Shown piece after piece: positions 1 to 64,000 of a stretch of 64,000 nucleotides of DNA. Source of the stretch: Poritiphilus flavus. Lineage in GTDB: Bacteria > Bacteroidota > Bacteroidia > Flavobacteriales > Flavobacteriaceae. Position 1 is the stretch's first letter. Each line of letters opens with the position of its first letter. The stretch lies in NCBI RefSeq assembly GCF_009901585.1, contig NZ_WXYO01000002.1, forward strand, positions 404,769 to 468,768, read 5' to 3'. Below the pieces are notes generated by a model, which saw nothing but the letters and a program-made list of their open reading frames with translations, was not told the DNA's origin and made no database searches. Position numbers and translations under genes: made by a program.

Positions 1-77
1 AGGCCAGCCTGAATTTGTTGTTTCCACGCCTTAGCGGATACTTTTGGAAATTCCTCAAAAAGCTTGTTGCTATTCAT
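1..77 (-). CDS. mutA: Methylmalonyl-CoA mutase small subunit, N-terminal fragment
   Basis: The gene runs off the left edge; only the first 25 codons are visible, beginning MNSNKLFEEFPKVSAKAWKQ. A start of the form LFEEFP-V-x-W is typical of the small (beta) subunit of adenosylcobalamin-dependent methylmalonyl-CoA mutase in Bacteroidota. The ATG overlaps the last 8 bases of the divIC-like gene, so the two are translationally close. The mutase would interconvert methylmalonyl-CoA and succinyl-CoA, which fits the acyl-CoA carboxylase operon less than 1.5 kb away on the other strand. With so few residues the name rests on the N-terminal motif and context. Confidence 0.62.
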   Translation of the reverse strand, partial: MNSNKLFEEFPKVSAKAWKQQIQAG

Positions 78-402
78 CTTTTAAATTCTTTAAGCTATCC
101 TCGTATTCGATCAGGTATATTTCCTCATTCTTTTTCTTGAGGTAATACTGTTCCCTGGCAAATTTTTCCAGTTCCTTAGGGTCTGATAGTTTTTCAATGA
201 TCTTTCGGTCTTTGGAGATCTCTTCCCGTAAAAATTCCTGCTGCTTTTCCAGTCTTTTGATCTCTTTCCTGAGCTCCATATGGATCAACAGAGAATTGGT
301 GTCAAAAAATAACATCCAGATCACGAATACTGTCAGGACCAAAACATAAATATTGCTTACTATGCCAAACCACTTTTTATTTCTCAGTTCTTTTAAACCC
401 AT
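70..402 (-). CDS. Septum formation initiator (DivIC/FtsB family)
   Basis: 110 residues with one transmembrane helix near residues 12-32 followed by a charged coiled coil (about 38-75) and the PKELEKFAREQYYLKK segment typical of DivIC/FtsB proteins, whose usual length is 90-120 residues. These bitopic proteins join the division complex and bridge FtsL/FtsQ-like partners at the septum. The gene lies 6 bp downstream of udk and overlaps the mutase start, so udk, this gene and mutA look co-transcribed. This order is common in flavobacteria (family knowledge); the exact equivalence to FtsB or DivIC cannot be settled from sequence alone. Confidence 0.85.
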   Translation of the reverse strand: MGLKELRNKKWFGIVSNIYVLVLTVFVIWMLFFDTNSLLIHMELRKEIKRLEKQQEFLREEISKDRKIIEKLSDPKELEKFAREQYYLKKKNEEIYLIEYEDSLKNLKDE

Positions 403-408
403 GCCAGA

Positions 409-1017
409 TTATCCCAGTTTATCATTAATAATGGTACGTACGATATCTACGGCCACAGTGTTGTATTTGTTGTTCGGAATGATAATATCTGCATATTCTT
501 TGGTGGGTTCTATAAATTGATCGTGCATTGGTTTTAAGGTTGTCTGGTATCTGTTTAACACTTCTTCAAGATCCCGGCCACGTTCGTTTATATCTCGTTT
601 GAGCCTTCGTATCAGTCTTTCATCGGAATCCGCGTGCACATAGATCTTTATGTCGAACATATCCCTTATCGCGGGGTTGGTCATAATCAGAATGCCTTCT
701 ACGATCATAACTTTCCTCGGGTGCGTCAAAAGCGTGTCTTTAGTCCTGTTGTGCTCGGTAAAAGAGTATACAGGTTGTTCAATTGCCTTGCCCTGCCGCA
801 ACTTTGTGAGGTGTTTACCCAAAAGATCAAAATCTATGGCTTGCGGATGATCAAAATTGATATTAACCCTCTCTTTATAAGAAAGATGGGAAAGATCATT
901 GTAGTAGGAGTCCTGGGAAATTATCCCTACTTCACCTTGCGGGAGTTCGTTAATGATCTGATTTACAACGGTGGTTTTTCCGCAACCAGTACCTCCGGCA
1001 ATTCCAATTATCAACAT
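409..1017 (-). CDS. udk: Uridine kinase
   Basis: 202 residues, full length for the family. A Walker A motif GGTGCGKTT sits at residues 8-16, followed by SQDSYY and the NFDHPQAIDFDLL block that binds the nucleoside in uridine/cytidine kinases, then a VEGILIM segment. The enzyme phosphorylates uridine and cytidine to UMP and CMP in pyrimidine salvage, in the cytoplasm. It is the first gene of the minus-strand group udk, divIC, mutA. A Bacteroidota -7 element lies just upstream (1034-1041), giving a short leader. Confidence 0.95.
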   Translation of the reverse strand: MLIIGIAGGTGCGKTTVVNQIINELPQGEVGIISQDSYYNDLSHLSYKERVNINFDHPQAIDFDLLGKHLTKLRQGKAIEQPVYSFTEHNRTKDTLLTHPRKVMIVEGILIMTNPAIRDMFDIKIYVHADSDERLIRRLKRDINERGRDLEEVLNRYQTTLKPMHDQFIEPTKEYADIIIPNNKYNTVAVDIVRTIINDKLG

Positions 1018-1363
1018 AGTTGTTACTTTATTTCAAAAGTAAGTATTTGACCTGAAACCGCTTTTCACAACACCTTCTCATTTCAATTGCATAGTTAGGT
1101 TAAAAAGCAATTTCAAAATATGACGAAATTCATATTTGAATGTTTTTTTAAGGGATACTTTTACATGGAATTTGGAGGAGATGCTCCCTTATAAATGGCA
1201 AAAGCTCAAAACTTATGGTGTTCGAGCTGGTAGGATTGGTTTTGACGCATTTAATAGAAGGGTAAGCCTGAAATTATTAGGGATTCCGCGTGCCGGTCTC
1301 CCAATTTTATATAACTTAATAAACTCTAAAAATCAAGCAGGAGAATCCTGAAAAACAACACTT
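1018..1363. other. Divergent intergenic region udk / carboxylase operon
   Basis: This 346-bp gap separates the minus-strand udk group from the plus-strand carboxylase operon and must hold both promoters. Only the udk -7 element was recognised. A 71-codon open frame at 1136-1351 begins with TTG, matches nothing I know and is not called as a gene. Confidence 0.5.
1034..1041 (-). promoter_or_regulatory. -7 element of the udk promoter
   Basis: On the minus strand the sequence reads TACTTTTG, matching TAnnTTTG, and lies 17 bases ahead of the udk start. No TTTG -33 box was seen at the usual distance, so only half of the promoter is supported. Confidence 0.35.
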
Positions 1364-1849
1364 ATGAATCCTACCTATAAGGTTACCGTCAATGAAAATT
1401 TGAGTTTCAACCTGAGCGCGGAAGACCTGAAGAATATAGATATGCTGAAGAATGCGGATTCAGCTTATCACATTCTACAGGACCACACTTCTTTCAAGGC
1501 TCAGATCACTGCTTCAGAATACTTCAAAAAGCAGTATTCCGTAAAGATCAACAACAACAGTTTTGAGATATCCATAGAGGATCCGCTGGATCTGCTTATC
1601 GAACAGATGGGTTTTGCCCTTGGTTCAGCCAAGGATGTTAGTTCCATTGAGGCTCCTATGCCTGGATTGATCCTGGACATCAGTGTGTCTGCAGGTCAGG
1701 AAGTCAATGAAGGAGATCCGTTGCTGATCCTTGAGGCGATGAAGATGGAGAATGTTATTACTTCCCCCCGAAATGGTATAGTAAAGTCTGTGCCTATTAG
1801 TCAGGGAGAAACCGTGGAGAAGAAACACTTGTTAATTGAATTTGAATAA
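1364..1849 (+). CDS. Biotin carboxyl carrier protein of an acyl-CoA carboxylase
   Basis: 161 residues. The C-terminal half (about 92-161) is a biotinyl/lipoyl attachment domain with the EAMKM motif; the lysine is the biotinylation site, and the PMPG and later glycine turns of the fold are present. The N-terminal half is a spacer seen in the Bacteroidota carriers that work with propionyl-CoA/acetyl-CoA carboxylases. First gene of a three-gene operon (9 bp before the biotin carboxylase). The carrier shuttles carboxybiotin between the other two subunits. I prefer propionyl-CoA as substrate because methylmalonyl-CoA mutase is encoded nearby; this is inference. Confidence 0.9.
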   Translation: MNPTYKVTVNENLSFNLSAEDLKNIDMLKNADSAYHILQDHTSFKAQITASEYFKKQYSVKINNNSFEISIEDPLDLLIEQMGFALGSAKDVSSIEAPMPGLILDISVSAGQEVNEGDPLLILEAMKMENVITSPRNGIVKSVPISQGETVEKKHLLIEFE

Positions 1850-1858
1850 TCCCTTACT

Positions 1859-3301
1859 ATGAAAAAAATACTGGTGGCCAATCGCGGGGAAATCGCGATA
1901 AGAGTTATGAAAACAGCCAAAAGGATGGGAATAAAAACCGTTGCGGTGTATTCCGAAGCGGATAGAAACGCGCCGCATGTAAAGTTTGCCGATGAAGCGG
2001 TTTGCATTGGTGCCCCACCATCCAATCAGTCCTACCTGTTAGGGTCTAAGATCATCGAGACTGCCAAGGCTCTGAATGTTGACGGAATTCACCCTGGATA
2101 CGGCTTTTTAAGTGAGAATGCTGACTTTGCCGAAGAAGTAGAAAAAAATGGGATCATTTTTATCGGACCAAAATCCAAGGCCATTCGGGTTATGGGGAGC
2201 AAGCTCGCCGCCAAAGACGCGGTTAAAAACTACGATATCCCTATGGTACCTGGGATAGACCGGGCCATTACGGACGTAAAAAAAGCAAAGGAAATAGCAG
2301 GGAAGATTGGCTACCCGGTTCTCATTAAGGCCTCTGCGGGAGGTGGAGGTAAGGGTATGCGTATTGTGGATAAGGAAAAGGATCTGGAGTCCCAGATGAA
2401 CCGCGCGATCAGTGAAGCTACTTCCGCCTTTGGAGACGGGTCTGTTTTTATAGAAAAATATGTGACCTCTCCCAGGCATATAGAAATTCAGGTAATGGCA
2501 GACAGCCATGGTAACGTACTGTACTTTTTTGAAAGGGAGTGCAGTATACAAAGACGTCATCAAAAGGTTGTAGAGGAAGCCCCGTCTGCCATTCTAACTC
2601 CAGAGCTGCGTGAGCAGATGGGGGTAGCGGCAACCAATGTGGCAAGAGCATGTGATTATCTAGGAGCCGGTACTGTGGAATTCCTTATGGATGCGGATCA
2701 CAACTTTTACTTCCTTGAAATGAATACCAGATTACAGGTAGAACACCCAGTCTCTGAACTGATCTGTGGGGTAGACCTGGTGGAACTTCAAATACGTGTG
2801 GCAAGGGGAGAGCCACTTCCTATGAAACAGGAAGATCTGAGTATCAATGGCCATGCGCTGGAACTCAGGGTGTATGCAGAAGACCCTCAAAATGATTTCT
2901 TGCCGAGCGTAGGGACACTGGAAACCTACAAACTACCGGTAGGAGAAGGCATTCGTGTGGACAACGGTTATGAAGAAGGGATGGACGTCCCGATCTATTA
3001 CGACCCGATGTTGTCTAAACTGATCACCTATGCACAGGACCGGGAGGCGGCCATTCAGCTTATGATAGAAGCCATCACAGCGTATGAAGTAGAAGGCGTG
3101 CAGACTACATTGCCCTTCGGTAAATTCGTATGTGAGCACGAGGCCTTCCGATCCGGGAATTTTGACACGCATTTTGTGAAGAACTACTATTCCCCGGAAG
3201 CGCTGCAGGAAGATAAGGAAATAGAAGCAAGAATAGCCGCTTTGGTTGCCTTGAAACAATATATGGAAGACCAAAAGCAATTGCGAACACCAACAAATTA
3301 A
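1859..3301 (+). CDS. accC: Biotin carboxylase subunit of an acyl-CoA carboxylase
   Basis: 480 residues. It starts with [15 protein letters not shown], carries the ATP-grasp glycine loop GGGGKGM near residue 160, the [17 protein letters not shown] block near 226-242 and the [14 protein letters not shown] active-site segment near 287, all hallmarks of biotin carboxylases. It carboxylates biotin on the carrier using ATP and bicarbonate. Slightly longer than E. coli AccC (about 450), as is usual for propionyl-CoA carboxylase alpha-type subunits. Two bases separate it from the beta subunit, so the genes are almost certainly one transcript. Confidence 0.93.
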
Positions 3302-3303
3302 CT

Positions 3304-4845
3304 ATGGATCCGAAAATTGAAAAACTTAACGAACGAGTTGCACTGGCCCATATAGGTGGTGGACAACAGCGGATAGACAAACAACATCAAAAGAAAAAGC
3401 TTACCGCCAGAGAAAGGATAAACTACCTGCTGGATGAAGGTTCTTTTGAGGAAATGGGAGTACTGGTAACTCACCGGACCACTGATTTTGGGATGGAAAA
3501 TGAGATCTATTTCGGAGATGGTGTTGTAACCGGTTATGGTACGATTGACGGTCGACTAGTCTATGTCTATGCCCAGGACTTCACCGTTTTCGGAGGGGCA
3601 CTTTCCGAAACCCATGCGGAGAAGATCTGTAAGGTCATGGATCTGGCAATGAAAGTTGGAGCACCTATCATTGGACTGAACGATTCCGGTGGCGCCAGGA
3701 TTCAGGAAGGAGTTCGTTCCCTTGGAGGCTATGCTGATATTTTTTACAGGAACGTACAGGCCTCAGGTGTAATTCCACAACTATCCGCAATTATGGGCCC
3801 TTGTGCCGGTGGCGCAGTATATTCCCCGGCCATGACGGACTTTACGCTCATGGTGGAACAAACCAGTTATATGTTTGTAACGGGTCCTAATGTGGTAAAA
3901 ACAGTGACTAACGAGGAGGTTTCTTCGGAGGAGCTGGGTGGGGCAAGTACTCATGCCAGCAAGTCGGGCGTGGCTCACAGGACATCTGCTAATGATGTGG
4001 CTTGTATGGAAGATGTAAAAAAGCTCTTGAGTTATTTACCGCAAAGCAATCGGCAGAAGCCCGAGAAACTGGATTATGTGCTTGGTGAGGAAGTCCGGGA
4101 TGTTCTGAGTGATATAGTACCGGACAACGCCAACAAGCCCTATGATATGCACGAGGTAATAGACGGGATCATTGACGAGGATTCTTTCTTTGAAATTCAT
4201 GCGGACTATGCTGAGAATATTATTGTGGGCTTTGCCCGTCTGGGTGGAAGGAGCGTAGGGGTGATTGCCAATCAACCCATGTTTCTTGCAGGGGTGCTCG
4301 ATGTAAAAAGCTCCATAAAAGCAGCCAGGTTTACCCGTTTTTGCGACAGTTTTAATATCCCGCTTTTGGTACTCGTAGACGTGCCCGGATTCCTTCCCGG
4401 AACGGATCAGGAATGGAACGGTATAATTGTACACGGGGCAAAGCTGTTGTACGCTTTGAGTGAAGCCACGGTTCCACGGGTTACGGTGATTACCAGGAAA
4501 GCCTATGGTGGAGCTTATGACGTGATGAATTCTAAACACATTGGGGCTGATTTCAACTTCGCATGGCCAACGGCTGAAATAGCTGTTATGGGTGCTAAAG
4601 GTGCCAGTGAAATAATTTTTAGAAGAGAAATAGCATCGGCTGAGAACCCGGAAGAAGCGCTTAAAGAGAAAGAGACGGAATACGCGGAGAAATTTGCGAA
4701 TCCCTACAGGGCCGCCAGACGTGGGTTTATAGATGAGGTGATCTTACCTAAAAATACCCGGCGGAAACTGATCAAGGCTTTTGCCATGTTAGAGTCTAAA
4801 GAGGTAGTACCACCCAAAAAGAAACACGGGAATATTCCGCTTTAG
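3304..4845 (+). CDS. pccB: Acyl-CoA carboxylase beta subunit (propionyl-CoA type)
   Basis: 513 residues, the usual length for PccB/MmdA-like carboxyltransferases. Visible blocks: [20 protein letters not shown] near the N-terminus, the crotonase-fold oxyanion region [20 protein letters not shown] and [12 protein letters not shown], and the C-terminal [14 protein letters not shown] and [10 protein letters not shown] segments. It transfers the carboxyl group from carboxybiotin to an acyl-CoA. With mutA nearby the likely pathway is propionyl-CoA to methylmalonyl-CoA to succinyl-CoA. Acetyl-CoA specificity cannot be excluded by sequence alone. It is the last gene of the operon. Confidence 0.9.
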
Positions 4846-4889
4846 TGGTTCATTCTGTATACAGTTTTATCTCTAATACGTATAAGGCA

Positions 4890-5060
4890 TTTTTCATTTT
4901 AAGCTCGGTAAGTTGACCTTTAGGATTGAGGGAAGTTTTTGTCAGGTCGTGCGCAGTATTTTGATCTATTGGTTCGATATAAGTTTGTGTCAAGTCGAGC
5001 GAGGTAATCTGACCCTTTAGATTAAGGTAAGTCCTTGTCAGGTCGAGCGCAGTCGAGACC
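4890..5060 (-). repeat. 48-bp tandem palindromic repeats 3' of the GIY-YIG gene
   Basis: Copies of the core GTCAGGTCGAGCGCAGT begin at 4941, 4989 and 5037, exactly 48 bp apart, with a more decayed copy near 4890. The copy at 5037-5060 is intact and ends in GAGACC directly against the stop codon of the nuclease gene. The unit forms an imperfect hairpin. Because 48 is a multiple of three the array stays open in one minus-strand frame (4850-5068) and would encode 16-residue repeats, but I see no sign that it is translated. Confidence 0.85.
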
Positions 5061-5381
5061 TCATTCATCTTCGGGCTTAAAATCCGAATGACTTACATTC
5101 CTGCACTCAGCTAAGGTCTGAAGCAGGTCAAAGTCCTCGTGAGCAAGGGCTTTTTTCTTCTGACTACTCCATTTTTTAAGCTTTTTCTCAAAAGAAATGG
5201 CTTGATCAATATTATTGAATTCCTGGCTAAATAGTAACGTAACAGGCCGGCGTTTATAAGTGAAACAGGACTGGTTTAGCCCGGCCTCATGTTCTTTAAG
5301 TCGACGGTTTATGTCATTCGTGACTCCTGTATAGGACAGACCATCTGCACATTCAAGGATATAGATGTAGTATTGCTTCAT
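5061..5381 (-). CDS. Small GIY-YIG nuclease-domain protein
   Basis: 106 residues. The N-terminus YYIYILECADGLSYTGVTND carries the motif as YIY-10-YTG, followed by INRRLKEHEAG with the catalytic arginine position, and ends with SFEKKLKKWSSQKKKAL, typical of the compact UvrC-like GIY-YIG proteins common in Bacteroidota. The fold is a single-domain endonuclease; no DNA-binding extension is visible. The ATG at 5381 is chosen because the frame upstream is made of repeat sequence. The gene is framed exactly by inverted copies of a palindromic repeat: one ends at its stop codon, the other starts 11 bp before its ATG. Its biological role is unknown; processing or spreading of these repeats is my inference. 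Confidence 0.85.
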   Translation of the reverse strand: MKQYYIYILECADGLSYTGVTNDINRRLKEHEAGLNQSCFTYKRRPVTLLFSQEFNNIDQAISFEKKLKKWSSQKKKALAHEDFDLLQTLAECRNVSHSDFKPEDE

Positions 5382-5392
5382 TATATTGATTA

Positions 5393-5547
5393 GGTCTCGA
5401 CTGCGCTCGACCTGACATGGCCAGAGCTGTTGTTTTATTTTGGGTCTCGACTGCGCTCGACCTGACATGGCCAGAGCTGTTGTTTTGTTTTGGGTCTCGA
5501 CTGCGCTCGACCTGACATGGCCTGGTGGACGCTCGACCTGACAATGG
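5393..5547 (+). repeat. 50-bp tandem palindromic repeats 5' of the GIY-YIG gene
   Basis: Three near-identical units begin at 5393, 5443 and 5493 (period 50) with the core GGTCTCGACTGCGCTCGACC followed by TGACATGGCC and a T-rich spacer. A fourth, truncated copy (GCTCGACCTGACAATGG) lies near 5530. These are inverted relative to the units at 4890-5060, so 5037-5060 and 5393-5416 form a perfect 24-bp inverted repeat around the nuclease gene. Confidence 0.88.
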
Positions 5548-5595
5548 TTGTTCAGGGTCTGAAGATAGGCTTTCGGACTGCAAGAAACATGCAAA

Positions 5596-6672
5596 TCAAG
5601 AGGGCAAATAAATTACCCCGCTGGACGAGTCTTTCCGGGCTCCGGTGACGGAGCTAAGGACGTTTACCTTGTTTTCCAGCCGAAGTACACCCATTAAAGA
5701 AAAGACCAGGGCTTCCTTGTATTCAATCAGTTGTTTGTTCGGGATTACAAGACTTACGGTACTACCTAACTTTCGTTGTAACAGGTTCATCATAAAGGTA
5801 TTCAAGGCCCCTCCTCCGGTTACAAAAAGGGTATTCGTTGCTTTAGAAGTATGCTGTTTTACCTGAAGCGCGACTTGTTCGCAAATATGATGAATAGCAG
5901 TATGTAGTAAGTTTTCCAGGGAGTCATCGCAGGCATCTACTAGAGGGACCACCTTTTCCGTAAACCATTCATAACCCGTAGATTTAGGAAAAGGAAGCTT
6001 ATAGTATTCCAGGGCGTTTAATTGAGAAAGTAAAGTCTCGTTTATTGAGCCCTTTGATGCCCGTTCACCACCCTTATCATAGGCCAGTCCTGTTTTTGCC
6101 GTAATATGATTCAGTATCATATTGGCCAGACCTATGTCATAGGCAATCCTGGAACCCTGGTGCTTAAAGGAGACGTTGCTTATGCCCCCCAAATTGAGGC
6201 AAAAGTCGTAATGACCAAAAAAAAGCTCATCCCCTATAGGTACCAATGGAGCTCCTTCACCACCAAGGGCCACGTCGTTCGACCGGAAATCACATATTGT
6301 CTTTATTCCAGTGCTGTTAGCCAGGTGCTGCCCGTTCCCAATTTGAAAAGTAAGGCCGTTCTCAGGCTGGTGATGGGTGGTATGACCGTGACTCGCGATA
6401 AAATCTACTTCCAGGTCTTTTCCCTGAAGAAAGCCATTCACCTGCTCACCTAACCATTCGCCGTAGCTATTGTGAAGTTTTAATAGCGCATCGGCCGGGA
6501 GAAAAATGGAATTCTTTAATTCTTTACGCATTTCAGATTCATAGGATATGGAACTTCCCTCTTTAATATCGAACCGCCAATTGTTTTGATCGGATTGAAT
6601 ATGACAGTACGCCATATCCAAACCATCCAGGGATGTGCCAGACATTAGTCCAAGAACCTTATATGTTTTCAT
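5596..6672 (-). CDS. anmK: Anhydro-N-acetylmuramic acid kinase
   Basis: 358 residues. The N-terminal phosphate-binding loop GLMSGTSLDGLD is diagnostic of AnmK, supported by LNLGGISNVS, the YDKGGE segment and the C-terminal FVTGGGALN block of the sugar kinase fold. AnmK hydrates and phosphorylates anhydroMurNAc to MurNAc-6-phosphate, the substrate of MurQ, which is encoded at 14171-15001. Its start overlaps the nagZ-like gene by 14 bp. It is the last gene of the minus-strand peptidoglycan-recycling operon. Cytoplasmic. Confidence 0.95.
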   Translation of the reverse strand: MKTYKVLGLMSGTSLDGLDMAYCHIQSDQNNWRFDIKEGSSISYESEMRKELKNSIFLPADALLKLHNSYGEWLGEQVNGFLQGKDLEVDFIASHGHTTHHQPENGLTFQIGNGQHLANSTGIKTICDFRSNDVALGGEGAPLVPIGDELFFGHYDFCLNLGGISNVSFKHQGSRIAYDIGLANMILNHITAKTGLAYDKGGERASKGSINETLLSQLNALEYYKLPFPKSTGYEWFTEKVVPLVDACDDSLENLLHTAIHHICEQVALQVKQHTSKATNTLFVTGGGALNTFMMNLLQRKLGSTVSLVIPNKQLIEYKEALVFSLMGVLRLENKVNVLSSVTGARKDSSSGVIYLPS

Positions 6673-8278
6673 GATCGTAATTTTTTACAGTTACCGGAAG
6701 CATTCCTACGGCATTAGACCGCCCCAGGAAATGATAGGCGGCGTTCTTTTGAAACTCGGGAAAGTCCTGATAAGCTACAATTACGGCTTCCAGGCTTTGT
6801 AAATCAAATAAATTCAGAACATATGGGTTTCCGAAGAGGTACAATACAACCTTTTTAGTTCTGGATAGCGTACGGATAAATTCCAGTTGTTCTGCCGGGA
6901 TGTCAAAATTGTTCTGAGGTTTGACTTTTGGGGGTACCAGCCCTATAAGTATTTGATCATAATCACCAATCACTTTTTCAAAATTCGAGAATTGATCTTG
7001 AGAACTGTAGCAATGTTCAAAGGGAAGCTCCTTTGCTATGGTATCAAAGAAAAGCGAATCCTTTTGAGCGGATAGGCACAGGCCTATAAATTTCCCACCG
7101 CTGAAGTCCTTTAGCTTGTCCGGATTGCCTCTGACAAAACTAAGACTGTGTTCCGCGAGTTTCTGATTCAGGACTGCATGATCGGTTCCTGAAGTTGCAG
7201 GAATTTGGGTGGCGGTGGCCATGGCCTTTTCCTTTAATTTCCAGATCCTTTCAAAACTTTCCTCTACCAGCTGAGGATCTGCCTCTTTTGCAATTTCCTC
7301 AATACCTTCAGGCACGTTTTCCGCAAAGCATAATATGTCGTTCCCGGCAAGGAAAGCCTGACACTCCAATTGTCCTTTTTTCTCAAAACGCCGGGACACC
7401 GCATGCATATTAAGGGCGTCGGTAACTACCAGACCATCAAAGCCCAATTCCTTTCGCAAAACTTCCCTGATAATCTTTGACGATACCGAGGTTGGTGTCT
7501 CGGTATTTCCGGTAAGCGCGGGCACTGAAAGATGACCTACCATGACCGAATCTACTTTGTTTTCTATAAGTTTTTGAAATGGGTAAAGCTCATTGTGTAA
7601 TAAGGCTTCTTTGGACTTATCGATCAAGGGTAATCCAAGGTGTGAATCCGTTGCCGTATCTCCATGACCTGGAAAGTGCTTGGAACTGGTTAGCAGTCCG
7701 ACACTTTGCATACCTTTCATCATTTGGATTGCTTTACGGCTTACCGGTTCTTTGTTTTCACCGAAGGATCTATAACCAATAACCGGATTTTCCGGATTGT
7801 TATTGATATCAGCTACTGGCGCAAAGTTCCAGTGTATCCCGGCATTCAAACAATCAATAGCCATCTGCTTTCCTACCTCAAAAATAAGATCATCTCCCTC
7901 CGGAATCGCGCCGAGGGTAATGGCATAAGGGTATTGCGGAGTATTTTCCACACGCATGGCCAGTCCCCATTCTGCATCTATCGCTATGATCAAAGGGTAT
8001 TTGGCAGAGTTTTGATACCTTTCGATCAGTCCCTCCAACACATCCAGACTTTTGGCGTTGTAGATCACCTCCTTTTTGCCTTCGTAATTGGTTGCAGCGC
8101 TGGCCCGACTGTGAAAAAAACACAAGCCTCCAATAGCGCTTTCTTTGATGAGTTTCTCCAGTTTAAGGATCTCTTCTTCAGAATCATTGATAAAGGCAGC
8201 AGGCATAAACAGTTGCCCGATCTTCTCCTGAAGACTAAGGCTATGCTTTGCAGTTTGGTAAGGGATTATTTTAGGCAT
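6659..8278 (-). CDS. nagZ: Glycoside hydrolase family 3, NagZ-like beta-N-acetylhexosaminidase
   Basis: About 539 residues from the preferred ATG (an in-frame ATG at 8302 would add 8 residues). The GH3 signature KHFPGHGDTATDSHLGLP, with the His-Asp pair used by NagZ enzymes as acid/base, is near residue 200, and the nucleophile segment VVTDALNMHA follows near 284. A C-terminal extension of about 190 residues, longer than minimal NagZ (about 340), resembles the GH3 C-terminal domain. No clear signal peptide, so it is probably cytoplasmic and removes GlcNAc from anhydromuropeptides delivered by AmpG. It overlaps ampG by 8 bp, which favours the shorter start. Confidence 0.88.
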   Translation of the reverse strand: MPKIIPYQTAKHSLSLQEKIGQLFMPAAFINDSEEEILKLEKLIKESAIGGLCFFHSRASAATNYEGKKEVIYNAKSLDVLEGLIERYQNSAKYPLIIAIDAEWGLAMRVENTPQYPYAITLGAIPEGDDLIFEVGKQMAIDCLNAGIHWNFAPVADINNNPENPVIGYRSFGENKEPVSRKAIQMMKGMQSVGLLTSSKHFPGHGDTATDSHLGLPLIDKSKEALLHNELYPFQKLIENKVDSVMVGHLSVPALTGNTETPTSVSSKIIREVLRKELGFDGLVVTDALNMHAVSRRFEKKGQLECQAFLAGNDILCFAENVPEGIEEIAKEADPQLVEESFERIWKLKEKAMATATQIPATSGTDHAVLNQKLAEHSLSFVRGNPDKLKDFSGGKFIGLCLSAQKDSLFFDTIAKELPFEHCYSSQDQFSNFEKVIGDYDQILIGLVPPKVKPQNNFDIPAEQLEFIRTLSRTKKVVLYLFGNPYVLNLFDLQSLEAVIVAYQDFPEFQKNAAYHFLGRSNAVGMLPVTVKNYDHENI

Positions 8279-9545
8279 TGTTCTCAGCTCCTTTTTTGCC
8301 ATAATCAGGCGGATATTTAATGTATTTCAGCAAAATAATTGAGGGTAAGGCTGCGAGTACAACCCAGATAAAAAAGCCATCGTAACCCAGCCATTCCTGG
8401 ACAAAACCGCTAATCAGGCCGGGTAGCATCATGCCCAGAGCCATAAAACCTGTCGCCAGGGCATAGTGCGAAGTTTTTGAGACCCCTTCAGCTATATAGA
8501 TCAGGAAAACCATAAAACCGGCAATGGCAAAACCGTAACCGAATTGTTCGAGAACTACCGTAGTTACCACAGCTGCAATATGCGAGGTTTTGGTAATCGC
8601 GAGAAAAGCGTAAAAGGCATTTGGGATATTGAGCGAAAGCACCATTGGAAACATCCACTTTTTTAGCCCGTCCCGGGATATTAGTATTCCGCCAAGTATG
8701 CCACCAACTGTGAGCATAATTACCCCAATGGTACCATAAATTGTCCCTACCTCTGCCGTGCTGTAACCCAGGCCTCCTACGGCCGGATCATCCAGGAGAA
8801 ATGGGGAAGCCATCTTGACCAATTGGGATTCCCCCAGCCGGAAAAACAGCACAAAAGTAAGGGCCATTCCCATTCCGGGTTTCTTAAAGAAACTGATAAA
8901 CACCTCCATAAAACCTGAAGGTTTTTCCAATTTGATGCCTTCGGAGCTTTCGTATTTGGGAGTCACAAAAAAATTGGCCAGCGTTAGGGAGAACATTAGC
9001 AATGCGGCACAGATCATGGTTATGGACCACGCCTTAGTGTTGTCGCCATAATGGTTTTCCAGAAAACCCGCCAGAATAACCAACAATCCCTGGCCGGTTA
9101 CATTGGCAAGTTTGTAGAAAGTGCTTCGGACTCCTACAAAAAAAGATTGTTTCTCCTGGGTAAGCCCTATCATATAATATCCGTCCGCGGCCACATCGTT
9201 GGTGGCAGAAGCGAAGGCCGCCATCCAGAAGCAGGCGAGGGTGGTTACAAAAAAGATATTGGTAGGTAAAAACAGACCTATCCCAAGAAATGAAATTGAA
9301 ACCAATAGCTGCATGAGCAGGAACCACTTTCGTTTGGTCCAGATCAGTTCCATAAATGGACTCCAAAGCGGTTTTATTACCCAGGGAAGGTACAGCCAGC
9401 TGGTATATAACCCGATGTCCGCGTTGCTGACACCCAGTTTTTTGTACATGATCACAGAAACGGTAACAACCATTACGTAGGGGAGACCCTGGGTGAAATA
9501 CAGCACAGGTACCCATGCCCATGCCCATTTGTTTTTCTGTATCAT
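8271..9545 (-). CDS. ampG: AmpG-type muropeptide permease (MFS)
   Basis: 424 residues with about 12 hydrophobic segments. The start WAWVPVLYFTQGLPYVMV and the following YTSWLYLPWVIKPLWSP block are typical of AmpG-like major facilitator permeases, as is ASATNDVAADGYY. AmpG imports GlcNAc-anhydroMurNAc muropeptides across the inner membrane. It overlaps the GHL10 gene upstream by 4 bp and the nagZ-like gene downstream, so the operon is translationally coupled. No SusCD-type outer membrane step is present here. Confidence 0.92.
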   Translation of the reverse strand: MIQKNKWAWAWVPVLYFTQGLPYVMVVTVSVIMYKKLGVSNADIGLYTSWLYLPWVIKPLWSPFMELIWTKRKWFLLMQLLVSISFLGIGLFLPTNIFFVTTLACFWMAAFASATNDVAADGYYMIGLTQEKQSFFVGVRSTFYKLANVTGQGLLVILAGFLENHYGDNTKAWSITMICAALLMFSLTLANFFVTPKYESSEGIKLEKPSGFMEVFISFFKKPGMGMALTFVLFFRLGESQLVKMASPFLLDDPAVGGLGYSTAEVGTIYGTIGVIMLTVGGILGGILISRDGLKKWMFPMVLSLNIPNAFYAFLAITKTSHIAAVVTTVVLEQFGYGFAIAGFMVFLIYIAEGVSKTSHYALATGFMALGMMLPGLISGFVQEWLGYDGFFIWVVLAALPSIILLKYIKYPPDYGKKGAENNA

Positions 9546-11119
9546 ATCCGCGTTTCGTTTAAATGTAGTACAATTGATTTGGTTTCAGTTCTATAGCGAT
9601 CCAGGAAGGTGACAGCAATCGCGCCTTTTTTGGCAATCAGTTTTTTTCCAAGATTGAATACGGAGCGGCCATTGAGATGTATTTTGGCAATCAGTTGATT
9701 CATATCGGTGGTGTCTAGCTGTTCCGGTTTTCGGGTAGCATAAACGAGTGCATACTGATACTGATCCGGTGCGTGGAGTTCAAATGAAAGTTGATAGAAA
9801 TTCGAGGCTTCCTTTTGGCTCAGAAATTCAGGCTGTGCGTTTAGCAATTCACCCTTTTGGTGGGAGGCAGGCGTTAAGGCAGTCTTTTGGTAAAGCCGTT
9901 TTTGGATATGCTTAACCACATCCTCTTTTCCGGATAGCAGTGATTTTGCACTAAAAAAGGCGTTCCCCTGCACTTCGGGAAGGCTTCGCGCAAATTCCAG
10001 TTGTTTCGGGAGCTCTTTTTTCCTCTTCCAGGCCTTATCGCTGTTATTCCTGATCTTATATGCCCCGTTTCCAATGTATAAATTCGTGTGTTTAACCTTC
10101 GCACTCCACCAGTTTACCAGTTTTCGATGTGAGGCTACTTCCAGGTCCATACTCCAATAGAGCTGAGGGATAAGATAGTCTATCCATCCCTTTTCCATCC
10201 AAACCAAGGGGTCCGCATACAGATCCTCAAAAGTGGTCTGCCCTGCCCTGGTATCTGAGCCATTGGGGTCAGTTGAATTGTTCTTCCACACCCCAAAAGG
10301 ACTTATGCCGAATTGCACCCAGGGTTTGTGCGATTTAATACTGCGATGGGCCTGTGCTATCAGAGAATCTACATTACTTCTTCTCCAGTCTTCCAGATCC
10401 TGATTCGGATCGGCATATGCTTCAAAACTTTGTTGATCGTCAAAGTTTTCACCCTGAATTCTGTAGGGGTAAAAGTAGTCGTCAAAATGGATGGCATCAA
10501 TATCGTAACGGGCAGTCACTTCGGCAATTACCTCGACCAACTTTTGACGAACTTCAGGAAGTCCGGGATTGTAGTAGTATTTCTTCCCATACTTTATCAT
10601 CCAGTCCGGGTGCAGAAAATAGTCGTGATCCTGGGCCAGCACTTCCGTTTTAAGATCAAATGTAGCCCTGTATGGATTTAGCCAGGCGTGGAATTCGAAA
10701 CCGTACTCATGGGCTCTGGCGATCATCCATTTCAAGGGATCTTCATCGGCAGCTGGGGCTTCACCCTCCTTTCCTGTAAGAAATCGGGACCAAGGAGCCA
10801 GATCCGAAGGATACAGGGCATCACCGGCAGTGCGTATCTGCACGATCACGGTGTTAAAATTCAGGTCTTTATAGAATTTTAGAAGGTTTAAATAGTCTTT
10901 TTTTTGTTTCTCCCAGGAGTCTGTACCCCTTGCAGGCCAATCGATGTTTACTACCGTAGCGATCCAGACGCCCCTGAATTCCGTTTTTGGTGATGGTAAA
11001 CCTGGTTTTAGCACCTTACATGAACTGAAAAGAAGGACGAAAGCAAGAAGAAGTGTACCAATAGAACGGATGCGGGAAGTTGGTTGATACTTAATGCCGT
11101 CTAAGGAGGAGTCTTCCAA
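9542..11119 (-). CDS. GHL10-family glycoside hydrolase, lipoprotein
   Basis: 525 residues. An N-terminal hydrophobic stretch ends in LLFSSC, a lipobox, near residue 34. The mature part opens with EFRGVWIATVVNIDWPARG, the signature of the DUF187/GHL10 family (YngK, DigH/YddW), followed by the barrel segments VIVQIRTAGDALY and IDAIHFDDYFYPY with an acidic pair. E. coli DigH cleaves denuded peptidoglycan glycans (family knowledge), which suits a gene sitting between ampG and amino-sugar genes. The C-terminal 100 residues resemble an immunoglobulin-like or fibronectin-like domain. Substrate here is inferred, not shown. Confidence 0.85.
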   Translation of the reverse strand: MEDSSLDGIKYQPTSRIRSIGTLLLAFVLLFSSCKVLKPGLPSPKTEFRGVWIATVVNIDWPARGTDSWEKQKKDYLNLLKFYKDLNFNTVIVQIRTAGDALYPSDLAPWSRFLTGKEGEAPAADEDPLKWMIARAHEYGFEFHAWLNPYRATFDLKTEVLAQDHDYFLHPDWMIKYGKKYYYNPGLPEVRQKLVEVIAEVTARYDIDAIHFDDYFYPYRIQGENFDDQQSFEAYADPNQDLEDWRRSNVDSLIAQAHRSIKSHKPWVQFGISPFGVWKNNSTDPNGSDTRAGQTTFEDLYADPLVWMEKGWIDYLIPQLYWSMDLEVASHRKLVNWWSAKVKHTNLYIGNGAYKIRNNSDKAWKRKKELPKQLEFARSLPEVQGNAFFSAKSLLSGKEDVVKHIQKRLYQKTALTPASHQKGELLNAQPEFLSQKEASNFYQLSFELHAPDQYQYALVYATRKPEQLDTTDMNQLIAKIHLNGRSVFNLGKKLIAKKGAIAVTFLDRYRTETKSIVLHLNETRI

Positions 11120-11210
11120 TGGTTATGGTTATTTGTCTGCTAAGTTAAGAAATCCCATTGCAGCTTGGTTTGCAGTGGATGGTCATTTGGAAAATTGCCT
11201 TCAGCCTTTT

Positions 11211-11247
11211 CGAGGGTCTCGCCCGTTTGGAAACGAGCGGACTCTCG
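11211..11247. repeat. Long imperfect hairpin between nagB and GHL10 genes
   Basis: CGAGGGTCTCGCCCGTTT and the facing AAACGAGCGGACTCTCG pair over most of their length with a 2-base loop. There is no T tract on either side, so it does not look like a simple terminator; it may be an RNA-processing or repeat element within the operon. Confidence 0.55.
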
Positions 11248-11293
11248 ATATTACAAGGAGTATCTTCCTTTGGCTATTCAAATAATGCGATAC

Positions 11294-13243
11294 TTAGGGT
11301 CTGTTGAATTTGTAGCGTACAAAGCCCTCCATGGCCTCGTATTCTGCCATTCCCAGGGCATTGTATTTGCGTGCGGTTTCCGTGTTTCGCTGTTCGGCAC
11401 GTTGCCAGAATTCCCTTTCGTCATTTCCCGGGAACATAGCACTGTCTTTCTGAGATTGATGCTTGAAAATTGCATTTTTTTTGCGGTTCATGTCTTTAGG
11501 GCCTATTGGCACAGTCATTTCCATATCCGCAATGTCCCATTCCTGCCATGCCCCGCGGTACAACCATACATAACAGTCGTTGATCCAGTCCGATCCTTCG
11601 CGAACGAGACGGTCTATGGCCGCATAGATGATCTGCAAACATACCCTGTGAGTTCCGTGTGGGTCTGAAAGGTCTCCGGCAGCGAATATCTGATGTGGTT
11701 TTACTTTTTGGAGCAGGTCATAGGTAATCTGTACATCTTCTTCGGAAAAGGGATTTTTCTTCACGGTCCCTGTTTCGTAGAATGGGAGGTTCTGGAAGTG
11801 AGCGTTATTTTCATCTACACCACAGTAGCGACAGGCAGCAAGGGCTTCTCCTTTTCGGATCAGGCCTTTGATATTCTGAATTTCAGGGCTGTCTACCTGC
11901 CCGGGTTTTTTGGCGCTTAGGAATGCCCTTACTTCCAGGAACTTTTTGCGCAATTCCTCGTCTTCTGCCTGGATGTCCGTGGCAAAATCCAGAAAGCGGA
12001 TAACTTCGTCGTCAAACACCGCAATATTTCCTGAGGTTTGGTAGGCGACATGAACTTCATGTCCCTGATCCACAAGTCTGAGTAGTGTTCCTCCCATAGA
12101 GATCACGTCGTCATCCGGGTGTGGGCTGAAGATCAGCGAAGTCTTTGGGTAGGGATCTTTGCGTTCCGGACGCTGACTGTCGTCCGCATTGGGTTTTCCA
12201 CCGGGCCATCCGGTAATTGTTCTTTGCAATTGGTTGAATACGATAAGGTTGATATGTTCCGCTGAACCTACCTCTGCGATCAGGTTACCCATTCCGTATT
12301 CGTTGTAATCTTCATTGGTGAGTTTTAGAATAGCTTTGTTGAGCTTTTCGGAAAGCCATAGGGTGGCTCGTTTGATGAGTTTTTCATTCCAATCGCATTC
12401 GCTTACTAACCAGGGAGTGCTTATCCTTGTGAGCTCGGAGGCGGCTGCCTCATCCAGTATGAAATCGCAATTCTGGTGGTTTTGCAGAAAGGTGGCCGGA
12501 ACGGATTCACGTATACTGCCTTCAACAGCTTCATTGATGATCATGGCCTTACCTTCTCCCCAGGCCATTAAGATGATGCGTTTAGCGGATAGAATGGTAC
12601 CTACACCCATGGTGATGGCCCTGGTGGGTACATTTTCGAGTCCAAAAAAGTCGCTGGCGGCATCAAGGCGAGTAACCCGATCGAGCCTCACTAATCTGGT
12701 CTTACTGATTAAGGAAGAGCCGGGCTCGTTGAATCCGATATGACCGGTTCTACCGATTCCCAGGACCTGGATATCTATTCCGCCTGCATCTTTGATCTTT
12801 TTTTCAAAGTCTTCACAGAATTCACGGACGTCCTCTTTATCTAATGTTCCGTCAGGGATATTTACATTTTCTTTTTTGATGTCTATATGATCGAAGAGGT
12901 GTTCGTTCATAAAGCGTACATAACTGTGGATGGAATCCGGTTCCATCGGGAAGTACTCATCCAGGTTGAAGGTTATCACGTTCTTAAAGCTCAGGCCCTC
13001 CTCTTTGTGGAATTTTACCAGGAAATCGTAGACTTTGGTAGGGGTGGAGCCGGTTGCTAATCCTAAAACTGCCATTTTTCCTTGCTTTTGTCTTTGCCTG
13101 ATCAGATCGGCAATTTCATTGGCCACGAAAAATGATGCGTTTTGTGAACTGTCGTGCACATAGGTGTTGATCTTTTCAAACTTGCGGGATTCTTCATCCC
13201 TTGGGAAGCTTGCGGTTGTTGGTTTTGTTGATGTTTCAGCCAT
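11294..13243 (-). CDS. nagB: NagB glucosamine-6-phosphate deaminase fused to a PIG-L/LmbE domain
   Basis: 649 residues in two parts. Residues about 20-275 are NagB-like: LGLATGSTPTKVY, FNLDEYFPM and GIGRTGHIGFNEPGS with the catalytic Asp/His region. Residues about 375-630 are a PIG-L/LmbE deacetylase-type domain with the zinc motif PHPDDD and a later HGTH. NagB converts glucosamine-6-phosphate to fructose-6-phosphate and ammonia; the PIG-L part would suit deacetylation of an N-acetylated sugar, joining two steps of GlcNAc use in one chain. No separate nagA is seen in the window, which fits that reading (inference). A -7 element and putative operators lie upstream. Confidence 0.9.
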   Translation of the reverse strand: MAETSTKPTTASFPRDEESRKFEKINTYVHDSSQNASFFVANEIADLIRQRQKQGKMAVLGLATGSTPTKVYDFLVKFHKEEGLSFKNVITFNLDEYFPMEPDSIHSYVRFMNEHLFDHIDIKKENVNIPDGTLDKEDVREFCEDFEKKIKDAGGIDIQVLGIGRTGHIGFNEPGSSLISKTRLVRLDRVTRLDAASDFFGLENVPTRAITMGVGTILSAKRIILMAWGEGKAMIINEAVEGSIRESVPATFLQNHQNCDFILDEAAASELTRISTPWLVSECDWNEKLIKRATLWLSEKLNKAILKLTNEDYNEYGMGNLIAEVGSAEHINLIVFNQLQRTITGWPGGKPNADDSQRPERKDPYPKTSLIFSPHPDDDVISMGGTLLRLVDQGHEVHVAYQTSGNIAVFDDEVIRFLDFATDIQAEDEELRKKFLEVRAFLSAKKPGQVDSPEIQNIKGLIRKGEALAACRYCGVDENNAHFQNLPFYETGTVKKNPFSEEDVQITYDLLQKVKPHQIFAAGDLSDPHGTHRVCLQIIYAAIDRLVREGSDWINDCYVWLYRGAWQEWDIADMEMTVPIGPKDMNRKKNAIFKHQSQKDSAMFPGNDEREFWQRAEQRNTETARKYNALGMAEYEAMEGFVRYKFNRP

Positions 13244-13274
13244 TTTTATCTAATGATTTAACCTTAGTGAACTA

Positions 13275-13282
13275 CAAAGGTA
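13275..13282 (-). promoter_or_regulatory. -7 element of the nagB-PIG-L promoter
   Basis: The minus strand reads TACCTTTG, an exact TAnnTTTG match 32 bases ahead of the start codon. The expected -33 position falls in the direct repeats at 13298-13330, which suggests the regulator competes with or recruits RNA polymerase there. Confidence 0.5.
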
Positions 13283-13297
13283 CGAATTAAATTTCAT

Positions 13298-13379
13298 TTT
13301 TGCTGTTTTTTGCCGTTTATTTTGCTGTTTAATGCTTTTTTAACATTAAATTAATCTTGAAACAACAAAAAACAGCATT
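13298..13379. promoter_or_regulatory. Operator-like repeats shared by nagB and deoR promoters
   Basis: Three direct copies of TTTTGCYGTTT start at 13298, 13308 and 13320, roughly one helical turn apart, and an inverted copy (AAAACAGCATT) lies at 13369-13379. They occupy the gap between two divergent -7 elements. DeoR-family regulators often bind direct repeats next to their own genes, so these are good candidates for the sites of the regulator encoded at 13419. Confidence 0.5.
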
Positions 13380-13392
13380 AGAAAGATTTCTT

Positions 13393-13400
13393 TATCTTTG
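13393..13400 (+). promoter_or_regulatory. -7 element of the deoR-murQ promoter
   Basis: TATCTTTG matches TAnnTTTG and ends 18 bases before the deoR-type start codon. No TTTG box is seen at 17-23 bp upstream; the inverted operator copy lies just before it. Confidence 0.5.
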
Positions 13401-13418
13401 CCCTGAAAACCAAATTTT

Positions 13419-14168
13419 ATGTTGAAAGAAGAGCGACAAAATGCTATTCTAAATGAAGTTGCCCTGCATAATAGAGTGTTATTGACAGACCTTGCCGAAA
13501 TGCTGGATGTCTCCATAGACACGGCCCGGAGAGACGTAAAGGAGCTGGACGCGGAGAATAAATTGCGGAAAGTGCATGGGGGAGCTATTTCATTGGGATT
13601 TACCGGCCCAACAGCATCAAACAACAATACTTATGCGCTGGAAGAAAAGATCAGCATTGCAAAAAAAGCGCTTAGCCTCCTAAAAGAAGGTAGTGTGGTT
13701 TTTATAGATGGCGGAACGACCTGCCTGGAACTGGCACGACTGATCCCGGAGTCTCTTCAACTGACCTGTTTTACCCTGAGCCTGCCTGTAGCCTTACAAC
13801 TGCTGACAAAACCCAATGTGGAAGTGATCCTTATAGGAGGGCGTATAGCCAGAGAAGCCCAGATCGCTACGGGTTCCAGTGCGGTTCATGCGCTTTCGGA
13901 GATCCGCGTAGACTATGGTTTTATCGGTACAGGCTATGTAGATGCTTTGCACGGACTTACCGAGTTCGACTGGGACATCGTACAGGTAAAAAAAGCCGTG
14001 ATACAAGCATCAAAAAAGGCGGTACTACTATGTATCTCTGAAAAGCTTAACTCCCAACATCGCTATAAAACCTGCAATATCAGTGCAATTAACACTATGA
14101 TCACTGAGCTTGACCCAAATAATAATTTATTGAACCCTTTTAGAGAACACGAAATACATCTTCTTTAG
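13419..14168 (+). CDS. DeoR/GlpR-family transcriptional regulator
   Basis: 249 residues, typical length. Residues 3-57 form the DeoR winged helix-turn-helix (LTDLAEMLDVSIDTARRDVKELDAENKLRKVHGGA), and the rest is the DeoRC sensor fold with the substrate-binding DGGTTCLELARLIP segment and the later IGTGYVD block. Such regulators answer to phosphorylated sugars. It sits two bases upstream of murQ and divergent from nagB-PIG-L, so MurNAc-6-phosphate or GlcN-6-phosphate are plausible effectors (inference). Confidence 0.92.
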   Translation: MLKEERQNAILNEVALHNRVLLTDLAEMLDVSIDTARRDVKELDAENKLRKVHGGAISLGFTGPTASNNNTYALEEKISIAKKALSLLKEGSVVFIDGGTTCLELARLIPESLQLTCFTLSLPVALQLLTKPNVEVILIGGRIAREAQIATGSSAVHALSEIRVDYGFIGTGYVDALHGLTEFDWDIVQVKKAVIQASKKAVLLCISEKLNSQHRYKTCNISAINTMITELDPNNNLLNPFREHEIHLL

Positions 14169-14170
14169 AC

Positions 14171-15001
14171 ATGTCAGATTATACAAAAATCACCGAAACA
14201 CCTTCGAATTATGATGGCCTGGAGCTTATGGATACTCAGGCCATTTTGGAGAATATGAACCGAGAGGATCAAAAAGTTGCCCTGGCGGTGCAGCAGGCGA
14301 TCCCACAGATCACCAAACTTGTGGATGCCATTGTACCGCGATTTCTTGACGGGGGAAGACTCTTTTATATTGGTGCCGGCACAAGCGGAAGGTTGGGTAT
14401 CCTCGATGCGTCGGAGATCCCACCTACCTATGGCCTACCTCATGAACGCGTTATTGGCCTGATAGCCGGGGGTGATATAGCTATAAGAAAATCAGTGGAA
14501 CATGCGGAAGACGATACTACCCAGGCATGGAAAGATCTCATGGAGCATCAGATGACGGAAAACGATACGGTTGTCGGAATAGCTGCTTCCGGAACTACTC
14601 CCTATGTGCTGGGAGGTATTAAGGATGCCCGTGCCAAAGGGCTTTTAACCGCTGGAATCACAAATAACCCGGGATCTCCCCTTGCCGGTTTGGCCGAGAT
14701 CCCGATTGAGATCAACGTAGGGCCGGAGTTTGTCACCGGGAGTACACGAATGAAAAGCGGAACCTCCCAAAAGTTGGCCCTCAACATGATATCAACTGCC
14801 CTTATGATACGGATTGGGCGGGTAAAGGGCAACAAAATGGTAAACATGCAACTGAGCAATAACAAGCTGGTAGACCGCGGAACCCGTTATGTTATGGAAG
14901 GACTTCAGGTGGATTATGAAAAAGCTCAGGCCATCCTAAAAGAGCATGGTTCGGTAAAAAAGGCCCTGGAGGCTATGCGAGAGGGGGGCAGTGAGCAGTA
15001 A
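14171..15001 (+). CDS. murQ: N-acetylmuramic acid 6-phosphate etherase
   Basis: 276 residues. The SIS-domain signature GAGTSGRLGILDASEIPPTYG near residue 58, TPYVLGGI and the C-terminal MKSGTSQKLALNMISTALMI block are diagnostic of MurQ. It cleaves the lactyl ether of MurNAc-6-phosphate to GlcNAc-6-phosphate and lactate, and so completes the route begun by ampG, nagZ and anmK across the divergent promoter. It follows the DeoR gene by two bases. Confidence 0.96.
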   Translation: MSDYTKITETPSNYDGLELMDTQAILENMNREDQKVALAVQQAIPQITKLVDAIVPRFLDGGRLFYIGAGTSGRLGILDASEIPPTYGLPHERVIGLIAGGDIAIRKSVEHAEDDTTQAWKDLMEHQMTENDTVVGIAASGTTPYVLGGIKDARAKGLLTAGITNNPGSPLAGLAEIPIEINVGPEFVTGSTRMKSGTSQKLALNMISTALMIRIGRVKGNKMVNMQLSNNKLVDRGTRYVMEGLQVDYEKAQAILKEHGSVKKALEAMREGGSEQ

Positions 15002-15011
15002 TCAGTGAACA

Positions 15012-15266
15012 GCCCTCCTTCGCTAAAGCTACGGAGGATGAAATCAGTTTGCAAATGACGGTAAACGGTGTCAGTTCGAGCGTCCGCCCGGCCAAGGCGT
15101 TCGGACGGGCAGTCGAGACCTAGCCGGTCGGTAGGCAGTGAACAGTAAACAGCCCTCCTTCGCTAAAGCTACGGAGGATGAAATCAGTGGGCAGTGAGCA
15201 GTAAACAGTAATCAGTGAACAGTAATCAGTGAACAGCCCTCCTTCGCTAAAGCTACGGAGGATGAA
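15012..15266. repeat. Hairpin repeats and CAGTGAACAGTAA units after murQ
   Basis: A 31-bp hairpin element (CCCTCCTTCGCTAAAGCTAC plus GGAGGATGAA) occurs at 15012, 15152 and 15236. Between copies lie short degenerate units of CAGTGAACAGTAAT. At about 15078-15121 is a member of the palindrome family seen beside the GIY-YIG gene (GTCAGTTCGAGCG ... GCAGTCGAGACC), split by a 26-bp self-complementary insert. No coding potential was seen. Confidence 0.8.
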
Positions 15267-15289
15267 TAAGTGAACAGTTGGCAGTGAAC

Positions 15290-15500
15290 AGTACTCCATC
15301 TAATTGTCTAGCAGTCTATCCATCTAATCATCCACCAGTCTTATCATCCAACCATCCAATCGTCTATCCATCTAATCGTCCATCAGTCTATTCATCTAAC
15401 CGTCCAACAATCTAATCATCTAATCATCCAACCGTCCACCAGTCTATCCGTCTAACCGTCCAACAATCTAATCATCCAACCGTCCATCAATCCAACTTCA
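15290..15500 (+). repeat. Low-complexity CATCTAATCGTCCA repeats
   Basis: About 200 bp of degenerate short units such as CCATCTAATC, CGTCCATCAGTC and CATCTAACCGTCC. The units vary in length and order, without the fixed repeat and spacer lengths of a CRISPR array. No gene is present between murQ and the dehydrogenase. Confidence 0.8.
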
Positions 15501-15553
15501 GTAGGAAAAAAGGCGATCCTTGTGAAGACCTTATAGAGTTAAAGAAATAGCTA

Positions 15554-16684
15554 TTAATTACTACTTGTATTTGGGCTCAGGCGGTAGATACCTTTACCTT
15601 CTACGGCAACATAGATCAATCCGTCCGGTCCCTGACGTACATTCCTCACCCTGCCTATACCGTCCATCAGTTTTTCCCTGTAGGTGACCTTATTATCTTC
15701 CAGTTCTAGCCTTTCCAGATATTGAAAAGCCAGGGAACCCACAAGAAGGTTTCCCTTCCAGTCTGGAAACTTATTAGAATTCACAAAGGTCATACCGCTT
15801 GGTCCTATAGAGGGTACCCAATAGTAAACGGGTTGTTCCATACCTTCTTTTTCAGTGATATCCGTAATAGGGGTTCCGCTGTAATTGATGCCGTAGGTGA
15901 TCACCGGCCAGCCGTAATTCACGCCTTTCTGTACAATATTGATCTCATCTCCGCCCCTGGGACCGTGTTCGTGGATCCAAATCGCCCCGGTGACCGGGTT
16001 TTTGGCCATTCCCTGAGGATTTCTGTTCCCGTAAGTGTAGGCAGCTTCTACCGCACCCTGAGTACCTACGAATGGGTTGTCTTCAGGAATTCGGCCATCG
16101 TCGTGAATTCTGTAGATCTTACCCCCGTTCCGGCGAATATTCTGTGGATTTTCATCCCTTGATCCACGGTCTCCAATAGAAAAGTACAGGTATCCATTAT
16201 TGTCAAATTCCAGTCGGGATCCAAAATGTTGTCCTTTGGTAGTATTTGGTGAAGCTTTATAGAGTAACTCCTTGTTTGTCAATGAGTTATTATTCAGTTT
16301 GGCTCTCATTATAGCCGTATTTCCCCCACTTCCCGATCCTTCCTCCGAGGAGTAAGAGAGATAGAGCCAGCCATTTGAGGCGTAATCGGGATGCAATTCG
16401 ATGTCCATAAGACCTCCCTGGCCTCTGTAATAGACCTCTGGAACATTGTTAATCATGATCTTTTCACCATCCTTAAAATGGATGATTTTCCCTGATTTTT
16501 CGGTGATCAGCATGCTGCCATCGGGTAAAAAGACCATACCCCAGGGGATTTCAAGGTCTTCTACGATGAGTTCGGATGAAAAATTGGTTTCTGTCGGGGT
16601 ATTTATGTCATTATCTGCCTTTTGAGCGCAGGAGAAGGTGGTCATTACAACGAAAAAGCAAAGAAAAATTATACTTTTTTCCAT
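15554..16684 (-). CDS. PQQ-dependent sugar dehydrogenase family lipoprotein
   Basis: About 376 residues from the ATG at 16684. A signal sequence ends in TTFSCAQ, a lipobox. The mature part is a six-bladed propeller of the glucose/sorbosone dehydrogenase family: LEIPWGMVFLPDGSMLITE, GQGGLMDIELHPDY, the GQHFGSRLEFDNNGYLYFSIGDRG block, NPQGMAKNP and the HEHGPRGGDEINI segment. E. coli YliI/Asd is the closest known type, a PQQ-dependent aldose dehydrogenase. Whether PQQ is made in this organism cannot be seen. It stands alone, between repeat-rich DNA and the divergent giant gene. Confidence 0.88.
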   Translation of the reverse strand: MEKSIIFLCFFVVMTTFSCAQKADNDINTPTETNFSSELIVEDLEIPWGMVFLPDGSMLITEKSGKIIHFKDGEKIMINNVPEVYYRGQGGLMDIELHPDYASNGWLYLSYSSEEGSGSGGNTAIMRAKLNNNSLTNKELLYKASPNTTKGQHFGSRLEFDNNGYLYFSIGDRGSRDENPQNIRRNGGKIYRIHDDGRIPEDNPFVGTQGAVEAAYTYGNRNPQGMAKNPVTGAIWIHEHGPRGGDEINIVQKGVNYGWPVITYGINYSGTPITDITEKEGMEQPVYYWVPSIGPSGMTFVNSNKFPDWKGNLLVGSLAFQYLERLELEDNKVTYREKLMDGIGRVRNVRQGPDGLIYVAVEGKGIYRLSPNTSSN

Positions 16685-16820
16685 TATCACACGTTAAAAT
16701 AATAATAATTAATGTAGGCTAACGCCTAAAGATAAAGAGAAAATATAAGTTTAAACAATTACGCTCTAGAATATCCTGATCCCAAATCAAGTGTATTCTT
16801 GCCATAACACGAATTAACCT

Positions 16821-19800
16821 ATGCTCCCTAAAAAATCAAGGCATTTCTTGTATGCCCTACTTTTGATTTTGTCGTCAATTGTAGGTTCTTCGGCCATAGC
16901 AAATACGAAAGTTTACGAGCTTATATCTGAGATCTCCGAGGCTGTTGAGGAAGCTGTTTCCATAAAGTCGGATACGGCAAATGATACTGAGCTAACAGAA
17001 ACTGTCAACAACACAAGCGCCATCAATACGAACGCATCGGCGGTAAGTGCCCCGATGTTTATGACCATCATCCAGAATCCGGATGATACGGCTGTATGTT
17101 CTATTGACGGTAGTACTCTTGCAAAATTCTTTCTTTGCGGAACCAGCGATATACGTACGCTTACTCTGAGTCAGAGTGGCGGTTCCTATAGCTGGGAAAA
17201 ACTAGATCCCAACCGCTGTGCACCCTCAATCAGCGAAGAATGTAACAGTACCGATAACAGTTGTTATGACGTGGTTGGTACGGGTTCTACCTACAGCCTG
17301 GATTCAGCGGGTGAATTCCGAGTTCGCGTTGGAAGCGGGCAGTATTACTATTTCAGGGCCTCACTTAACCCCCTTGATCCTCAACTTATCAAGGAGGATA
17401 TTATATGTGGTAACCCAGGTAGGGTAGAGGTAGTTAATGTTCCAGCCGGTTATGAATACAGCCTGAATAGCTCTACCGGCCCTTTCCAGACCGATCCCTT
17501 CTTTGATGTGACTACTGCAGGAACTTATCAGGTATGGGTAAGGTTGCAGAATGTTTCCAGCAGTGCCTGCCTTTTCCCTTCCAATACCGTAGATGTACTG
17601 GATCTTGATATCGATGTGGATGTTACGGCTAACGATATTCTATGTAGCGGGGAATTGGGGAGTATCGACGTTAGTGTTAGCGGAGTTCCAGGATTCTATA
17701 CGTATCGCCTTATAAAAAATGGGGTTACGGTGGATACCTTCGGACCCGATGGAGCCAGCAACTATACCTTTGCCAATGTAAGTCCAGGGACCTATAGCGT
17801 AAGGGTAGAAACTAATAAATGTAACGAACTCGTTACTTTGGATATCAATGGAGACCCCATCGACATCGGGAATGGTATCAGTCCTATTGATGTTTCGGCA
17901 ACAGCCTCTGACAGTTTTGGTTGTGGCGCCGCATCCGTAGACGTAACCATTACGACTACCGGGGGAACCTCTCCGTACCGTTATAGCCTGGATGGCGGGA
18001 CTAATTTTAGTGCTCCATATGCCGGGACCACTATGTTTACGGTAACAACTTCTGGAACCTATAATATATTAGTGGAAGATGCCAATGGTTGTCAGCACAC
18101 AGCCAGTGTGGATGTGGAAGACCTTCCTCCGCCAGTATACAATATAGTAGCGGAAGATGCGAATTGCGGTGGTGCTAATGACGGTCGGATCACAGTGAAT
18201 GTTACCAACGGATTCGGATATAACCTGGAATTCAGTATAGACAATGGAACCAACTTCCAGGGAAGTAATGTCTTTAACGGGCTTGCTCCAGGTAGTTACG
18301 ATGTGGTTGTTCGCTACCAACAGGGTGCCTTTTCATGTACTACTCCGGCCTCTAATGAGACTATAGGTACACCTTCCAGTATAAGTGGTACCGCGAATCC
18401 GGACTCTGTTCCCACCTGTTTGAATGAAACAGGCGGACAAATTACCATTTCAGGCGTTAGCGGCGGAACACCGCCTTACGACTATAGTATAGGTGCAGGA
18501 TTCAGCACAACCACCACCTTTACCAACCTTGGGGTTGGGACATATACTCCACAGATCAGGGATGCAAACAATTGTGTTTTTACACTGCCTCCGATTGTAT
18601 TCAATGCGCTGGACAAACCTACGGACCTGGATTTTGCCATTTCAAGCCTGAATTGTGCAACGGCAACAGCTTCAGTAACCGTTACGGAAACGGGAGGAAC
18701 CGCACCCTACACTTACGAGATCATCGCACCAGCAGGTAGCGCCATAAATAATGGAAACAACCCGGTATTTACAGGGCTCGGCCTGGGTACCTATACTTTT
18801 AGGGTTACCGATAACGAAGGTTGTTCGTATGATGAGAATTTTGCCATTACGGACATCAGTTCCATTGGAGTAAACGCACAGCAGACCCAGGTGGTTCGAT
18901 GTGTTGGAGAGAGTAATGGAGAAGGTAGGTTCCTGGTTGACGGTTTTGATAATACCTATACCTATCAGATAGACGCGGCGGCCCCGGTAACCGGGCAGAC
19001 CAACGGAGTGATTAACCTTACTGGCCTTGCGGCAGGAAGCTACAACATCCTGGTTACAGACGAGGATACCAACTGTACCGATACCGCCACCCTGGTGATC
19101 GAGGAACCGGCAGTGGCCTTTGCCATTGGTAGCCTGAATGTGACCGCGATGAGCTGTCAGAATAACAATGTAGGTGCGGTAAGCATCAATACCGTAGGCG
19201 GATGGGGCGGTAACCGCTATTCACTCACACTTCCGGATGCTACTACGCTTGGACCTAAAAATGGGAATACCTTTTCCAATCTTACCCAGGATGGTTCGTA
19301 TCAGGTAAGTGTGACCGATGCAAATGGTTGTACGATCACAGATACCTTTACTTTGACTTCTCTGGACTCTCCGGTTCTGACCGTAGACACCGGAGCCTCC
19401 GATTACTGTTATGACAACGTAAACGCGGCTACCATTGTGGTTAATGCCACTGGTGGAGACGGGTCTTACCAGTATAGAATTAACGGCGGTTTGTTAGGCG
19501 GTAGTAATACCTTTAATGGCCTTACTCCCGGAACCTACGATATTGAGGTTGTAGACGGTAACGACTGTAGGGACGATATTACCGTTACCATAGAACCTGA
19601 GATCACCGCTACAGCGACCACAATACAGGAATTGGATTGTGGTGGACCTCCGGCACAAATCCAGGTAAATATCAGTAATGGTTACCCTTCTGGTGGTGAT
19701 TATGACTACTACAACGTAAGTATCAACGGAGGAGGATATACCACAACCAATACAAACATTACAGGAAACTCTTTTATTTATAGCATTCCAAACGATGGTT

Positions 19801-22800
19801 CCATTATTGCGGATACAACCTATCAGTTTGAGGTCTATGACAGCCAGGGATGTAGAACTGAGACCAATGTGGTAACTATCTCACCTCCTGAAACTATTAT
19901 TGGTGCGGCAGTACCAACGGATACTACCTGTGGCGATAATAACGGTATCATTACCCTGGTACCGGATACCAATTTTGGTGTACCTCCTTATGAGTACAGC
20001 GATAATGGCGGAACTACCTTTACGTCTCAGAATATTTATTCTGGATTCGCCCCGGGTACCTATAACACTTTTATGATAAGAGATAGCAGAGGTTGTACTA
20101 CAGCATTGCTTTCGGCCACTGTGGGAGCAAGTGTGGCTGTTGATGCCACTGTAGTACCAACCGATGCAGTTTGTGCGGCCGGAACTGTGGAAGGATCCAT
20201 AGATGTTACCGGGGTAGCAAACGGAACAGCGAATTATACTTATACCCTGGAGGATATTAACGGGGTCGCCGTGGCCACCGTAGGCCCAACCCCCGCGACA
20301 ACAGCTAATTTCCCAAATGTAGCTCCCGGCACCTATACCGTGGTTACTACAGATGCTTCCGGATGTGAGGACAGGGATACAGTGATCATTTCACAAAACC
20401 AGTTAGATCTTATTCCAGTATCACCACCGCCAACCACGGATTGTAATACCACATTTACGTATATCGTGGATATTGTTGGGGGTACGCCACCTTATATGAT
20501 TGGCTTGGTAGGAGATCCGTTGGTTTCACCCAACGTCGATGCCGATACCCATGATTTTACCGGCCAGGTAGGCTATGGAACCACGTATTTTGTACAGGTG
20601 GTTGACTTCTTGGGTTGTACCTATATCGAACAAATAGATCCGATTGATCCTCCTACACCATTTACAGTTACGGCTTCAGCGTCCATTGCTTCTTGTACCG
20701 GAACAAATGGGGAGATAACATTTACAGTAGATGGCATTGTTCCGAGTCCGGCAGACTTTACCATCCAGGTTCAGAATACGGATACCGGTGCCATTATCTC
20801 CGGACCTACCTCATTTACCAACGAACCTATGCCTTATACGGATACCATTACAGGTCTGCCACCGGGGAATTACCAGGTTCTTGTAAATGACGATAACACG
20901 AATTGTGACGCCAGCGCCCTGGTAAATATCACTACAGATATCCCATCCTTAGTAGTGGATAATAACGAACCTGCAAATTGTAATGTTGGTGCTCTTGTAA
21001 CGGTAAGAGGTACGGGAGGAACCGCTCCCTATGGCTTTGCCTATGTGCCAGCAGGAGATCCTGCTCCGACCACATTTACAACACAAACGACATATGAAAT
21101 ACCTGGTCCTTACCCTGCGACCTATGATTTCTATGTAGAAGATGCTAATGGCTGTACCAGTTTTACACCTGTAATAGTAACAGAAGATCCTGGTGTTCCA
21201 ACGCCAACCGTGGATGTGATCAACCAGTGTACTGCTGTCGCTAACTATACGATCAACGTTACCTCTCCTTTAACTACGGGTCCTGCTCCGGAGGATACTT
21301 TTGAATACGATATAGGAGGTGGTTTCCAGAGCAGTCCGAATTTTACCGTTCCGAATCCCGGAGATTATACCATTGTGGTAAGGAATGGCTATGGGTGTAC
21401 TAATACAGTTGTGGCCCGGGTATTCGACTTTTTTGCGATTTCCGCCAGCGCTACTACAGAGCCTACCTGTAATGCCGGAGATGGTGTTATTACGGTGAAT
21501 ACCTCCGGAGGTAGTGGTAACTTCAGGTATGAATTAGACGATGGGGTGAACCCAGTGATCGTTCAGATCAATAATCCAGTATTTACCAATCTGTTCCCCG
21601 CGAACTATACTATCCTGGTAACAGATCTGGATTCAAATACTATTCCTTTATGTGATGACACGGTAACCGTTGATGTAACCGTGGTGAACACTCCGGATAT
21701 AATTGAACCCGTAGATAGTGAAAACGTAACCTGTAATGGCGCTGATGATGGCTATATCAATGTACAATTGCAACCAGGTACGGATACCGATAGCCCTTTT
21801 GAATACTATCTCTATATCGGCGCAAGCGGTACACCGTTACGAGGTCCTCAGGCTTCCGCCTTATTTGATAACCTTCCACCGGACACCTACCAGGTAGAGG
21901 TGGTCTCGGACAGAGGCTGTTCAGACAGATCAGGCAATATTATCATTACAGAGCCTACAGTTCTGCAATTGGCAGAGACGCATACAGACTTTGTGTGTGA
22001 CCCGAACAACAACAGATTTAATACGGCTACCATTACCGCTTTTACCGATACCAACGGAGACGGTACTGGAGCCAATACCGGTACAGCACCATATACCTAT
22101 TCCATCACAGACGGTACCACTACCATTAACAATGGTACTAATAACGTGTTTGAAATAGTGGATAACGGTACAGACCAGACCTGGTTTGTTACCGCTACGG
22201 ACCAGAATGGATGTCAGGAAACCGTACAGGTAGACCTGTTTGCACCAACAGACATTACCTTTAGCTTTAACGTTAACCCAATCAGTTGTGATCCGGCTGA
22301 CGGAGTAAGTGTCAATCCGGGGTCAATAGAAGTTATTATTAATGAAGGGCCCGGCAATTACCTTGTGGATATTCTTCCGCTTTCCGGATCGCCACTGAGT
22401 TCCGGAGGAACGGACCGTGTAAGCTGGCCGATAAGCATCCCCGGAGATTACATCTTTGAGGTGACGGTTGTAGGCGGATGTAGCTATTTGACGCCTATTG
22501 TAAACGTTCCCGAATACAACACTATAGAAGCTGTTGTAGCTGAAACAGAGCCGGTAACCTGTTTTAACGGTAATGACGGGGAGATGAGCATTCAGATCAA
22601 CAACTATACCGGTCAATACAACTGGGAAGTTTTCTCCGTAGACAATTTCGGAGTTGAGACTACCACTGGAGTAACCGGAACCTTTGATACTAACGTACAG
22701 AACCCAGAAACCATTACTGGACTGCCAGCGGGTAACCTCGTGGTAAGGGTTGAAGCCTTGGATAGTCCGTTCTGTGATACAGTAAGTAATGTAGCTACGG

Positions 22801-25175
22801 TCAGAGAGCCGGATAGGGCACTAACTGTTACCGCGACTCAAACCGCAGACGTAACTTGTGCCAATCCAGGCTTAGGAGAGATCTTCCTGGAAGGTGATGG
22901 AGGATGGGGAACCTACGAATATCAGGTTGTCGCACCGGACGGGGTTACCATTATTCAGGATTTCCCGAGCACAAATGTTAATATTACTGGACTTTCAGCG
23001 GGATTGTATACCGTTAACATTCGGGATGTGGAAGGATGCCCGGAAACAACCACAATTGATCTTCCGGCCCCAACGCCGATTACTGCCGGGATACAGATAG
23101 TGAATCCCTTGGCTTGTCCGAATGACAACGACGCCGTGATTGAAGCTCATACGATAGCAGGAGGTCAGGGACCAGGTAATTACCTCTTCCAGTTGAACAG
23201 GCTGTCTGATGGTACTCAAAGTGGTCTGCAGACTACCCCTACTTTCAGCAATTTGTCTGCAGGAGATTATACCATTACCATATTAGATGGATGGAATTGT
23301 ACCTTTACAACTACCATGATCACGGTTCAGGATCCTGATCCGGTTATAGGTGAATTGGTGGAGCTACAACCCCCTGGTTGTGGTAACCTGGGTGTAATGC
23401 AACTTACGATCACCAATCCGGAAGTTGGCGTAAGCTACTTCTACCGAAGAGCAGGAACCGCGGATCCGTTCCAGCCGTTCGATGCCCTGGACCCACTGGC
23501 GACTACGGTACAGATCACAGAGGATATTACCATAGATCCGGGACCATTCCAGTACGATGTTCAGAACTCCAACGGTTGTCCTTCTGAGGTATCGAACCAG
23601 ATCTCACTGGATCCGGCAGCAGCCTTGGTCGTGGTGCCTGAAAGCTACCTTATACAGATCAATTGTGCTGATCAGCAAACCGGGATCATCAGATCAGAAG
23701 CCTTTGGTGGTATTGGAAATTACGTATATACATTGGTTAATAACGACCTTGGAGCTCCTGGTAACGGAGGAGTACCTGTTGCTCCGCCAACTGCCGGAGA
23801 TATCCTGGCAGGACCACAATCTTCAGGGATCTTCAGGGATCTGGGTGCAGGAACCTACTGGGTTTTTGCCCAAAGTGGAGGTTGTATCGCTATTACTGAT
23901 CCGATTGAGATCACAGATCCGCCACCATTAGTACTGGACTACCTGGAGGCAGTACCTGTAAGCTGTTATGGAGATACTGATGGACAATTGATCATTGAAG
24001 CAAGTGGAGGAACCGGAATTATTCGCTACTCCATAGCCGATCAACTGAGTGAGTTCTTCGAAGGAGATGACCCTATGTTCCCTAACCGCAAGACCTTTAC
24101 AGATCTTGAACCAAGGACTTATGAAGTGATCATCCAGGACGATTTAGGATGTACCATTACACAAACTATTGAGATAACTGAGCCTACAGAACTGGTAGCT
24201 GGAATCGCGGATTCCACTCCGGAAACCTGTCTGGGTGATGCGGATGGTACCGTTACACTTACCGTAAACGGTGGAACACCTCCATATGAGTTTGCCCTGA
24301 ATTCCACCGATCCGGCAGACTTTGCACCAAATCCGGCAATGTTCTGGGACAATCTTGTAGGAGGAGATACCTATGTGATCTTTGTTAGAGATGCCAACGA
24401 TTGTGAAACCAATGTGATCGTTCCGGTAGGTATTGGAGTGGACCTTCAGCCGCTTACGGATATTCAATACGGATGCGATGGCATATTCCCGAATAGTACG
24501 GTAACGGTGTCCATGCAGGATACAAGTCAATACTCAGATCTATTATTTGCCTTAAATCCTGTGGATCCTACAGATGCGATTACGGCCCTTGCAAGCACTG
24601 AAAGGACCTGGGGCGATCTGCCCGCGGGAGATCATACGGTTTACATTTACCATTCAAATGGTTGTACCACATTTGTAGAATTTACTACAGATGCCTATGA
24701 CCCTTTGACCCTGGATGCGGTAAAATCCGGCCCTAACGAGATTACCGCTACGGCAACAGGAGGTTATGGCGGATATGAATACTTCTTCCAGGGGGTTTCT
24801 TTTGGAGATGTGAATGTGTATGAAACGAATGAAGATGCCATGGTGAACATCCGTGTTGTAGACGACGGCGGATGTGAAGCTACCCTGGCCATTCCGTTTG
24901 ATTTCACCGGCATGCTGGAGATACCTAAGTTCTTTACTCCGGACGGAGATAACAATAACGATGTCTGGTTCCCCAGAAACAGGGATTTCTTCCCCTTTAT
25001 CGAGGTGAAGATCTACGACAGATATGGAAGGGTAGTGGCCATTCTGGACCAGGTAACTAACTGGGACGGAACCTACGAAGGTGCTGAATTACCTACCGGG
25101 GATTACTGGTATGTAGTTAACGCCAACGACAAGGAAAAACAGCAATACGTAGGCCATTTTACCTTATATAGATAG
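16821..25175 (+). CDS. Giant SprB-like repeat protein with type B T9SS sorting domain
   Basis: 2784 residues. An N-terminal signal peptide (about 1-27) is followed by a short acidic linker and then roughly 28 SprB-type repeats of about 90 residues, each built of GTYxVxVxDANGC-like strands with one conserved cysteine near its end (for example VEDANGCQ, RDANNCV, TDANGCT, QDDLGCT). The last 85 residues (KFFTPDGDNNNDVW, KIYDRYGRVV, TGDYWY) are the gliding-associated type B C-terminal sorting domain. It should be exported by the type IX system to the cell surface or medium, as an adhesin. No PorP/SprF-type partner gene follows; a terminator does. The ligand is unknown. Confidence 0.92.
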   Translation: MLPKKSRHFLYALLLILSSIVGSSAIANTKVYELISEISEAVEEAVSIKSDTANDTELTETVNNTSAINTNASAVSAPMFMTIIQNPDDTAVCSIDGSTLAKFFLCGTSDIRTLTLSQSGGSYSWEKLDPNRCAPSISEECNSTDNSCYDVVGTGSTYSLDSAGEFRVRVGSGQYYYFRASLNPLDPQLIKEDIICGNPGRVEVVNVPAGYEYSLNSSTGPFQTDPFFDVTTAGTYQVWVRLQNVSSSACLFPSNTVDVLDLDIDVDVTANDILCSGELGSIDVSVSGVPGFYTYRLIKNGVTVDTFGPDGASNYTFANVSPGTYSVRVETNKCNELVTLDINGDPIDIGNGISPIDVSATASDSFGCGAASVDVTITTTGGTSPYRYSLDGGTNFSAPYAGTTMFTVTTSGTYNILVEDANGCQHTASVDVEDLPPPVYNIVAEDANCGGANDGRITVNVTNGFGYNLEFSIDNGTNFQGSNVFNGLAPGSYDVVVRYQQGAFSCTTPASNETIGTPSSISGTANPDSVPTCLNETGGQITISGVSGGTPPYDYSIGAGFSTTTTFTNLGVGTYTPQIRDANNCVFTLPPIVFNALDKPTDLDFAISSLNCATATASVTVTETGGTAPYTYEIIAPAGSAINNGNNPVFTGLGLGTYTFRVTDNEGCSYDENFAITDISSIGVNAQQTQVVRCVGESNGEGRFLVDGFDNTYTYQIDAAAPVTGQTNGVINLTGLAAGSYNILVTDEDTNCTDTATLVIEEPAVAFAIGSLNVTAMSCQNNNVGAVSINTVGGWGGNRYSLTLPDATTLGPKNGNTFSNLTQDGSYQVSVTDANGCTITDTFTLTSLDSPVLTVDTGASDYCYDNVNAATIVVNATGGDGSYQYRINGGLLGGSNTFNGLTPGTYDIEVVDGNDCRDDITVTIEPEITATATTIQELDCGGPPAQIQVNISNGYPSGGDYDYYNVSINGGGYTTTNTNITGNSFIYSIPNDGSIIADTTYQFEVYDSQGCRTETNVVTISPPETIIGAAVPTDTTCGDNNGIITLVPDTNFGVPPYEYSDNGGTTFTSQNIYSGFAPGTYNTFMIRDSRGCTTALLSATVGASVAVDATVVPTDAVCAAGTVEGSIDVTGVANGTANYTYTLEDINGVAVATVGPTPATTANFPNVAPGTYTVVTTDASGCEDRDTVIISQNQLDLIPVSPPPTTDCNTTFTYIVDIVGGTPPYMIGLVGDPLVSPNVDADTHDFTGQVGYGTTYFVQVVDFLGCTYIEQIDPIDPPTPFTVTASASIASCTGTNGEITFTVDGIVPSPADFTIQVQNTDTGAIISGPTSFTNEPMPYTDTITGLPPGNYQVLVNDDNTNCDASALVNITTDIPSLVVDNNEPANCNVGALVTVRGTGGTAPYGFAYVPAGDPAPTTFTTQTTYEIPGPYPATYDFYVEDANGCTSFTPVIVTEDPGVPTPTVDVINQCTAVANYTINVTSPLTTGPAPEDTFEYDIGGGFQSSPNFTVPNPGDYTIVVRNGYGCTNTVVARVFDFFAISASATTEPTCNAGDGVITVNTSGGSGNFRYELDDGVNPVIVQINNPVFTNLFPANYTILVTDLDSNTIPLCDDTVTVDVTVVNTPDIIEPVDSENVTCNGADDGYINVQLQPGTDTDSPFEYYLYIGASGTPLRGPQASALFDNLPPDTYQVEVVSDRGCSDRSGNIIITEPTVLQLAETHTDFVCDPNNNRFNTATITAFTDTNGDGTGANTGTAPYTYSITDGTTTINNGTNNVFEIVDNGTDQTWFVTATDQNGCQETVQVDLFAPTDITFSFNVNPISCDPADGVSVNPGSIEVIINEGPGNYLVDILPLSGSPLSSGGTDRVSWPISIPGDYIFEVTVVGGCSYLTPIVNVPEYNTIEAVVAETEPVTCFNGNDGEMSIQINNYTGQYNWEVFSVDNFGVETTTGVTGTFDTNVQNPETITGLPAGNLVVRVEALDSPFCDTVSNVATVREPDRALTVTATQTADVTCANPGLGEIFLEGDGGWGTYEYQVVAPDGVTIIQDFPSTNVNITGLSAGLYTVNIRDVEGCPETTTIDLPAPTPITAGIQIVNPLACPNDNDAVIEAHTIAGGQGPGNYLFQLNRLSDGTQSGLQTTPTFSNLSAGDYTITILDGWNCTFTTTMITVQDPDPVIGELVELQPPGCGNLGVMQLTITNPEVGVSYFYRRAGTADPFQPFDALDPLATTVQITEDITIDPGPFQYDVQNSNGCPSEVSNQISLDPAAALVVVPESYLIQINCADQQTGIIRSEAFGGIGNYVYTLVNNDLGAPGNGGVPVAPPTAGDILAGPQSSGIFRDLGAGTYWVFAQSGGCIAITDPIEITDPPPLVLDYLEAVPVSCYGDTDGQLIIEASGGTGIIRYSIADQLSEFFEGDDPMFPNRKTFTDLEPRTYEVIIQDDLGCTITQTIEITEPTELVAGIADSTPETCLGDADGTVTLTVNGGTPPYEFALNSTDPADFAPNPAMFWDNLVGGDTYVIFVRDANDCETNVIVPVGIGVDLQPLTDIQYGCDGIFPNSTVTVSMQDTSQYSDLLFALNPVDPTDAITALASTERTWGDLPAGDHTVYIYHSNGCTTFVEFTTDAYDPLTLDAVKSGPNEITATATGGYGGYEYFFQGVSFGDVNVYETNEDAMVNIRVVDDGGCEATLAIPFDFTGMLEIPKFFTPDGDNNNDVWFPRNRDFFPFIEVKIYDRYGRVVAILDQVTNWDGTYEGAELPTGDYWYVVNANDKEKQQYVGHFTLYR

Positions 25176-25200
25176 TATTTTTTTCAATGGAGTATGGTTG

Positions 25201-25238
25201 AGCAAGCGTCAAAGAGATTTGGCGCTTGTTCTATTTTA
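25201..25238 (+). terminator. Terminator after the giant surface protein
   Basis: AGCAAGCGTCAAA pairs with TTTGGCGCTTGTT around a 4-base loop, with T-rich sequence after it, 25 bp past the stop codon. It isolates the giant gene from the Crp/Fnr gene. Confidence 0.75.
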
Positions 25239-25347
25239 AAAGGCTCAGTTGAAGGGGGATTTTATACGGCTTAAGAGCTAAATGATCAATTCAGATTCAA
25301 TTTTACTTCTTTAACAGTTTTTGCGTGGATTTTGTGTGAGCATGGCC

Positions 25348-25355
25348 TAACTTTG
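25348..25355 (+). promoter_or_regulatory. -7 element of the Crp/Fnr-family gene
   Basis: TAACTTTG matches TAnnTTTG and ends only 5 bases before the start codon at 25361. A TTTG lies 24 bp upstream (25320-25323). Transcription would begin at or next to the ATG, so the mRNA may be leaderless. Confidence 0.5.
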
Positions 25356-25360
25356 AGTGT

Positions 25361-25942
25361 ATGGAAGCACTCAGGAAATATTTCATGTCTGTAGAGGATC
25401 TGTCTGCGGGAGAGATGGATTTCCTACTCTCTCATATTAAGACAAAGGAAATTCCAAAGGGTACGCCCTTGTTCCAGGAAGGCGATTTGGTACGTTCCAT
25501 CTATTTTTTAGAAAGTGGAGTGCTGCATCATTTCAATTATACTCCGGAAGGGGAGAAGAAGACCTTAAGACTACGCGAGGCTCCCTGTTTTTGTACGGAC
25601 CTGGAGAGCTTTTCCACAGCCAAAAGGTCTGAACAGAGTTGCGTGGCCATGACGGATTGCACCATACACGAATTGACGAAACCCAAATATGATTCTCTTA
25701 TTAACACTAGCATGAGGTGGAGTAATTTTGTTAAAACGATTACCGAATTGAGTTTGGTTAAAGTACTTGAAGAAATCAAGGAGATTGCAAACAAATCCGT
25801 CCGTGAGCGTTACCACGAACTAGCAGAAAAAAGACCAGGCCTGCTCCAGGTTGTGCCGCTACAAACCATAGCTTCTTATTTGGGTACATCCAGGGAAACA
25901 CTACACCGTATCAGGAGAACAGAAATCCTTCAGAATTCTTAA
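25361..25942 (+). CDS. Crp/Fnr-family transcriptional regulator
   Basis: 193 residues. A cyclic nucleotide-binding fold (about 25-115; IPKGTPLFQEGDLVRSIYFLESGVL) precedes a helical linker and a C-terminal winged helix, VPLQTIASYLGTSRETLHRIRR (about 162-183). It lacks the cysteines of Fnr-type iron-sulfur proteins and the canonical cAMP-binding residues, as most of this Bacteroidota subfamily does, so the signal is unknown. It precedes the SRPBCC gene, with a TGTG-N8-CACA palindrome and a promoter-like pair between them, a likely target site. Confidence 0.9.
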   Translation: MEALRKYFMSVEDLSAGEMDFLLSHIKTKEIPKGTPLFQEGDLVRSIYFLESGVLHHFNYTPEGEKKTLRLREAPCFCTDLESFSTAKRSEQSCVAMTDCTIHELTKPKYDSLINTSMRWSNFVKTITELSLVKVLEEIKEIANKSVRERYHELAEKRPGLLQVVPLQTIASYLGTSRETLHRIRRTEILQNS

Positions 25943-25953
25943 AATTTTGTTAG

Positions 25954-25975
25954 TGTGTCATTTGACACATTTTTT
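25954..25975 (+). promoter_or_regulatory. TGTGTCA palindrome: Crp-type site or terminator
   Basis: TGTGTCATTTGACACA (25954-25969) is a perfect 7-bp inverted repeat with a 2-base spacer, followed by a T run to 25975. It resembles a Crp/Fnr box (TGTGA-N6-TCACA) and lies just upstream of a promoter-like pair. It could equally be the terminator of the regulator gene; both roles may apply. Confidence 0.55.
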
Positions 25976-26004
25976 GATTTTTAAAGGGGTCAACTTTATA
26001 GTTG
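25973..26004 (+). promoter_or_regulatory. Candidate promoter of the SRPBCC gene
   Basis: TTTG (25973-25976), 20 bp, then TATAGTTG (25997-26004), one mismatch from TAnnTTTG. The start codon follows 40 bp later. The palindrome at 25954 sits directly upstream, near the usual activator position. Confidence 0.45.
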
Positions 26005-26044
26005 TAACACATCAATGAAGTAAGACCATTTAAAAACAACTCCA

Positions 26045-26521
26045 ATGAAAAAGTTCGGATTATTAGTTCTTCTGTTTGCCGTTCAATTGGCCATGGCCCA
26101 GAACGGTTCAAAAAGTTTTACGGCCAGTGTACTTGCTACACAGAGCGAAGAAAAAGCCTGGGAAGTTATCACCGAGGTATCCCAGTGGAAAAAATGGGAT
26201 AAGATGGTGATTGATACCAAATTCGATACTGATTTTAATGAGAAAACCACAGGGGTGATGATCCGTCCGGGAGGTCAGATCAATGAGTTTAAGATAGTTG
26301 CTGTGGACCCGGGTAGATCCTATACTTTCAGCCATAAGCTGTCTTCAGGAATGCTTTATGTACGGAGGACGGTAGCTCCGGCAGATTCAGGGTCAAAGAT
26401 CACGGAGGAAGTCTGGTTTAAGGGGATCTCTAAAAAGACCTTTGAAAAATACTACGGCCCTGATTTTGAGCAAAAGCTTCAAAATAATTTGGAACGATTG
26501 AAAGGATTACTGGAAAGCTGA
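26045..26521 (+). CDS. Exported SRPBCC (START-like) family protein
   Basis: 158 residues. A signal peptide (KKFGLLVLLFAVQLAMAQ) ends near residue 19. The rest reads as an SRPBCC/polyketide-cyclase-type fold: an N-terminal strand TASVLATQSEEKAWEVITEVSQWKKWD, then a basket of strands and a C-terminal helix (FEQKLQNNLERLKGLL). These proteins bind hydrophobic ligands; the specific ligand cannot be read. It lies 102 bp downstream of the Crp/Fnr gene and is probably its target. Confidence 0.8.
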   Translation: MKKFGLLVLLFAVQLAMAQNGSKSFTASVLATQSEEKAWEVITEVSQWKKWDKMVIDTKFDTDFNEKTTGVMIRPGGQINEFKIVAVDPGRSYTFSHKLSSGMLYVRRTVAPADSGSKITEEVWFKGISKKTFEKYYGPDFEQKLQNNLERLKGLLES

Positions 26522-26545
26522 GGTTATTCCAAAAAAAGAATTTAC

Positions 26546-26573
26546 AAGGCCGAAGGTATACTTCGGCCTTTCT
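26546..26573 (+). terminator. Terminator after the SRPBCC gene
   Basis: AAGGCCGAAG and CTTCGGCCTT form a stem around a 6-base loop, followed by TCTGTTT. It lies about 25 bp after the stop codon. Confidence 0.8.
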
Positions 26574-26680
26574 GTTTCAGGCAAATTTTTGGTAAAAAGA
26601 TATGATATCTTTATACAACTCTTTATTTTTGTCACCCTTTTGAAATGGATGGCCAGAGCCGTCAGTTTGAATCTGTAAAC

Positions 26681-27043
26681 CGGGATGTGGCCCCACGGCT
26701 GCGCTCGGGGCAGGCTCCGTCTGGTACCCAGACTGCTTATATTAGTACAGTTTGAGCTTCGGAGTATGAAATATTGAAATATCACAGTCTAAACTGTGAA
26801 TCGGGATGTGGCCCCACGGCTGCGCTCGGGGCAGGCTCCGTCTGGTACCCAGACTGCTTATATTATTACAGTTTGGGCTACGGAGTATGAAATAATGAAA
26901 TATCACAGTTGAAACTGTGAATCGGGATGTGGCCTCACGGCTGCGCTCGGGGCAGGCTCCGTCTGGTACCCAGACTGCTTATATTATTACAGTTTGGGCT
27001 ACGGAGTATGAAATAATGAAATATCACAGTTGAAACTGTGAAT
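26681..27043 (+). repeat. Three 121-bp tandem repeats carrying the tRNA-Pro 5' end
   Basis: Units begin at 26681, 26802 and 26923, exactly 121 bp apart, and the next period would begin at 27044, the first base of tRNA-Pro. Each unit opens with CGGGATGTGGC, the first 11 bases of the tRNA, then a 27-bp insert, then GTCTGGTA, which is also in the tRNA D-arm, then TACCCAGACTGC, an inverted version of the D-arm sequence. Each closes with CACAGTTGAAACTGTG or a near copy, a hairpin that also abuts the real tRNA. Units 2 and 3 are nearly identical and unit 1 is more diverged. Confidence 0.93.
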
Positions 27044-27117
27044 CGGGATGTGGCGCAGTCTGGTAGCGTACACGCATGGGGTGCGTGTGGTCGCTGGTTC
27101 GAATCCAGTCATCCCGA
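27044..27117 (+). tRNA. tRNA-Pro (anticodon GGG)
   Basis: A 74-base cloverleaf: acceptor stem CGGGATG/CATCCCG, anticodon stem CACGC/GCGTG with loop ATGGGGT (anticodon GGG at 27078-27080), T arm CTGGTTCGAATCCAG and discriminator A. It reads codons CCC and CCU. CCA is not encoded. A terminator follows, and the gene is immediately preceded by the 121-bp repeats. Confidence 0.95.
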
Positions 27118-27128
27118 CAGTAAAGAAG

Positions 27129-27156
27129 AACCATCGTCATAAGGCGATGGTTTTTT
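27129..27156 (+). terminator. Terminator of the tRNA-Pro transcript
   Basis: AACCATCG and CGATGGTT pair around TCATAAGG, followed by a run of T. It starts 12 bases after the tRNA. Confidence 0.85.
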
Positions 27157-27194
27157 ATTTTTAGGCCAATCGGAATTGATTCCAGTATTGGATT

Positions 27195-27243
27195 GTAAAT
27201 AAAAAACCACTATGAGCGAAGCGAACAGGTTCTCTTTACTGTC
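27195..27243 (-). repeat. Inverted copy of the tRNA-Pro trailer
   Basis: On the minus strand this reads GACAGTAAAGAGAACC, a decayed hairpin and GGTTTTTTATTTAC, matching the tRNA trailer at 27116-27165 (GACAGTAAAGAAGAACC ... GGTTTTTTATTT). No tRNA precedes it on that strand, so it is a trailer fragment, or half of a larger inverted repeat. Confidence 0.65.
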
Positions 27244-27587
27244 TTCCCCCCCTCTCTGGATCACGCGAACTTAGTGAGCGTAATCCAAATAAGTAGTTTA
27301 ATTTCTTAGGAATTTCTTTAATTACTTTTGAAAGTGAAGCTATTCCGGCCAAGGTTCGGGAACGATTATTGGCATATCGATACTAATGCCAATGAACTGG
27401 CCTTGCTAAAAAGTAAAACGAGAAGAGACTACTGAAGATAACACCTCTCTCGGTAGTATTAGTTTGGAATGTTTCGGGACGCTTGTAGCACAAACTTTGT
27501 TTTGCTCGCCGTTGGGATTGTAAAAATTGGTGGTATCAAATCTTTATTTTGGTAAACTCAAGGATTTAAATATTTTTACTCTCGGCA
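27244..27587. other. Intergenic region without a recognised gene
   Basis: About 340 bp. It holds an imperfect hairpin (GGATCACGC/GCGTAATCC, 27258-27286) and short degraded-looking open stretches, one at about 27333-27423. I recognise no product, and the promoter of the following small gene must lie here. Confidence 0.45.
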
Positions 27588-27890
27588 ATGAAAAACTTCA
27601 AGGACGCAATCTCGTTGTTTTTTGCAACCCTTTTCTTCTCTTTAAAGGTTGCAGGTTTTCATGTGCTTACCCATCATACAGATGATACTGATGTTCAGCA
27701 TTGTGAGCTCTGTGATATTACAACTACAATAAGCTTTACACCCCATTTGTCCTCAGATAGTGAGGCCATATCTCAGACAACAATTCTTTTTTCAGAACTA
27801 AAACTGAAAAGTGAGGCCCCACAAGATGTTTTTTATAATGAGCCCTTAGAAGGCCTTCGTTTTACAAGACCACCGCCACAATTTTCTTAA
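27588..27890 (+). CDS. Small exported His/Cys-rich protein of unknown function
   Basis: 100 residues. A hydrophobic N-terminus (about 8-24, LFFATLFFSLKVAGF) is followed by FHVLTHHTDDTDVQHCELCD, where four histidines, several aspartates and a CxxC lie within 20 residues, a likely metal-binding cluster. The C-terminus is proline-rich and ends RPPPQFS. I do not recognise a family. Its position 213 bp upstream of an ABC/TonB-receptor operon suggests a link with metal or metal-chelate handling, but this is inference. It could also be a membrane protein if the hydrophobic segment is not cleaved. Confidence 0.65.
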   Translation: MKNFKDAISLFFATLFFSLKVAGFHVLTHHTDDTDVQHCELCDITTTISFTPHLSSDSEAISQTTILFSELKLKSEAPQDVFYNEPLEGLRFTRPPPQFS

Positions 27891-28103
27891 TCCAAGTTTT
27901 AACTTTTGAATAGGCTTTGAAGAGACACTTATTGCCTTTTCTGTACCTATATATTACCAGTATATCCTCATTTATATGCTGGTGCTTTAGGTATAGTAGT
28001 ATTTGAATTAAAAAACTGGATTAACCCTTCCACTAAAGGATTGCACATCACATAATGATGGACATAAATGCGATCCATTCTATTAATTAATCCTAATGAT
28101 ATC

Positions 28104-28793
28104 ATGCTTAAAGCAATAAATGTGACCAAGTCATATAGTGGCGAGGTTGCTTTAAAAGACGTTTCCTTTGAAGTTGGCAAAGGAGAAATTTTCTGTCTTT
28201 TAGGTCAAAACGGAGCAGGAAAGACCACAACTATAAATATCTTTTTGGGTTTCATCAAAAAAGATGGAGGTCATGCCTTCGTTGGTGATAAAGAAGTTGG
28301 TAAAGATGAAATAAACCAGCTTACCGCTTATATCCCAGAGACGGTACAATTGTATGATAATTTTTCCGGAGTTGAGAATCTAAACTTTTTTAGTCGTTTA
28401 GCAGGCTTCACCTACACTAACCAAGAATTAGAAGACTTTTTAACCAAGATAGGACTAGAGAAAGATGCACAGCACAAACGCCTCTCGTCCTATTCTAAAG
28501 GAATGCGGCAAAAAGTGGGAATTGCTGTGGCATTGGCCAAAAACGCCGAGGTGATTTTTATGGATGAACCTACTTCTGGTTTAGACCCAAAAGCTACAGC
28601 AGAATTTACCAAGATATGTAAAGAATTGGCCGCAATGGGTAAAGTGATTTTTATAGCAACGCACGACATTTTTAATGCAGTGGAATTGGGTACCACAATT
28701 GGTATCATGACAGAAGGAGAGCTCGTGTACACTGCCAACACCAAAACAATAAATGCAAACGAATTACAGGATATCTACCTAAAGACTATTTAA
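28104..28793 (+). CDS. ABC transporter ATP-binding protein
   Basis: 229 residues from the ATG at 28104, which gives the usual MLKAINVTKSY start. Walker A is GQNGAGKTT, the ABC signature is the variant LSSYSKGMRQKVG, and Walker B is VIFMDEPTSGLDP, followed by the switch histidine in ATHD. It is of the CcmA/NosF type that pairs with ABC-2 permeases. It is two bases from the TonB-dependent receptor and in one operon with two DUF3526 permeases, which are the likely membrane partners. Direction of transport and substrate are unknown. Confidence 0.93.
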   Translation: MLKAINVTKSYSGEVALKDVSFEVGKGEIFCLLGQNGAGKTTTINIFLGFIKKDGGHAFVGDKEVGKDEINQLTAYIPETVQLYDNFSGVENLNFFSRLAGFTYTNQELEDFLTKIGLEKDAQHKRLSSYSKGMRQKVGIAVALAKNAEVIFMDEPTSGLDPKATAEFTKICKELAAMGKVIFIATHDIFNAVELGTTIGIMTEGELVYTANTKTINANELQDIYLKTI

Positions 28794-28795
28794 AA

Positions 28796-31285
28796 ATGAA
28801 AAAACTTACAATACTATTTGTCCTATTTACGAGTTGCGTCCTATGGGGACAAGAAACCGTTACAGGGACCATTATAGATAATCAAGCTGAACCAATAGTT
28901 GGGGCAACGATAACCATGCAAGGTACAGTAGGCACTTACGGGAAACTAACTGATAACCAAGGGCAATTCAAGCTCAGCGTTCCCAATGGGAGTTATACAC
29001 TTGAGATTCGTTATTTGGGATTTCAATCCTATAAAGATCAAGTAGAAATTATTGCAAGTTCTCCTTTGGATATAGGAACCATAACCTTAAGTGAAGGTAC
29101 GGAACAGCTTCAGAGCGTGGAGGTCATTGGCCGTGCGAGAACTGATTACAATAGTGACTACTCGTTCTCTGCGACCAAAGTTGCTATTAAAAACAAAGAG
29201 TTGCCACAAGCGGTAGCCACAGTAACTAAAGAACTTATTGCCGATCGTCAGGCATTTCAGTTACCTGATGCCGTTAGAATAGTAAGTAATGTTGCACTCA
29301 CAGGACTTTATAATCACTATAATATTAGGGGTATTACGCAAGGGGATGACGGACAAGTAATAAATGGTATGCGTACGCGTCAGTATTACTTTTTACAGCC
29401 GATTACGTCTCATTTAGAAAGGGTTGAAGTAATTAAAGGGCCCTCTTCGGTAACCTTTTCCAGCGCCGACCCTGGAGGTACGGTCAATATGGTGACAAAA
29501 AAGCCCTTGTTCGAAAAACGCAGCGAAGTGTCTATAGCGGCAGGTAGCTTCGGTACGTTAAGAGCCACAGCCGATTTTACAGGACCTTTAAATGAATCCA
29601 AAACCTTACTTTATCGTTTTAACGCTGCTTATCAAGAGGCAGATTCTTTTAGAGATGTTGTTAACAACAATGCTCTATTATTTGCTCCGTCTTTGAGTTA
29701 CGTTCCTGACAAAAACACCTCTTTGAATGTGGAAATGATTTATAATAATGCTGCAGGCAATTTAGATAGGGGACAACCCATATTCGGTGCCGTTGATGAT
29801 GATTATGATCCAAATAGCACACCTATCACCTTGAATCCTGGTGCAATCAACGATTTTTATAATACCAGGGAAATAATATTAATGACAAGCTTTAGTAAAA
29901 AGTTAGGTGAAAATTTTGGATTTAATGCCCAGTATATGAAACAAACCTGGGATGAGGATCTAAAAGAACATAGGGCAGACGCTTTTCGTCAGGCATTTGA
30001 TGTCGATGGTAATGTTGTTCCTAATCTTATCGCAATGCGATTTGCGGAAAGAGAACAGGCTTGGAACACAGATAATATAAGTGCATTTTTTACCTATGAC
30101 TTAAAAACGAATAATGTCACCAACAAAATCCTGGTAGGATACGATGCCACCCGTTGGGAAAGAAGAATTGGTGGAGCAAATAGCGCAAGGGACTATTTGT
30201 TAAATGATGGTACTGTTGGAAGATTCAGACCTGGAACAAGTGATCCGAATGATTTTCAGCAAACAGCTGATGGACTTTTGGTTCCTGTTGTACCGCATTT
30301 GGATCTAACCAACCCTTTCAACGGAATTAGAAATACTAATGACTATGTAATTAGACAGTTTGAAATTCCCGCAAACTTAACAACTTCTGATGGTATCTAC
30401 ATTCAAAATCAGTTCAAAGTCGGAAAGTTTTCCGCTTTATTTAATTTGAGATATGAATGGTTTAAAGATATTTTTGATTACGAAGGTATCAATGAGCAAG
30501 AATTTAAAACTAGCGCTTTTGTACCAAGGCTCGGTCTGACTTACGAGCTGAGCAAGGACATTAGTGCCTATGCAACCTATTTAGAAGGCTTTCAGCCACA
30601 TACCAACACCATATCATTAAATCCAACTGGTGAAGGTTTCTTTTGGACTGCTTCACCTGGGAGGTTTGATCCTTTAGAGAGTAGCCTAAAAGAAATTGGT
30701 GCTAAGGCAGAATTTTTCAATGGAAAAGTATTTGCCAACCTGGCCATTTTCGAAATTACCCAAAAGAACATTTTAGTTGGTGATACCTTTGATTTAGATA
30801 ACTTAACAACCATTGGCGAACAACGCAGTAGAGGTTTTGAAATGGATATTTCTGGTTATGTTTCGTCAAATTTTCAATTGATAGCGTCTTATGGCTTTAA
30901 CGATGCTGAAATTTTAGAAGATTCCATAGAAGAATTTGTTGGACAACGAATTGGAGGTGCCCCCAAACACAATGCAAACTTTTGGGCACGTTACGATTTT
31001 ATGAATGAAACTATGAAAGGTATTGGATTTGGTTTAGGTGCTCAATTTGTAGACGAAAGATTTACATGGTACAACCCTACGTATCTTCCCGATAGAGTAT
31101 TGCTACCATCTTATACTGTATTCGATGCCGCTATCTATTACAGACCTGCGAATACAGGTATTCAATTGACCCTAAAAGCAAATAATTTATTTGATGAAAC
31201 GTATTGGTTAGGTGGTCTTAATCCTTCTAGGTTAGGTCCAGGAGCACCTAGAAATTTCTTATTGAACGCCACGTATAAATTCTAA
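28796..31285 (+). CDS. TonB-dependent siderophore-type outer membrane receptor
   Basis: 829 residues. Signal peptide ends near residue 19 (VLWGQ). Residues about 22-105 are a carboxypeptidase-regulatory-like domain, about 120-235 the plug (LPQAVATVTKELIADRQ, VIKGPSSVTFSSADPGGTVNMVTKKP), and the rest a 22-strand barrel ending GAPRNFLLNATYKF, a form typical of TonB-dependent siderophore receptors. It imports a large or scarce ligand, perhaps a metal chelate. It lies between an ABC ATPase and two ABC-2 permeases, an unusual place for a receptor. The surrounding DNA looks more A+T-rich than the neighbouring blocks. Confidence 0.9.
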   Translation: MKKLTILFVLFTSCVLWGQETVTGTIIDNQAEPIVGATITMQGTVGTYGKLTDNQGQFKLSVPNGSYTLEIRYLGFQSYKDQVEIIASSPLDIGTITLSEGTEQLQSVEVIGRARTDYNSDYSFSATKVAIKNKELPQAVATVTKELIADRQAFQLPDAVRIVSNVALTGLYNHYNIRGITQGDDGQVINGMRTRQYYFLQPITSHLERVEVIKGPSSVTFSSADPGGTVNMVTKKPLFEKRSEVSIAAGSFGTLRATADFTGPLNESKTLLYRFNAAYQEADSFRDVVNNNALLFAPSLSYVPDKNTSLNVEMIYNNAAGNLDRGQPIFGAVDDDYDPNSTPITLNPGAINDFYNTREIILMTSFSKKLGENFGFNAQYMKQTWDEDLKEHRADAFRQAFDVDGNVVPNLIAMRFAEREQAWNTDNISAFFTYDLKTNNVTNKILVGYDATRWERRIGGANSARDYLLNDGTVGRFRPGTSDPNDFQQTADGLLVPVVPHLDLTNPFNGIRNTNDYVIRQFEIPANLTTSDGIYIQNQFKVGKFSALFNLRYEWFKDIFDYEGINEQEFKTSAFVPRLGLTYELSKDISAYATYLEGFQPHTNTISLNPTGEGFFWTASPGRFDPLESSLKEIGAKAEFFNGKVFANLAIFEITQKNILVGDTFDLDNLTTIGEQRSRGFEMDISGYVSSNFQLIASYGFNDAEILEDSIEEFVGQRIGGAPKHNANFWARYDFMNETMKGIGFGLGAQFVDERFTWYNPTYLPDRVLLPSYTVFDAAIYYRPANTGIQLTLKANNLFDETYWLGGLNPSRLGPGAPRNFLLNATYKF

Positions 31286-31288
31286 GAG

Positions 31289-32728
31289 ATGCGTAGGACG
31301 GTAATCTATTTGATGGCGCGCCAATTATGGATAGAAGCTTTGCGTTCTAAAGTAATGCAAATAGTCTCAATATTATTGGGCCTTCTATTAGTTTTTGCGA
31401 TCTACACAGGTTGGGAAAATTATCATGAGCAGAATTTTACCAGAGATGCCATTCAAGATGAAGTTCGGCAAAGTTGGGAGAACAATCCAGACAAACATCC
31501 ACACCGTATGGCACATTACGGATCTTTTGCATTGCGTTTAAAGCACACCTTAAGCGTCTTTGATTTAGGGATGGAAAATTACGTTGGGAATGCTGTTTTT
31601 TTGGAGGCCCACAAGCAAAATACGGTCAACTTTTCCGAAGTGAGCATGTCCACTGGGCTACTGCGCTTTGGGGAGGTAAGTTTGGCAATGCTACTTAAAG
31701 TAATCGTTCCTTTACTGATTTTCTATTTAGGATTTGCCACTATAGCAGGAGAACGAGAAAACGGCACGTTAAAATTACTAGTAGGACAGGGAATTTCCAG
31801 AAAAGAAATTGTCTTTGGCAAATGGTTTGGGCTTTGGAGCATTTCCCTGGTAATACTGGTCCTTGTATTTTTAATTCTGCTTGGTTTTGTATTTGCGGAA
31901 CTAGGACATACATCTTCTTCAGATGACCTTCTAAGATATCTTGTTCTGGTATTCAGCTATATACTGTTTTTCGGTATTTTGAGTGCGATTGCCGTTTTAG
32001 TTTCAGCATTCAGCAAAACCACAAAAGGGGCTTTGGTGAAATCGTTGGGTATTTGGCTGTTGTTCGTGGTTATTGTTCCAAAATCCTTGCAAGCTTTAGG
32101 CTATTATTTGTATCCAACACCTTCTAAGATAGAATTAGAGACTTTGGTTGAGCACGATTTAAAAAAGTTAGGGGATAGCCACGACCCTAATGACCCGCAT
32201 TTTAATGCGCTTCGTGATTCTGTTTTACAAGTAAACCAAGTCGATAAGGTGGAGGACTTACCGTTTAACTACGGTGGTTTTGTTATGGCTAAGGGTGAAG
32301 AACTAAGCACCAAAGTTTACTTAAAGCATCAAAAAGACCTTTATACGGTTTATTTAAAGCAGAACAACCTAGAGCGATTTTCCGCTTTTGTTAATCCCTA
32401 TTCTGCAATTAAAAATCTGTCTATGGCATTTTCGGGTACAGATTTTAAGTCTTTTCTTCATTTTAAAGAGAAAGCTGAAACATATCGCTATAGATTGGCG
32501 CAGGATATGAACCGATTACAAATGGAATTAATTCCTAATAAAGGGCACGTTGGGCCCAACAAGATTTCAAATAGGTACTGGAAAGAATTTCCACCATTTA
32601 AATATCACTTTTTAAGTATTTCTCAGGTCTTTAAGAATGAAGCTGTTTCCATTTTTGCATTACTATTATGGAGTGTTTTGGTCCTATTTGGGATGTCCCA
32701 ATTGGGCGCTAACCTAAAAGCAATTTAA
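31289..32728 (+). CDS. DUF3526-type ABC-2 permease (first copy)
   Basis: 479 residues. A first membrane helix near 20-42 is followed by a long extracytoplasmic domain with the DUF3526 hallmark NPDKHPHRMAHYGSFALR and FLEAHKQN, then FYLGFATIAGERENGTLKLLVGQGISR and further helices at about 170-275, and a last helix near 450-472. This is a NosY-like ABC-2 permease. Its stop codon abuts the start of the second permease, so the pair is probably a heterodimer driven by the ATPase at 28104. Confidence 0.9.
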   Translation: MRRTVIYLMARQLWIEALRSKVMQIVSILLGLLLVFAIYTGWENYHEQNFTRDAIQDEVRQSWENNPDKHPHRMAHYGSFALRLKHTLSVFDLGMENYVGNAVFLEAHKQNTVNFSEVSMSTGLLRFGEVSLAMLLKVIVPLLIFYLGFATIAGERENGTLKLLVGQGISRKEIVFGKWFGLWSISLVILVLVFLILLGFVFAELGHTSSSDDLLRYLVLVFSYILFFGILSAIAVLVSAFSKTTKGALVKSLGIWLLFVVIVPKSLQALGYYLYPTPSKIELETLVEHDLKKLGDSHDPNDPHFNALRDSVLQVNQVDKVEDLPFNYGGFVMAKGEELSTKVYLKHQKDLYTVYLKQNNLERFSAFVNPYSAIKNLSMAFSGTDFKSFLHFKEKAETYRYRLAQDMNRLQMELIPNKGHVGPNKISNRYWKEFPPFKYHFLSISQVFKNEAVSIFALLLWSVLVLFGMSQLGANLKAI

Positions 32729-34069
32729 ATGTATAGCCTCTTAATTACTTCTTTCATAAGAACAAGGATATTCCTGTTGAGTTTAGCTTTATTACTCACC
32801 TTAGGTATTATCAGCATTCTTATAGGTAAGCAATACCTAGTAAAGCAAGAAAAGACAATTGTAGCGGCAAAGCAATTTCAAAAAGAAAGTATCAATAGAA
32901 ATGTAGAATATCATGGGGATGATCTTGGGTTATTGCTCTATTATTTACGTTTCACCTTGATAAAACAACCTACTAACATTAGCGCTATTTCTATTGGTCA
33001 GAGCGATGTAAATCCACTCTTACAGACTGTGACCATTCGCGGATTGCAAGGGCAGAAGTATGACTCTGATTTTGAAAACCCGTCTTTACTGATGTCGGGT
33101 AATTTGGATTTAGGTTTTGTAATTATTTATCTCTTTCCTTTAGTATTGATTGCCATGACATTCAACTTGTATTCTGAGGAGAAAGAGCAAGGTACTTGGC
33201 GTATTCTAGCTGCACAGACAAATGCTAAAATATCATTTTTACTAAAAAAGTTATCGGTAAGAATTCTCTTCATACTTTTTGTTTTAGTGGTGTTATTGCT
33301 ATTGGCGGCCGCATACTTGCTAATACCTATGAATACATATTTTTGGGCGTTGTTTATGCAAGGTATTTTATATCTACTGTTTTGGAGTGCTTTATGTTTG
33401 CTAATTATCTCTTTTCGAAAAAAATCAAGCTTTAATGCATTGAGCTTAATTTCTATTTGGGTTGTGCTGACCATATTATTGCCAGCTACCGTAAATAATT
33501 ATGTAATCAATAGGTATCAAGTGCCAGAAGCATTGCATGCCATGATCGAACAACGAGATGGATATCATGAAAAATGGGATTTGGAAAAAGATGTTGCTAT
33601 GAGTGGTTTCCTAAAGGAATATCCCCAATTTAAAGATTTGTCGGTACCTGAAGATGAATTTAGTTGGTTATGGTATTATGCCATGCAGCACAATGGTGAT
33701 ATGGAGTCTTATAAAACCGGTCTGGATATGAAAAAGAAAATTCTAATGCGGAATAAGGTAAGTGAAAGGATAGCTCTTTTTGTGCCTACCATGCACGCGC
33801 AACTGAGCTTTAACAAATTGGCCGGGACGGATATGATCGGTCATATGAACTTTTTGGATGCCCTAACAGATTTTCATGCCAACCTTCGGTTAGGTTTCTA
33901 TCCAAAAATATTTGATAATGCACCTGCAGATGTGATAGATTGGCAAAAACATCAGGCTAAATATTTTGAGCAAAAGCGGGATTTTAGCTGGAATTTACTT
34001 TTACTACCAACCTTGCTGATTACATTGCTGACAGCTAGTATAGGTTTACTAAACCTAAGGAAGTTATAA
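32729..34069 (+). CDS. DUF3526-type ABC-2 permease (second copy)
   Basis: 446 residues with the same plan as the gene before it: an N-terminal helix, a 100-residue outer loop, YLFPLVLIAMTFNLYSEEKEQGTWRILAAQ and a cluster of helices, then a second soluble region and a last helix near 420-440. The NPHR-like motif is replaced, so it is the more divergent partner. It starts at the base after the previous stop and is followed by a terminator, the end of the operon. Confidence 0.87.
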   Translation: MYSLLITSFIRTRIFLLSLALLLTLGIISILIGKQYLVKQEKTIVAAKQFQKESINRNVEYHGDDLGLLLYYLRFTLIKQPTNISAISIGQSDVNPLLQTVTIRGLQGQKYDSDFENPSLLMSGNLDLGFVIIYLFPLVLIAMTFNLYSEEKEQGTWRILAAQTNAKISFLLKKLSVRILFILFVLVVLLLLAAAYLLIPMNTYFWALFMQGILYLLFWSALCLLIISFRKKSSFNALSLISIWVVLTILLPATVNNYVINRYQVPEALHAMIEQRDGYHEKWDLEKDVAMSGFLKEYPQFKDLSVPEDEFSWLWYYAMQHNGDMESYKTGLDMKKKILMRNKVSERIALFVPTMHAQLSFNKLAGTDMIGHMNFLDALTDFHANLRLGFYPKIFDNAPADVIDWQKHQAKYFEQKRDFSWNLLLLPTLLITLLTASIGLLNLRKL

Positions 34070-34074
34070 AATTG

Positions 34075-34097
34075 AAGGTCGGAATTTCCGGCCTTTT
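34075..34097 (+). terminator. Terminator of the ABC/TonB receptor operon
   Basis: AAGGTCGGAA and TTCCGGCCTT (one G-T pair) form a stem with a 1-base loop and a T run, five bases after the stop codon. Confidence 0.8.
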
Positions 34098-34150
34098 ACT
34101 TTTCAGGTATTCCCATGCACAGTAGCGTTCCAATTTTTAGGGAAAATCAA

Positions 34151-34170
34151 GTTTAAGTTCAAGCTCAAGT
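34151..34170 (+). repeat. AAGTTCAAG-type short repeat
   Basis: GTTTAAGTTCAAGCTCAAGT, followed by AAAAAAAG. The same core with the same A-rich tail is found at 36463-36490 on the other side of the sigma-factor block; related copies are at 43931 and 51026. Confidence 0.7.
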
Positions 34171-34187
34171 AAAAAAAGTTCTTAGGG

Positions 34188-34214
34188 TGTCACGTTTTGA
34201 TGGCTATAGTTGTC
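34188..34214 (+). promoter_or_regulatory. Candidate ECF41-type promoter
   Basis: TGTCAC (34188-34193), 17 bases, then TGTC (34211-34214), upstream of the sigma factor. The published ECF41 target has TGTCACA at -35 and CGTC at -10. The start codon follows within about 10 bases of the -10, so an almost leaderless message and self-activation are possible. Confidence 0.45.
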
Positions 34215-34223
34215 ATTATCTTT

Positions 34224-35102
34224 ATGTACAACAATACTGTAGTTTTGGAGGATTACCAGTCAAAATTGTTTCCGTATGCCTATAACATCCTGGGTTCAAT
34301 AGAGGATGCAAAGGATGTTGTTCAGGATATTATGCTCAAGCATATGAATCTTGATAATGTCAAGGTAGAAAATACGATCGGGTATTTGATCCGGTCTGTC
34401 ATCAATCATTCCATCAATATAAAAAAACGTTCCAGTAAAATGACTTCAGCAGAGGTATGGTTGCCTGAACCTATGGCTACTGAAAAGGCAGACTCAGACC
34501 TGAACAAAGAAGAAATAATCTCGTATTCATTGCTGGTTGTTCTTGAAAAGCTCAGCGCAACGGAAAGGGCTGTTTTTATTTTAAAGGAAGCTTTCTCATA
34601 TTCTCATCAAGAAATAGCTGAAGTACTTCATTTGAAAATTGAGAATTCCAGAAAGTTGTTGAGCAGGGCAAAATCCAAACTGGATAAAGGGAATGGGTAT
34701 AACGATCAAAAAAGTCATGAGGACCGTACGGAGTACCTTAGAAATTATGTCAACATAGTAAAGAGTGGCGATGTGAATAAGCTGGAAAAGCTATTATCCG
34801 ATGATATTAAATTAATGGCTGACGGAGGAAAAGACATCAAGGTGTTAAGAAATATAACAAGCGGGAAAAGCGCAGCTTTGGATCTAATTATGCGCGTATT
34901 TGAAACATTCCAGGTAAGTCAAAAAATTAAGATCACCGAAATCAATCATCAGCCCGCACTTTTGTTTTTTGATGAAGATCAATTGGTTAACTGCCAGGTT
35001 TTTGAGCTTCATAATCATAAAATAAAAAGCGTATTCTCAGTAGTAGATCCCCTCAAACTGAAGCATATAGAATATTTGCTTGTCACGTTTTTCATGATGT
35101 AA
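34224..35102 (+). CDS. ECF41-type RNA polymerase sigma factor with SnoaL-like C-terminus
   Basis: About 292 residues from the ATG at 34224. Region 2 (YNILGSIEDAKDVVQDIMLK) and region 4 (LSATERAVFILKEAFSYSHQEIAEVLHLK) are followed by a 120-residue NTF2/SnoaL-like extension. Diagnostic ECF41 marks are the linker motif WLPEP, DGG-K (LMADGGKD) and a variant of the NPDKL motif (DPLKLKHI). In this family the extension acts as a built-in regulator in place of an anti-sigma factor. ECF41 genes usually sit beside oxidoreductase or carboxymuconolactone decarboxylase genes; here the neighbours are an azoreductase fragment, an NTF2-like protein and a cupin. Confidence 0.88.
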   Translation: MYNNTVVLEDYQSKLFPYAYNILGSIEDAKDVVQDIMLKHMNLDNVKVENTIGYLIRSVINHSINIKKRSSKMTSAEVWLPEPMATEKADSDLNKEEIISYSLLVVLEKLSATERAVFILKEAFSYSHQEIAEVLHLKIENSRKLLSRAKSKLDKGNGYNDQKSHEDRTEYLRNYVNIVKSGDVNKLEKLLSDDIKLMADGGKDIKVLRNITSGKSAALDLIMRVFETFQVSQKIKITEINHQPALLFFDEDQLVNCQVFELHNHKIKSVFSVVDPLKLKHIEYLLVTFFMM

Positions 35103-35132
35103 TTGTCAATCTACCAAATAAAACAATTACAG

Positions 35133-35492
35133 ATGAAAACACTTTTGCGATTGGACTGCAGTTCCAGGTCCAATGGTTCAATATCCAGAGAACCTACAGA
35201 ATACTTTGACACGGTAGTTCGACATGGTCATTCGTTCAACGTTGATGAAATGGGACATCATGGGCTACTTACAGAAATCAGGGCTTATTTGATAACAACA
35301 AAAGGCGGCCTTATTAAAGGAACTGCTTTTGAAAAGTTTGATTTCCAGACCCCTTACCTGGAGGCCATTCTAAATTTTATTGGAATTTCTGTTGTAAAAC
35401 AATTTTCAATAGAAGGTACTGCGAATGAGCATTTGGTGGAAAAAAATAAAAGCGAAATCAAAAAGGAAATAAGAAGCTATTTTAATAATTAA
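35133..35492 (+). pseudogene. FMN-dependent NADH-azoreductase with internal deletion
   Basis: 119 residues against about 200 for AzoR. It opens with KTLLRLDCSSRSNGSISR, the FMN-phosphate loop of flavodoxin-like azoreductases, then jumps at about residue 20 to EPTEYFDTVVRHGHSFNVDE and continues normally through GLLTEIRAYLITTKGG and FDFQTPYLEAILNFIGI. The missing middle (about 80-100 residues) includes the FMN isoalloxazine-binding loops, so catalysis is unlikely. The deletion is in frame and the remainder has no stops, so a short protein could still be made. Probable ECF41 target gene. Confidence 0.75.
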
Positions 35493-35496
35493 TATC

Positions 35497-35877
35497 ATGA
35501 ACAACGAAGAAAAAATAATTCAACAAATCACCAAATTTCTTAAAGGAGGTGATACCAGTGATCTTGAATTACTAGATCAGGCATTGCACGATAAATACAT
35601 CAATGTTCAAAACGGATATTTTGGTGAAAAGGGTATATATATCATTGATAAAGAGAGGTATTTTTCTCTGATATCGAACAAAACATTTGGCGGAAATCCC
35701 AGAAAAATGGAGGTAAATTCTATAGATATCGAGGGAAATATTGCTATGGTCAAAGTTTCGCTGGAAAGTTCGGAGTTGAAGTTTAAATCTTTCATCTCGC
35801 TGGTACAAATAGAGGACAGCAGTTGGAAGGTGATTGGTAATTTTCCTCACGTAATGCCTAACCTCCGGAACTCATGA
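35497..35877 (+). CDS. NTF2-like (SnoaL/DUF4440-type) small protein
   Basis: 126 residues with the cone-fold order of lumazine-binding/NTF2-like proteins: an N-terminal helix (EEKIIQQITKFLKGGD), a YINVQNGYF strand, MEVNSIDIEGNIAMVKVSLE and a final FISLVQIEDSSWKVIGNFPH. No catalytic residues are recognisable. It follows the azoreductase fragment by 4 bp and overlaps the cupin start by 4 bp (ATGA), so it belongs to the sigma-factor operon. The role is unknown; the family includes polyketide cyclases and binding proteins. Confidence 0.8.
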   Translation: MNNEEKIIQQITKFLKGGDTSDLELLDQALHDKYINVQNGYFGEKGIYIIDKERYFSLISNKTFGGNPRKMEVNSIDIEGNIAMVKVSLESSELKFKSFISLVQIEDSSWKVIGNFPHVMPNLRNS

Positions 35878-36383
35878 AAACCGATTCAGATCTATTTGAA
35901 GATGTATTAATTGATAATGCATTATTGGTAATGCCAGATCAGGGTGAGAAGATTGAATCCCATGGAATATCGATAAACTTCAAGGTCACAGGTGAAACTA
36001 CCAATGACCAAATAGGAGTTTATGAAATATGTTTGGCGCCGAAAACAATTGGTGCCAAAGTGCACTATCACCGCTTCATGGACGAAACCTTCATCATTCA
36101 AGAGGGCAAGGTAACATTGAGCCTTGGAGAGCGGAACATTGTGGCTGAAAAGGGAGCTGTCGCTCATATTCCGAGATTTACTCCCCATGGGTTTAGAAAT
36201 GATAGTGACAAGGCTGCAAAGCTGCTTTTGATTTTTAATCCTGCTCAGAACAGGGAAAACTTTTTCAGAGAACTTCATGAAACACTAAAGGAGAGACCGG
36301 TAGACCCTCGTAAATTTTTAAAGCTTTATGAAGAGTACGATAGCTTTCCATTGGACATGAATAACATGATACAAGTAGAATAA
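35874..36383 (+). CDS. Cupin-domain protein
   Basis: 169 residues. Cupin motif 1 reads GAKVHYHRFMDETFIIQEG (about 60-80) and motif 2 HIPRFTPHGFRN (about 100-112), with the usual metal-binding His and Glu positions. A C-terminal helical segment of about 45 residues follows. The fold binds small molecules or acts as an oxygenase, isomerase or quinone-handling enzyme; nothing fixes the reaction. It is the last gene of the ECF41 operon. Confidence 0.85.
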   Translation: MKTDSDLFEDVLIDNALLVMPDQGEKIESHGISINFKVTGETTNDQIGVYEICLAPKTIGAKVHYHRFMDETFIIQEGKVTLSLGERNIVAEKGAVAHIPRFTPHGFRNDSDKAAKLLLIFNPAQNRENFFRELHETLKERPVDPRKFLKLYEEYDSFPLDMNNMIQVE

Positions 36384-36429
36384 CGTATCAGCAAACCATC
36401 CTTTCCCAAGCGAAAACCTTTTCTTGAGA

Positions 36430-36452
36430 GGCGCGGATTACAAATCCGCGCC
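36430..36452. repeat. REP-like perfect palindrome
   Basis: GGCGCGGATT, ACA, AATCCGCGCC: 10-bp arms around a 3-base loop. The core GCGGATTACAAATCCGC resembles dispersed palindromes that I associate with REP-type elements in Bacteroidota. It is single here, 47 bp after the cupin gene, and no REP transposase gene is in the window. Confidence 0.7.
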
Positions 36453-36462
36453 ATCGAGTATG

Positions 36463-36490
36463 AAGTTTAAGTTTAATTTTAAGCTCAAGT
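36463..36490 (+). repeat. AAGTTTAAG-type short repeat
   Basis: AGTTTAAGTTTAATTTTAAG then CTCAAGT and AAAAAG. It is a near copy of the repeat at 34151-34170 and lies on the other flank of the sigma-factor block in the same orientation. The rest of the gap to 36722 holds no recognised gene. Confidence 0.65.
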
Positions 36491-36722
36491 AAAAAGAATC
36501 TTTACGAGCCCGACACGATTCTAACTTTCTAAATCCTCCCTCTTTTTGGATCACCGCTAGGTAATACAATCGACCCAATGAAGCCCTTTTCAGCAGAAAG
36601 CCGAAATAACCAGGGCTTATCTCCCTGGCTACTACAAAAAAGATTTTAAACGAGGTAAGAAGCATCTTACGGAGAAAAGCGGTATATAATCCCGAATATT
36701 TACCCTAAAACCAAAAGTTTCA

Positions 36723-36730
36723 TATGTTTG
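36723..36730 (+). promoter_or_regulatory. -7 element upstream of the IPT/kelch lipoprotein operon
   Basis: TATGTTTG matches TAnnTTTG and lies 21 bases before the chosen start codon at 36752. No -33 TTTG was seen at the expected spacing. Confidence 0.4.
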
Positions 36731-36751
36731 TATTCTCCTTATCACTTGAAC

Positions 36752-39550
36752 ATGGCCAAAAAGTTCTCCCTCACTTTTGCTCTGATCCTTGTATGCTTGT
36801 TTTCCTGTACCTCTGATGATCCAAAGGATTCAGACCCTAATGGTTTGGACAGGATAGAAGTAACCTCTTTTAAGATATTGAATAATGACAAGGCGGGCAT
36901 AACTTCCGAAACAGAGGTATTGGCCGAAGGGGATAATCCCATCACCATCACAGACCACGGTGTTTTTCTACAGAAGAATAATCAGTTCTACGATAAGGTA
37001 GCCCTGGGGGCACTTAACGAAAGGCGTTTTCAAACCACTGTGAGTTCTGGCCTGGTGAAAGGAGAAAGTTATTCCATATATCCCTATATCTTCGCAAAAA
37101 ACACCTATTTCTACGGGGATACTCTCGATTTTGTGAGTAATGTAGAAATAGATTTTGAGATCACTGAGGTCGCTCCCCTGAAAGGCTTTATCAATGACAC
37201 CATTGTAATAAAAGGCCGGAATTTTTGTATTTCAACAGAGACGAACAAGAATATCCTTCAACTGGGTGATGCCGAACAGCGACTTGTATTTGAATCTGAC
37301 AGCCTGCTGAAATTTGTAGTCCTTCCCAATATTTCAATGCCCGAATTCAAACCCGAATTGACTACCTGCGGGGTTTCAAAAGCGTTGGAGCAAAGTTATT
37401 CAATTCTTCCTCCGGTATTCGATTCCATAGCGCCCTATGAGGCCTATGTTGGCCAAACCGCCCAGATCCATGGAGAAAACTTCCATTCAAATATCAGTAA
37501 GTTGTGGATAGAAGAAAAGGAAATAGCACTGCAAGAAGCCTATGACATTGACAAATTGACCTTTCAGATTCCTGAAGGGCTTTCAGCCGGACTGCTGGAT
37601 GTTAAGATCCAGGTGCTGGACAAGATCATTGAAAAGACGGGATACTATCAAAGCACAACTCCGGTAATAGAGGAGCTGGATAAGCGAATGACAGGCTTTT
37701 TAGACACGCTTACCATTAAAGGAAAATACTTTCTACAACCTAACAAAGAACTGGATATACTGGTAGGCGGGAGATCTCAGACCATATTGTCCGCTACGGA
37801 CAATGAAATTGAAGTAGTGATCGATCAGTATTTTGAAGAGGAGAATCCTGAATTGGTACTGAAAACTGCCAGTTTTGAGCTCACCGAAGAAATCACCATG
37901 CTCCCTCCGGAAATCATTTCCATAGAGAAGGATGTTTATCACATCCTGGAGGAGGAGATCAAAGTGAAAACAAAATATTTCATCCCAACAAGGGAAAATA
38001 TGGAAGTTGGTGGTGGTACATTGAATAGAAGTTGGTCCGTACCCGAAGTGGATGAGGAGGGGAACATAATCATTTACTCCACCAGATGGTTAAAGAGTTC
38101 CTACAACTGGGAGGCTCAATTTGGCTTTGCGGAAATCGGCGAAATTGAAATAAGTCTTACCACCGCCTATGGTAACGCTTCCCAAAATTACAAGGTGTAT
38201 CCACCTCAAATAGATGAAATAAATGAGACCCAGTTTTTCTATGGAGATGAAATACGTCTTGAGGGAACAGATTTTGCCTACAACGGAGTAAGTGAGGTAT
38301 TGGTAGATGGTCAAGCCCTGGATACTTATTCAATGAATGACAGCTGGGCCAGTTTTTACCCCCCTTTTTCAATAGCTCCGGGAAGCCACACAGTAAAAGT
38401 TATAACGGGAGGGCAGGAATCCAATGAAATTGACTTTGAGATCATAGCAGCTACAGCCACAGCTCTGATCAACAACTCCGGAACCCGAAAAGATATCTAC
38501 ACCATCACAGGAACAAATTTGGAAAGATCCTCTTCTTATGCCATAGCGGCTAATGGCACAGGATGTAAGGTCATATCAAATTCAGAAACTCAACTGCAAT
38601 TTACGCTTCCCTATAACGTATTGTTAGAACCCAGTCTTGCAATAACGTTCACCTACGGCAATCAAATTACCAATGTTGGTAACATAACCGGTATAGAACC
38701 TTTTGAGAACTACGAAAATTTACAGATACCCAACGACGCTTTTTATTGGCTGCATTCTGGTTATAACACGGATTTTGAATACTCAGGTAAACTGTATAAT
38801 CTAAACCTAACGGGCCTTTATGAATACGATATAGTTTCTAACAGCTGGAGCGCCTATGACACCAATGTTCCTGGCTTCAGTAACACCCGACTTTCTACGT
38901 ATAAACCATCCGTAAATGGAGATGAGGTCTATGTGCCCAGCGGTAATGGATTTCAGGTTTATGATATGGTAAACAAAAGTTGGGAGTATGTTGCTCTGAG
39001 TCTGGAGGTAGATGAGTACTTGCAGAATGGGGTTGTTTTAGATGATGTTGCTTATGTGGTCACGAGGGGTGTTACCAATGCGGATCCTTACGAGTTTTAC
39101 ATCTACGATCTGAATACGCATACCAGGACCCTGGGATATCTTCCGGCACCTATTCGCAGTTATAGAAGTAAAATGTACCAACTCGGGGGTAAAATTATCT
39201 ATGATATATTTAACGAGAACATTTTCATGTATAACCCTCTAACATCAACCTGGGAAGATCTGGGGCATCCTATGGGGACCTACAAGTTTAATTACGATGT
39301 GAATATATACGAATACAATAACAAGCTTTACTATAGTGGCGGACAAGGAAACTCCCTTATCAGGTACGAAATGTACGCCTATGATTTTGTAACAAAAACC
39401 TGGACGGAAAAGACCCCCATGCCCGTCAAATTACTGCATCATGTAATGATAGGGCAGGGAGACTACCTGTATTTTGGTCTGGGAGAATCTGATTACTATC
39501 TCCGTCACTCCCATATGTATCGGTATAAGATCAGCGAAGACCCTCATTAA
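36752..39550 (+). CDS. Lipoprotein with IPT/TIG and kelch-like repeats (1)
   Basis: 932 residues from the ATG at 36752, which places a signal sequence and the lipobox LVCLFSC at the N-terminus; an upstream in-frame start would add eight residues. From about 136 to 551 there are four or five IPT/TIG-like domains (for example FDSIAPYEAYVGQTAQIHGENF, LDTLTIKGKYF). Residues about 640-925 form a kelch-like propeller with repeated YEYDIVSNSWSAY, YDMVNKSWEY and YAYDFVTKTWTEKTPMP strands. It should be anchored on the outer membrane, possibly at the surface. First of three similar genes with almost no gaps. Ligand unknown. Confidence 0.85.
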   Translation: MAKKFSLTFALILVCLFSCTSDDPKDSDPNGLDRIEVTSFKILNNDKAGITSETEVLAEGDNPITITDHGVFLQKNNQFYDKVALGALNERRFQTTVSSGLVKGESYSIYPYIFAKNTYFYGDTLDFVSNVEIDFEITEVAPLKGFINDTIVIKGRNFCISTETNKNILQLGDAEQRLVFESDSLLKFVVLPNISMPEFKPELTTCGVSKALEQSYSILPPVFDSIAPYEAYVGQTAQIHGENFHSNISKLWIEEKEIALQEAYDIDKLTFQIPEGLSAGLLDVKIQVLDKIIEKTGYYQSTTPVIEELDKRMTGFLDTLTIKGKYFLQPNKELDILVGGRSQTILSATDNEIEVVIDQYFEEENPELVLKTASFELTEEITMLPPEIISIEKDVYHILEEEIKVKTKYFIPTRENMEVGGGTLNRSWSVPEVDEEGNIIIYSTRWLKSSYNWEAQFGFAEIGEIEISLTTAYGNASQNYKVYPPQIDEINETQFFYGDEIRLEGTDFAYNGVSEVLVDGQALDTYSMNDSWASFYPPFSIAPGSHTVKVITGGQESNEIDFEIIAATATALINNSGTRKDIYTITGTNLERSSSYAIAANGTGCKVISNSETQLQFTLPYNVLLEPSLAITFTYGNQITNVGNITGIEPFENYENLQIPNDAFYWLHSGYNTDFEYSGKLYNLNLTGLYEYDIVSNSWSAYDTNVPGFSNTRLSTYKPSVNGDEVYVPSGNGFQVYDMVNKSWEYVALSLEVDEYLQNGVVLDDVAYVVTRGVTNADPYEFYIYDLNTHTRTLGYLPAPIRSYRSKMYQLGGKIIYDIFNENIFMYNPLTSTWEDLGHPMGTYKFNYDVNIYEYNNKLYYSGGQGNSLIRYEMYAYDFVTKTWTEKTPMPVKLLHHVMIGQGDYLYFGLGESDYYLRHSHMYRYKISEDPH

Positions 39551-39575
39551 AATGAAAATAATTGAAGTTAGATCG

Positions 39576-41243
39576 ATGAAACGTCTTAGTATTTTACTTT
39601 TTTCAGTTGTATTTATTACCGGGATTAGTTGTAACAAAGACGGGACCGATGATAATACAGGGCCGGTATTCAGTTCTTTACCCAGAGCGGTCATGGGGGA
39701 GGAAATAGAAATTGACGGTGAGGGGTTTGAATTGGGCAGGCTTCAGGTGTTTTTTGACAATGAAGAATCTGCGGTAAACTACGTTACTAACAAGAAAATT
39801 AAGGTCGTGGTACCGCGAACACTGGAAAGATATAACCCTACTGTTCGTATCGTAGATCTCAACACCAATGAGAATGTGCTTGAAGAAACATTCCTGCTTA
39901 GGACTCCAGTCGTTTCTGGTTTCAGCAGTGCTGAAATATCCTTTCAGGAAACTTTAAAGATCCAGGGTGAGAATTTTGATAGCAACGAGGACTTTGTGCA
40001 GGTTGAGGTAAATGGTGAAAGGGCCGATGTGCTTAGGGCCAATCACAACGAAATTGATATTTATTTACCTACCGCAATATTTAAAAGCGATCTTGAAGTG
40101 AAGGTGACCGCACAGCTACAGGAGGTAGTATCTGAAGTGCCATTGCAATTGAAGGAACCGGAAATTCTAACTTCCTCAGAAAGCTTTTGGACAGGAGGGG
40201 AACTGGTCCTTACCGGAATGAACTTTAATCCTGATATGAATATAGGTAAGGTATTTGTTGACGATAAGGAGACCACCATTTCAAGAGCAAGCAAGGACGA
40301 GTTGACCATAAGGATTCCGGTAGGACCTTACGAGGACTTTGTCGCCAATAAGGTTGTGTATCAAATGGGCGGACATGAAGTATCCCTGGATATTCAATAT
40401 GAAATACTTAATAATTCCATCGTGGTAGATACTAACCCGGGCATAAATGGTACCAAGCCGGTTGTTTATGCGGGTAAGGCCTATGCTTATTTTCAAGGAG
40501 ACGAGGTTGACTTTGGTTATAAAAATAACCTCTACCAGTTTTCTGCAGATGACCAAAAATGGGAGATCGTAGAGGGGACGGAATTTGAAGGCTATTTGGA
40601 AAGCCTGACCTCCAATGAGAAGGGTTTTTTATATGTATATAGTACGGTTGCTGACAATACCCGGATCTTAAAAAAGATCAATCTGGCAGATTTTTCGGCA
40701 GAAGAGATCCAACTACCATTTAATGACAATAGATACGGTAGTGTAATGTTCTACTTCCAGGATACTTTTTATATGATCAATGGTAAATCTTATGACGGCA
40801 ATACAACAAGCAATGTGGCCACCAGCTATCAGTATGACGAGCTTTCAGAAACTTGGTCTGAATTGTCCTCAGGCCCCATTTGGGAGCATTTCAAGTTTTA
40901 TAGCACAGGTCTGAGCGGTATTTTTCATTTTGATGGTATAATGCATTACAACTATTCACCACAATCCGGTGTTACCAAGGGCTATCGCTTAAATCCAGAC
41001 TTAACACTGGATGATGATTCGGCACGCTTCTATTTTCAATACCAGGGGGCCATAATTAACCAATACTTCTACTACGGTGGATTTGGTAATTATTTGAATG
41101 ATAAACCGGGCATTGAACACCATCTGGGGTCAGCCTGGGAGATAGGTAATTTCTTTGTTTTAAACGACAACATATATTTCCGGAAAGGGTCGGACGACTA
41201 TACCCGCAAGCTAAAAAAAGAGATACTAAATGAAATTTTATAA
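39576..41243 (+). CDS. Lipoprotein with IPT/TIG and kelch-like repeats (2)
   Basis: About 555 residues from ATG 39576; ATG 39552 is also possible and would give a longer signal region. The lipobox is FITGISC. Two or three IPT/TIG-like domains follow (FSSLPRAVMGEEIEIDGEGF, SFQETLKIQGENF, SFWTGGELVLTGMNF; to about 290), then a kelch-like region (YQFSADDQKWEIVEG, YQYDELSETWSELSSG). It reads as a shorter relative of the preceding gene. The next gene starts inside its last 14 bases, so the three are one operon. Role unknown; carbohydrate or protein binding at the cell surface is a guess. Confidence 0.85.
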   Translation: MKRLSILLFSVVFITGISCNKDGTDDNTGPVFSSLPRAVMGEEIEIDGEGFELGRLQVFFDNEESAVNYVTNKKIKVVVPRTLERYNPTVRIVDLNTNENVLEETFLLRTPVVSGFSSAEISFQETLKIQGENFDSNEDFVQVEVNGERADVLRANHNEIDIYLPTAIFKSDLEVKVTAQLQEVVSEVPLQLKEPEILTSSESFWTGGELVLTGMNFNPDMNIGKVFVDDKETTISRASKDELTIRIPVGPYEDFVANKVVYQMGGHEVSLDIQYEILNNSIVVDTNPGINGTKPVVYAGKAYAYFQGDEVDFGYKNNLYQFSADDQKWEIVEGTEFEGYLESLTSNEKGFLYVYSTVADNTRILKKINLADFSAEEIQLPFNDNRYGSVMFYFQDTFYMINGKSYDGNTTSNVATSYQYDELSETWSELSSGPIWEHFKFYSTGLSGIFHFDGIMHYNYSPQSGVTKGYRLNPDLTLDDDSARFYFQYQGAIINQYFYYGGFGNYLNDKPGIEHHLGSAWEIGNFFVLNDNIYFRKGSDDYTRKLKKEILNEIL

Positions 41244-42573
41244 GGTTTTATTTGTCGCTTCCCTGCTGATCCTCACCGGATGCTCCTTGGACGACGAAGC
41301 AGATTCCACTCCTCCGGAACTTACCATAACTGGCTTTAATACAAGTAAAGAGGAGGTCGAGCTTGTTTGGGAACTGTCAAAAGGCGCTGATATTATCATT
41401 GAAGATCTTTTGGTATACCGTGAAACCTTTACAGATAATTCGGGCAGGACCTTTTTTGAACTGATCGAAAGCCTGCCTTCATCGGCTAAGAATTACAAAG
41501 ATCTTAACGTTCCTTACCTGCCAAAGATCAGCTATGTAGTAAAAGTGAATTATCGCTTAAATACGGACGATCTTAGTCAGACTACCCTTATAGAAAGTGA
41601 GCCACAGGTCTTTTCAAGAGTATTTCCTGAATTTGATCAGGTACCTTTTCAGGTTTCCAGAGATCCGGCAGACAACAACATTTATCATATTCTGGACAGA
41701 TCGGGAACGGCACAACTCGCTCGCTATGACGGTTCTTTTAACAGGATCATTCAGAGGCACGAACTAAGCCAGAATTTTGAGTACTATGACAAGTTTATCT
41801 TTTCGGGGAATAAAATAGTGACCGGAGACCTTACCGGAACCATTTCTTTCATAGACAAGGACACCTACAATGTGGATACACAATACACGGCAGAACTCAT
41901 AGACGATTTTGAAACTTTCGGAATTGTAGGGGATCGCCTCTATTTCGTTGATGACTTCTCCTTTGACTATATTGATCTGACTTCCGGAGAAACATTGAAA
42001 TTTGGGTTAGGTCAGGGATTCAAATATTTCGAAGTCCTTGAGAATGGAACACTGCTCACCTTAGGTTCGGGGCCTCATACCTCCGGTGCCTCTATCTACG
42101 AATTTGGTCCGGATCTGGACCCGGTTACCGGCTGGGACTTTTCGCTAACCCGTACTGAAAGTACCTTTCCTGACCAGAATTTAGATGGGAATGACATTGA
42201 CGAGTTTATAGTAAGCTGGAATAATGACAGAAGCCAATTCGTGACCGGGATAGAAGGAAGGTTTTTTAATATTGCGGATCTGTCTCCCGGGCCTGTGCTC
42301 CAAAATGTTACCGGTAAGAACTATCTGAGCTTTTTGTTCCATCAGAATGGGGATATCTATGCCTCTGTACAGAAAGAAAGAATGATACACGTTTTTGATG
42401 GGCAGACCTTTGAATTAAAACAAGAGATCCCAACCAAATTATATCCCATATTTCCAATGCTTACCGATAATGGCTTGTCTTGTATAGGTGCCTATGAGCA
42501 AATAGAATATTGGGGATATGACTATGGCTACGGTTCTGGTTTCAATTCAAAATGCGCGCTTGAAACCTTCTAA
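41230..42573 (+). CDS. Lipoprotein with propeller-like repeats (3)
   Basis: 447 residues. Lipobox LILTGCS near residue 18. Residues about 35-120 look like a fibronectin type III-like domain (ELTITGFNTSKEEVELVWELS, YVVKVNYRL), and the rest a WD/YVTN-type propeller (IYHILDRSGTAQLARYDGSF, GTISFIDKDTYNVD, HVFDGQTFELKQEI). It differs from its two upstream neighbours in lacking IPT domains, but shares the export signal and operon. Function not recognised. Confidence 0.8.
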   Translation: MKFYKVLFVASLLILTGCSLDDEADSTPPELTITGFNTSKEEVELVWELSKGADIIIEDLLVYRETFTDNSGRTFFELIESLPSSAKNYKDLNVPYLPKISYVVKVNYRLNTDDLSQTTLIESEPQVFSRVFPEFDQVPFQVSRDPADNNIYHILDRSGTAQLARYDGSFNRIIQRHELSQNFEYYDKFIFSGNKIVTGDLTGTISFIDKDTYNVDTQYTAELIDDFETFGIVGDRLYFVDDFSFDYIDLTSGETLKFGLGQGFKYFEVLENGTLLTLGSGPHTSGASIYEFGPDLDPVTGWDFSLTRTESTFPDQNLDGNDIDEFIVSWNNDRSQFVTGIEGRFFNIADLSPGPVLQNVTGKNYLSFLFHQNGDIYASVQKERMIHVFDGQTFELKQEIPTKLYPIFPMLTDNGLSCIGAYEQIEYWGYDYGYGSGFNSKCALETF

Positions 42574-42696
42574 GCTTTGGAGCTCTAGACAATCGTCGGT
42601 ATAATAGCATGTCCTTGAAGTAACCTGGGCCAGGTTGCCCAATCTACCAGAATGTTAACTTTTTTGTACAAAATCATTAGTTTTGGAAATATTCCA

Positions 42697-42704
42697 TATA
42701 TTTG
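42697..42704 (+). promoter_or_regulatory. -7 element of the DUF763 gene
   Basis: TATATTTG matches TAnnTTTG and lies 15 bases before the start codon at 42720. No properly spaced -33 box was seen. Confidence 0.4.
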
Positions 42705-42719
42705 GTAATAATCCAAAAT

Positions 42720-43931
42720 ATGGAACGTTCAGGAACCGCAGATCTGTTATTGCATGGGGGAGCAGTACCGCCCTGGCTCTTTAATCGTATGAAACAATTG
42801 GCATTGCCCATAGTTGAAGCGATAATAGAAAACAACGGCCGGGATGATTTTTTAGAACGCCTGTCCAACCCTTTTTGGTTTCAGAGCTTCGGGACGGTCA
42901 TCGGAATGGACTGGAATTCCTCAGGCGTTACCACCACAGTGCTGAAAGTCTTGAAACAATCCTTAAATCCGGTTTCAAAACGCCTGGGCATTTATGTCTG
43001 TGGAGGCAAAGGCAAACAATCCCTCCAGACTCCAAAAGAATTGCTTGGCGTTGGGGATAGGACAGGTCTGGACGGTGATCACCTGGCCCAATGTAGTAAG
43101 CTAAGTGCTAAAGTAGATAATACAGCATTGCAGGATGGGTTCAATCTTTATATTCACAGTTTTGTAGTTTCGGAAACCGGAAAATGGTCTGTCGTTCAAC
43201 AAGGCATGCACCATTCTAACGGCATGGCACGACGCTACCACTGGCATTCCGATCAACTGAAGTCCTTTGTACAGGAACCACACACGGCAGTTTGCGGCAG
43301 AAACCAGGGTGCTATCCTGAATTTAGTGCATAGGAAAGCAGCATCCACTCAGAAGGGGATATTGGACATTGTAAGGGAAAATCCCGATCGCATCTTAAAA
43401 GAAGTACCGCACCTTTTGGTACCTGTTTATCATCATATTGAGCCCAAAGATGTTGATATGAAACGGCTTGGAAGCGTACTGTGGTTAGCCCAGGAAAGTG
43501 AGACCGGGAATTTTAAGGATCTACTCTTATTAAAAGGCCTGGGTCCGAGAACCCTGCAATCCCTGACCTTAGTAAGCGAGATCATTAACGGCACCCCTTC
43601 TCGTTTTGAAGACCCTGCGCGTTTCGCTTTTGCCCATGGGGGCAAAGATGCCACCCCCTTTCCAGTACCGCTAAAGGTTTATGATAAGACCATAAACACC
43701 CTGAGAGACGCCGTGCAAAGAGCTAAAATAGGCCGTACAGATAAACTTAAGGCCATTAAAAGTTTGAGTACTTTGGCCCAAAAGGCCGAAAAGAACTTTA
43801 CCCCTAATTCCAATTTCCATGCCCTGGTGAGAAAAGAAAATGAGGAGTCTTATAAATACGGCGGCAGAAGTGTCTTTGGCTTTGCCCGTCCACCAGGCCC
43901 CAGGCAGCTTAGTTTGTTTGAGCAGGATTGA
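42720..43931 (+). CDS. DUF763 domain protein
   Basis: 403 residues from the ATG at 42720. The N-terminus RSGTADLLLHGGAVPPWLF and the later RRYHWHS, PHTAVCGR and LLLLKGLGPRTLQSLTLVSEIINGTPSRFEDPARF blocks are the conserved signature of DUF763; the last resembles a helix-hairpin-helix. The protein ends in PGPRQLSLFEQD. Function is unknown; the helix-hairpin-helix suggests nucleic acid contact. Its last 61 bases and the sequence just past the stop recur, decayed, at 50966-51033, on the far side of the macroglobulin gene. Confidence 0.88.
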   Translation: MERSGTADLLLHGGAVPPWLFNRMKQLALPIVEAIIENNGRDDFLERLSNPFWFQSFGTVIGMDWNSSGVTTTVLKVLKQSLNPVSKRLGIYVCGGKGKQSLQTPKELLGVGDRTGLDGDHLAQCSKLSAKVDNTALQDGFNLYIHSFVVSETGKWSVVQQGMHHSNGMARRYHWHSDQLKSFVQEPHTAVCGRNQGAILNLVHRKAASTQKGILDIVRENPDRILKEVPHLLVPVYHHIEPKDVDMKRLGSVLWLAQESETGNFKDLLLLKGLGPRTLQSLTLVSEIINGTPSRFEDPARFAFAHGGKDATPFPVPLKVYDKTINTLRDAVQRAKIGRTDKLKAIKSLSTLAQKAEKNFTPNSNFHALVRKENEESYKYGGRSVFGFARPPGPRQLSLFEQD

Positions 43932-43939
43932 AGTTCAAG
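43871..43939 (+). repeat. Direct repeat, left copy (DUF763 3' end)
   Basis: Aligns with 50966-51033 at about 60 of 69 positions by eye with one single-base gap, including an identical run through TTTGTTTGAGCAGGATTGA. This copy is part of the intact DUF763 gene. Confidence 0.8.
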
Positions 43940-43980
43940 TATACGCCTAAGTTCAAGCTCAGGTTTAAGTTTAAGCCTGG
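43931..43980 (+). repeat. AAGTTCAAG-type short repeats
   Basis: GAAGTTCAAG, AAGTTCAAGCTCAGG and TTTAAGTTTAAGC in a row just after the DUF763 stop. The same kind of sequence follows the decayed DUF763 end at 51026-51070. Confidence 0.65.
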
Positions 43981-44132
43981 CAAAGAAGATACTATAAACT
44001 ACACCGGACAACATTCAATTTTGTTTTACCGAAAGACATAATTAAGATCGCGAAGCATCATTTTAAGGACGGATTGCTACTTGATCAAAAATATTCATCG
44101 TTCTTGGCTCGCTTTCTAAATAGCGTAAGGAC

Positions 44133-47100
44133 TTATTCAATGGTTAGCCTTTCCCCTTTAGAATTCCCGGAAAATTCAGGAGCATACATACTTTGCAAAG
44201 TGGATACGCCTGTGGAAAAATTACCACCGTTATTGGCTCTCAGGTCGTATTCAAGAACATATGTGCCTTTAGGGAGATTATCAAAGAAAAAATGTGTTGC
44301 CACATCCTTAGTGGATTGATAATACCCCAAACCATCTTGCCATTTATAAGTGGAAATCACGTCCAGGGGCTCCAGACCGGATGCTCTCAGATCTTTTAGG
44401 TGGACAAATTCCAGATCTTCCTTAGAACTTATTTCCAATCTTACCGTAATAAGATCACCAAGACCTAAGCCTGATCCTTCATTTATGGGAATAAGCCGGT
44501 CTCCCTCCAGGGATTTTTCCTTTAGGAATAATCTTTTACTGATCGTTAAGGGACCATTTTTGGAGTCCTGCAGTCTGTCCAAGTCCTCAAAATATTGCCA
44601 GTACACCCCCCCAAATCCTGATACCTTGCTTTTATTCTGAATTTTGATAGTGGCCATCTCATCAGTTATTTCATCTTCAGACCAGTTAATTTTCATATAA
44701 CCTGTACCTGCTTCTTTTTTGGTAGGTTCTAATTTCTTAGTCTGAATTTTTTGATTTCCTATTGAGATCACGGTATTTTCGGATACCGAGAGCCAGTCGC
44801 TGCCTTGTAAGAGTAATGCGTAAATTGCTTCTGTAGTGGCTTTGGTGGTATTCCACTGATGGGTTCGTTTATTTTTTAACAACCATAATTTAAGACCATC
44901 TATAGTTTTCTTATCAGCGCCAATTTCAGTAAAAGCTTCAATTAACAGCGCCTGGGTTTCAATCGGAGCCTGAAACCAATACCAACCAGCCGTATTTTCC
45001 TTCCAATAGATCCCATTTTCTTCACTTTGTACGGCCTGTTCCTCCAAACCATCCATAATCTTTTTTGAGTCCTCCTTATTGCCATATCTGGCCAAAATGA
45101 GTGAAATCATAGCCTTGTTATAAAGTGATTTGGCTAGCCAATTTTCTTTACAGAGTTTAAGGTATTTTATATGGATAGTTTTTAGCTCTTTGCTTAGGGG
45201 GTGACTCTCCAAAAAGAAACTTCTGGAATAGAGGTAATGAATATCGCTGTTTGTCAAAGTAATTTTGGTGGAGCGTAAAGTGTTCTTAAGGGCTTTTTGA
45301 TGCCTTTTGATAAACTCCTGATCCAGATATTTTAAAGCCTTGTCAATAATGGTTTTGGATTTTTGTTCATTTTCACTTTGGATATTCATCTTGTTTAAAT
45401 GGCCAAAACCCGCTACAATATGTCTGGTGATAAAACTATTCGCTCTGCCTCCGGCAAACCAGGGAAACACTCCTGATGCCAGCTGAAGTTCCCTTAGTTT
45501 AACTAAGGCTTGCAGCTGTTGGTCAGCTACAGCGTTTTTCTCAAAAAGCTTCCCAAGTCTTGCCTGGTTTTCAATTTCATTTTTGGAATCTCTTACCCAA
45601 GGCGTTTCAGCAATCAAAATAGATTGTAATTCTTCGTTTTTTTCTAAAGTACTTGCTTTATGCCCGGAGTTAGCCCAACTCTGGAAAACTTCAGCTATTT
45701 TAGGATTACTCTTCATTATGTGCTCTGCAACGGCATTCGCATATAATCTGGAAAAGGTCTGTTCTGCACAAGCATGAGGAAATTCTATAAGATACGGCAA
45801 GGACCTTATGGCGAGCCATGCCGGATTTGAGGTGTATTCCAATGTAAAGCGGTGATGTCTGAGCGAATTGGAATTCTGGGTTTTTAGTTTTTCTAAAACA
45901 ACCTCTTTAGTATTATTGGGTAATACCCATACCGGTTTGGATTCAGTGATTAAAATTCTATTTGACAAAACAGGAATGATCACACTTTCACCATCGCTCT
46001 TATTTCCGGATTTTGCTAAAACCTTAAACTGAACTGCATTGATATTTTCCGGGATATAAAACTTCCAGGATACATTTAGATCATTGTTGGGGGCAATAGA
46101 GAAGTTTTGGCTTTGGTCACTATTAAAAACTCCTGCATCCAGGTGTTCCATGGTTACGGGATCAAATAGCTGCAAAATAGCTGTTCCGGTTTGTGGATCG
46201 GAAGTTAGGTTGCTGATTTTGGCGGAAAACACAAGGCTGTCCTTTTCTCGGAGAAAACGCGGATAATTTGGAACGATACTTAGGTCCTTTTGTGTGATTG
46301 CCGTTTTGGCCAAACTTCCCAGTTCTAAATCCTTAGTATGGGCTAGCATCATGAAATGCCATTTGGTCAATGCCTGAGGTGAGTTGAAATTAATGTTGAT
46401 AGTCCCGTTAGAATCAGTTCTTAAACTGGGAAGGAAAAAGGCCGTCTCTTTCAAGTTGGTCCTGGTTTCAACCTGTAGCGCTTTCTCTAGTCCTTTCTTG
46501 GTGGTTAGGATCACTACACCGTTTGCTCCCCGGGAACCGTAAATGGCTGTTGCGGCAGAATCCTTTAAAACAGAGATATCTTCAATGTCTGATGTTTGTA
46601 GGATTATTTCGTTAAGTTCGCCATCAGCAAAATCTACAATTACACCATCTATAATAAAAAGCGGCCTGTTTTTGGAGTTTAAAGAAGATATTCCTCGTAT
46701 TACGACCTCCGTCCCTGAGCCAGCACTTCCAGCGGTATGAGTTATTTGCACTCCGGCAGCTTTTCCGGATAGCTTGTTTTCAATGTCATTTCTTACACTG
46801 ACTGCATTGGCATACACGGCAGCGGTCAGATCTTGCTTTCGGACCACTCCATAACCGGTAATAACAACCTCGTCAAGAGCCTGAGCATCTTCAGTTAGTA
46901 CCATGTTCACCGCTGCAGATGGAGGAACCGGAGCCATATCATTCAAGAAGCCTAAATAACTGAAGATAAGTTCTGAGCCTATCGGGGCATTTATGGAATA
47001 ATATCCATCAAAATCAGTCTGAGTACCAAGAGTTGTTCCATTGACCATGACGTTCACACCGGGTAAGGGAATCCCATCGGGATCCGTTACAATACCGCTT

Positions 47101-50100
47101 ATATTACCTTCTGCCCTGGGAGGTTCATAGGTTTTGTTCTTGAGCTTTTGAAGATATCGATTATTGTCACTTTTAGTGCTGCCGAAATCAAGTCCAAACC
47201 AGTTAAGCTGATGATAGTTTTTAAGAAAAGAAAGTACGTTAGTCCTAAGTGCATAGTTGAATTTTCTAAAGTTGGTAGTTCTAAAGGAATTTCTATCTTC
47301 AATTCTGGGAGCATACGGACTATAATAGTTTGCCCATTCTAATTGTTGGTTCCATTCATGTTTCCTGAACTGATCCAGGGAAGCGTCATACATGCTTGCC
47401 AACACCTCGGCTTCTGCATGTTGGTTGTCAGAATTAGTTATTTTGAAACTCCAGGTTTCATTTGAGTCCGGTACAAGTTTATTTCTAAAACTTATAGTTT
47501 CAATAGACAACCCTTTGGTCACTTGAGGAAAGTCAACCGCAAACTGTTTGGAATAAAAACTGTTGAATTTGACAAAATAGGCATTGAATACCATTTGGTC
47601 CTTATAGTGTTCCCTGACTGGAATTTTTATGGAAGATATCCCTTTTTTGATGTCAATCTCCTCCTTATAAACCTCTTTGTCATTGCAATATCCCTCGAGG
47701 AAAAACTTTACCTCTTCAGCAGCGGTACTGAACTGAAGATGTACAAATCCATCGCGTTTATATGCGCTATTTATTATTTTATAGTCAAAAAGCTGAGTGC
47801 TTGGAATTGAGGATTCATTTGTATCATATACATCAAACCTTCTTTCAACTTTTACCGTATCCTTTAAATTATCGATCGCACTTAGTACCATGGTATAGGC
47901 ACCTATTTGCCATTGCTTCATGTCGCCCAATGCTATTTTGTCCTCCCCATTCGTTTGCATTTGTTTTTTTAAAACCATTTCTCCCTTGGGCCAATGCTGT
48001 TTGAGGTCTAAGCTATCATAGGGCTCATTAGGGAAGAGCCTTCTATATTCTGATTTTTCGATAATATGGGCTTCTACTAAACTCCAGGGTTTTTTACGAA
48101 ACACGGTAGTGGGTTCTCTTAATTTGAATATTTGTATCTCAACGAGAGCCGGAATTGGTTGGTGGTTTAAGTTTTGGGTCTTAATGCCAGCGCTGTTTGT
48201 CTCGTTCCTGTTTAACGCTGAGGCAATTTTAAGCCTGGCCTCAAGGTTGTGATAGCCTACTCGGACGACCGTCTCAGCGGACCTTGTTTCTCCATTGATA
48301 TCTGTGACTTCCGCGTTAACGCTATAAGTGTAGATTGGCTTATGATTTGGGGTAATGGTAGAATCCGGAACGGATAAAAACGGAATCTTAAAATCTCCCT
48401 TCTCTGTGGTTTTGATTTCGCCCTGGGCAACTACACGAGGTTTACCCTGGTAGTATAAACTACCTCTCAGAGAAGTTGTATTGCGTTCAACGGTGTATTT
48501 TACAGTTGCATTTTTAATAGCGGTTCCTAATAAGGCTTCTGCATTACCATTCACCAGTACAGAATCCCCCACCAAAAGATTTTCTTTTACCTCTTCAAAG
48601 GTAACTTCAAAACGAGGTCGCTTATATTCTTCAACTGAGAAACTGACTTCTGCCATTTCGAAATCGTCGATTTTGTACCAATACGGATCCTCATTATCTT
48701 CTTCGGTGCCGTAATCTTCGTCCATTTCTATTGTGAATTCCCCTGTTAAGGTATTTCGAGGTATTTCGTACTGACCGTGAACTGAACCATATTCGTTCGT
48801 TCTTAATCGTATTTCCTTGAGTTCTTCGTAGTTCGTATCATATACCATTAGCGTAACCCAAACATTTGGGACCACCTTGGTTTTCCCTTTCTTTGTTTCA
48901 GTGACTATTCCTTTAAAATAAAGTGTTTGCCCGGGCCGGTAGATGCTCCTATCCAGAAATAGTGACATTTTTGCCATGTGATTATCCTCGTAATAATCAT
49001 AGCCATTTTTTGCACCCAGCCAAAGGCCCTGATTTGCGATGCTGTCATTTCCTTTGGTTACGGATGCCTTTAGATTATAGGATTCCTTTTTTTGTCTTTT
49101 AACCGAAAAAGTGCCTTTAGCATCTGTTTCTCCCACCTGTAGATAATCCTTGTCATCCCTGAGGGTAATTTTAGCGCCAGAAATTGGATTTCCATTTGAC
49201 CTATGGAGTAATTTGAGATTTAAGCGCTGATCAGTCAGTGAAGATAGCAGTACAAGGTTGGTAACCTGTGCTTTTTCATAAGCGTAGATTTCATTGAGAG
49301 TCTTGGGGGCCTCCAGGCTGGATGCAACTATTAAGTAGGCTCCTTCAGATAGTTCTGGAAAGTCTATTTCAGTACTATGGCTATAAAAGTCTTTCCGCTG
49401 TTGAAGATTATAGAACATCGAGGCCGCGGCTTTCTTCGAGGAAATTACATCCAGGGCAAGGCTATCATGCTGATAATAATAGGCACCCTCCATGAACGCG
49501 TTTGGAACGGAGTAAATCGATATGTATAGAGAATCTATATTCTTAAAGCTTACCCTACCTAAAAATGGCTTATTGGGTACTATGTTTTTCTCAATTTCAA
49601 TATCCAGCTCCTGTCTTTCTATTTTATTCGTTAGAATTTTACATAAAAGCCCTCCATCCGAATTTGGATATTTATCAATGACCTCTTTGCATATATTATG
49701 GGCTTTTATTCGAAGTTCGGCGGATTGAGGGTTGCTTTTGGCATTAGAGATATTACTGGCCTTAAACAGCTGTTCGGCGATTTCGTAGGCTATGACTCCT
49801 GAAATCGGGTGGCCGTCATAGTTTTCGAGCAGTAGTTCTAATCTATTTAAATACAGTTGGTCTTTATCTCCCAAAGAAGATTGATCCCTCGAGAATTTTA
49901 GTCTTTGAATAACAACATCAATATATGCGGTGGTGTCCTGGTTTTTATGAAAAGACTCCAGACGTTGATACAGCTTTAGCGCCTTTTGATTTGAAAAAAC
50001 GCTATCAACTGTAACGAAAGGTTCTTCAACAAACTTCTCTGTGGATTCAAAGATCACAGGATCAGTTAGAAAGAAGCGTTCACTCGGTCTGTTTACATAC

Positions 50101-50714
50101 CAGCGGTCAATTTTATGGAAGGTCAATGCTCTGTGCATCAAGAAATCGTAAAGCGTTGGCCTGTATTTTTTAGAAGTATTACTTTCAGTGAGAATTGCCT
50201 TGAATTTTTCAATGGATATATCCTTTAGCCTATTGGAATGCTGTAAAGCCTCTTGGTGCTGATCTGCTATGAAGGTTACCAGGGTATTGAGGTCCCACTT
50301 TTCAAAATCATCGGTTTGGTCACTGTTTAAGGTCTCAGTCCTGGTGCTTATTTTATAGCGATTATGCGCCAGGTACTGCTCAAAAAATCCGGCATAGACA
50401 GATTTAAGAAGAGCATCTGTTGGAAATTCGGAAGCCTTTATTTGTTCTTGAATTTCTTTAACGATGCTTTTTTGGGCATTCTCTTCCAATAACAGAGCAA
50501 ACTTGGATTTGTAGATAAAGCTCTTTACAATTTGGTCACTGTCATTGCTCCTATCGCTTTTTTGCAGGATCTTATCTACTACCTCGGAGGCGCTTTTGAA
50601 CTTTCCCTCCAGTTCAAATTGTTCGACTTCCTTCCAAAGTTTTTCGTATTTGGTTTGGGCGTAAACACACTGGAATCCCAGGGCGAGTAGCATAAGGAGT
50701 ATTGCTTTTTTCAT
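44133..50714 (-). CDS. Alpha-2-macroglobulin-like protein with inserted TonB plug domain
   Basis: 2193 residues. Signal peptide KKAILLMLLALGFQCVYAQ. Residues about 350-1150 hold macroglobulin domains (SLFLDRSIYRPGQTLYFKGI, SFSVEEYKRPRFEVTFE). At about 1202-1405 there is a complete carboxypeptidase-regulatory-like domain (GIVTDPDGIPLPGVNVMVNG) plus a TonB-receptor plug (LDEVVITGYG, VVIRGISS, IYGSRGANGVVILTTKKG). The A2M complement-like part resumes after it; C1649 and Q1652 of CAEQ form the thioester site. Such proteins are thought to trap proteases. No adjacent PBP1C gene. It is alone on its strand between direct repeats. Confidence 0.88.
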   Translation of the reverse strand: MKKAILLMLLALGFQCVYAQTKYEKLWKEVEQFELEGKFKSASEVVDKILQKSDRSNDSDQIVKSFIYKSKFALLLEENAQKSIVKEIQEQIKASEFPTDALLKSVYAGFFEQYLAHNRYKISTRTETLNSDQTDDFEKWDLNTLVTFIADQHQEALQHSNRLKDISIEKFKAILTESNTSKKYRPTLYDFLMHRALTFHKIDRWYVNRPSERFFLTDPVIFESTEKFVEEPFVTVDSVFSNQKALKLYQRLESFHKNQDTTAYIDVVIQRLKFSRDQSSLGDKDQLYLNRLELLLENYDGHPISGVIAYEIAEQLFKASNISNAKSNPQSAELRIKAHNICKEVIDKYPNSDGGLLCKILTNKIERQELDIEIEKNIVPNKPFLGRVSFKNIDSLYISIYSVPNAFMEGAYYYQHDSLALDVISSKKAAASMFYNLQQRKDFYSHSTEIDFPELSEGAYLIVASSLEAPKTLNEIYAYEKAQVTNLVLLSSLTDQRLNLKLLHRSNGNPISGAKITLRDDKDYLQVGETDAKGTFSVKRQKKESYNLKASVTKGNDSIANQGLWLGAKNGYDYYEDNHMAKMSLFLDRSIYRPGQTLYFKGIVTETKKGKTKVVPNVWVTLMVYDTNYEELKEIRLRTNEYGSVHGQYEIPRNTLTGEFTIEMDEDYGTEEDNEDPYWYKIDDFEMAEVSFSVEEYKRPRFEVTFEEVKENLLVGDSVLVNGNAEALLGTAIKNATVKYTVERNTTSLRGSLYYQGKPRVVAQGEIKTTEKGDFKIPFLSVPDSTITPNHKPIYTYSVNAEVTDINGETRSAETVVRVGYHNLEARLKIASALNRNETNSAGIKTQNLNHQPIPALVEIQIFKLREPTTVFRKKPWSLVEAHIIEKSEYRRLFPNEPYDSLDLKQHWPKGEMVLKKQMQTNGEDKIALGDMKQWQIGAYTMVLSAIDNLKDTVKVERRFDVYDTNESSIPSTQLFDYKIINSAYKRDGFVHLQFSTAAEEVKFFLEGYCNDKEVYKEEIDIKKGISSIKIPVREHYKDQMVFNAYFVKFNSFYSKQFAVDFPQVTKGLSIETISFRNKLVPDSNETWSFKITNSDNQHAEAEVLASMYDASLDQFRKHEWNQQLEWANYYSPYAPRIEDRNSFRTTNFRKFNYALRTNVLSFLKNYHQLNWFGLDFGSTKSDNNRYLQKLKNKTYEPPRAEGNISGIVTDPDGIPLPGVNVMVNGTTLGTQTDFDGYYSINAPIGSELIFSYLGFLNDMAPVPPSAAVNMVLTEDAQALDEVVITGYGVVRKQDLTAAVYANAVSVRNDIENKLSGKAAGVQITHTAGSAGSGTEVVIRGISSLNSKNRPLFIIDGVIVDFADGELNEIILQTSDIEDISVLKDSAATAIYGSRGANGVVILTTKKGLEKALQVETRTNLKETAFFLPSLRTDSNGTININFNSPQALTKWHFMMLAHTKDLELGSLAKTAITQKDLSIVPNYPRFLREKDSLVFSAKISNLTSDPQTGTAILQLFDPVTMEHLDAGVFNSDQSQNFSIAPNNDLNVSWKFYIPENINAVQFKVLAKSGNKSDGESVIIPVLSNRILITESKPVWVLPNNTKEVVLEKLKTQNSNSLRHHRFTLEYTSNPAWLAIRSLPYLIEFPHACAEQTFSRLYANAVAEHIMKSNPKIAEVFQSWANSGHKASTLEKNEELQSILIAETPWVRDSKNEIENQARLGKLFEKNAVADQQLQALVKLRELQLASGVFPWFAGGRANSFITRHIVAGFGHLNKMNIQSENEQKSKTIIDKALKYLDQEFIKRHQKALKNTLRSTKITLTNSDIHYLYSRSFFLESHPLSKELKTIHIKYLKLCKENWLAKSLYNKAMISLILARYGNKEDSKKIMDGLEEQAVQSEENGIYWKENTAGWYWFQAPIETQALLIEAFTEIGADKKTIDGLKLWLLKNKRTHQWNTTKATTEAIYALLLQGSDWLSVSENTVISIGNQKIQTKKLEPTKKEAGTGYMKINWSEDEITDEMATIKIQNKSKVSGFGGVYWQYFEDLDRLQDSKNGPLTISKRLFLKEKSLEGDRLIPINEGSGLGLGDLITVRLEISSKEDLEFVHLKDLRASGLEPLDVISTYKWQDGLGYYQSTKDVATHFFFDNLPKGTYVLEYDLRANNGGNFSTGVSTLQSMYAPEFSGNSKGERLTIE

Positions 50715-50739
50715 ATCGGTTGATTTTCCCCCTAAGTAC

Positions 50740-50747
50740 CAAAGTTA
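50740..50747 (-). promoter_or_regulatory. -7 element of the macroglobulin gene
   Basis: The minus strand reads TAACTTTG, an exact TAnnTTTG match 26 bases ahead of the start codon. No -33 box at the usual distance. Confidence 0.45.
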
Positions 50748-50806
50748 TGTGCTAAAGCTCAAGTACCAATGAGTAAACTGGTCATATTGTTTAGGGAAAC
50801 GAAAAT

Positions 50807-50965
50807 GCGACAACTTTCATTATCGCATTCTGGAACTTCTTATTGAGAGCGAAAATCTCTTTCAATTGGTTTACCATACCACCGTTTCCGGAGACAATGA
50901 TCTCGCCGATCTTATCAGCGATTTTTTCAACCTATTATTCCATCTCCTTCAACTTGAAGAGCTCT
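50807..50965 (-). pseudogene. Possible coding remnant, reverse strand
   Basis: Read on the minus strand this stretch gives a coiled-coil-like string with segments VEKIADKIGEIIVSGNGG and NQLKEIFALNKKFQNAIMK, interrupted by two adjacent stop codons near 50931-50936. It reads more like protein than the other frames do, but I recognise no family and chance cannot be excluded. Confidence 0.3.
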
Positions 50966-51033
50966 TGTTTTTGGCTTTGCGCGTCCAACTGGCCGAGGCG
51001 GCTAAGTTTGTTTGAGCAGGATTGAGGTTCAAG
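50966..51033 (+). pseudogene. Decayed copy of the DUF763 3' end
   Basis: TGTTTTTGGCTTTGCGCG and TTTGTTTGAGCAGGATTGA match the end of the DUF763 gene at 43871-43939 with one deleted base that shifts the frame (VFGFARPTG, then RRLSLFEQD). The upstream part of DUF763 is absent. With the intact gene it brackets the macroglobulin gene in direct orientation. Confidence 0.75.
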
Positions 51034-51464
51034 TTTAAGTTCAAGGACACGTGTAAGTTTAAATTCAAACTTTGAATTGAAAGTGACTTTCGATGCCTAA
51101 GAGCCACAGAACCGAAAGACTAGCTCATTTCCAATTTTGGTACAATTGTTTCAAAAAAAGAAGGTATGCCGCAGCATTAGCACACCTGCTTATTTAGTTC
51201 ACCAAAATCATTAGACGGAAAAGAAAATAATCGCTACCGAATCTATTGGTAGCACTTTTTGAACCTTATGTACCTAAAAATTGCTTCTTCGTCATTTTAG
51301 CAAATGACCCATGGCTTCAATCCCCTAATATTACAAGGAATCTGATCATCTGGTTTTGAGGATACACAATGAGGTTGCTGAACCCGGGAACGACCTTAAT
51401 GCAACTCATTAAAGCATAATTGTCCCAGCCGGACGCAAGCATTCTAAAAGAGAAAATACTAAAT
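51026..51464. other. Intergenic region upstream of the IorA-type gene
   Basis: Begins with AAGTTTAAG-type short repeats to about 51070 (GGTTCAAGTTTAAGTTCAAG). The remaining 390 bp shows no recognised gene, RNA or clear promoter; the hydroxylase operon promoter must be here. Confidence 0.5.
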
Positions 51465-51941
51465 ATGGCCACAATACGACTCCTGGTGAATGGAACTTCC
51501 TATGAAAAAGAAATGGACCCTGGCATACCACTGCTTTGGGCATTAAGAGATATCCTGGGGCTGACAGGTACAAAATTCGGCTGTGGTATTGCCCAATGCG
51601 GGGCCTGCACGGTACTTATTGAAGGTAAGGCGGTGCGATCTTGCAGTATTACATCAGAATCGGCAACAGGCAAAGATATCCAAACCATAGAAGGGGTGGA
51701 GGCCACTCCTTACCGCTCATTACAACAAGCCTGGATTGAGGAGCAAGTGCCGCAATGCGGTTATTGTCAAAGTGGCCAAATCATGAATGCCATTGGGCTT
51801 TTAAAGAGCAATCCACAACCTACGGATGAGGAGATACTCAGTGCTATGGCGGGCAATATCTGTAGATGCGGTACATATCCCAGGATCTTGAAAGCGATAA
51901 AATCCATTCTGGATAATCCTTCCAAATCCAATAACATATGA
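51465..51941 (+). CDS. iorA: [2Fe-2S] subunit of a molybdenum hydroxylase (IorA type)
   Basis: 158 residues from the ATG at 51465. Two iron-sulfur domains are visible: the plant-type ferredoxin motif GCGIAQCGACTVL (about 40-55) and the helical domain CGYCQSGQIM with GNICRCGTYPRI (about 98-145). This is the small electron-transfer subunit of two-subunit aldehyde/isoquinoline dehydrogenases, which lack a separate flavin subunit. It overlaps the large subunit gene by 4 bp (ATGA). The substrate is not evident. Confidence 0.9.
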   Translation: MATIRLLVNGTSYEKEMDPGIPLLWALRDILGLTGTKFGCGIAQCGACTVLIEGKAVRSCSITSESATGKDIQTIEGVEATPYRSLQQAWIEEQVPQCGYCQSGQIMNAIGLLKSNPQPTDEEILSAMAGNICRCGTYPRILKAIKSILDNPSKSNNI

Positions 51942-54151
51942 AAACGATGAATTCCAGGCGCGATTTTTTAAAAACAACAACACTGGCAGGTGGTGGGTTG
52001 GTATTAGGACTGAACTTCTTGCAGAGCTGCGTAAGCGAAGTGGTCAGTATGCCTGCCCATGTAATACCCCTGGTCGGATTGCAAAATGGGTTTGAAGCCG
52101 AAGGGGCGTTTCCCATTACAGACTTTCTGCAAATCCGCCCAGATGGCAGTGTTTTCTTAAGTTTAACCAAGTATGAAATGGGCCAGGGGGTAAGTACCGG
52201 GCTTACTTCCATCCTGGCCGAAGAACTGGAGGCCGATTGGGAAAAGATCAACGTCAGGTACATCAAATCCTCGGTAAGTAAATCGGACGCCACCGGAGGG
52301 AGCACCAGTACCTTACAACACTGGGACCTGCTTAGAAAAGCAGGAGCATATGCAAAGCAGCTGTTGATTGAAGCGGCTGCCAGGGAATGGTCAGTGTTTA
52401 AAGATGAATGCTATGCAGAGAAAAACTACGTTTATCAGCATGGCAGTGATGTAAGACTGGAATATGGGCAGTTGGCGGGTAAGGTAGTGGTACCGGTTAA
52501 TTACAGAGAACTATTTGAAACTGTACCCTTAAAATATCGATCCAAATTCAAATTGATAGGAAGGAGCCTGAAGAGCAAAATAGTGCCGGATATCGTGGTG
52601 GGAAGACATCCCTATGCCATTGACCTTCGATTGCCGGATATGAAATACGCCGCAGTGCTCCGCTGCCCGGTGTTCAAGGGCAGGCTGCTAAGTTTTGATG
52701 CTTCCGAAGCGCTAAAAATATCCGGAGTAGAAAAGGTGGTAAAGATTGATGGGGTCACTCTGGATCCGGTTTCCCATATAAGGGATGGGGTCGCCGTTAT
52801 CGCCAATTCCACCTGGGCGGCATTCCAGGGAAAACTTGCAGTGAGGGCTGAATGGGATTTGGGGGACAACGCCAAAGTAGAACATGAAGAATTTGTAGCG
52901 GATTGTCTACAGCGACTGGATAGTGACGAAGGCCGTGAGATTCTGCGAATTGGTAGGAAGGTGAAGGAGTCCGAAATGGATGAGGTCATCTCATATACTT
53001 ATGAGTTTCCTTATCAGCATCATGCATGTATGGAACCCCTGAACGCTACCTCGCACTTTAAGGGGGAGTCCTGTGAAATGTGGGTGGGAACTCAGTCTGC
53101 AGATAAAATCGCGGCCAATATTGAAAAACATCTTGGGATCAGAAAAGAAAATATCAAGATCAACTGTTATCCCAGCGGAGGAGGTTTTGGCCTGCGCTAT
53201 TCTTCTGAATACGCGCTGGAGTCTATGCTGGTATCCAAAGCAGCAGGTGGTGATTTGGTCAAGATGTGTTACAGCAGAGAGGATGACATTAAGTTCGATT
53301 ATCTGAATCCTTTTGAGCTCAACAGACATACAATGGGTATCCAGAACGGTAAAGCCGTATCCTGGGATTTCAAAAATGTCATGGCCAATTGGGGTGGGAA
53401 TCTGGGTTGGATGTACTACAATATCCCAAACCGTTCCGCAACACAGGTAACGGTTGATGGTTTTACCCACGTAGGGGCCTGGCGTTCGGTTATGGCCAAT
53501 GCCGAAGGCTTTTCCACTGAATGTTTTATCGACGAGGTCGCCCATAAACTGAACAGGGATCCCCTTGAATTTCGACTTAGTCTGCTTCCCAGAGGTAATA
53601 TGGTGGATTTTAATCATAGCTATCAATGCAATATCAATAGGCTTCGGGGCGCTTTGGAACTAGTGGCCAGAAAGGCGAAATGGGGTAAACAGATGCCCGA
53701 AAGGCATGGCCAGGGTGTTGCGGTTTATCCTTATATGCACGGTAATGGCTATGGGGCGGTAGTGGCAGAGGTTTCTGCCGTAAACAATGAAATTAAGGTG
53801 AACAAGATCACCGCCTCTATTGACTGCGGTCTGGTGATAAATCCGGATCAGGTCCGGCAACAAATGGAAGGAGGTATTATCTGGGCCCTGTCTGCGATAT
53901 TATACGGAGGAACAGAATACGTTAACGGCGTGGTGCAACGCAGTAATTTTCACGACAATCCGGTACTTCGGATCAATGAGATCCCAGAAATTGACGTACA
54001 TGTCTGTGAAAACGATGAAAGCCAACCCTGGGGCGTAGGGGAAATAGGCGGACCTCCCTGTTATGCGGCTGTATGCAATGCCATTTTTGCGGCAACCGGC
54101 AGAAGAATAAGGAAGTTACCCATCTCCAAAACCCTTTCAGCCAATATTTGA
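51938..54151 (+). CDS. iorB: Molybdopterin-binding subunit (IorB/xanthine dehydrogenase family)
   Basis: 737 residues. It begins with a Tat signal, SRRDFLKTTTLAGGGLVLG, so the complex is exported to the periplasm folded, with the small subunit carried along. The cofactor-binding blocks include KYEMGQGVSTGLTSILAEELE, the GGGFGLRY loop, GAWRSVMAN and the C-terminal GVGEIGGPP motif whose Glu is the catalytic base of the family. It resembles isoquinoline 1-oxidoreductase beta and membrane aldehyde dehydrogenases. No cytochrome c partner or XdhC-type maturation gene is nearby. Confidence 0.9.
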   Translation: MKTMNSRRDFLKTTTLAGGGLVLGLNFLQSCVSEVVSMPAHVIPLVGLQNGFEAEGAFPITDFLQIRPDGSVFLSLTKYEMGQGVSTGLTSILAEELEADWEKINVRYIKSSVSKSDATGGSTSTLQHWDLLRKAGAYAKQLLIEAAAREWSVFKDECYAEKNYVYQHGSDVRLEYGQLAGKVVVPVNYRELFETVPLKYRSKFKLIGRSLKSKIVPDIVVGRHPYAIDLRLPDMKYAAVLRCPVFKGRLLSFDASEALKISGVEKVVKIDGVTLDPVSHIRDGVAVIANSTWAAFQGKLAVRAEWDLGDNAKVEHEEFVADCLQRLDSDEGREILRIGRKVKESEMDEVISYTYEFPYQHHACMEPLNATSHFKGESCEMWVGTQSADKIAANIEKHLGIRKENIKINCYPSGGGFGLRYSSEYALESMLVSKAAGGDLVKMCYSREDDIKFDYLNPFELNRHTMGIQNGKAVSWDFKNVMANWGGNLGWMYYNIPNRSATQVTVDGFTHVGAWRSVMANAEGFSTECFIDEVAHKLNRDPLEFRLSLLPRGNMVDFNHSYQCNINRLRGALELVARKAKWGKQMPERHGQGVAVYPYMHGNGYGAVVAEVSAVNNEIKVNKITASIDCGLVINPDQVRQQMEGGIIWALSAILYGGTEYVNGVVQRSNFHDNPVLRINEIPEIDVHVCENDESQPWGVGEIGGPPCYAAVCNAIFAATGRRIRKLPISKTLSANI

Positions 54152-54193
54152 TTTTCCTGCATCAAGACAATCCGCCTTTCTGAAGATCTACCA

Positions 54194-54697
54194 TTACGAT
54201 TCTAAAGGCCTACCTTCTTTTTTTAAGAGCAGAGCACTGATAAGGTTCACAACCGCCCCAATGAGAAAGACCATAAAGAACATTACAATACCCTGAAACC
54301 AGGGGGTATAGGCAAATTCAGGCATTTGTGCCAGTTGTTCATTAAAGGCCGCGAGCTCCGCAGGGCTGAGGTCTTGCCTTTGCCATGCGATAAACTCTTC
54401 TCTCTGAAAAGCAAAAAACAGCATACTGTGAATTGCCATAACCAGAGCTGCAATTCCGGTAATTCCCATTCCAATAAGAAAGGCCTGGCCAAAACTAACC
54501 GCACCTTTGTTTAGCTTATCCCGAAAATAGCGTACCCCAAAAGGAATACACAAAAGCGATAGGGTAATGGATATATAGCCAAGGGCCTGGGAGGCACTAA
54601 CCCCGATAGATTGAGCCACCATCAGCCAATTAAGTGTTCCCAGGATGCTGGAGATCAATCCACCTGCAATTCCATATTTTAAGATGTATCCTTTCAT
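54194..54697 (-). CDS. DUF4199 membrane protein
   Basis: 167 residues with four hydrophobic segments (about 8-28, 37-55, 72-98, 132-158) and a 35-residue charged loop between the third and fourth (REEFIAWQRQDLSPAELAAFNEQ). This matches the DUF4199 plan common in Bacteroidota. Function unknown. Upstream, two TCCTA/TAGGA palindromes separate it from the LuxR-type gene on the same strand, which probably controls it. Confidence 0.82.
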   Translation of the reverse strand: MKGYILKYGIAGGLISSILGTLNWLMVAQSIGVSASQALGYISITLSLLCIPFGVRYFRDKLNKGAVSFGQAFLIGMGITGIAALVMAIHSMLFFAFQREEFIAWQRQDLSPAELAAFNEQLAQMPEFAYTPWFQGIVMFFMVFLIGAVVNLISALLLKKEGRPLES

Positions 54698-54753
54698 GGC
54701 TTAATGTTTAAATGATGAATGCTCAAATCTAGAGGTATTGGAATTCTCAGCTG

Positions 54754-54807
54754 TCCTACCAAAGTAGGATTTCATGCTTTACAGGGAAAATCATCCTAAA
54801 GTAGGAT
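54754..54807. promoter_or_regulatory. Two TCCTA...TAGGA palindromes upstream of DUF4199
   Basis: Site A, TCCTACCAAAGTAGGA (54754-54769), and site B, ATCCTAAAGTAGGAT (54793-54807), are perfect inverted repeats with 4- and 3-base spacers, centres about 38 bp apart. They lie ahead of the DUF4199 start and after the LuxR-type stop, and are likely operators of that regulator. Confidence 0.6.
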
Positions 54808-54854
54808 GCATGGACACCCAACATTATAATGCCTGGATTTTTAAGGTATCTCAG

Positions 54855-55250
54855 CTATAAGATTTCAAGGTCTCTCCCTATTTTGATCGCCTCAGTTCTC
54901 CTTTTGGCGTCTAGTTTGACCAATATTTTGGATACATGTGACTTGACCGTAGTTTCAGCGATAAAAAGCCTTTCGCCAATCTCTTTGTTCGAAAGTCCGT
55001 TGGACATTAACTGAAGTACCCGTAATTCCTGAACACTTAAACTGGATTTGCGAAGTATGCGTTTACTGTTTTCTCTCTTTACAAAAAAGTACCTGCTGAT
55101 GATCACCCCAAGAAGTAAAAACAAGGTGCCGGAAATAATAAGATACAGATTTTCGGACCCGCCCAGGGCGAAGAGTGACCAATGCTCCAGTTGAAACAGC
55201 AGCAGTATTACCACACATAAAGCCCCAAATATTAAAATGGTCTTTCTCAT
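54855..55250 (-). CDS. Membrane-anchored LuxR-type regulator
   Basis: 131 residues. Two transmembrane helices (about 5-22 and 34-53) are followed by a short linker and a LuxR/GerE helix-turn-helix (LSVQELRVLQLMSNGLSNKEIGERLFIAETTVKSHVSKILVKLDAKRRTEAI, about 71-122). There is no receiver domain, so it is a one-component regulator tethered to the membrane that may sense membrane state or a partner such as DUF4199. This gene pair looks like a conserved module in flavobacteria (family knowledge, not checked). Confidence 0.88.
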   Translation of the reverse strand: MRKTILIFGALCVVILLLFQLEHWSLFALGGSENLYLIISGTLFLLLGVIISRYFFVKRENSKRILRKSSLSVQELRVLQLMSNGLSNKEIGERLFIAETTVKSHVSKILVKLDAKRRTEAIKIGRDLEIL

Positions 55251-55665
55251 TTTTCGCTCTGATCACTTTTTATGAAGTCGGTCTATTGATTGTCTTTGGT
55301 CTTACCAAAAATGAACAACAACCCAAGATAATTAAATTTTGCGGCTGCCCATAATCCGGTAAATGTGGGGTAAAGAAATCTTTCGGAAATCGTAATACAT
55401 CTAAGTAAGGTGAACTTTAATAAGGGTTTTTCATGTATACATGACCGTATAAAAGAAACGTCTGTACCTTTTGGCATAACGTTGTAGCCAATGCGAGAAT
55501 CTATCGTAAAAAAACTCGATTTTGGTGTAGCCAAGCGTTATGTTGATTTTAATCACCATAACCAAATTTACAATAATTTTACAATTAATTTACATTATAT
55601 TTACAAATATTAATTAATTACTGAACTCATATATACTAGATTCTCTCTTGATATCTATTAACCGA
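55251..55665. other. Intergenic region with 11-bp phased TTTACA hexamers
   Basis: About 415 bp without a recognised gene; an 83-codon open frame at 55283-55534 has no family likeness. TTTACA occurs four times at 55567, 55578, 55589 and 55600, exactly 11 bp apart, within an AT-rich stretch. This lies between the stop of the RraA-like gene and the LuxR-type gene, both on the minus strand. Confidence 0.7.
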
Positions 55666-56379
55666 TTATTTCAATTTCCTTTTCCTCCATTGCTCAAACT
55701 CCATCATTAGTTTTTCATTCGTAAGGGGATAGAGACCAATTATTGACGTTCCTCCCTGGACCTTTTCCGACACAAATTCTTCGAACAAGGTCATCTGCAG
55801 GCATTCCTCGGCTACTTCATCGGCTATCTCGGAGGGTACTACTATTACCCCATCATCATCGCCGATAACAAAATCACCTGGGAACACGGCCACATCACCA
55901 CAACCAATGGGCTCATTTATCGCAATGGCCTGATGAAGCGTCAAATTCGTGGGTGCTGAAGGTCTTTGGTGGAAGGCCGGGAAATCCAACTCAGCAATCT
56001 CAGCCGAATCCCGAAAAGAACCATCGGTTACCATTCCCGTTACACCTCGTTTCATAAGTCGGGTTGCCAATATGGAACCCGCAGACGCGGCCCTGGCATC
56101 CTTTCGGCTGTCTATGACCAATACATGAGCTTCAGGGCATTCCTCAATAGCTATGCGCTGAAGGTGCTTAGGGTCTTTGAAAACCTCAATAGGATTTAAG
56201 TCCTCCCTGGCGGGAATGTATCTTAAGGTATAGGCCTGCCCCACCATAGTGGGTTTCCCGGGTTTAAGGGGCCTGACCTCCTGGATAAACTGATTCTTTA
56301 GGCCTCTTTTAAACAGACAGGTTGCAACGGTGGCAGTACTTGCCTGTCTCAGTTTTTCTATGGTTATTTTATGTTCCAT
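55666..56379 (-). CDS. RraA-like protein (HMG/CHA aldolase-like family)
   Basis: 237 residues with the RraA/DlpA fold order: a helical N-terminus, VGQAYTLRYIPARED, EAHVLVIDSRKDARAASAGSILATRLMKRGVTGMVTDGSFRDS (the glycine-rich turn and Arg-Asp pair that bind the substrate in aldolases) and GDFVIGDDDGVIVVPSE. Members include RNase E inhibitors and 4-hydroxy-4-methyl-2-oxoglutarate/oxaloacetate-type aldolases; the presence of R and D in GSxRD favours a catalytic role. Being divergent from an alginate lyase suggests a part in uronate or keto-acid metabolism, which is inference. Confidence 0.83.
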   Translation of the reverse strand: MEHKITIEKLRQASTATVATCLFKRGLKNQFIQEVRPLKPGKPTMVGQAYTLRYIPAREDLNPIEVFKDPKHLQRIAIEECPEAHVLVIDSRKDARAASAGSILATRLMKRGVTGMVTDGSFRDSAEIAELDFPAFHQRPSAPTNLTLHQAIAINEPIGCGDVAVFPGDFVIGDDDGVIVVPSEIADEVAEECLQMTLFEEFVSEKVQGGTSIIGLYPLTNEKLMMEFEQWRKRKLK

Positions 56380-56423
56380 GATTTGTGAATTCCATGCTTA
56401 TCTCAAGACTTTTTATGTTAAAA

Positions 56424-56477
56424 ATTTGTCAGTGTGACAAATATATGTAATTTTGGTAAACCAATCTGGTTAACCAA
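56424..56477 (+). promoter_or_regulatory. Alginate lyase promoter with two operator-like elements
   Basis: A -33 TTTG (56425-56428), 19 bp, then TAATTTTG (56448-56455), an exact TAnnTTTG promoter. ATTTGTCA-GTG-TGACAAAT (56424-56442), a perfect palindrome, covers the -33. TTGGTAAACCAATCTGGTTA and ACCAA (56453-56477) begin at base 6 of the -7 element. The minus strand also has TATATTTG (56438-56445), a possible -7 for the divergent RraA-like gene. The regulator is not in the window. Confidence 0.7.
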
Positions 56478-56646
56478 TTGTGATAAACAAGTATTTCTCT
56501 CCATTCTGTGGTTTGATTTTACTAAATACCGGATAAATAAATCATTCCCTGGAAGCACTGATTTCTATGGTTGAAGCCAATTCCAAAGCTGATAAAAGCT
56601 GGGCATAGTACTGTTATTACTTTAATTGAAATCAACACAATATATC

Positions 56647-58701
56647 ATGGACTTTAAAATATCTGAATCAAAAACTGCCCTTTACTCATTAATGGTAGGC
56701 TTTATCTTGCTATTGAATTGCTGTGCTGATACTGTTAAAAAACAGAACCTCACAAAAAACGCTGAAAAGGGAGTCAAAGAAAAAAGTCCGAACGACATTA
56801 TACCTTTTTTCCAACATTGGAATTTAATACTGGGTGACGGTAGCAATGCGGGCCAGGCGACTAACTATACAAATAAGCAGTTCTTTTATACCGCCAGCGA
56901 TCAAAAAGCGGATTGGGTAGTATTCAAAACTCCAAACTCCGGGAATACCCACGGCACTTCTAATAATACAAGAACTGAACTGGCTCAATTGAAGAAGTGG
57001 TCCCCAATGACCGAAGCCAAAATGAATGCCACTCTTAAAGTAATGAATGTTGCCAGTACTGGCGATGCTCGCGTCGCGGCAACCTATTCCGTAGTGGTTG
57101 GTCAGATCCATAGCGCAGACGGTCACGAGAACGAACCTCTGAAAATATTCTACAAAAAATTTCCTGGTCACAACAAAGGTTCAGTTTTTTGGAATTACGA
57201 GATCAATACCGCTGGTGATGATAATTCAGGAAGATGGGATTATTCCTATCCGGTATGGGGCCATGACTTTTCTGTTGTTGGGAGTGATGAGAACTCCTAT
57301 CCCCCCGAACCTGAAGATGGGATTACCTTAGGAGAAGAATTCGGTTATGAAGTGGAAGTTAAGAAGGGGATTATGTATCTGACATTTACCAGTGAAGGAC
57401 ACGAAACCAAAACATTTACCAAAGATCTTGTTAACTCGGAATACACAGAACGCCTAAGCATCCCGGAACAGGTCAAAAATTTATTTGTGCCTATAGGTCA
57501 GGATGGAGTAGAACGTAAGAATGCCTATGCAGATGAAGGTCTCTTTTTTAAGTTGGGATCGTACAACCAAACGAACGGAAAAGACCCAAAAGTAAATCGG
57601 GTCTGGTGTTCCGGAGCTGAGACCCATGGAGGGGATATTGCAAAACAATATGCAGATGGTAATTATGCCGAAGTCTGGTTCAAATCCGCAAATATTACTT
57701 TCAGTGAGGAAGCCATTTCCAATGCAGGTTATTTTCAGGCTAACGACGGCCTAAGTACAAAAACAGTTTACCCCAGTGAGGTGATTCCTTTTATGGATAA
57801 GTTTAAAATGTTGATGGGTGATGGAACCAATGTGGAAGATCTGATTGATTTTGAACATAAGGATTTTTTCTATACTGTAATTGATGGAACCAGACGCTGG
57901 GTGGTCTATAAAACACCAAATTCCGGTGTTACTTCAAAAAACTCCAGCAACACGAGAACAGAACTACACGAAAAAAGGGAATGGACCCCCGAGCAAGGAG
58001 GTAATTTAACCGGCAGCTGCAAAGTTATGCAGGTCTCCGTTTCCGGTGATGCCAGGGTTGCAGCCTCTTATTCGGTGGTAGTTGGGCAGATCCATAGCGG
58101 TGAAGGTCATGAAAATGAACCCTTAAAAATATTTTACAAGAAGTTTCCAGGCCACAGCAAAGGATCCGTTTTCTGGAATTATGAGATCAATACCGCAGGC
58201 AATAACTCCAAAAGGTGGGATTATTCCAGTGCGGTATGGGGATACGATATGTCTGTTATAGGAACAGCTAAGGATGATTATCCGCCAGAACCCACAGATG
58301 GCATAGCGTTAGGAGAAGAATTCAGCTACGAAGTAAATGTCTATAAGGGCATCATGTACCTCACTTTTATGAGTGATAATCACGAAACCAAAACATTTAC
58401 TAAAGATCTAATCTCATCCGAATACACAAAAAAGTCAGACCTGCCGGCACAGGTAAGGAAATTATTTGCCCCTATAGGACAGGATGGTACGGAGCGGCCT
58501 ACGGCTTATAAAGGGGAATTAAATTATTTCAAACAAGGCGCTTATAATCAAACCAATGGAAAAGACCCCGAAACAAATATGGTTTGGTGTGCCGGGGCAG
58601 AAACCTATGGAGGTGATATAGCTAAGCAATACGAAAATGGCTGTTATACGGAAGTGTGGTTTAGAGAAGCCACTGTGGGTCCGGGTATGCCGCCGGAATA
58701 G
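56647..58701 (+). CDS. Lipoprotein with two tandem PL7 alginate lyase domains
   Basis: 684 residues from the ATG at 56647. A hydrophobic segment ending in LLLNCCA is a lipobox. Two PL7 domains follow, each about 300 residues, with period 328: RTEL at 109 and 437, QIH at 153 and 481, and a KxGxYxQ motif near 301 and 625 (FFKLGSYNQ, then YFKQGAYNQ). QIH is linked in PL7 enzymes to polyguluronate or mixed blocks. The copies are very similar over long blocks, so the duplication seems recent. It should act on alginate at the cell surface or periplasm. It is first of an operon with kdgF. Confidence 0.92.
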   Translation: MDFKISESKTALYSLMVGFILLLNCCADTVKKQNLTKNAEKGVKEKSPNDIIPFFQHWNLILGDGSNAGQATNYTNKQFFYTASDQKADWVVFKTPNSGNTHGTSNNTRTELAQLKKWSPMTEAKMNATLKVMNVASTGDARVAATYSVVVGQIHSADGHENEPLKIFYKKFPGHNKGSVFWNYEINTAGDDNSGRWDYSYPVWGHDFSVVGSDENSYPPEPEDGITLGEEFGYEVEVKKGIMYLTFTSEGHETKTFTKDLVNSEYTERLSIPEQVKNLFVPIGQDGVERKNAYADEGLFFKLGSYNQTNGKDPKVNRVWCSGAETHGGDIAKQYADGNYAEVWFKSANITFSEEAISNAGYFQANDGLSTKTVYPSEVIPFMDKFKMLMGDGTNVEDLIDFEHKDFFYTVIDGTRRWVVYKTPNSGVTSKNSSNTRTELHEKREWTPEQGGNLTGSCKVMQVSVSGDARVAASYSVVVGQIHSGEGHENEPLKIFYKKFPGHSKGSVFWNYEINTAGNNSKRWDYSSAVWGYDMSVIGTAKDDYPPEPTDGIALGEEFSYEVNVYKGIMYLTFMSDNHETKTFTKDLISSEYTKKSDLPAQVRKLFAPIGQDGTERPTAYKGELNYFKQGAYNQTNGKDPETNMVWCAGAETYGGDIAKQYENGCYTEVWFREATVGPGMPPE

Positions 58702-58756
58702 ATCCAATTGTAACGAAAAAGGACTACATTTTATAACTATTTAAGAGAAATACAAT

Positions 58757-59104
58757 ATGAAAACATTTGGAGCGAGCAAAGAATTTATAAAAGGAGAGGA
58801 CCTGGAATGGGAAGTGGTAGGAGAAGGTCTGAAAAGAAAAATAATGGGTTATGATGATAAGATCATGCTGGTAAAAGTTCATTTTGAGGTGGGTGCAGTT
58901 GGGCAAATGCACGAACACTATCACTCTCAGGTAACCTATGTGGAAAGCGGCAGCTTTGATGTGACCATTGACGGGGAAACCCAAACCTTAAAAGGCGGCG
59001 ACTCCTTCTATATACCGCCACATGCCATGCACGGAGCTATATGTACGGAAGCCGGGATCTTAATTGACGTTTTTAGCCCTATCCGGGAGGATTTCATGGT
59101 CTAA
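58757..59104 (+). CDS. kdgF: KdgF-like cupin, unsaturated uronate linearisation
   Basis: 115 residues. The compact single cupin has GAVGQMHEHYHSQVTYVESG (metal-binding His residues) and IPPHAMHGA, the pattern of KdgF, which speeds the conversion of 4,5-unsaturated monouronates from alginate or pectin to open-chain keto forms (DEH). It lies 55 bp after the PL7 gene. No promoter lies between them, so they share a transcript. The shared operon supports KdgF over other small cupins. Confidence 0.87.
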   Translation: MKTFGASKEFIKGEDLEWEVVGEGLKRKIMGYDDKIMLVKVHFEVGAVGQMHEHYHSQVTYVESGSFDVTIDGETQTLKGGDSFYIPPHAMHGAICTEAGILIDVFSPIREDFMV

Positions 59105-59149
59105 AAGTGTTAAAATGAGAGAAATACTTTTTTTAACCCAAAAATAACA

Positions 59150-59179
59150 TATATTTGGTAAACCAAATTGGTTAACCAG
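59150..59179 (+). promoter_or_regulatory. susC promoter with the same operator as the lyase promoter
   Basis: TATATTTG (59150-59157) is an exact TAnnTTTG -7 element, and TTGGTAAACCAAATTGGTTA and ACCAG (59155-59179) begin at its base 6, the same arrangement as at 56448-56477. No TTTG was seen 17-23 bp upstream. This promoter would make a leader of about 280 bases before susC. Confidence 0.65.
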
Positions 59180-59225
59180 TTTGGACAACCAAAAAAACCA
59201 CAACGTATGAAAACATAAACAACAA

Positions 59226-59253
59226 AAAAGGATAGGTGCACGCCTATCCTTTT
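59226..59253 (+). terminator. Terminator-like hairpin in the susC leader
   Basis: GGATAGG and CCTATCC pair around a 6-base loop, with TTTT after. It lies downstream of the candidate susC promoter and just past a 3-codon open frame (ATG-AAA-ACA-TAA, 59207-59218). It may end the lyase/kdgF transcript or act as an attenuator within the susC leader. The rest of the gap to 59444 shows nothing else recognisable. Confidence 0.55.
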
Positions 59254-59444
59254 GTAGATATCACTTCTTTGGAGGGAAGTAATACATAAACAAATACACT
59301 TTACAGTTACTTGTCAACACAAATTTACGGAATTCATTTGATTTTAAAGGTCAGTGGTTGACAGTAAGCAGACAAGACAATCACAATGCACGATGTGAAT
59401 TAAGCATTACTAATCAACATGAATTATTGAAACCAATTAAACAA

Positions 59445-62400
59445 ATGAATTTTAAACTGAAACTTTTATTGATTGCGATATCCCTTGTCAGTATCCAATC
59501 ATTTGCCCAGGATACTTATAGTGTTTCTGGAATCGTAAAGGGACCGGATAATGTTCCAATTCCCGGGGTAAACGTTATCGTACTGAACACAACCAGAGGT
59601 ACCCAAACCGATTTTGACGGAAATTATTCCCTCACTGTTTCTGATAATGAGGTAGTTCAATTTTCATATATCGGCTACGCTACACAGACTGTAATTATTA
59701 CAGGACAGGAGACCATAAATATTACGCTTCAGGAAGATAGAAACCAACTGGATGAAGTTGTTGTAATAGGATATGGTACTCAGAAAAAATCAACCTTAAC
59801 CGGCTCTATTTCCAAAGTTGTTAACGACGATCTGGATCAAATAGCAGTATCCAGGGTAGATGAAGCCCTGATCGGTCAGGTTTCCGGGGTCAATATACAG
59901 GCAACCAATGCAGAAGCAGGTGGTGCTCCCACCATCACCATCAGGGGTTTTGGGTCGATAACAGCAGACTCCGGACCCGCTCTGGTCGTCGACGGTATTG
60001 TTGTAAGCTCTGAATTTCTGGCAAATATTGACATGAACGATGTCGAGTCCTTTGAAGTGCTAAAAGATGCCGCATCAGCCGCTATTTATGGGAGTGAAGG
60101 CTCAAACGGTGTTATCATGATCACCACAAAGAGTGGTAAGGCAGGTAAAACTCAGTTTAGCTATCAGACTTACGTGGGTTTTAAAGAAGCTCATGGAAGT
60201 GATGACTACAGGAAGAGTGTAGCCGAATGGGCAAGAATTGAGCAAGCCGCTACTGGTACGCTTTCCGGAGAAACCTTGTACGCTCAGGAATTGGTAAGAA
60301 TTACTGGTATTGACAGGGATTGGCAGGATGTTTTTTTTGATGGAGGAAACGTGACAAGCCATTCTTTCTCGGCAAGAGGGGGATCAGAGAACACCAAGTT
60401 CAGTGCAGCTTTAAGAACCCTTCACGATGAGGGTGTGGTGATCACCGACGACTACAACTTGTACACGGCAAACCTAAAGCTGGATACCAAATTAACGGAC
60501 AAATTAAGCTTCGGGTTACGTGCTACACCGTCCTACACTTCGCAAAGAAGATTACCGACATCCATTCACAATCCAACACGTCAATCTCCATGGTTGCCGA
60601 TTTTTCATACGGAGGAAACGCTACCATTTATCAATAGAGATGCCTATCCGGATGTGGGTGTTGGAGATTACTTCTTTGAAAATCACCTGATCAATTTGGA
60701 TTTTGATGAAGATGGCAATACTGAAAGACCTAGAACCTCAGGTGATTCCAATCCATATGCTCAATATGTAGAGAGAGAGCATTATGAGTATAATACCAAA
60801 TTATTTGGTTCCACATATTTCAGCTATGAAATTTTAGATGGACTTACCGCAAAAACATCTTTAGGGGTCACTCTGGAGCAACGCAAGAGAACCAGATGGG
60901 ATGGTACAAAACACCATGCTGCAGGAAATAGTAGAGCTCAATACAATTTGCAGAATAGATTCCGAATTAGACTTATCAATGACAATACGCTCAACTACAG
61001 CAAATCATTTGGTGATCATGAGCTTGGCTTGCTGGCAGGTATGACCATACAACAGCGAAAATCTGAAGAAAGTATCACTACGGGTAACGGCTATTCTAAC
61101 GACTTGCTTAAAAATCTGCAAGGTGCTACGGCTATCGCCAGTTTTTCTGAAGTCAATACAGAACTCAGAAAGGTAGGGTATTTTGCCAGGATCAATTATG
61201 CCTATAAAGACAAGTATTTGTTCAATGCGTCCTTTAGACGGGATGGTAGCTCGGTTTTTGGTGTAAATTCCAAATACGGAAATTTCCCGGCGGTATCAGC
61301 AGGTTGGAATGTGGCCAGGGAAAACTTCTTACTTAACAGCGATGTGGTTACCAATTTAAAGTTCAGGGCCAGTTATGGTCTTACCGGAGCAGAGAATTTT
61401 AATGTGGGAGACCAGACTGTCAATGTTTGGCCATACCTCGCCTTACTACAAAACTCAAACGCTATTGTTGAGGGAAGTGTAACCTCGGGTGTTTCACCAC
61501 TAAATATTGCAAATACACTGCTACAATGGGAGGCGTCCGAAGAATTCACTGCCGGATTGGATTACGGATTTTTTAATAACAGAATATCCGGTTCTTTGGA
61601 TTACTATCAAAGAAACAGCGATGAATTGCTATTGAACAATCCTGTTTCCTATATCACAGGCTTTAACAATGGAATCGTGAATCTGGGTGAAGTGCAAAAC
61701 AAAGGCTTTGAACTTGAACTCCGAACGAGGAATATTGTCAGCGAGAATTTTAGGTGGAGCTCTACCTTAATCGCATCAACGAACCAGAATGAGTTGTTGA
61801 GTTTTGGCGATTCCAACAATGCCCTTATCGAAGATACCTATGGGAGAAATTCTCAATGGATCAACCGGGTAGGGGAGCCCATATCATCTTTCTGGGGTTA
61901 TGTGGTGGATACCGATGTATACGATGATACGGAGTTTAGAACAACCTATGTTGATAATCCGTGGAATAGGATCAATGGACAGGCTGACGATACCATAGTA
62001 AAGGACCTCAATGGTGACGGCATTATTACGGAGGAGGACAAAACCATATTAGGAGATCCTTATCCCGATCTGTTGTACAGTTTTACCAATGACTTTCAAA
62101 TTGGCGGTTTTGATCTATCGTTCCAGGTTCAGGGAAGTCTGGGGGCTCAGGTGAATAACATCGGGGATCAATACTTCTATAATTGGTTCGGGAACCGCAC
62201 ACGAAGTGGAGGGGAATTGCAGGCGGTGGCTGATGGTCTTGTGCCGCATCCATCTTTCATTCAGGAAAAGGTATTGACAAGTGAAGTTATCGCCAGCGCG
62301 GATTACTTTTCATTGCGCAATGTAAACCTGGGGTATAATTTTTCTGAAAAGGTAGTTTCTAAATTGGGTTTAAAAGCCTTGAGGATCTACATGACCGGTC

Positions 62401-62546
62401 AGAACCTGATCTATATCACAGCTGATGATTATCACGGTTTCAATCCGGAACATGATGATAATGGCAATCCAAGGGCTTATGGCTCTCAAAGGGCAGGAAC
62501 ACCCTTGTTCAGAACCATGACATTAGGTTTGAACATTGATTTCTAA
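59445..62546 (+). CDS. susC: SusC-like TonB-dependent outer membrane transporter
   Basis: About 1033 residues from the ATG at 59445, with a signal peptide ending SIQSFAQ. Residues about 25-105 are the regulatory-like domain (GIVKGPDNVPIPGVNVIVLN), then the SusC-type box DEVVVIGYG and the plug (VTIRGFG-like TITIRGFGSI, SAAIYGSEGSNGVIMITTK). The barrel runs to a terminal LGLNIDF. It pairs with the following SusD to import oligosaccharides; context (PL7, KdgF) points to alginate oligomers. The promoter shares the operator motif of the lyase gene. Confidence 0.93.
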   Translation: MNFKLKLLLIAISLVSIQSFAQDTYSVSGIVKGPDNVPIPGVNVIVLNTTRGTQTDFDGNYSLTVSDNEVVQFSYIGYATQTVIITGQETINITLQEDRNQLDEVVVIGYGTQKKSTLTGSISKVVNDDLDQIAVSRVDEALIGQVSGVNIQATNAEAGGAPTITIRGFGSITADSGPALVVDGIVVSSEFLANIDMNDVESFEVLKDAASAAIYGSEGSNGVIMITTKSGKAGKTQFSYQTYVGFKEAHGSDDYRKSVAEWARIEQAATGTLSGETLYAQELVRITGIDRDWQDVFFDGGNVTSHSFSARGGSENTKFSAALRTLHDEGVVITDDYNLYTANLKLDTKLTDKLSFGLRATPSYTSQRRLPTSIHNPTRQSPWLPIFHTEETLPFINRDAYPDVGVGDYFFENHLINLDFDEDGNTERPRTSGDSNPYAQYVEREHYEYNTKLFGSTYFSYEILDGLTAKTSLGVTLEQRKRTRWDGTKHHAAGNSRAQYNLQNRFRIRLINDNTLNYSKSFGDHELGLLAGMTIQQRKSEESITTGNGYSNDLLKNLQGATAIASFSEVNTELRKVGYFARINYAYKDKYLFNASFRRDGSSVFGVNSKYGNFPAVSAGWNVARENFLLNSDVVTNLKFRASYGLTGAENFNVGDQTVNVWPYLALLQNSNAIVEGSVTSGVSPLNIANTLLQWEASEEFTAGLDYGFFNNRISGSLDYYQRNSDELLLNNPVSYITGFNNGIVNLGEVQNKGFELELRTRNIVSENFRWSSTLIASTNQNELLSFGDSNNALIEDTYGRNSQWINRVGEPISSFWGYVVDTDVYDDTEFRTTYVDNPWNRINGQADDTIVKDLNGDGIITEEDKTILGDPYPDLLYSFTNDFQIGGFDLSFQVQGSLGAQVNNIGDQYFYNWFGNRTRSGGELQAVADGLVPHPSFIQEKVLTSEVIASADYFSLRNVNLGYNFSEKVVSKLGLKALRIYMTGQNLIYITADDYHGFNPEHDDNGNPRAYGSQRAGTPLFRTMTLGLNIDF

Positions 62547-62563
62547 TTTCTAAAAAACAAACT

Positions 62564-64000
62564 ATGAAACATATAAAATATTTAGTCTTTGCCATTACAG
62601 GACTAATACTCACTTCCTGCAGTGATGAGTTTTTGAACCCATTACCGGACACCTCGGTTGCTGTGGATGCCTTTTTTCAATCCGATGAAGATGTATTGGC
62701 TGGCGTTATTGGAATTTATGATGCCCTTCAGGGTGTCAATGAAAATACCGTAACAAATATTGGTAATGCGAATAGGGGAGTCCAGTTTGAGCATCTGCTT
62801 ACCGAGCATCGTACTGATAATACGAGAAATGCCACCCTTGAAGGTTCGAAGTCTGATTTTCACAGATATGTGGTCAATGCCAATAATGTGGAATCAGAGG
62901 ACTATTACGCCTCTATGTATGAGGTGATTTTCAGGGCGAATAACATCCTGAACTTTATGGATGTTGCAGATGCCGACAATCAGCCAAAGTATACGGCAGA
63001 AGCCAAATTCTTACGGGCCTATGCCTACTTTAAATTGGTCAGGTTGTACAGCGATGTACCCCTGGTTACGGAAGTGGTAGGGCCAACGGACGAAGAAGCC
63101 CTTTTTACAAGGATCCCGGAGGCGGAAATTTATGCTCAAATTGTAGATGATTTGCAGGAAGCGGTAGATGTATTGGATAACACCTATAAATCAAGGGCCT
63201 CAAAAGCAGCTGCGCAAGCCTTGTTGGCCAAGGTATATCTCACACAGCCAAACCCGAATTATACAGAGGCTCAGCAATTGTGTGAAGCCATTATTAACAG
63301 TATGGAGTTTGATCTGGAGCCCAACTTTTATGACGTGTTTTATTCGGAATTGAATGACGAGATCATTTTTGCCATACAATATGAATCGGGAAACGCACAG
63401 GAAAGCCAAAGTTTCTCTTCTGAATTTACATCGGCGATTCGCGCCGGAAGAGAAGATGGTCAGAACATAGTTAATGACAATTTGATTGTTGATTTTGTCG
63501 CATTTGGCGGTGCGCGAACCGCGATTTCCTATACTACGGTTGATGGCTCCAATGAAGTAGCAAAGTTTTTCCCTGATGGATTTGATTCTACAGCACAACC
63601 GGAACCTTATGGACCAAATGCGCGTAACGCCGGTAATGATTACATAGCCATACGCTTTGCAGACGTGCTTTTAATGCATGTAGAAGCAGCAATAGGTTCA
63701 GGAACAAGTACTTCCGATGTAGCTGCCCTGACTTCTTTTCAGAGGATCAGGGACAGGGCTTTCCCGGAAACTGCCCCAAATAGTATTTCAAGCGTATCAA
63801 AACAGGAACTATTGGTTGAAAGACGCGTAGAATTGGCGTTTGAGAACCAGCGTTGGTTTGATTTATTGCGGTTCGGTGTTGCAGATGAGGTATTGACGGC
63901 ACACGCCGCCGAAATGGGTTATATCTATAATTCCAGAGCCTTATTGTTGCCAATTCCCGCCAGAGAAATAAATATAAGCAAAGGCCTTTTGACACAAAAC
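62564..64000 (+). CDS. susD: SusD/RagB-like lipoprotein, C-terminus cut by the window end
   Basis: 479 codons are visible from the ATG at 62564, with no stop before the window ends; it is near full length. Signal and lipobox ILTSCSD. The SusD/RagB helical pattern is clear: FLNPLPDTSVAVDAFFQ, EAKFLRAYAYFKLVRLYSDVPLV (a TPR-like helix), NDYIAIRFADVLLMHVEAA and the C-terminal VERRVELAFENQRWFDLLRFG and PIPAREIN. It lies 17 bp after susC and lids the SusC pore, binding the incoming glycan. Confidence 0.93.
   Translation, partial: MKHIKYLVFAITGLILTSCSDEFLNPLPDTSVAVDAFFQSDEDVLAGVIGIYDALQGVNENTVTNIGNANRGVQFEHLLTEHRTDNTRNATLEGSKSDFHRYVVNANNVESEDYYASMYEVIFRANNILNFMDVADADNQPKYTAEAKFLRAYAYFKLVRLYSDVPLVTEVVGPTDEEALFTRIPEAEIYAQIVDDLQEAVDVLDNTYKSRASKAAAQALLAKVYLTQPNPNYTEAQQLCEAIINSMEFDLEPNFYDVFYSELNDEIIFAIQYESGNAQESQSFSSEFTSAIRAGREDGQNIVNDNLIVDFVAFGGARTAISYTTVDGSNEVAKFFPDGFDSTAQPEPYGPNARNAGNDYIAIRFADVLLMHVEAAIGSGTSTSDVAALTSFQRIRDRAFPETAPNSISSVSKQELLVERRVELAFENQRWFDLLRFGVADEVLTAHAAEMGYIYNSRALLLPIPAREINISKGLLTQN

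Follow-up and report, generated by a model that had tools for sequence, protein, structure and literature searches.

The window, a 64,000-nucleotide stretch of the Poritiphilus flavus genome, contains a small gene for a GIY-YIG nuclease which lies between a carboxyltransferase gene on one side and anmK on the other, and which is bracketed by short inverted repeats, here called type A (Table 1). A sequence-only reading of this DNA had described a perfect inverted palindromic repeat of 24 bp around the gene. The two copies are exact reverse complements, as stated, yet over 25 bp rather than 24, and in a longer 32-nt aligned pair they are 94% complementary. The tandem arrays claimed for both ends are present, composed of a 50-bp unit repeated 2.6 times with 98% matches on the start side (5393-5522) and of three degenerate 48-bp units on the stop side. 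The related copy placed near 15078-15121 is likewise real, consisting of TGTCAGTTCGAGCG at 15069-15082, a 27-nt insert and CAGTCGAGACC at 15110-15120; at three further loci (L090, L092, and L093), type A repeats are also split into halves by an insert. In the window, the 16-nt core of the repeat was found in four exact copies and one with three mismatches, compared with 0.13 expected when up to three mismatches are allowed. Other features of the window include a 72-aa open frame without a Pfam match that runs across the degenerate 48-bp array (4850-5068), short tandem arrays with periods of 14, 24, 8, 56, and 72 (the last four overlapping) beside the insert-bearing repeat (15182-15492), and a 121-bp unit present in 3.2 copies with 95% matches (26667-27054).

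Table 1. Positions of the GIY-YIG gene and of the related repeats in the window.
Feature	Position	Strand	Remarks
GIY-YIG nuclease gene, 106 aa	5061-5381	-	PF01541, E 2.6e-18
Repeat 3' of the gene	5036-5060	+	TGTC tag outward (5036-5039); core 3 nt from stop codon
Repeat 5' of the gene	5393-5417	-	GACA tag outward (5414-5417); exact reverse complement of 5036-5060
5' repeat, second copy of the tandem array	5443-5467	-	50-bp unit
5' repeat, third copy of the tandem array	5493-5517	-	partial fourth copy at 5530-5544
Degenerate 48-bp-unit array outside the 3' side repeat	4902-5053	+	two units 68% and 79% like the reference copy
Related repeat with insert	15069-15123	+	27-nt insert between halves

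The window protein matches PF01541 above the cut-off and gives no match to PF01797, and no NCBIfam family was found for it. Six residues (Y7, Y17, G19, R27, H31, and E65) do not vary among 13 homologues, and the protein has the core together with the tyrosine, arginine, and glutamate that define the GIY-YIG superfamily; we take these conserved residues to have their usual catalytic roles here. The nearest solved sequences are the UPF0213 proteins BH0048 (1zg2, E 1.6e-15) and EF2693 (1ywl, E 1.6e-11), named hypothetical by their depositors. Two of the three homologues tested graze the NCBIfam model of group I intron endonucleases, far under its cut-off. Within the clade of type A genes, the protein is under purifying selection, with a median dN/dS of 0.11 (76 unsaturated pairs of 325).

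In the 4.99-Mb genome of P. flavus the 16-nt core occurs 28 times, and the reversed pattern used as a control does not occur. PF01541 matches were found at eight places in this genome, and a type A repeat lies nearby at the window gene only, within surroundings of about 1.5 kb (less for one place). Calling the repeat palindromic is partly justified. A single type A unit folds no better than shuffled sequences (z 0.21 and -0.16), the best fold being a weak 5-bp stem, so that the term is weak for a lone copy, whereas an inverted pair forms a strong hairpin (z -8.87; one pair tested, in L094). A hairpin formed by a lone repeat was considered as the recognized structure and rejected, being weak for type A.

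A first scan of genome contigs yielded 14 relatives of the window protein, two of which, from Maribacter arenosus (70% identity) and Kordia (59%), have the same repeat inverted around the gene. The other 12 are more distant and not of type A; TGTCA pointed outward on at least one side in 11 of them, as part of other repeat sequences, against 205 of 600 random intervals. At the threshold used, an inverted pair was absent in 10 of the 14 (L039-L046, L049, and L050). We then used an alignment of 13 homologues as a query and found a match in 202 of 249 genomes of the bacterial family to which P. flavus belongs. The window and the 60 top-scoring matches (rows 1-62 of the match list minus the window's own row and one row with a stop), the latter taken with up to 20 kb of surrounding DNA each, made up a set of 61 loci, which represents the best-scoring matches rather than a random sample.

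An inverted repeat, called at a score of at least 14 (+1 for a match, -3 for a mismatch) in flanks of 200-260 bp, was found around the GIY-YIG gene in 33 of the 61 loci and was absent at this threshold in 28; no such repeat was found around any of 1220 random intervals of equal geometry drawn from these loci. Other open reading frames in these loci were flanked in this way in 5 of 910 cases (4 of 393 for small ones), and two of those five are themselves GIY-YIG cases, one being a second GIY-YIG gene and the other an open frame within a GIY-YIG pseudogene. Within 250 bp of the gene, the density of type A repeats is 66-fold higher than in the rest of the loci, and that of a second type, B, is 49-fold higher. 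The tags point predominantly away from the gene (57 outward and 8 inward for type A; 32 and 12 for type B). At least one outward type A repeat lies within 220 bp of the gene in 27 of the 61 loci, with both sides occupied in 16, and at these 27 loci the tag reads TGTC in 21 of 22 left repeats and GACA in all 21 right repeats. The stop codon is no more than 6 nt from the right core in 16 of 21 cases, which indicates a fixed junction between the gene and the right end across genera. Type A repeats also occur as pairs without the gene. Among 27 neighbors within 100 bp of each other (150 places listed), 22 are convergent, 2 divergent, and 3 tandem, and the bare pairs, spaced 30-73 bp start to start, are convergent as in the cassette formed by the gene and its flanking repeats.

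For the two repeat types tested, the type of repeat follows the clade of the nuclease. On a protein tree of the 61 own-family loci, made by a quick method from few columns (L037, L048, L049, and L050 lie outside its protein set, and 13 rows without a motif label were not counted), label A (28 rows) requires a single change compared with a mean of 15.5 after shuffling (0/500 as low), and label B (17 rows) requires two compared with 14.3. Label C, with three changes in three rows, does not cluster. All labels taken jointly need 3 changes, compared with 16.8 after shuffling (0/200). In one group of the tree (L096, L098, L101, L105, L111, and L125), three members (L096, L101, and L111) show a repeat of TGTCATTC.GCG.. 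type, possibly a switch of cognate repeat.

The same association is seen at the scale of whole genomes. We defined a type A gene by an identity of 57% or more across 95 residues or more and the absence of a stop, which excludes G035, G077, G093, and G149. Type A repeats are present in all 30 genomes with such a gene (median 14.5, minimum 3), compared with 101 of the 219 without it (median 0), the reversed pattern giving two hits in total over the 249 genomes. The figure of 30 of 30 hinges on the cut-off, as type A repeats are missing from G035, whose gene falls below it (59% over 82 residues). For type B genes (at least 60% identity, including one copy with a stop, in G045), the exact repeat occurs in 21 of 26 genomes with the gene and in 38 of 223 without it; it is absent in five genomes with the gene, and one of those five genes has a stop. 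In a joint regression, the own-type effects were 1.90 (A) and 1.37 (B), reached in none of 5000 permutations each, compared with cross-type effects of 0.36 and 0.34 (418 and 139 of 5000), with permutations that ignore phylogeny. Single cross-type comparisons likewise gave positive, though weaker, associations (Mann-Whitney p 0.0011 and 0.00037). The expectation that genomes without the gene would lack the repeat therefore fails in its strict form. At least 10 type A repeats occur in 30 genomes without the defined gene, some of which have a more distant relative, and two of the repeat-rich genomes, G070 (29 copies) and G082 (18 copies), have no match to the family alignment. Such genomes suggest that the repeats persist after the gene is lost or accept other partners.

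The sequence-only reading had also asked whether orthologous sites vary by the presence of the cassette, and they do. As the window's genome is the only one of its genus in the set, we sought polymorphism outside that genus. In 17 of the 61 loci the cassette lies inside one operon, in four different gaps (1, 8, 6, and 2 loci) and always co-oriented with the operon, whose genes keep one order, some being missing in some loci. Read on one locus, these genes encode 3-hydroxyanthranilate 3,4-dioxygenase, an aldehyde dehydrogenase, a short-chain dehydrogenase, a RidA-type (L-PSP) protein, an FAD-binding protein, and an O-methyltransferase, which we read as a kynurenine-type pathway. In other genomes the same gaps contain nothing, a bare pair (twice in L094 and once in L099), or a full cassette, and the bare pairs have the same unequal half-repeats as the cassette. 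No target-site duplication was found in 16 bare pairs (0-3 nt). At an intergenic site resolved in 9 of 12 Maribacter genomes (all but G253, G254, and G256), the cassette is present in G221 and G258, the site is empty in G029, G255, and G257, and G250 and G251 retain remnants. Truncated copies form tandem arrays in G249 and apparently in G252 (largely unread sequence). In the G249 array (L197, C5:6200-8800), the truncated cassettes repeat a piece resembling the start of the neighboring gene together with the left repeat, which looks like repeated re-copying. Several copies of the gene carry stops or truncations.

Variation of this kind extends to other phyla. In Azospirillum, the unit in the gap between sufB and sufC is absent in relatives (11 records without full coverage listed, 4 read), and of the four sites read by eye, three have no repeat and one (B510) has another palindrome. 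Four of the 11 Sphingobium records that cover both flanks lack the unit (all four read), and four of the seven filled ones are identical there. By eye, the empty site of TomTYG64 contains one repeat composed of the outer half of the left copy and the right copy, with tags at both ends, and that of TomTYG74 contains a less exact fused repeat; the other two sites have other palindromes. The fused repeat may be either a scar of excision or the site as it was before entry. Shinella relatives without the unit were also found (two read). Empty sites in general could be deletions.

These loci came from a protein search of plasmid records, in which 33 contained a homologue and 14 loci were read. Judged by eye, the gene lies between CGTC repeats in Azospirillum lipoferum, Rhizobium sp. 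CIAT894, two Shinella, Sphingobium, Novosphingobium, Neorhizobium, Neisseria gonorrhoeae, and Aeromonas caviae, TGTC repeats surround it in Planktothrix and Spirosoma, and CCTC-type repeats are found at the S. meliloti gene. No repeat was seen by eye close to the R. tumorigenes gene, and in Photobacterium there is one repeat, on one side only, 190 bp downstream of the gene. In a broad set of 28 loci, comprising the 14 plasmid loci and the 14 first-scan relatives, inverted repeats with a score of at least 14 were found in 13, compared with 10 of 560 random intervals, a null that also finds repeats. Tagged hairpins pointing outward on both sides occur in 28 of 88 distinct loci (16 from the own family and 12 from others; L037, being the same locus as L081, is omitted), compared with 4 of 890 random intervals, and hairpins pointing inward on both sides occur in 8 of 89 loci when that locus is counted twice. 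In searches for exact copies, one covering 10 and the other 11 of the 14 plasmid records, three of eight copies of one pattern on the Azospirillum plasmid and two of eight copies of another on the Shinella plasmid lay within 250 bp of the gene.

Further observations were made on these records. The GIY-YIG gene lies between sufB and sufC in Azospirillum (L212, as annotated) and apparently in Shinella PSBB067 (L224, by homology), which represents either a shared or a repeated insertion. The Photobacterium record NZ_CP073579.1 contains 81 exact CGTC repeats, many of them in arrays with a period of about 200 bp (e.g., 1123203-1127015). CP090106.1, NZ_CP119140.1, and NZ_AP026896.1 are labelled plasmids, are 2.2-4.9 Mb long, and are chromosome-like.

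Among known systems, the closest in organization are the REP-RAYT units (REPtrons) and REPINs. RAYT genes are flanked by two inverted GTAG REPs (Nunvar 2010, PMC2817692). The cassette similarly comprises a small nuclease gene between two inverted tagged repeats, with repeats dispersed singly and as inverted pairs (Nunvar 2010, PMC2817692; Di Nocera 2013, PMC3733652). It differs in the tag, which is TGTC or CGTC instead of GTAG, and in the enzyme, which belongs to the GIY-YIG family (PF01541) and not to the Y1/HUH transposases (PF01797). GIY-YIG enzymes hydrolyze DNA without a covalent intermediate, and the chemistry of this fold, unlike that of RAYT, is not expected to provide a covalent strand-transfer step. 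We therefore set the cassette apart from REP-RAYT units on the defining test of the enzyme, even though it would work like one.

The tags lead to a second known group, the CGTC-tagged REP superfamily, described from five bacterial phyla (Di Nocera, De Gregorio and Rocco 2013, PMC3733652). Its repeats are defined there by an unpaired CGTC, TGTC, or CCTC tag at one end, an 8-9 bp stem beginning with AT, and a mostly dimeric arrangement in opposite orientations, and they are presented as apparently lacking a dedicated transposase, with two hypotheses offered (PMC3733652). The repeats studied here share the unpaired CGTC/TGTC tag, the intergenic location, the multiple copies, and the opposite-orientation dimers (22 of 27 convergent for type A). 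Those flanking the gene in alphaproteobacteria and Neisseria look like repeats of the superfamily, and the stem of 8-9 bp starting with AT is present by eye in those of Azospirillum, Rhizobium CIAT894, and Neisseria. In contrast, type A repeats of the window lack the AT stem start and form a poor hairpin as single copies, so we regard type A as a TGTC-tagged relative rather than as a filed member of CGTC-1 to CGTC-4. The term GIY-YIG does not appear in the text of the superfamily paper (PMC3733652), five terms looked up in part of the survey of the GIY-YIG superfamily revealed no link to such repeats (PMC1564403), and the main text of a 2025 REP survey contains no word beginning with RAYT, transposase, or nuclease (PMC12306157). 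Among the matches listed in a search of the open-access literature (subscription papers and bioRxiv lie outside it), no title or abstract describes the pairing of a GIY-YIG gene with REP-type repeats.

The cassette of the window is real and part of a widespread pattern. We consider the gene and its flanking repeats very probably to constitute one unit, and the GIY-YIG protein is likely to act on the repeats. Our main reading, to which we assign a probability of roughly 0.7, is that this is a mobile unit whose GIY-YIG protein serves as the dedicated nuclease of a TGTC/CGTC-tagged REP family. The comparisons reported above established co-occurrence, orientation, pairing (for two types), purifying selection, and gain and loss; from these we infer binding, cutting at the tag, and the route of repair. 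The enrichment, the clade-specific pairing, and the presence or absence at orthologous sites give strong support to the original proposal, in which a GIY-YIG nuclease takes the role of the Y1 transposase in a unit of REP/RAYT type. A repeat independent of the gene, with neither enrichment near it nor polymorphism, had been named as the contrary outcome, and this is not what was observed.

The nuclease would recognize its own type of repeat, most likely as the hairpin or cruciform of an inverted pair, and would nick or cut at the tag, at the foot of the hairpin. That the tag is the site of cutting is a tentative proposal, about as easily wrong as right. Host repair would then copy or delete the segment between the two repeats. 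Because GIY-YIG enzymes act by hydrolysis with no covalent intermediate, any strand transfer would depend on host repair, in contrast to the Y1 transposases of RAYT systems. Under this scheme, the repeat-gene-repeat arrangement would be the autonomous form, the repeat-spacer-repeat arrangement, i.e., the bare inverted pair, a non-autonomous derivative, and a single copy a relic.

The strongest competitor, although we consider it unlikely, is homing, in which the repeats are independent and a GIY-YIG homing gene invades their pairs, cutting uninterrupted ones and being copied in by recombination, so that it exploits the repeats without spreading them. GIY-YIG is a classical homing fold, and the weak similarity of two of three homologues to the group I intron endonuclease model agrees with such an origin. 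The cassette resembles free-standing GIY-YIG homing endonuclease genes in fold, catalytic residues, and presence or absence at orthologous sites, and differs from them in that no intron or intein was found at the loci read and in that it is bracketed by short repeats which are multi-copy elsewhere. Homing would account for the bare pairs that share operon gaps and half-repeats with full cassettes, for the many genomes that hold repeats without the gene, and for the gene-free Sphingobium site of TomTYG64 (less exactly, TomTYG74), where the outer halves of the flanking repeats are fused. However, neither repeat nor gene is present at some sites filled in relatives (three of four in Azospirillum; G029, G255, and G257 in Maribacter), which means that, unless these sites are deletions, the cassette need not enter an existing pair. 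Moreover, the type of repeat tracks the nuclease clade and the copy number, and a pure exploiter would not require that.

The dedicated-nuclease reading is also preferred over one in which a RAYT or other HUH transposase moves the repeats and the GIY-YIG gene is merely carried along, which we regard as very improbable. Our search for Y1 genes covered the genome of P. flavus, whose one Y1 transposase gene (C1:54979-55533) has two type A repeats 0.2-0.6 kb upstream, within a 382-bp tandem duplication, and one Rhizobium cassette has an IS4-type transposase gene next to it. Yet that RAYT-like Y1 gene (L211, 1384-1938) is itself flanked, by eye, by other palindromes, of GCGGATTTGCAATCCG type, and for a gene that is merely carried, clade and repeat type would not go together. 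None of the tyrosine transposase genes named in the superfamily paper has CGTC repeats on its flanks (Di Nocera 2013, PMC3733652). A classical insertion sequence would share the terminal inverted repeats but not the lack of target-site duplication. Equally improbable is an ordinary housekeeping or repair nuclease, near which repeats would lie owing to the long intergenic spaces of small genes or as its terminators: the co-oriented position of the gene within an operon at 17 of the 61 loci and within the suf cluster of Azospirillum, the purifying selection, and the solved UPF0213 relatives named hypothetical fit it, but the rarity of flanking repeats at other small open reading frames (4/393 against 33/61), the joint presence or absence of gene and repeats, and the stops or truncations in several copies do not.

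We propose that the nuclease is the partner of CGTC/TGTC repeats, as RAYT transposases are of GTAG repeats. At its broadest, with about even odds, there may be a widespread class of mobile elements whose sole protein is a GIY-YIG nuclease of about 90-110 aa, whose ends are TGTC/CGTC REPs, and which would provide the missing engine of the CGTC REP superfamily in Alphaproteobacteria, Neisseria, Bacteroidota, Cyanobacteria, and others, relying on hydrolytic cutting and host repair and not on a transposase reaction. To our knowledge, this would be the first case of REP-like repeats served by a nuclease fold unrelated to RAYT and, if true, would mean that this kind of genomic parasite arose twice independently. 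The pairing, tested at genome scale for two types and read from individual loci for the CGTC types, points to a concrete candidate enzyme for CGTC repeats, and the question of their partner thereby becomes a simple biochemical and genetic test. As judged from the genomes compared, the gene and its tagged repeats seem to move jointly, as a single unit, in many bacteria. This suggests that the nuclease is the enzyme hitherto missing for a large group of bacterial repeats that have been described as partnerless.
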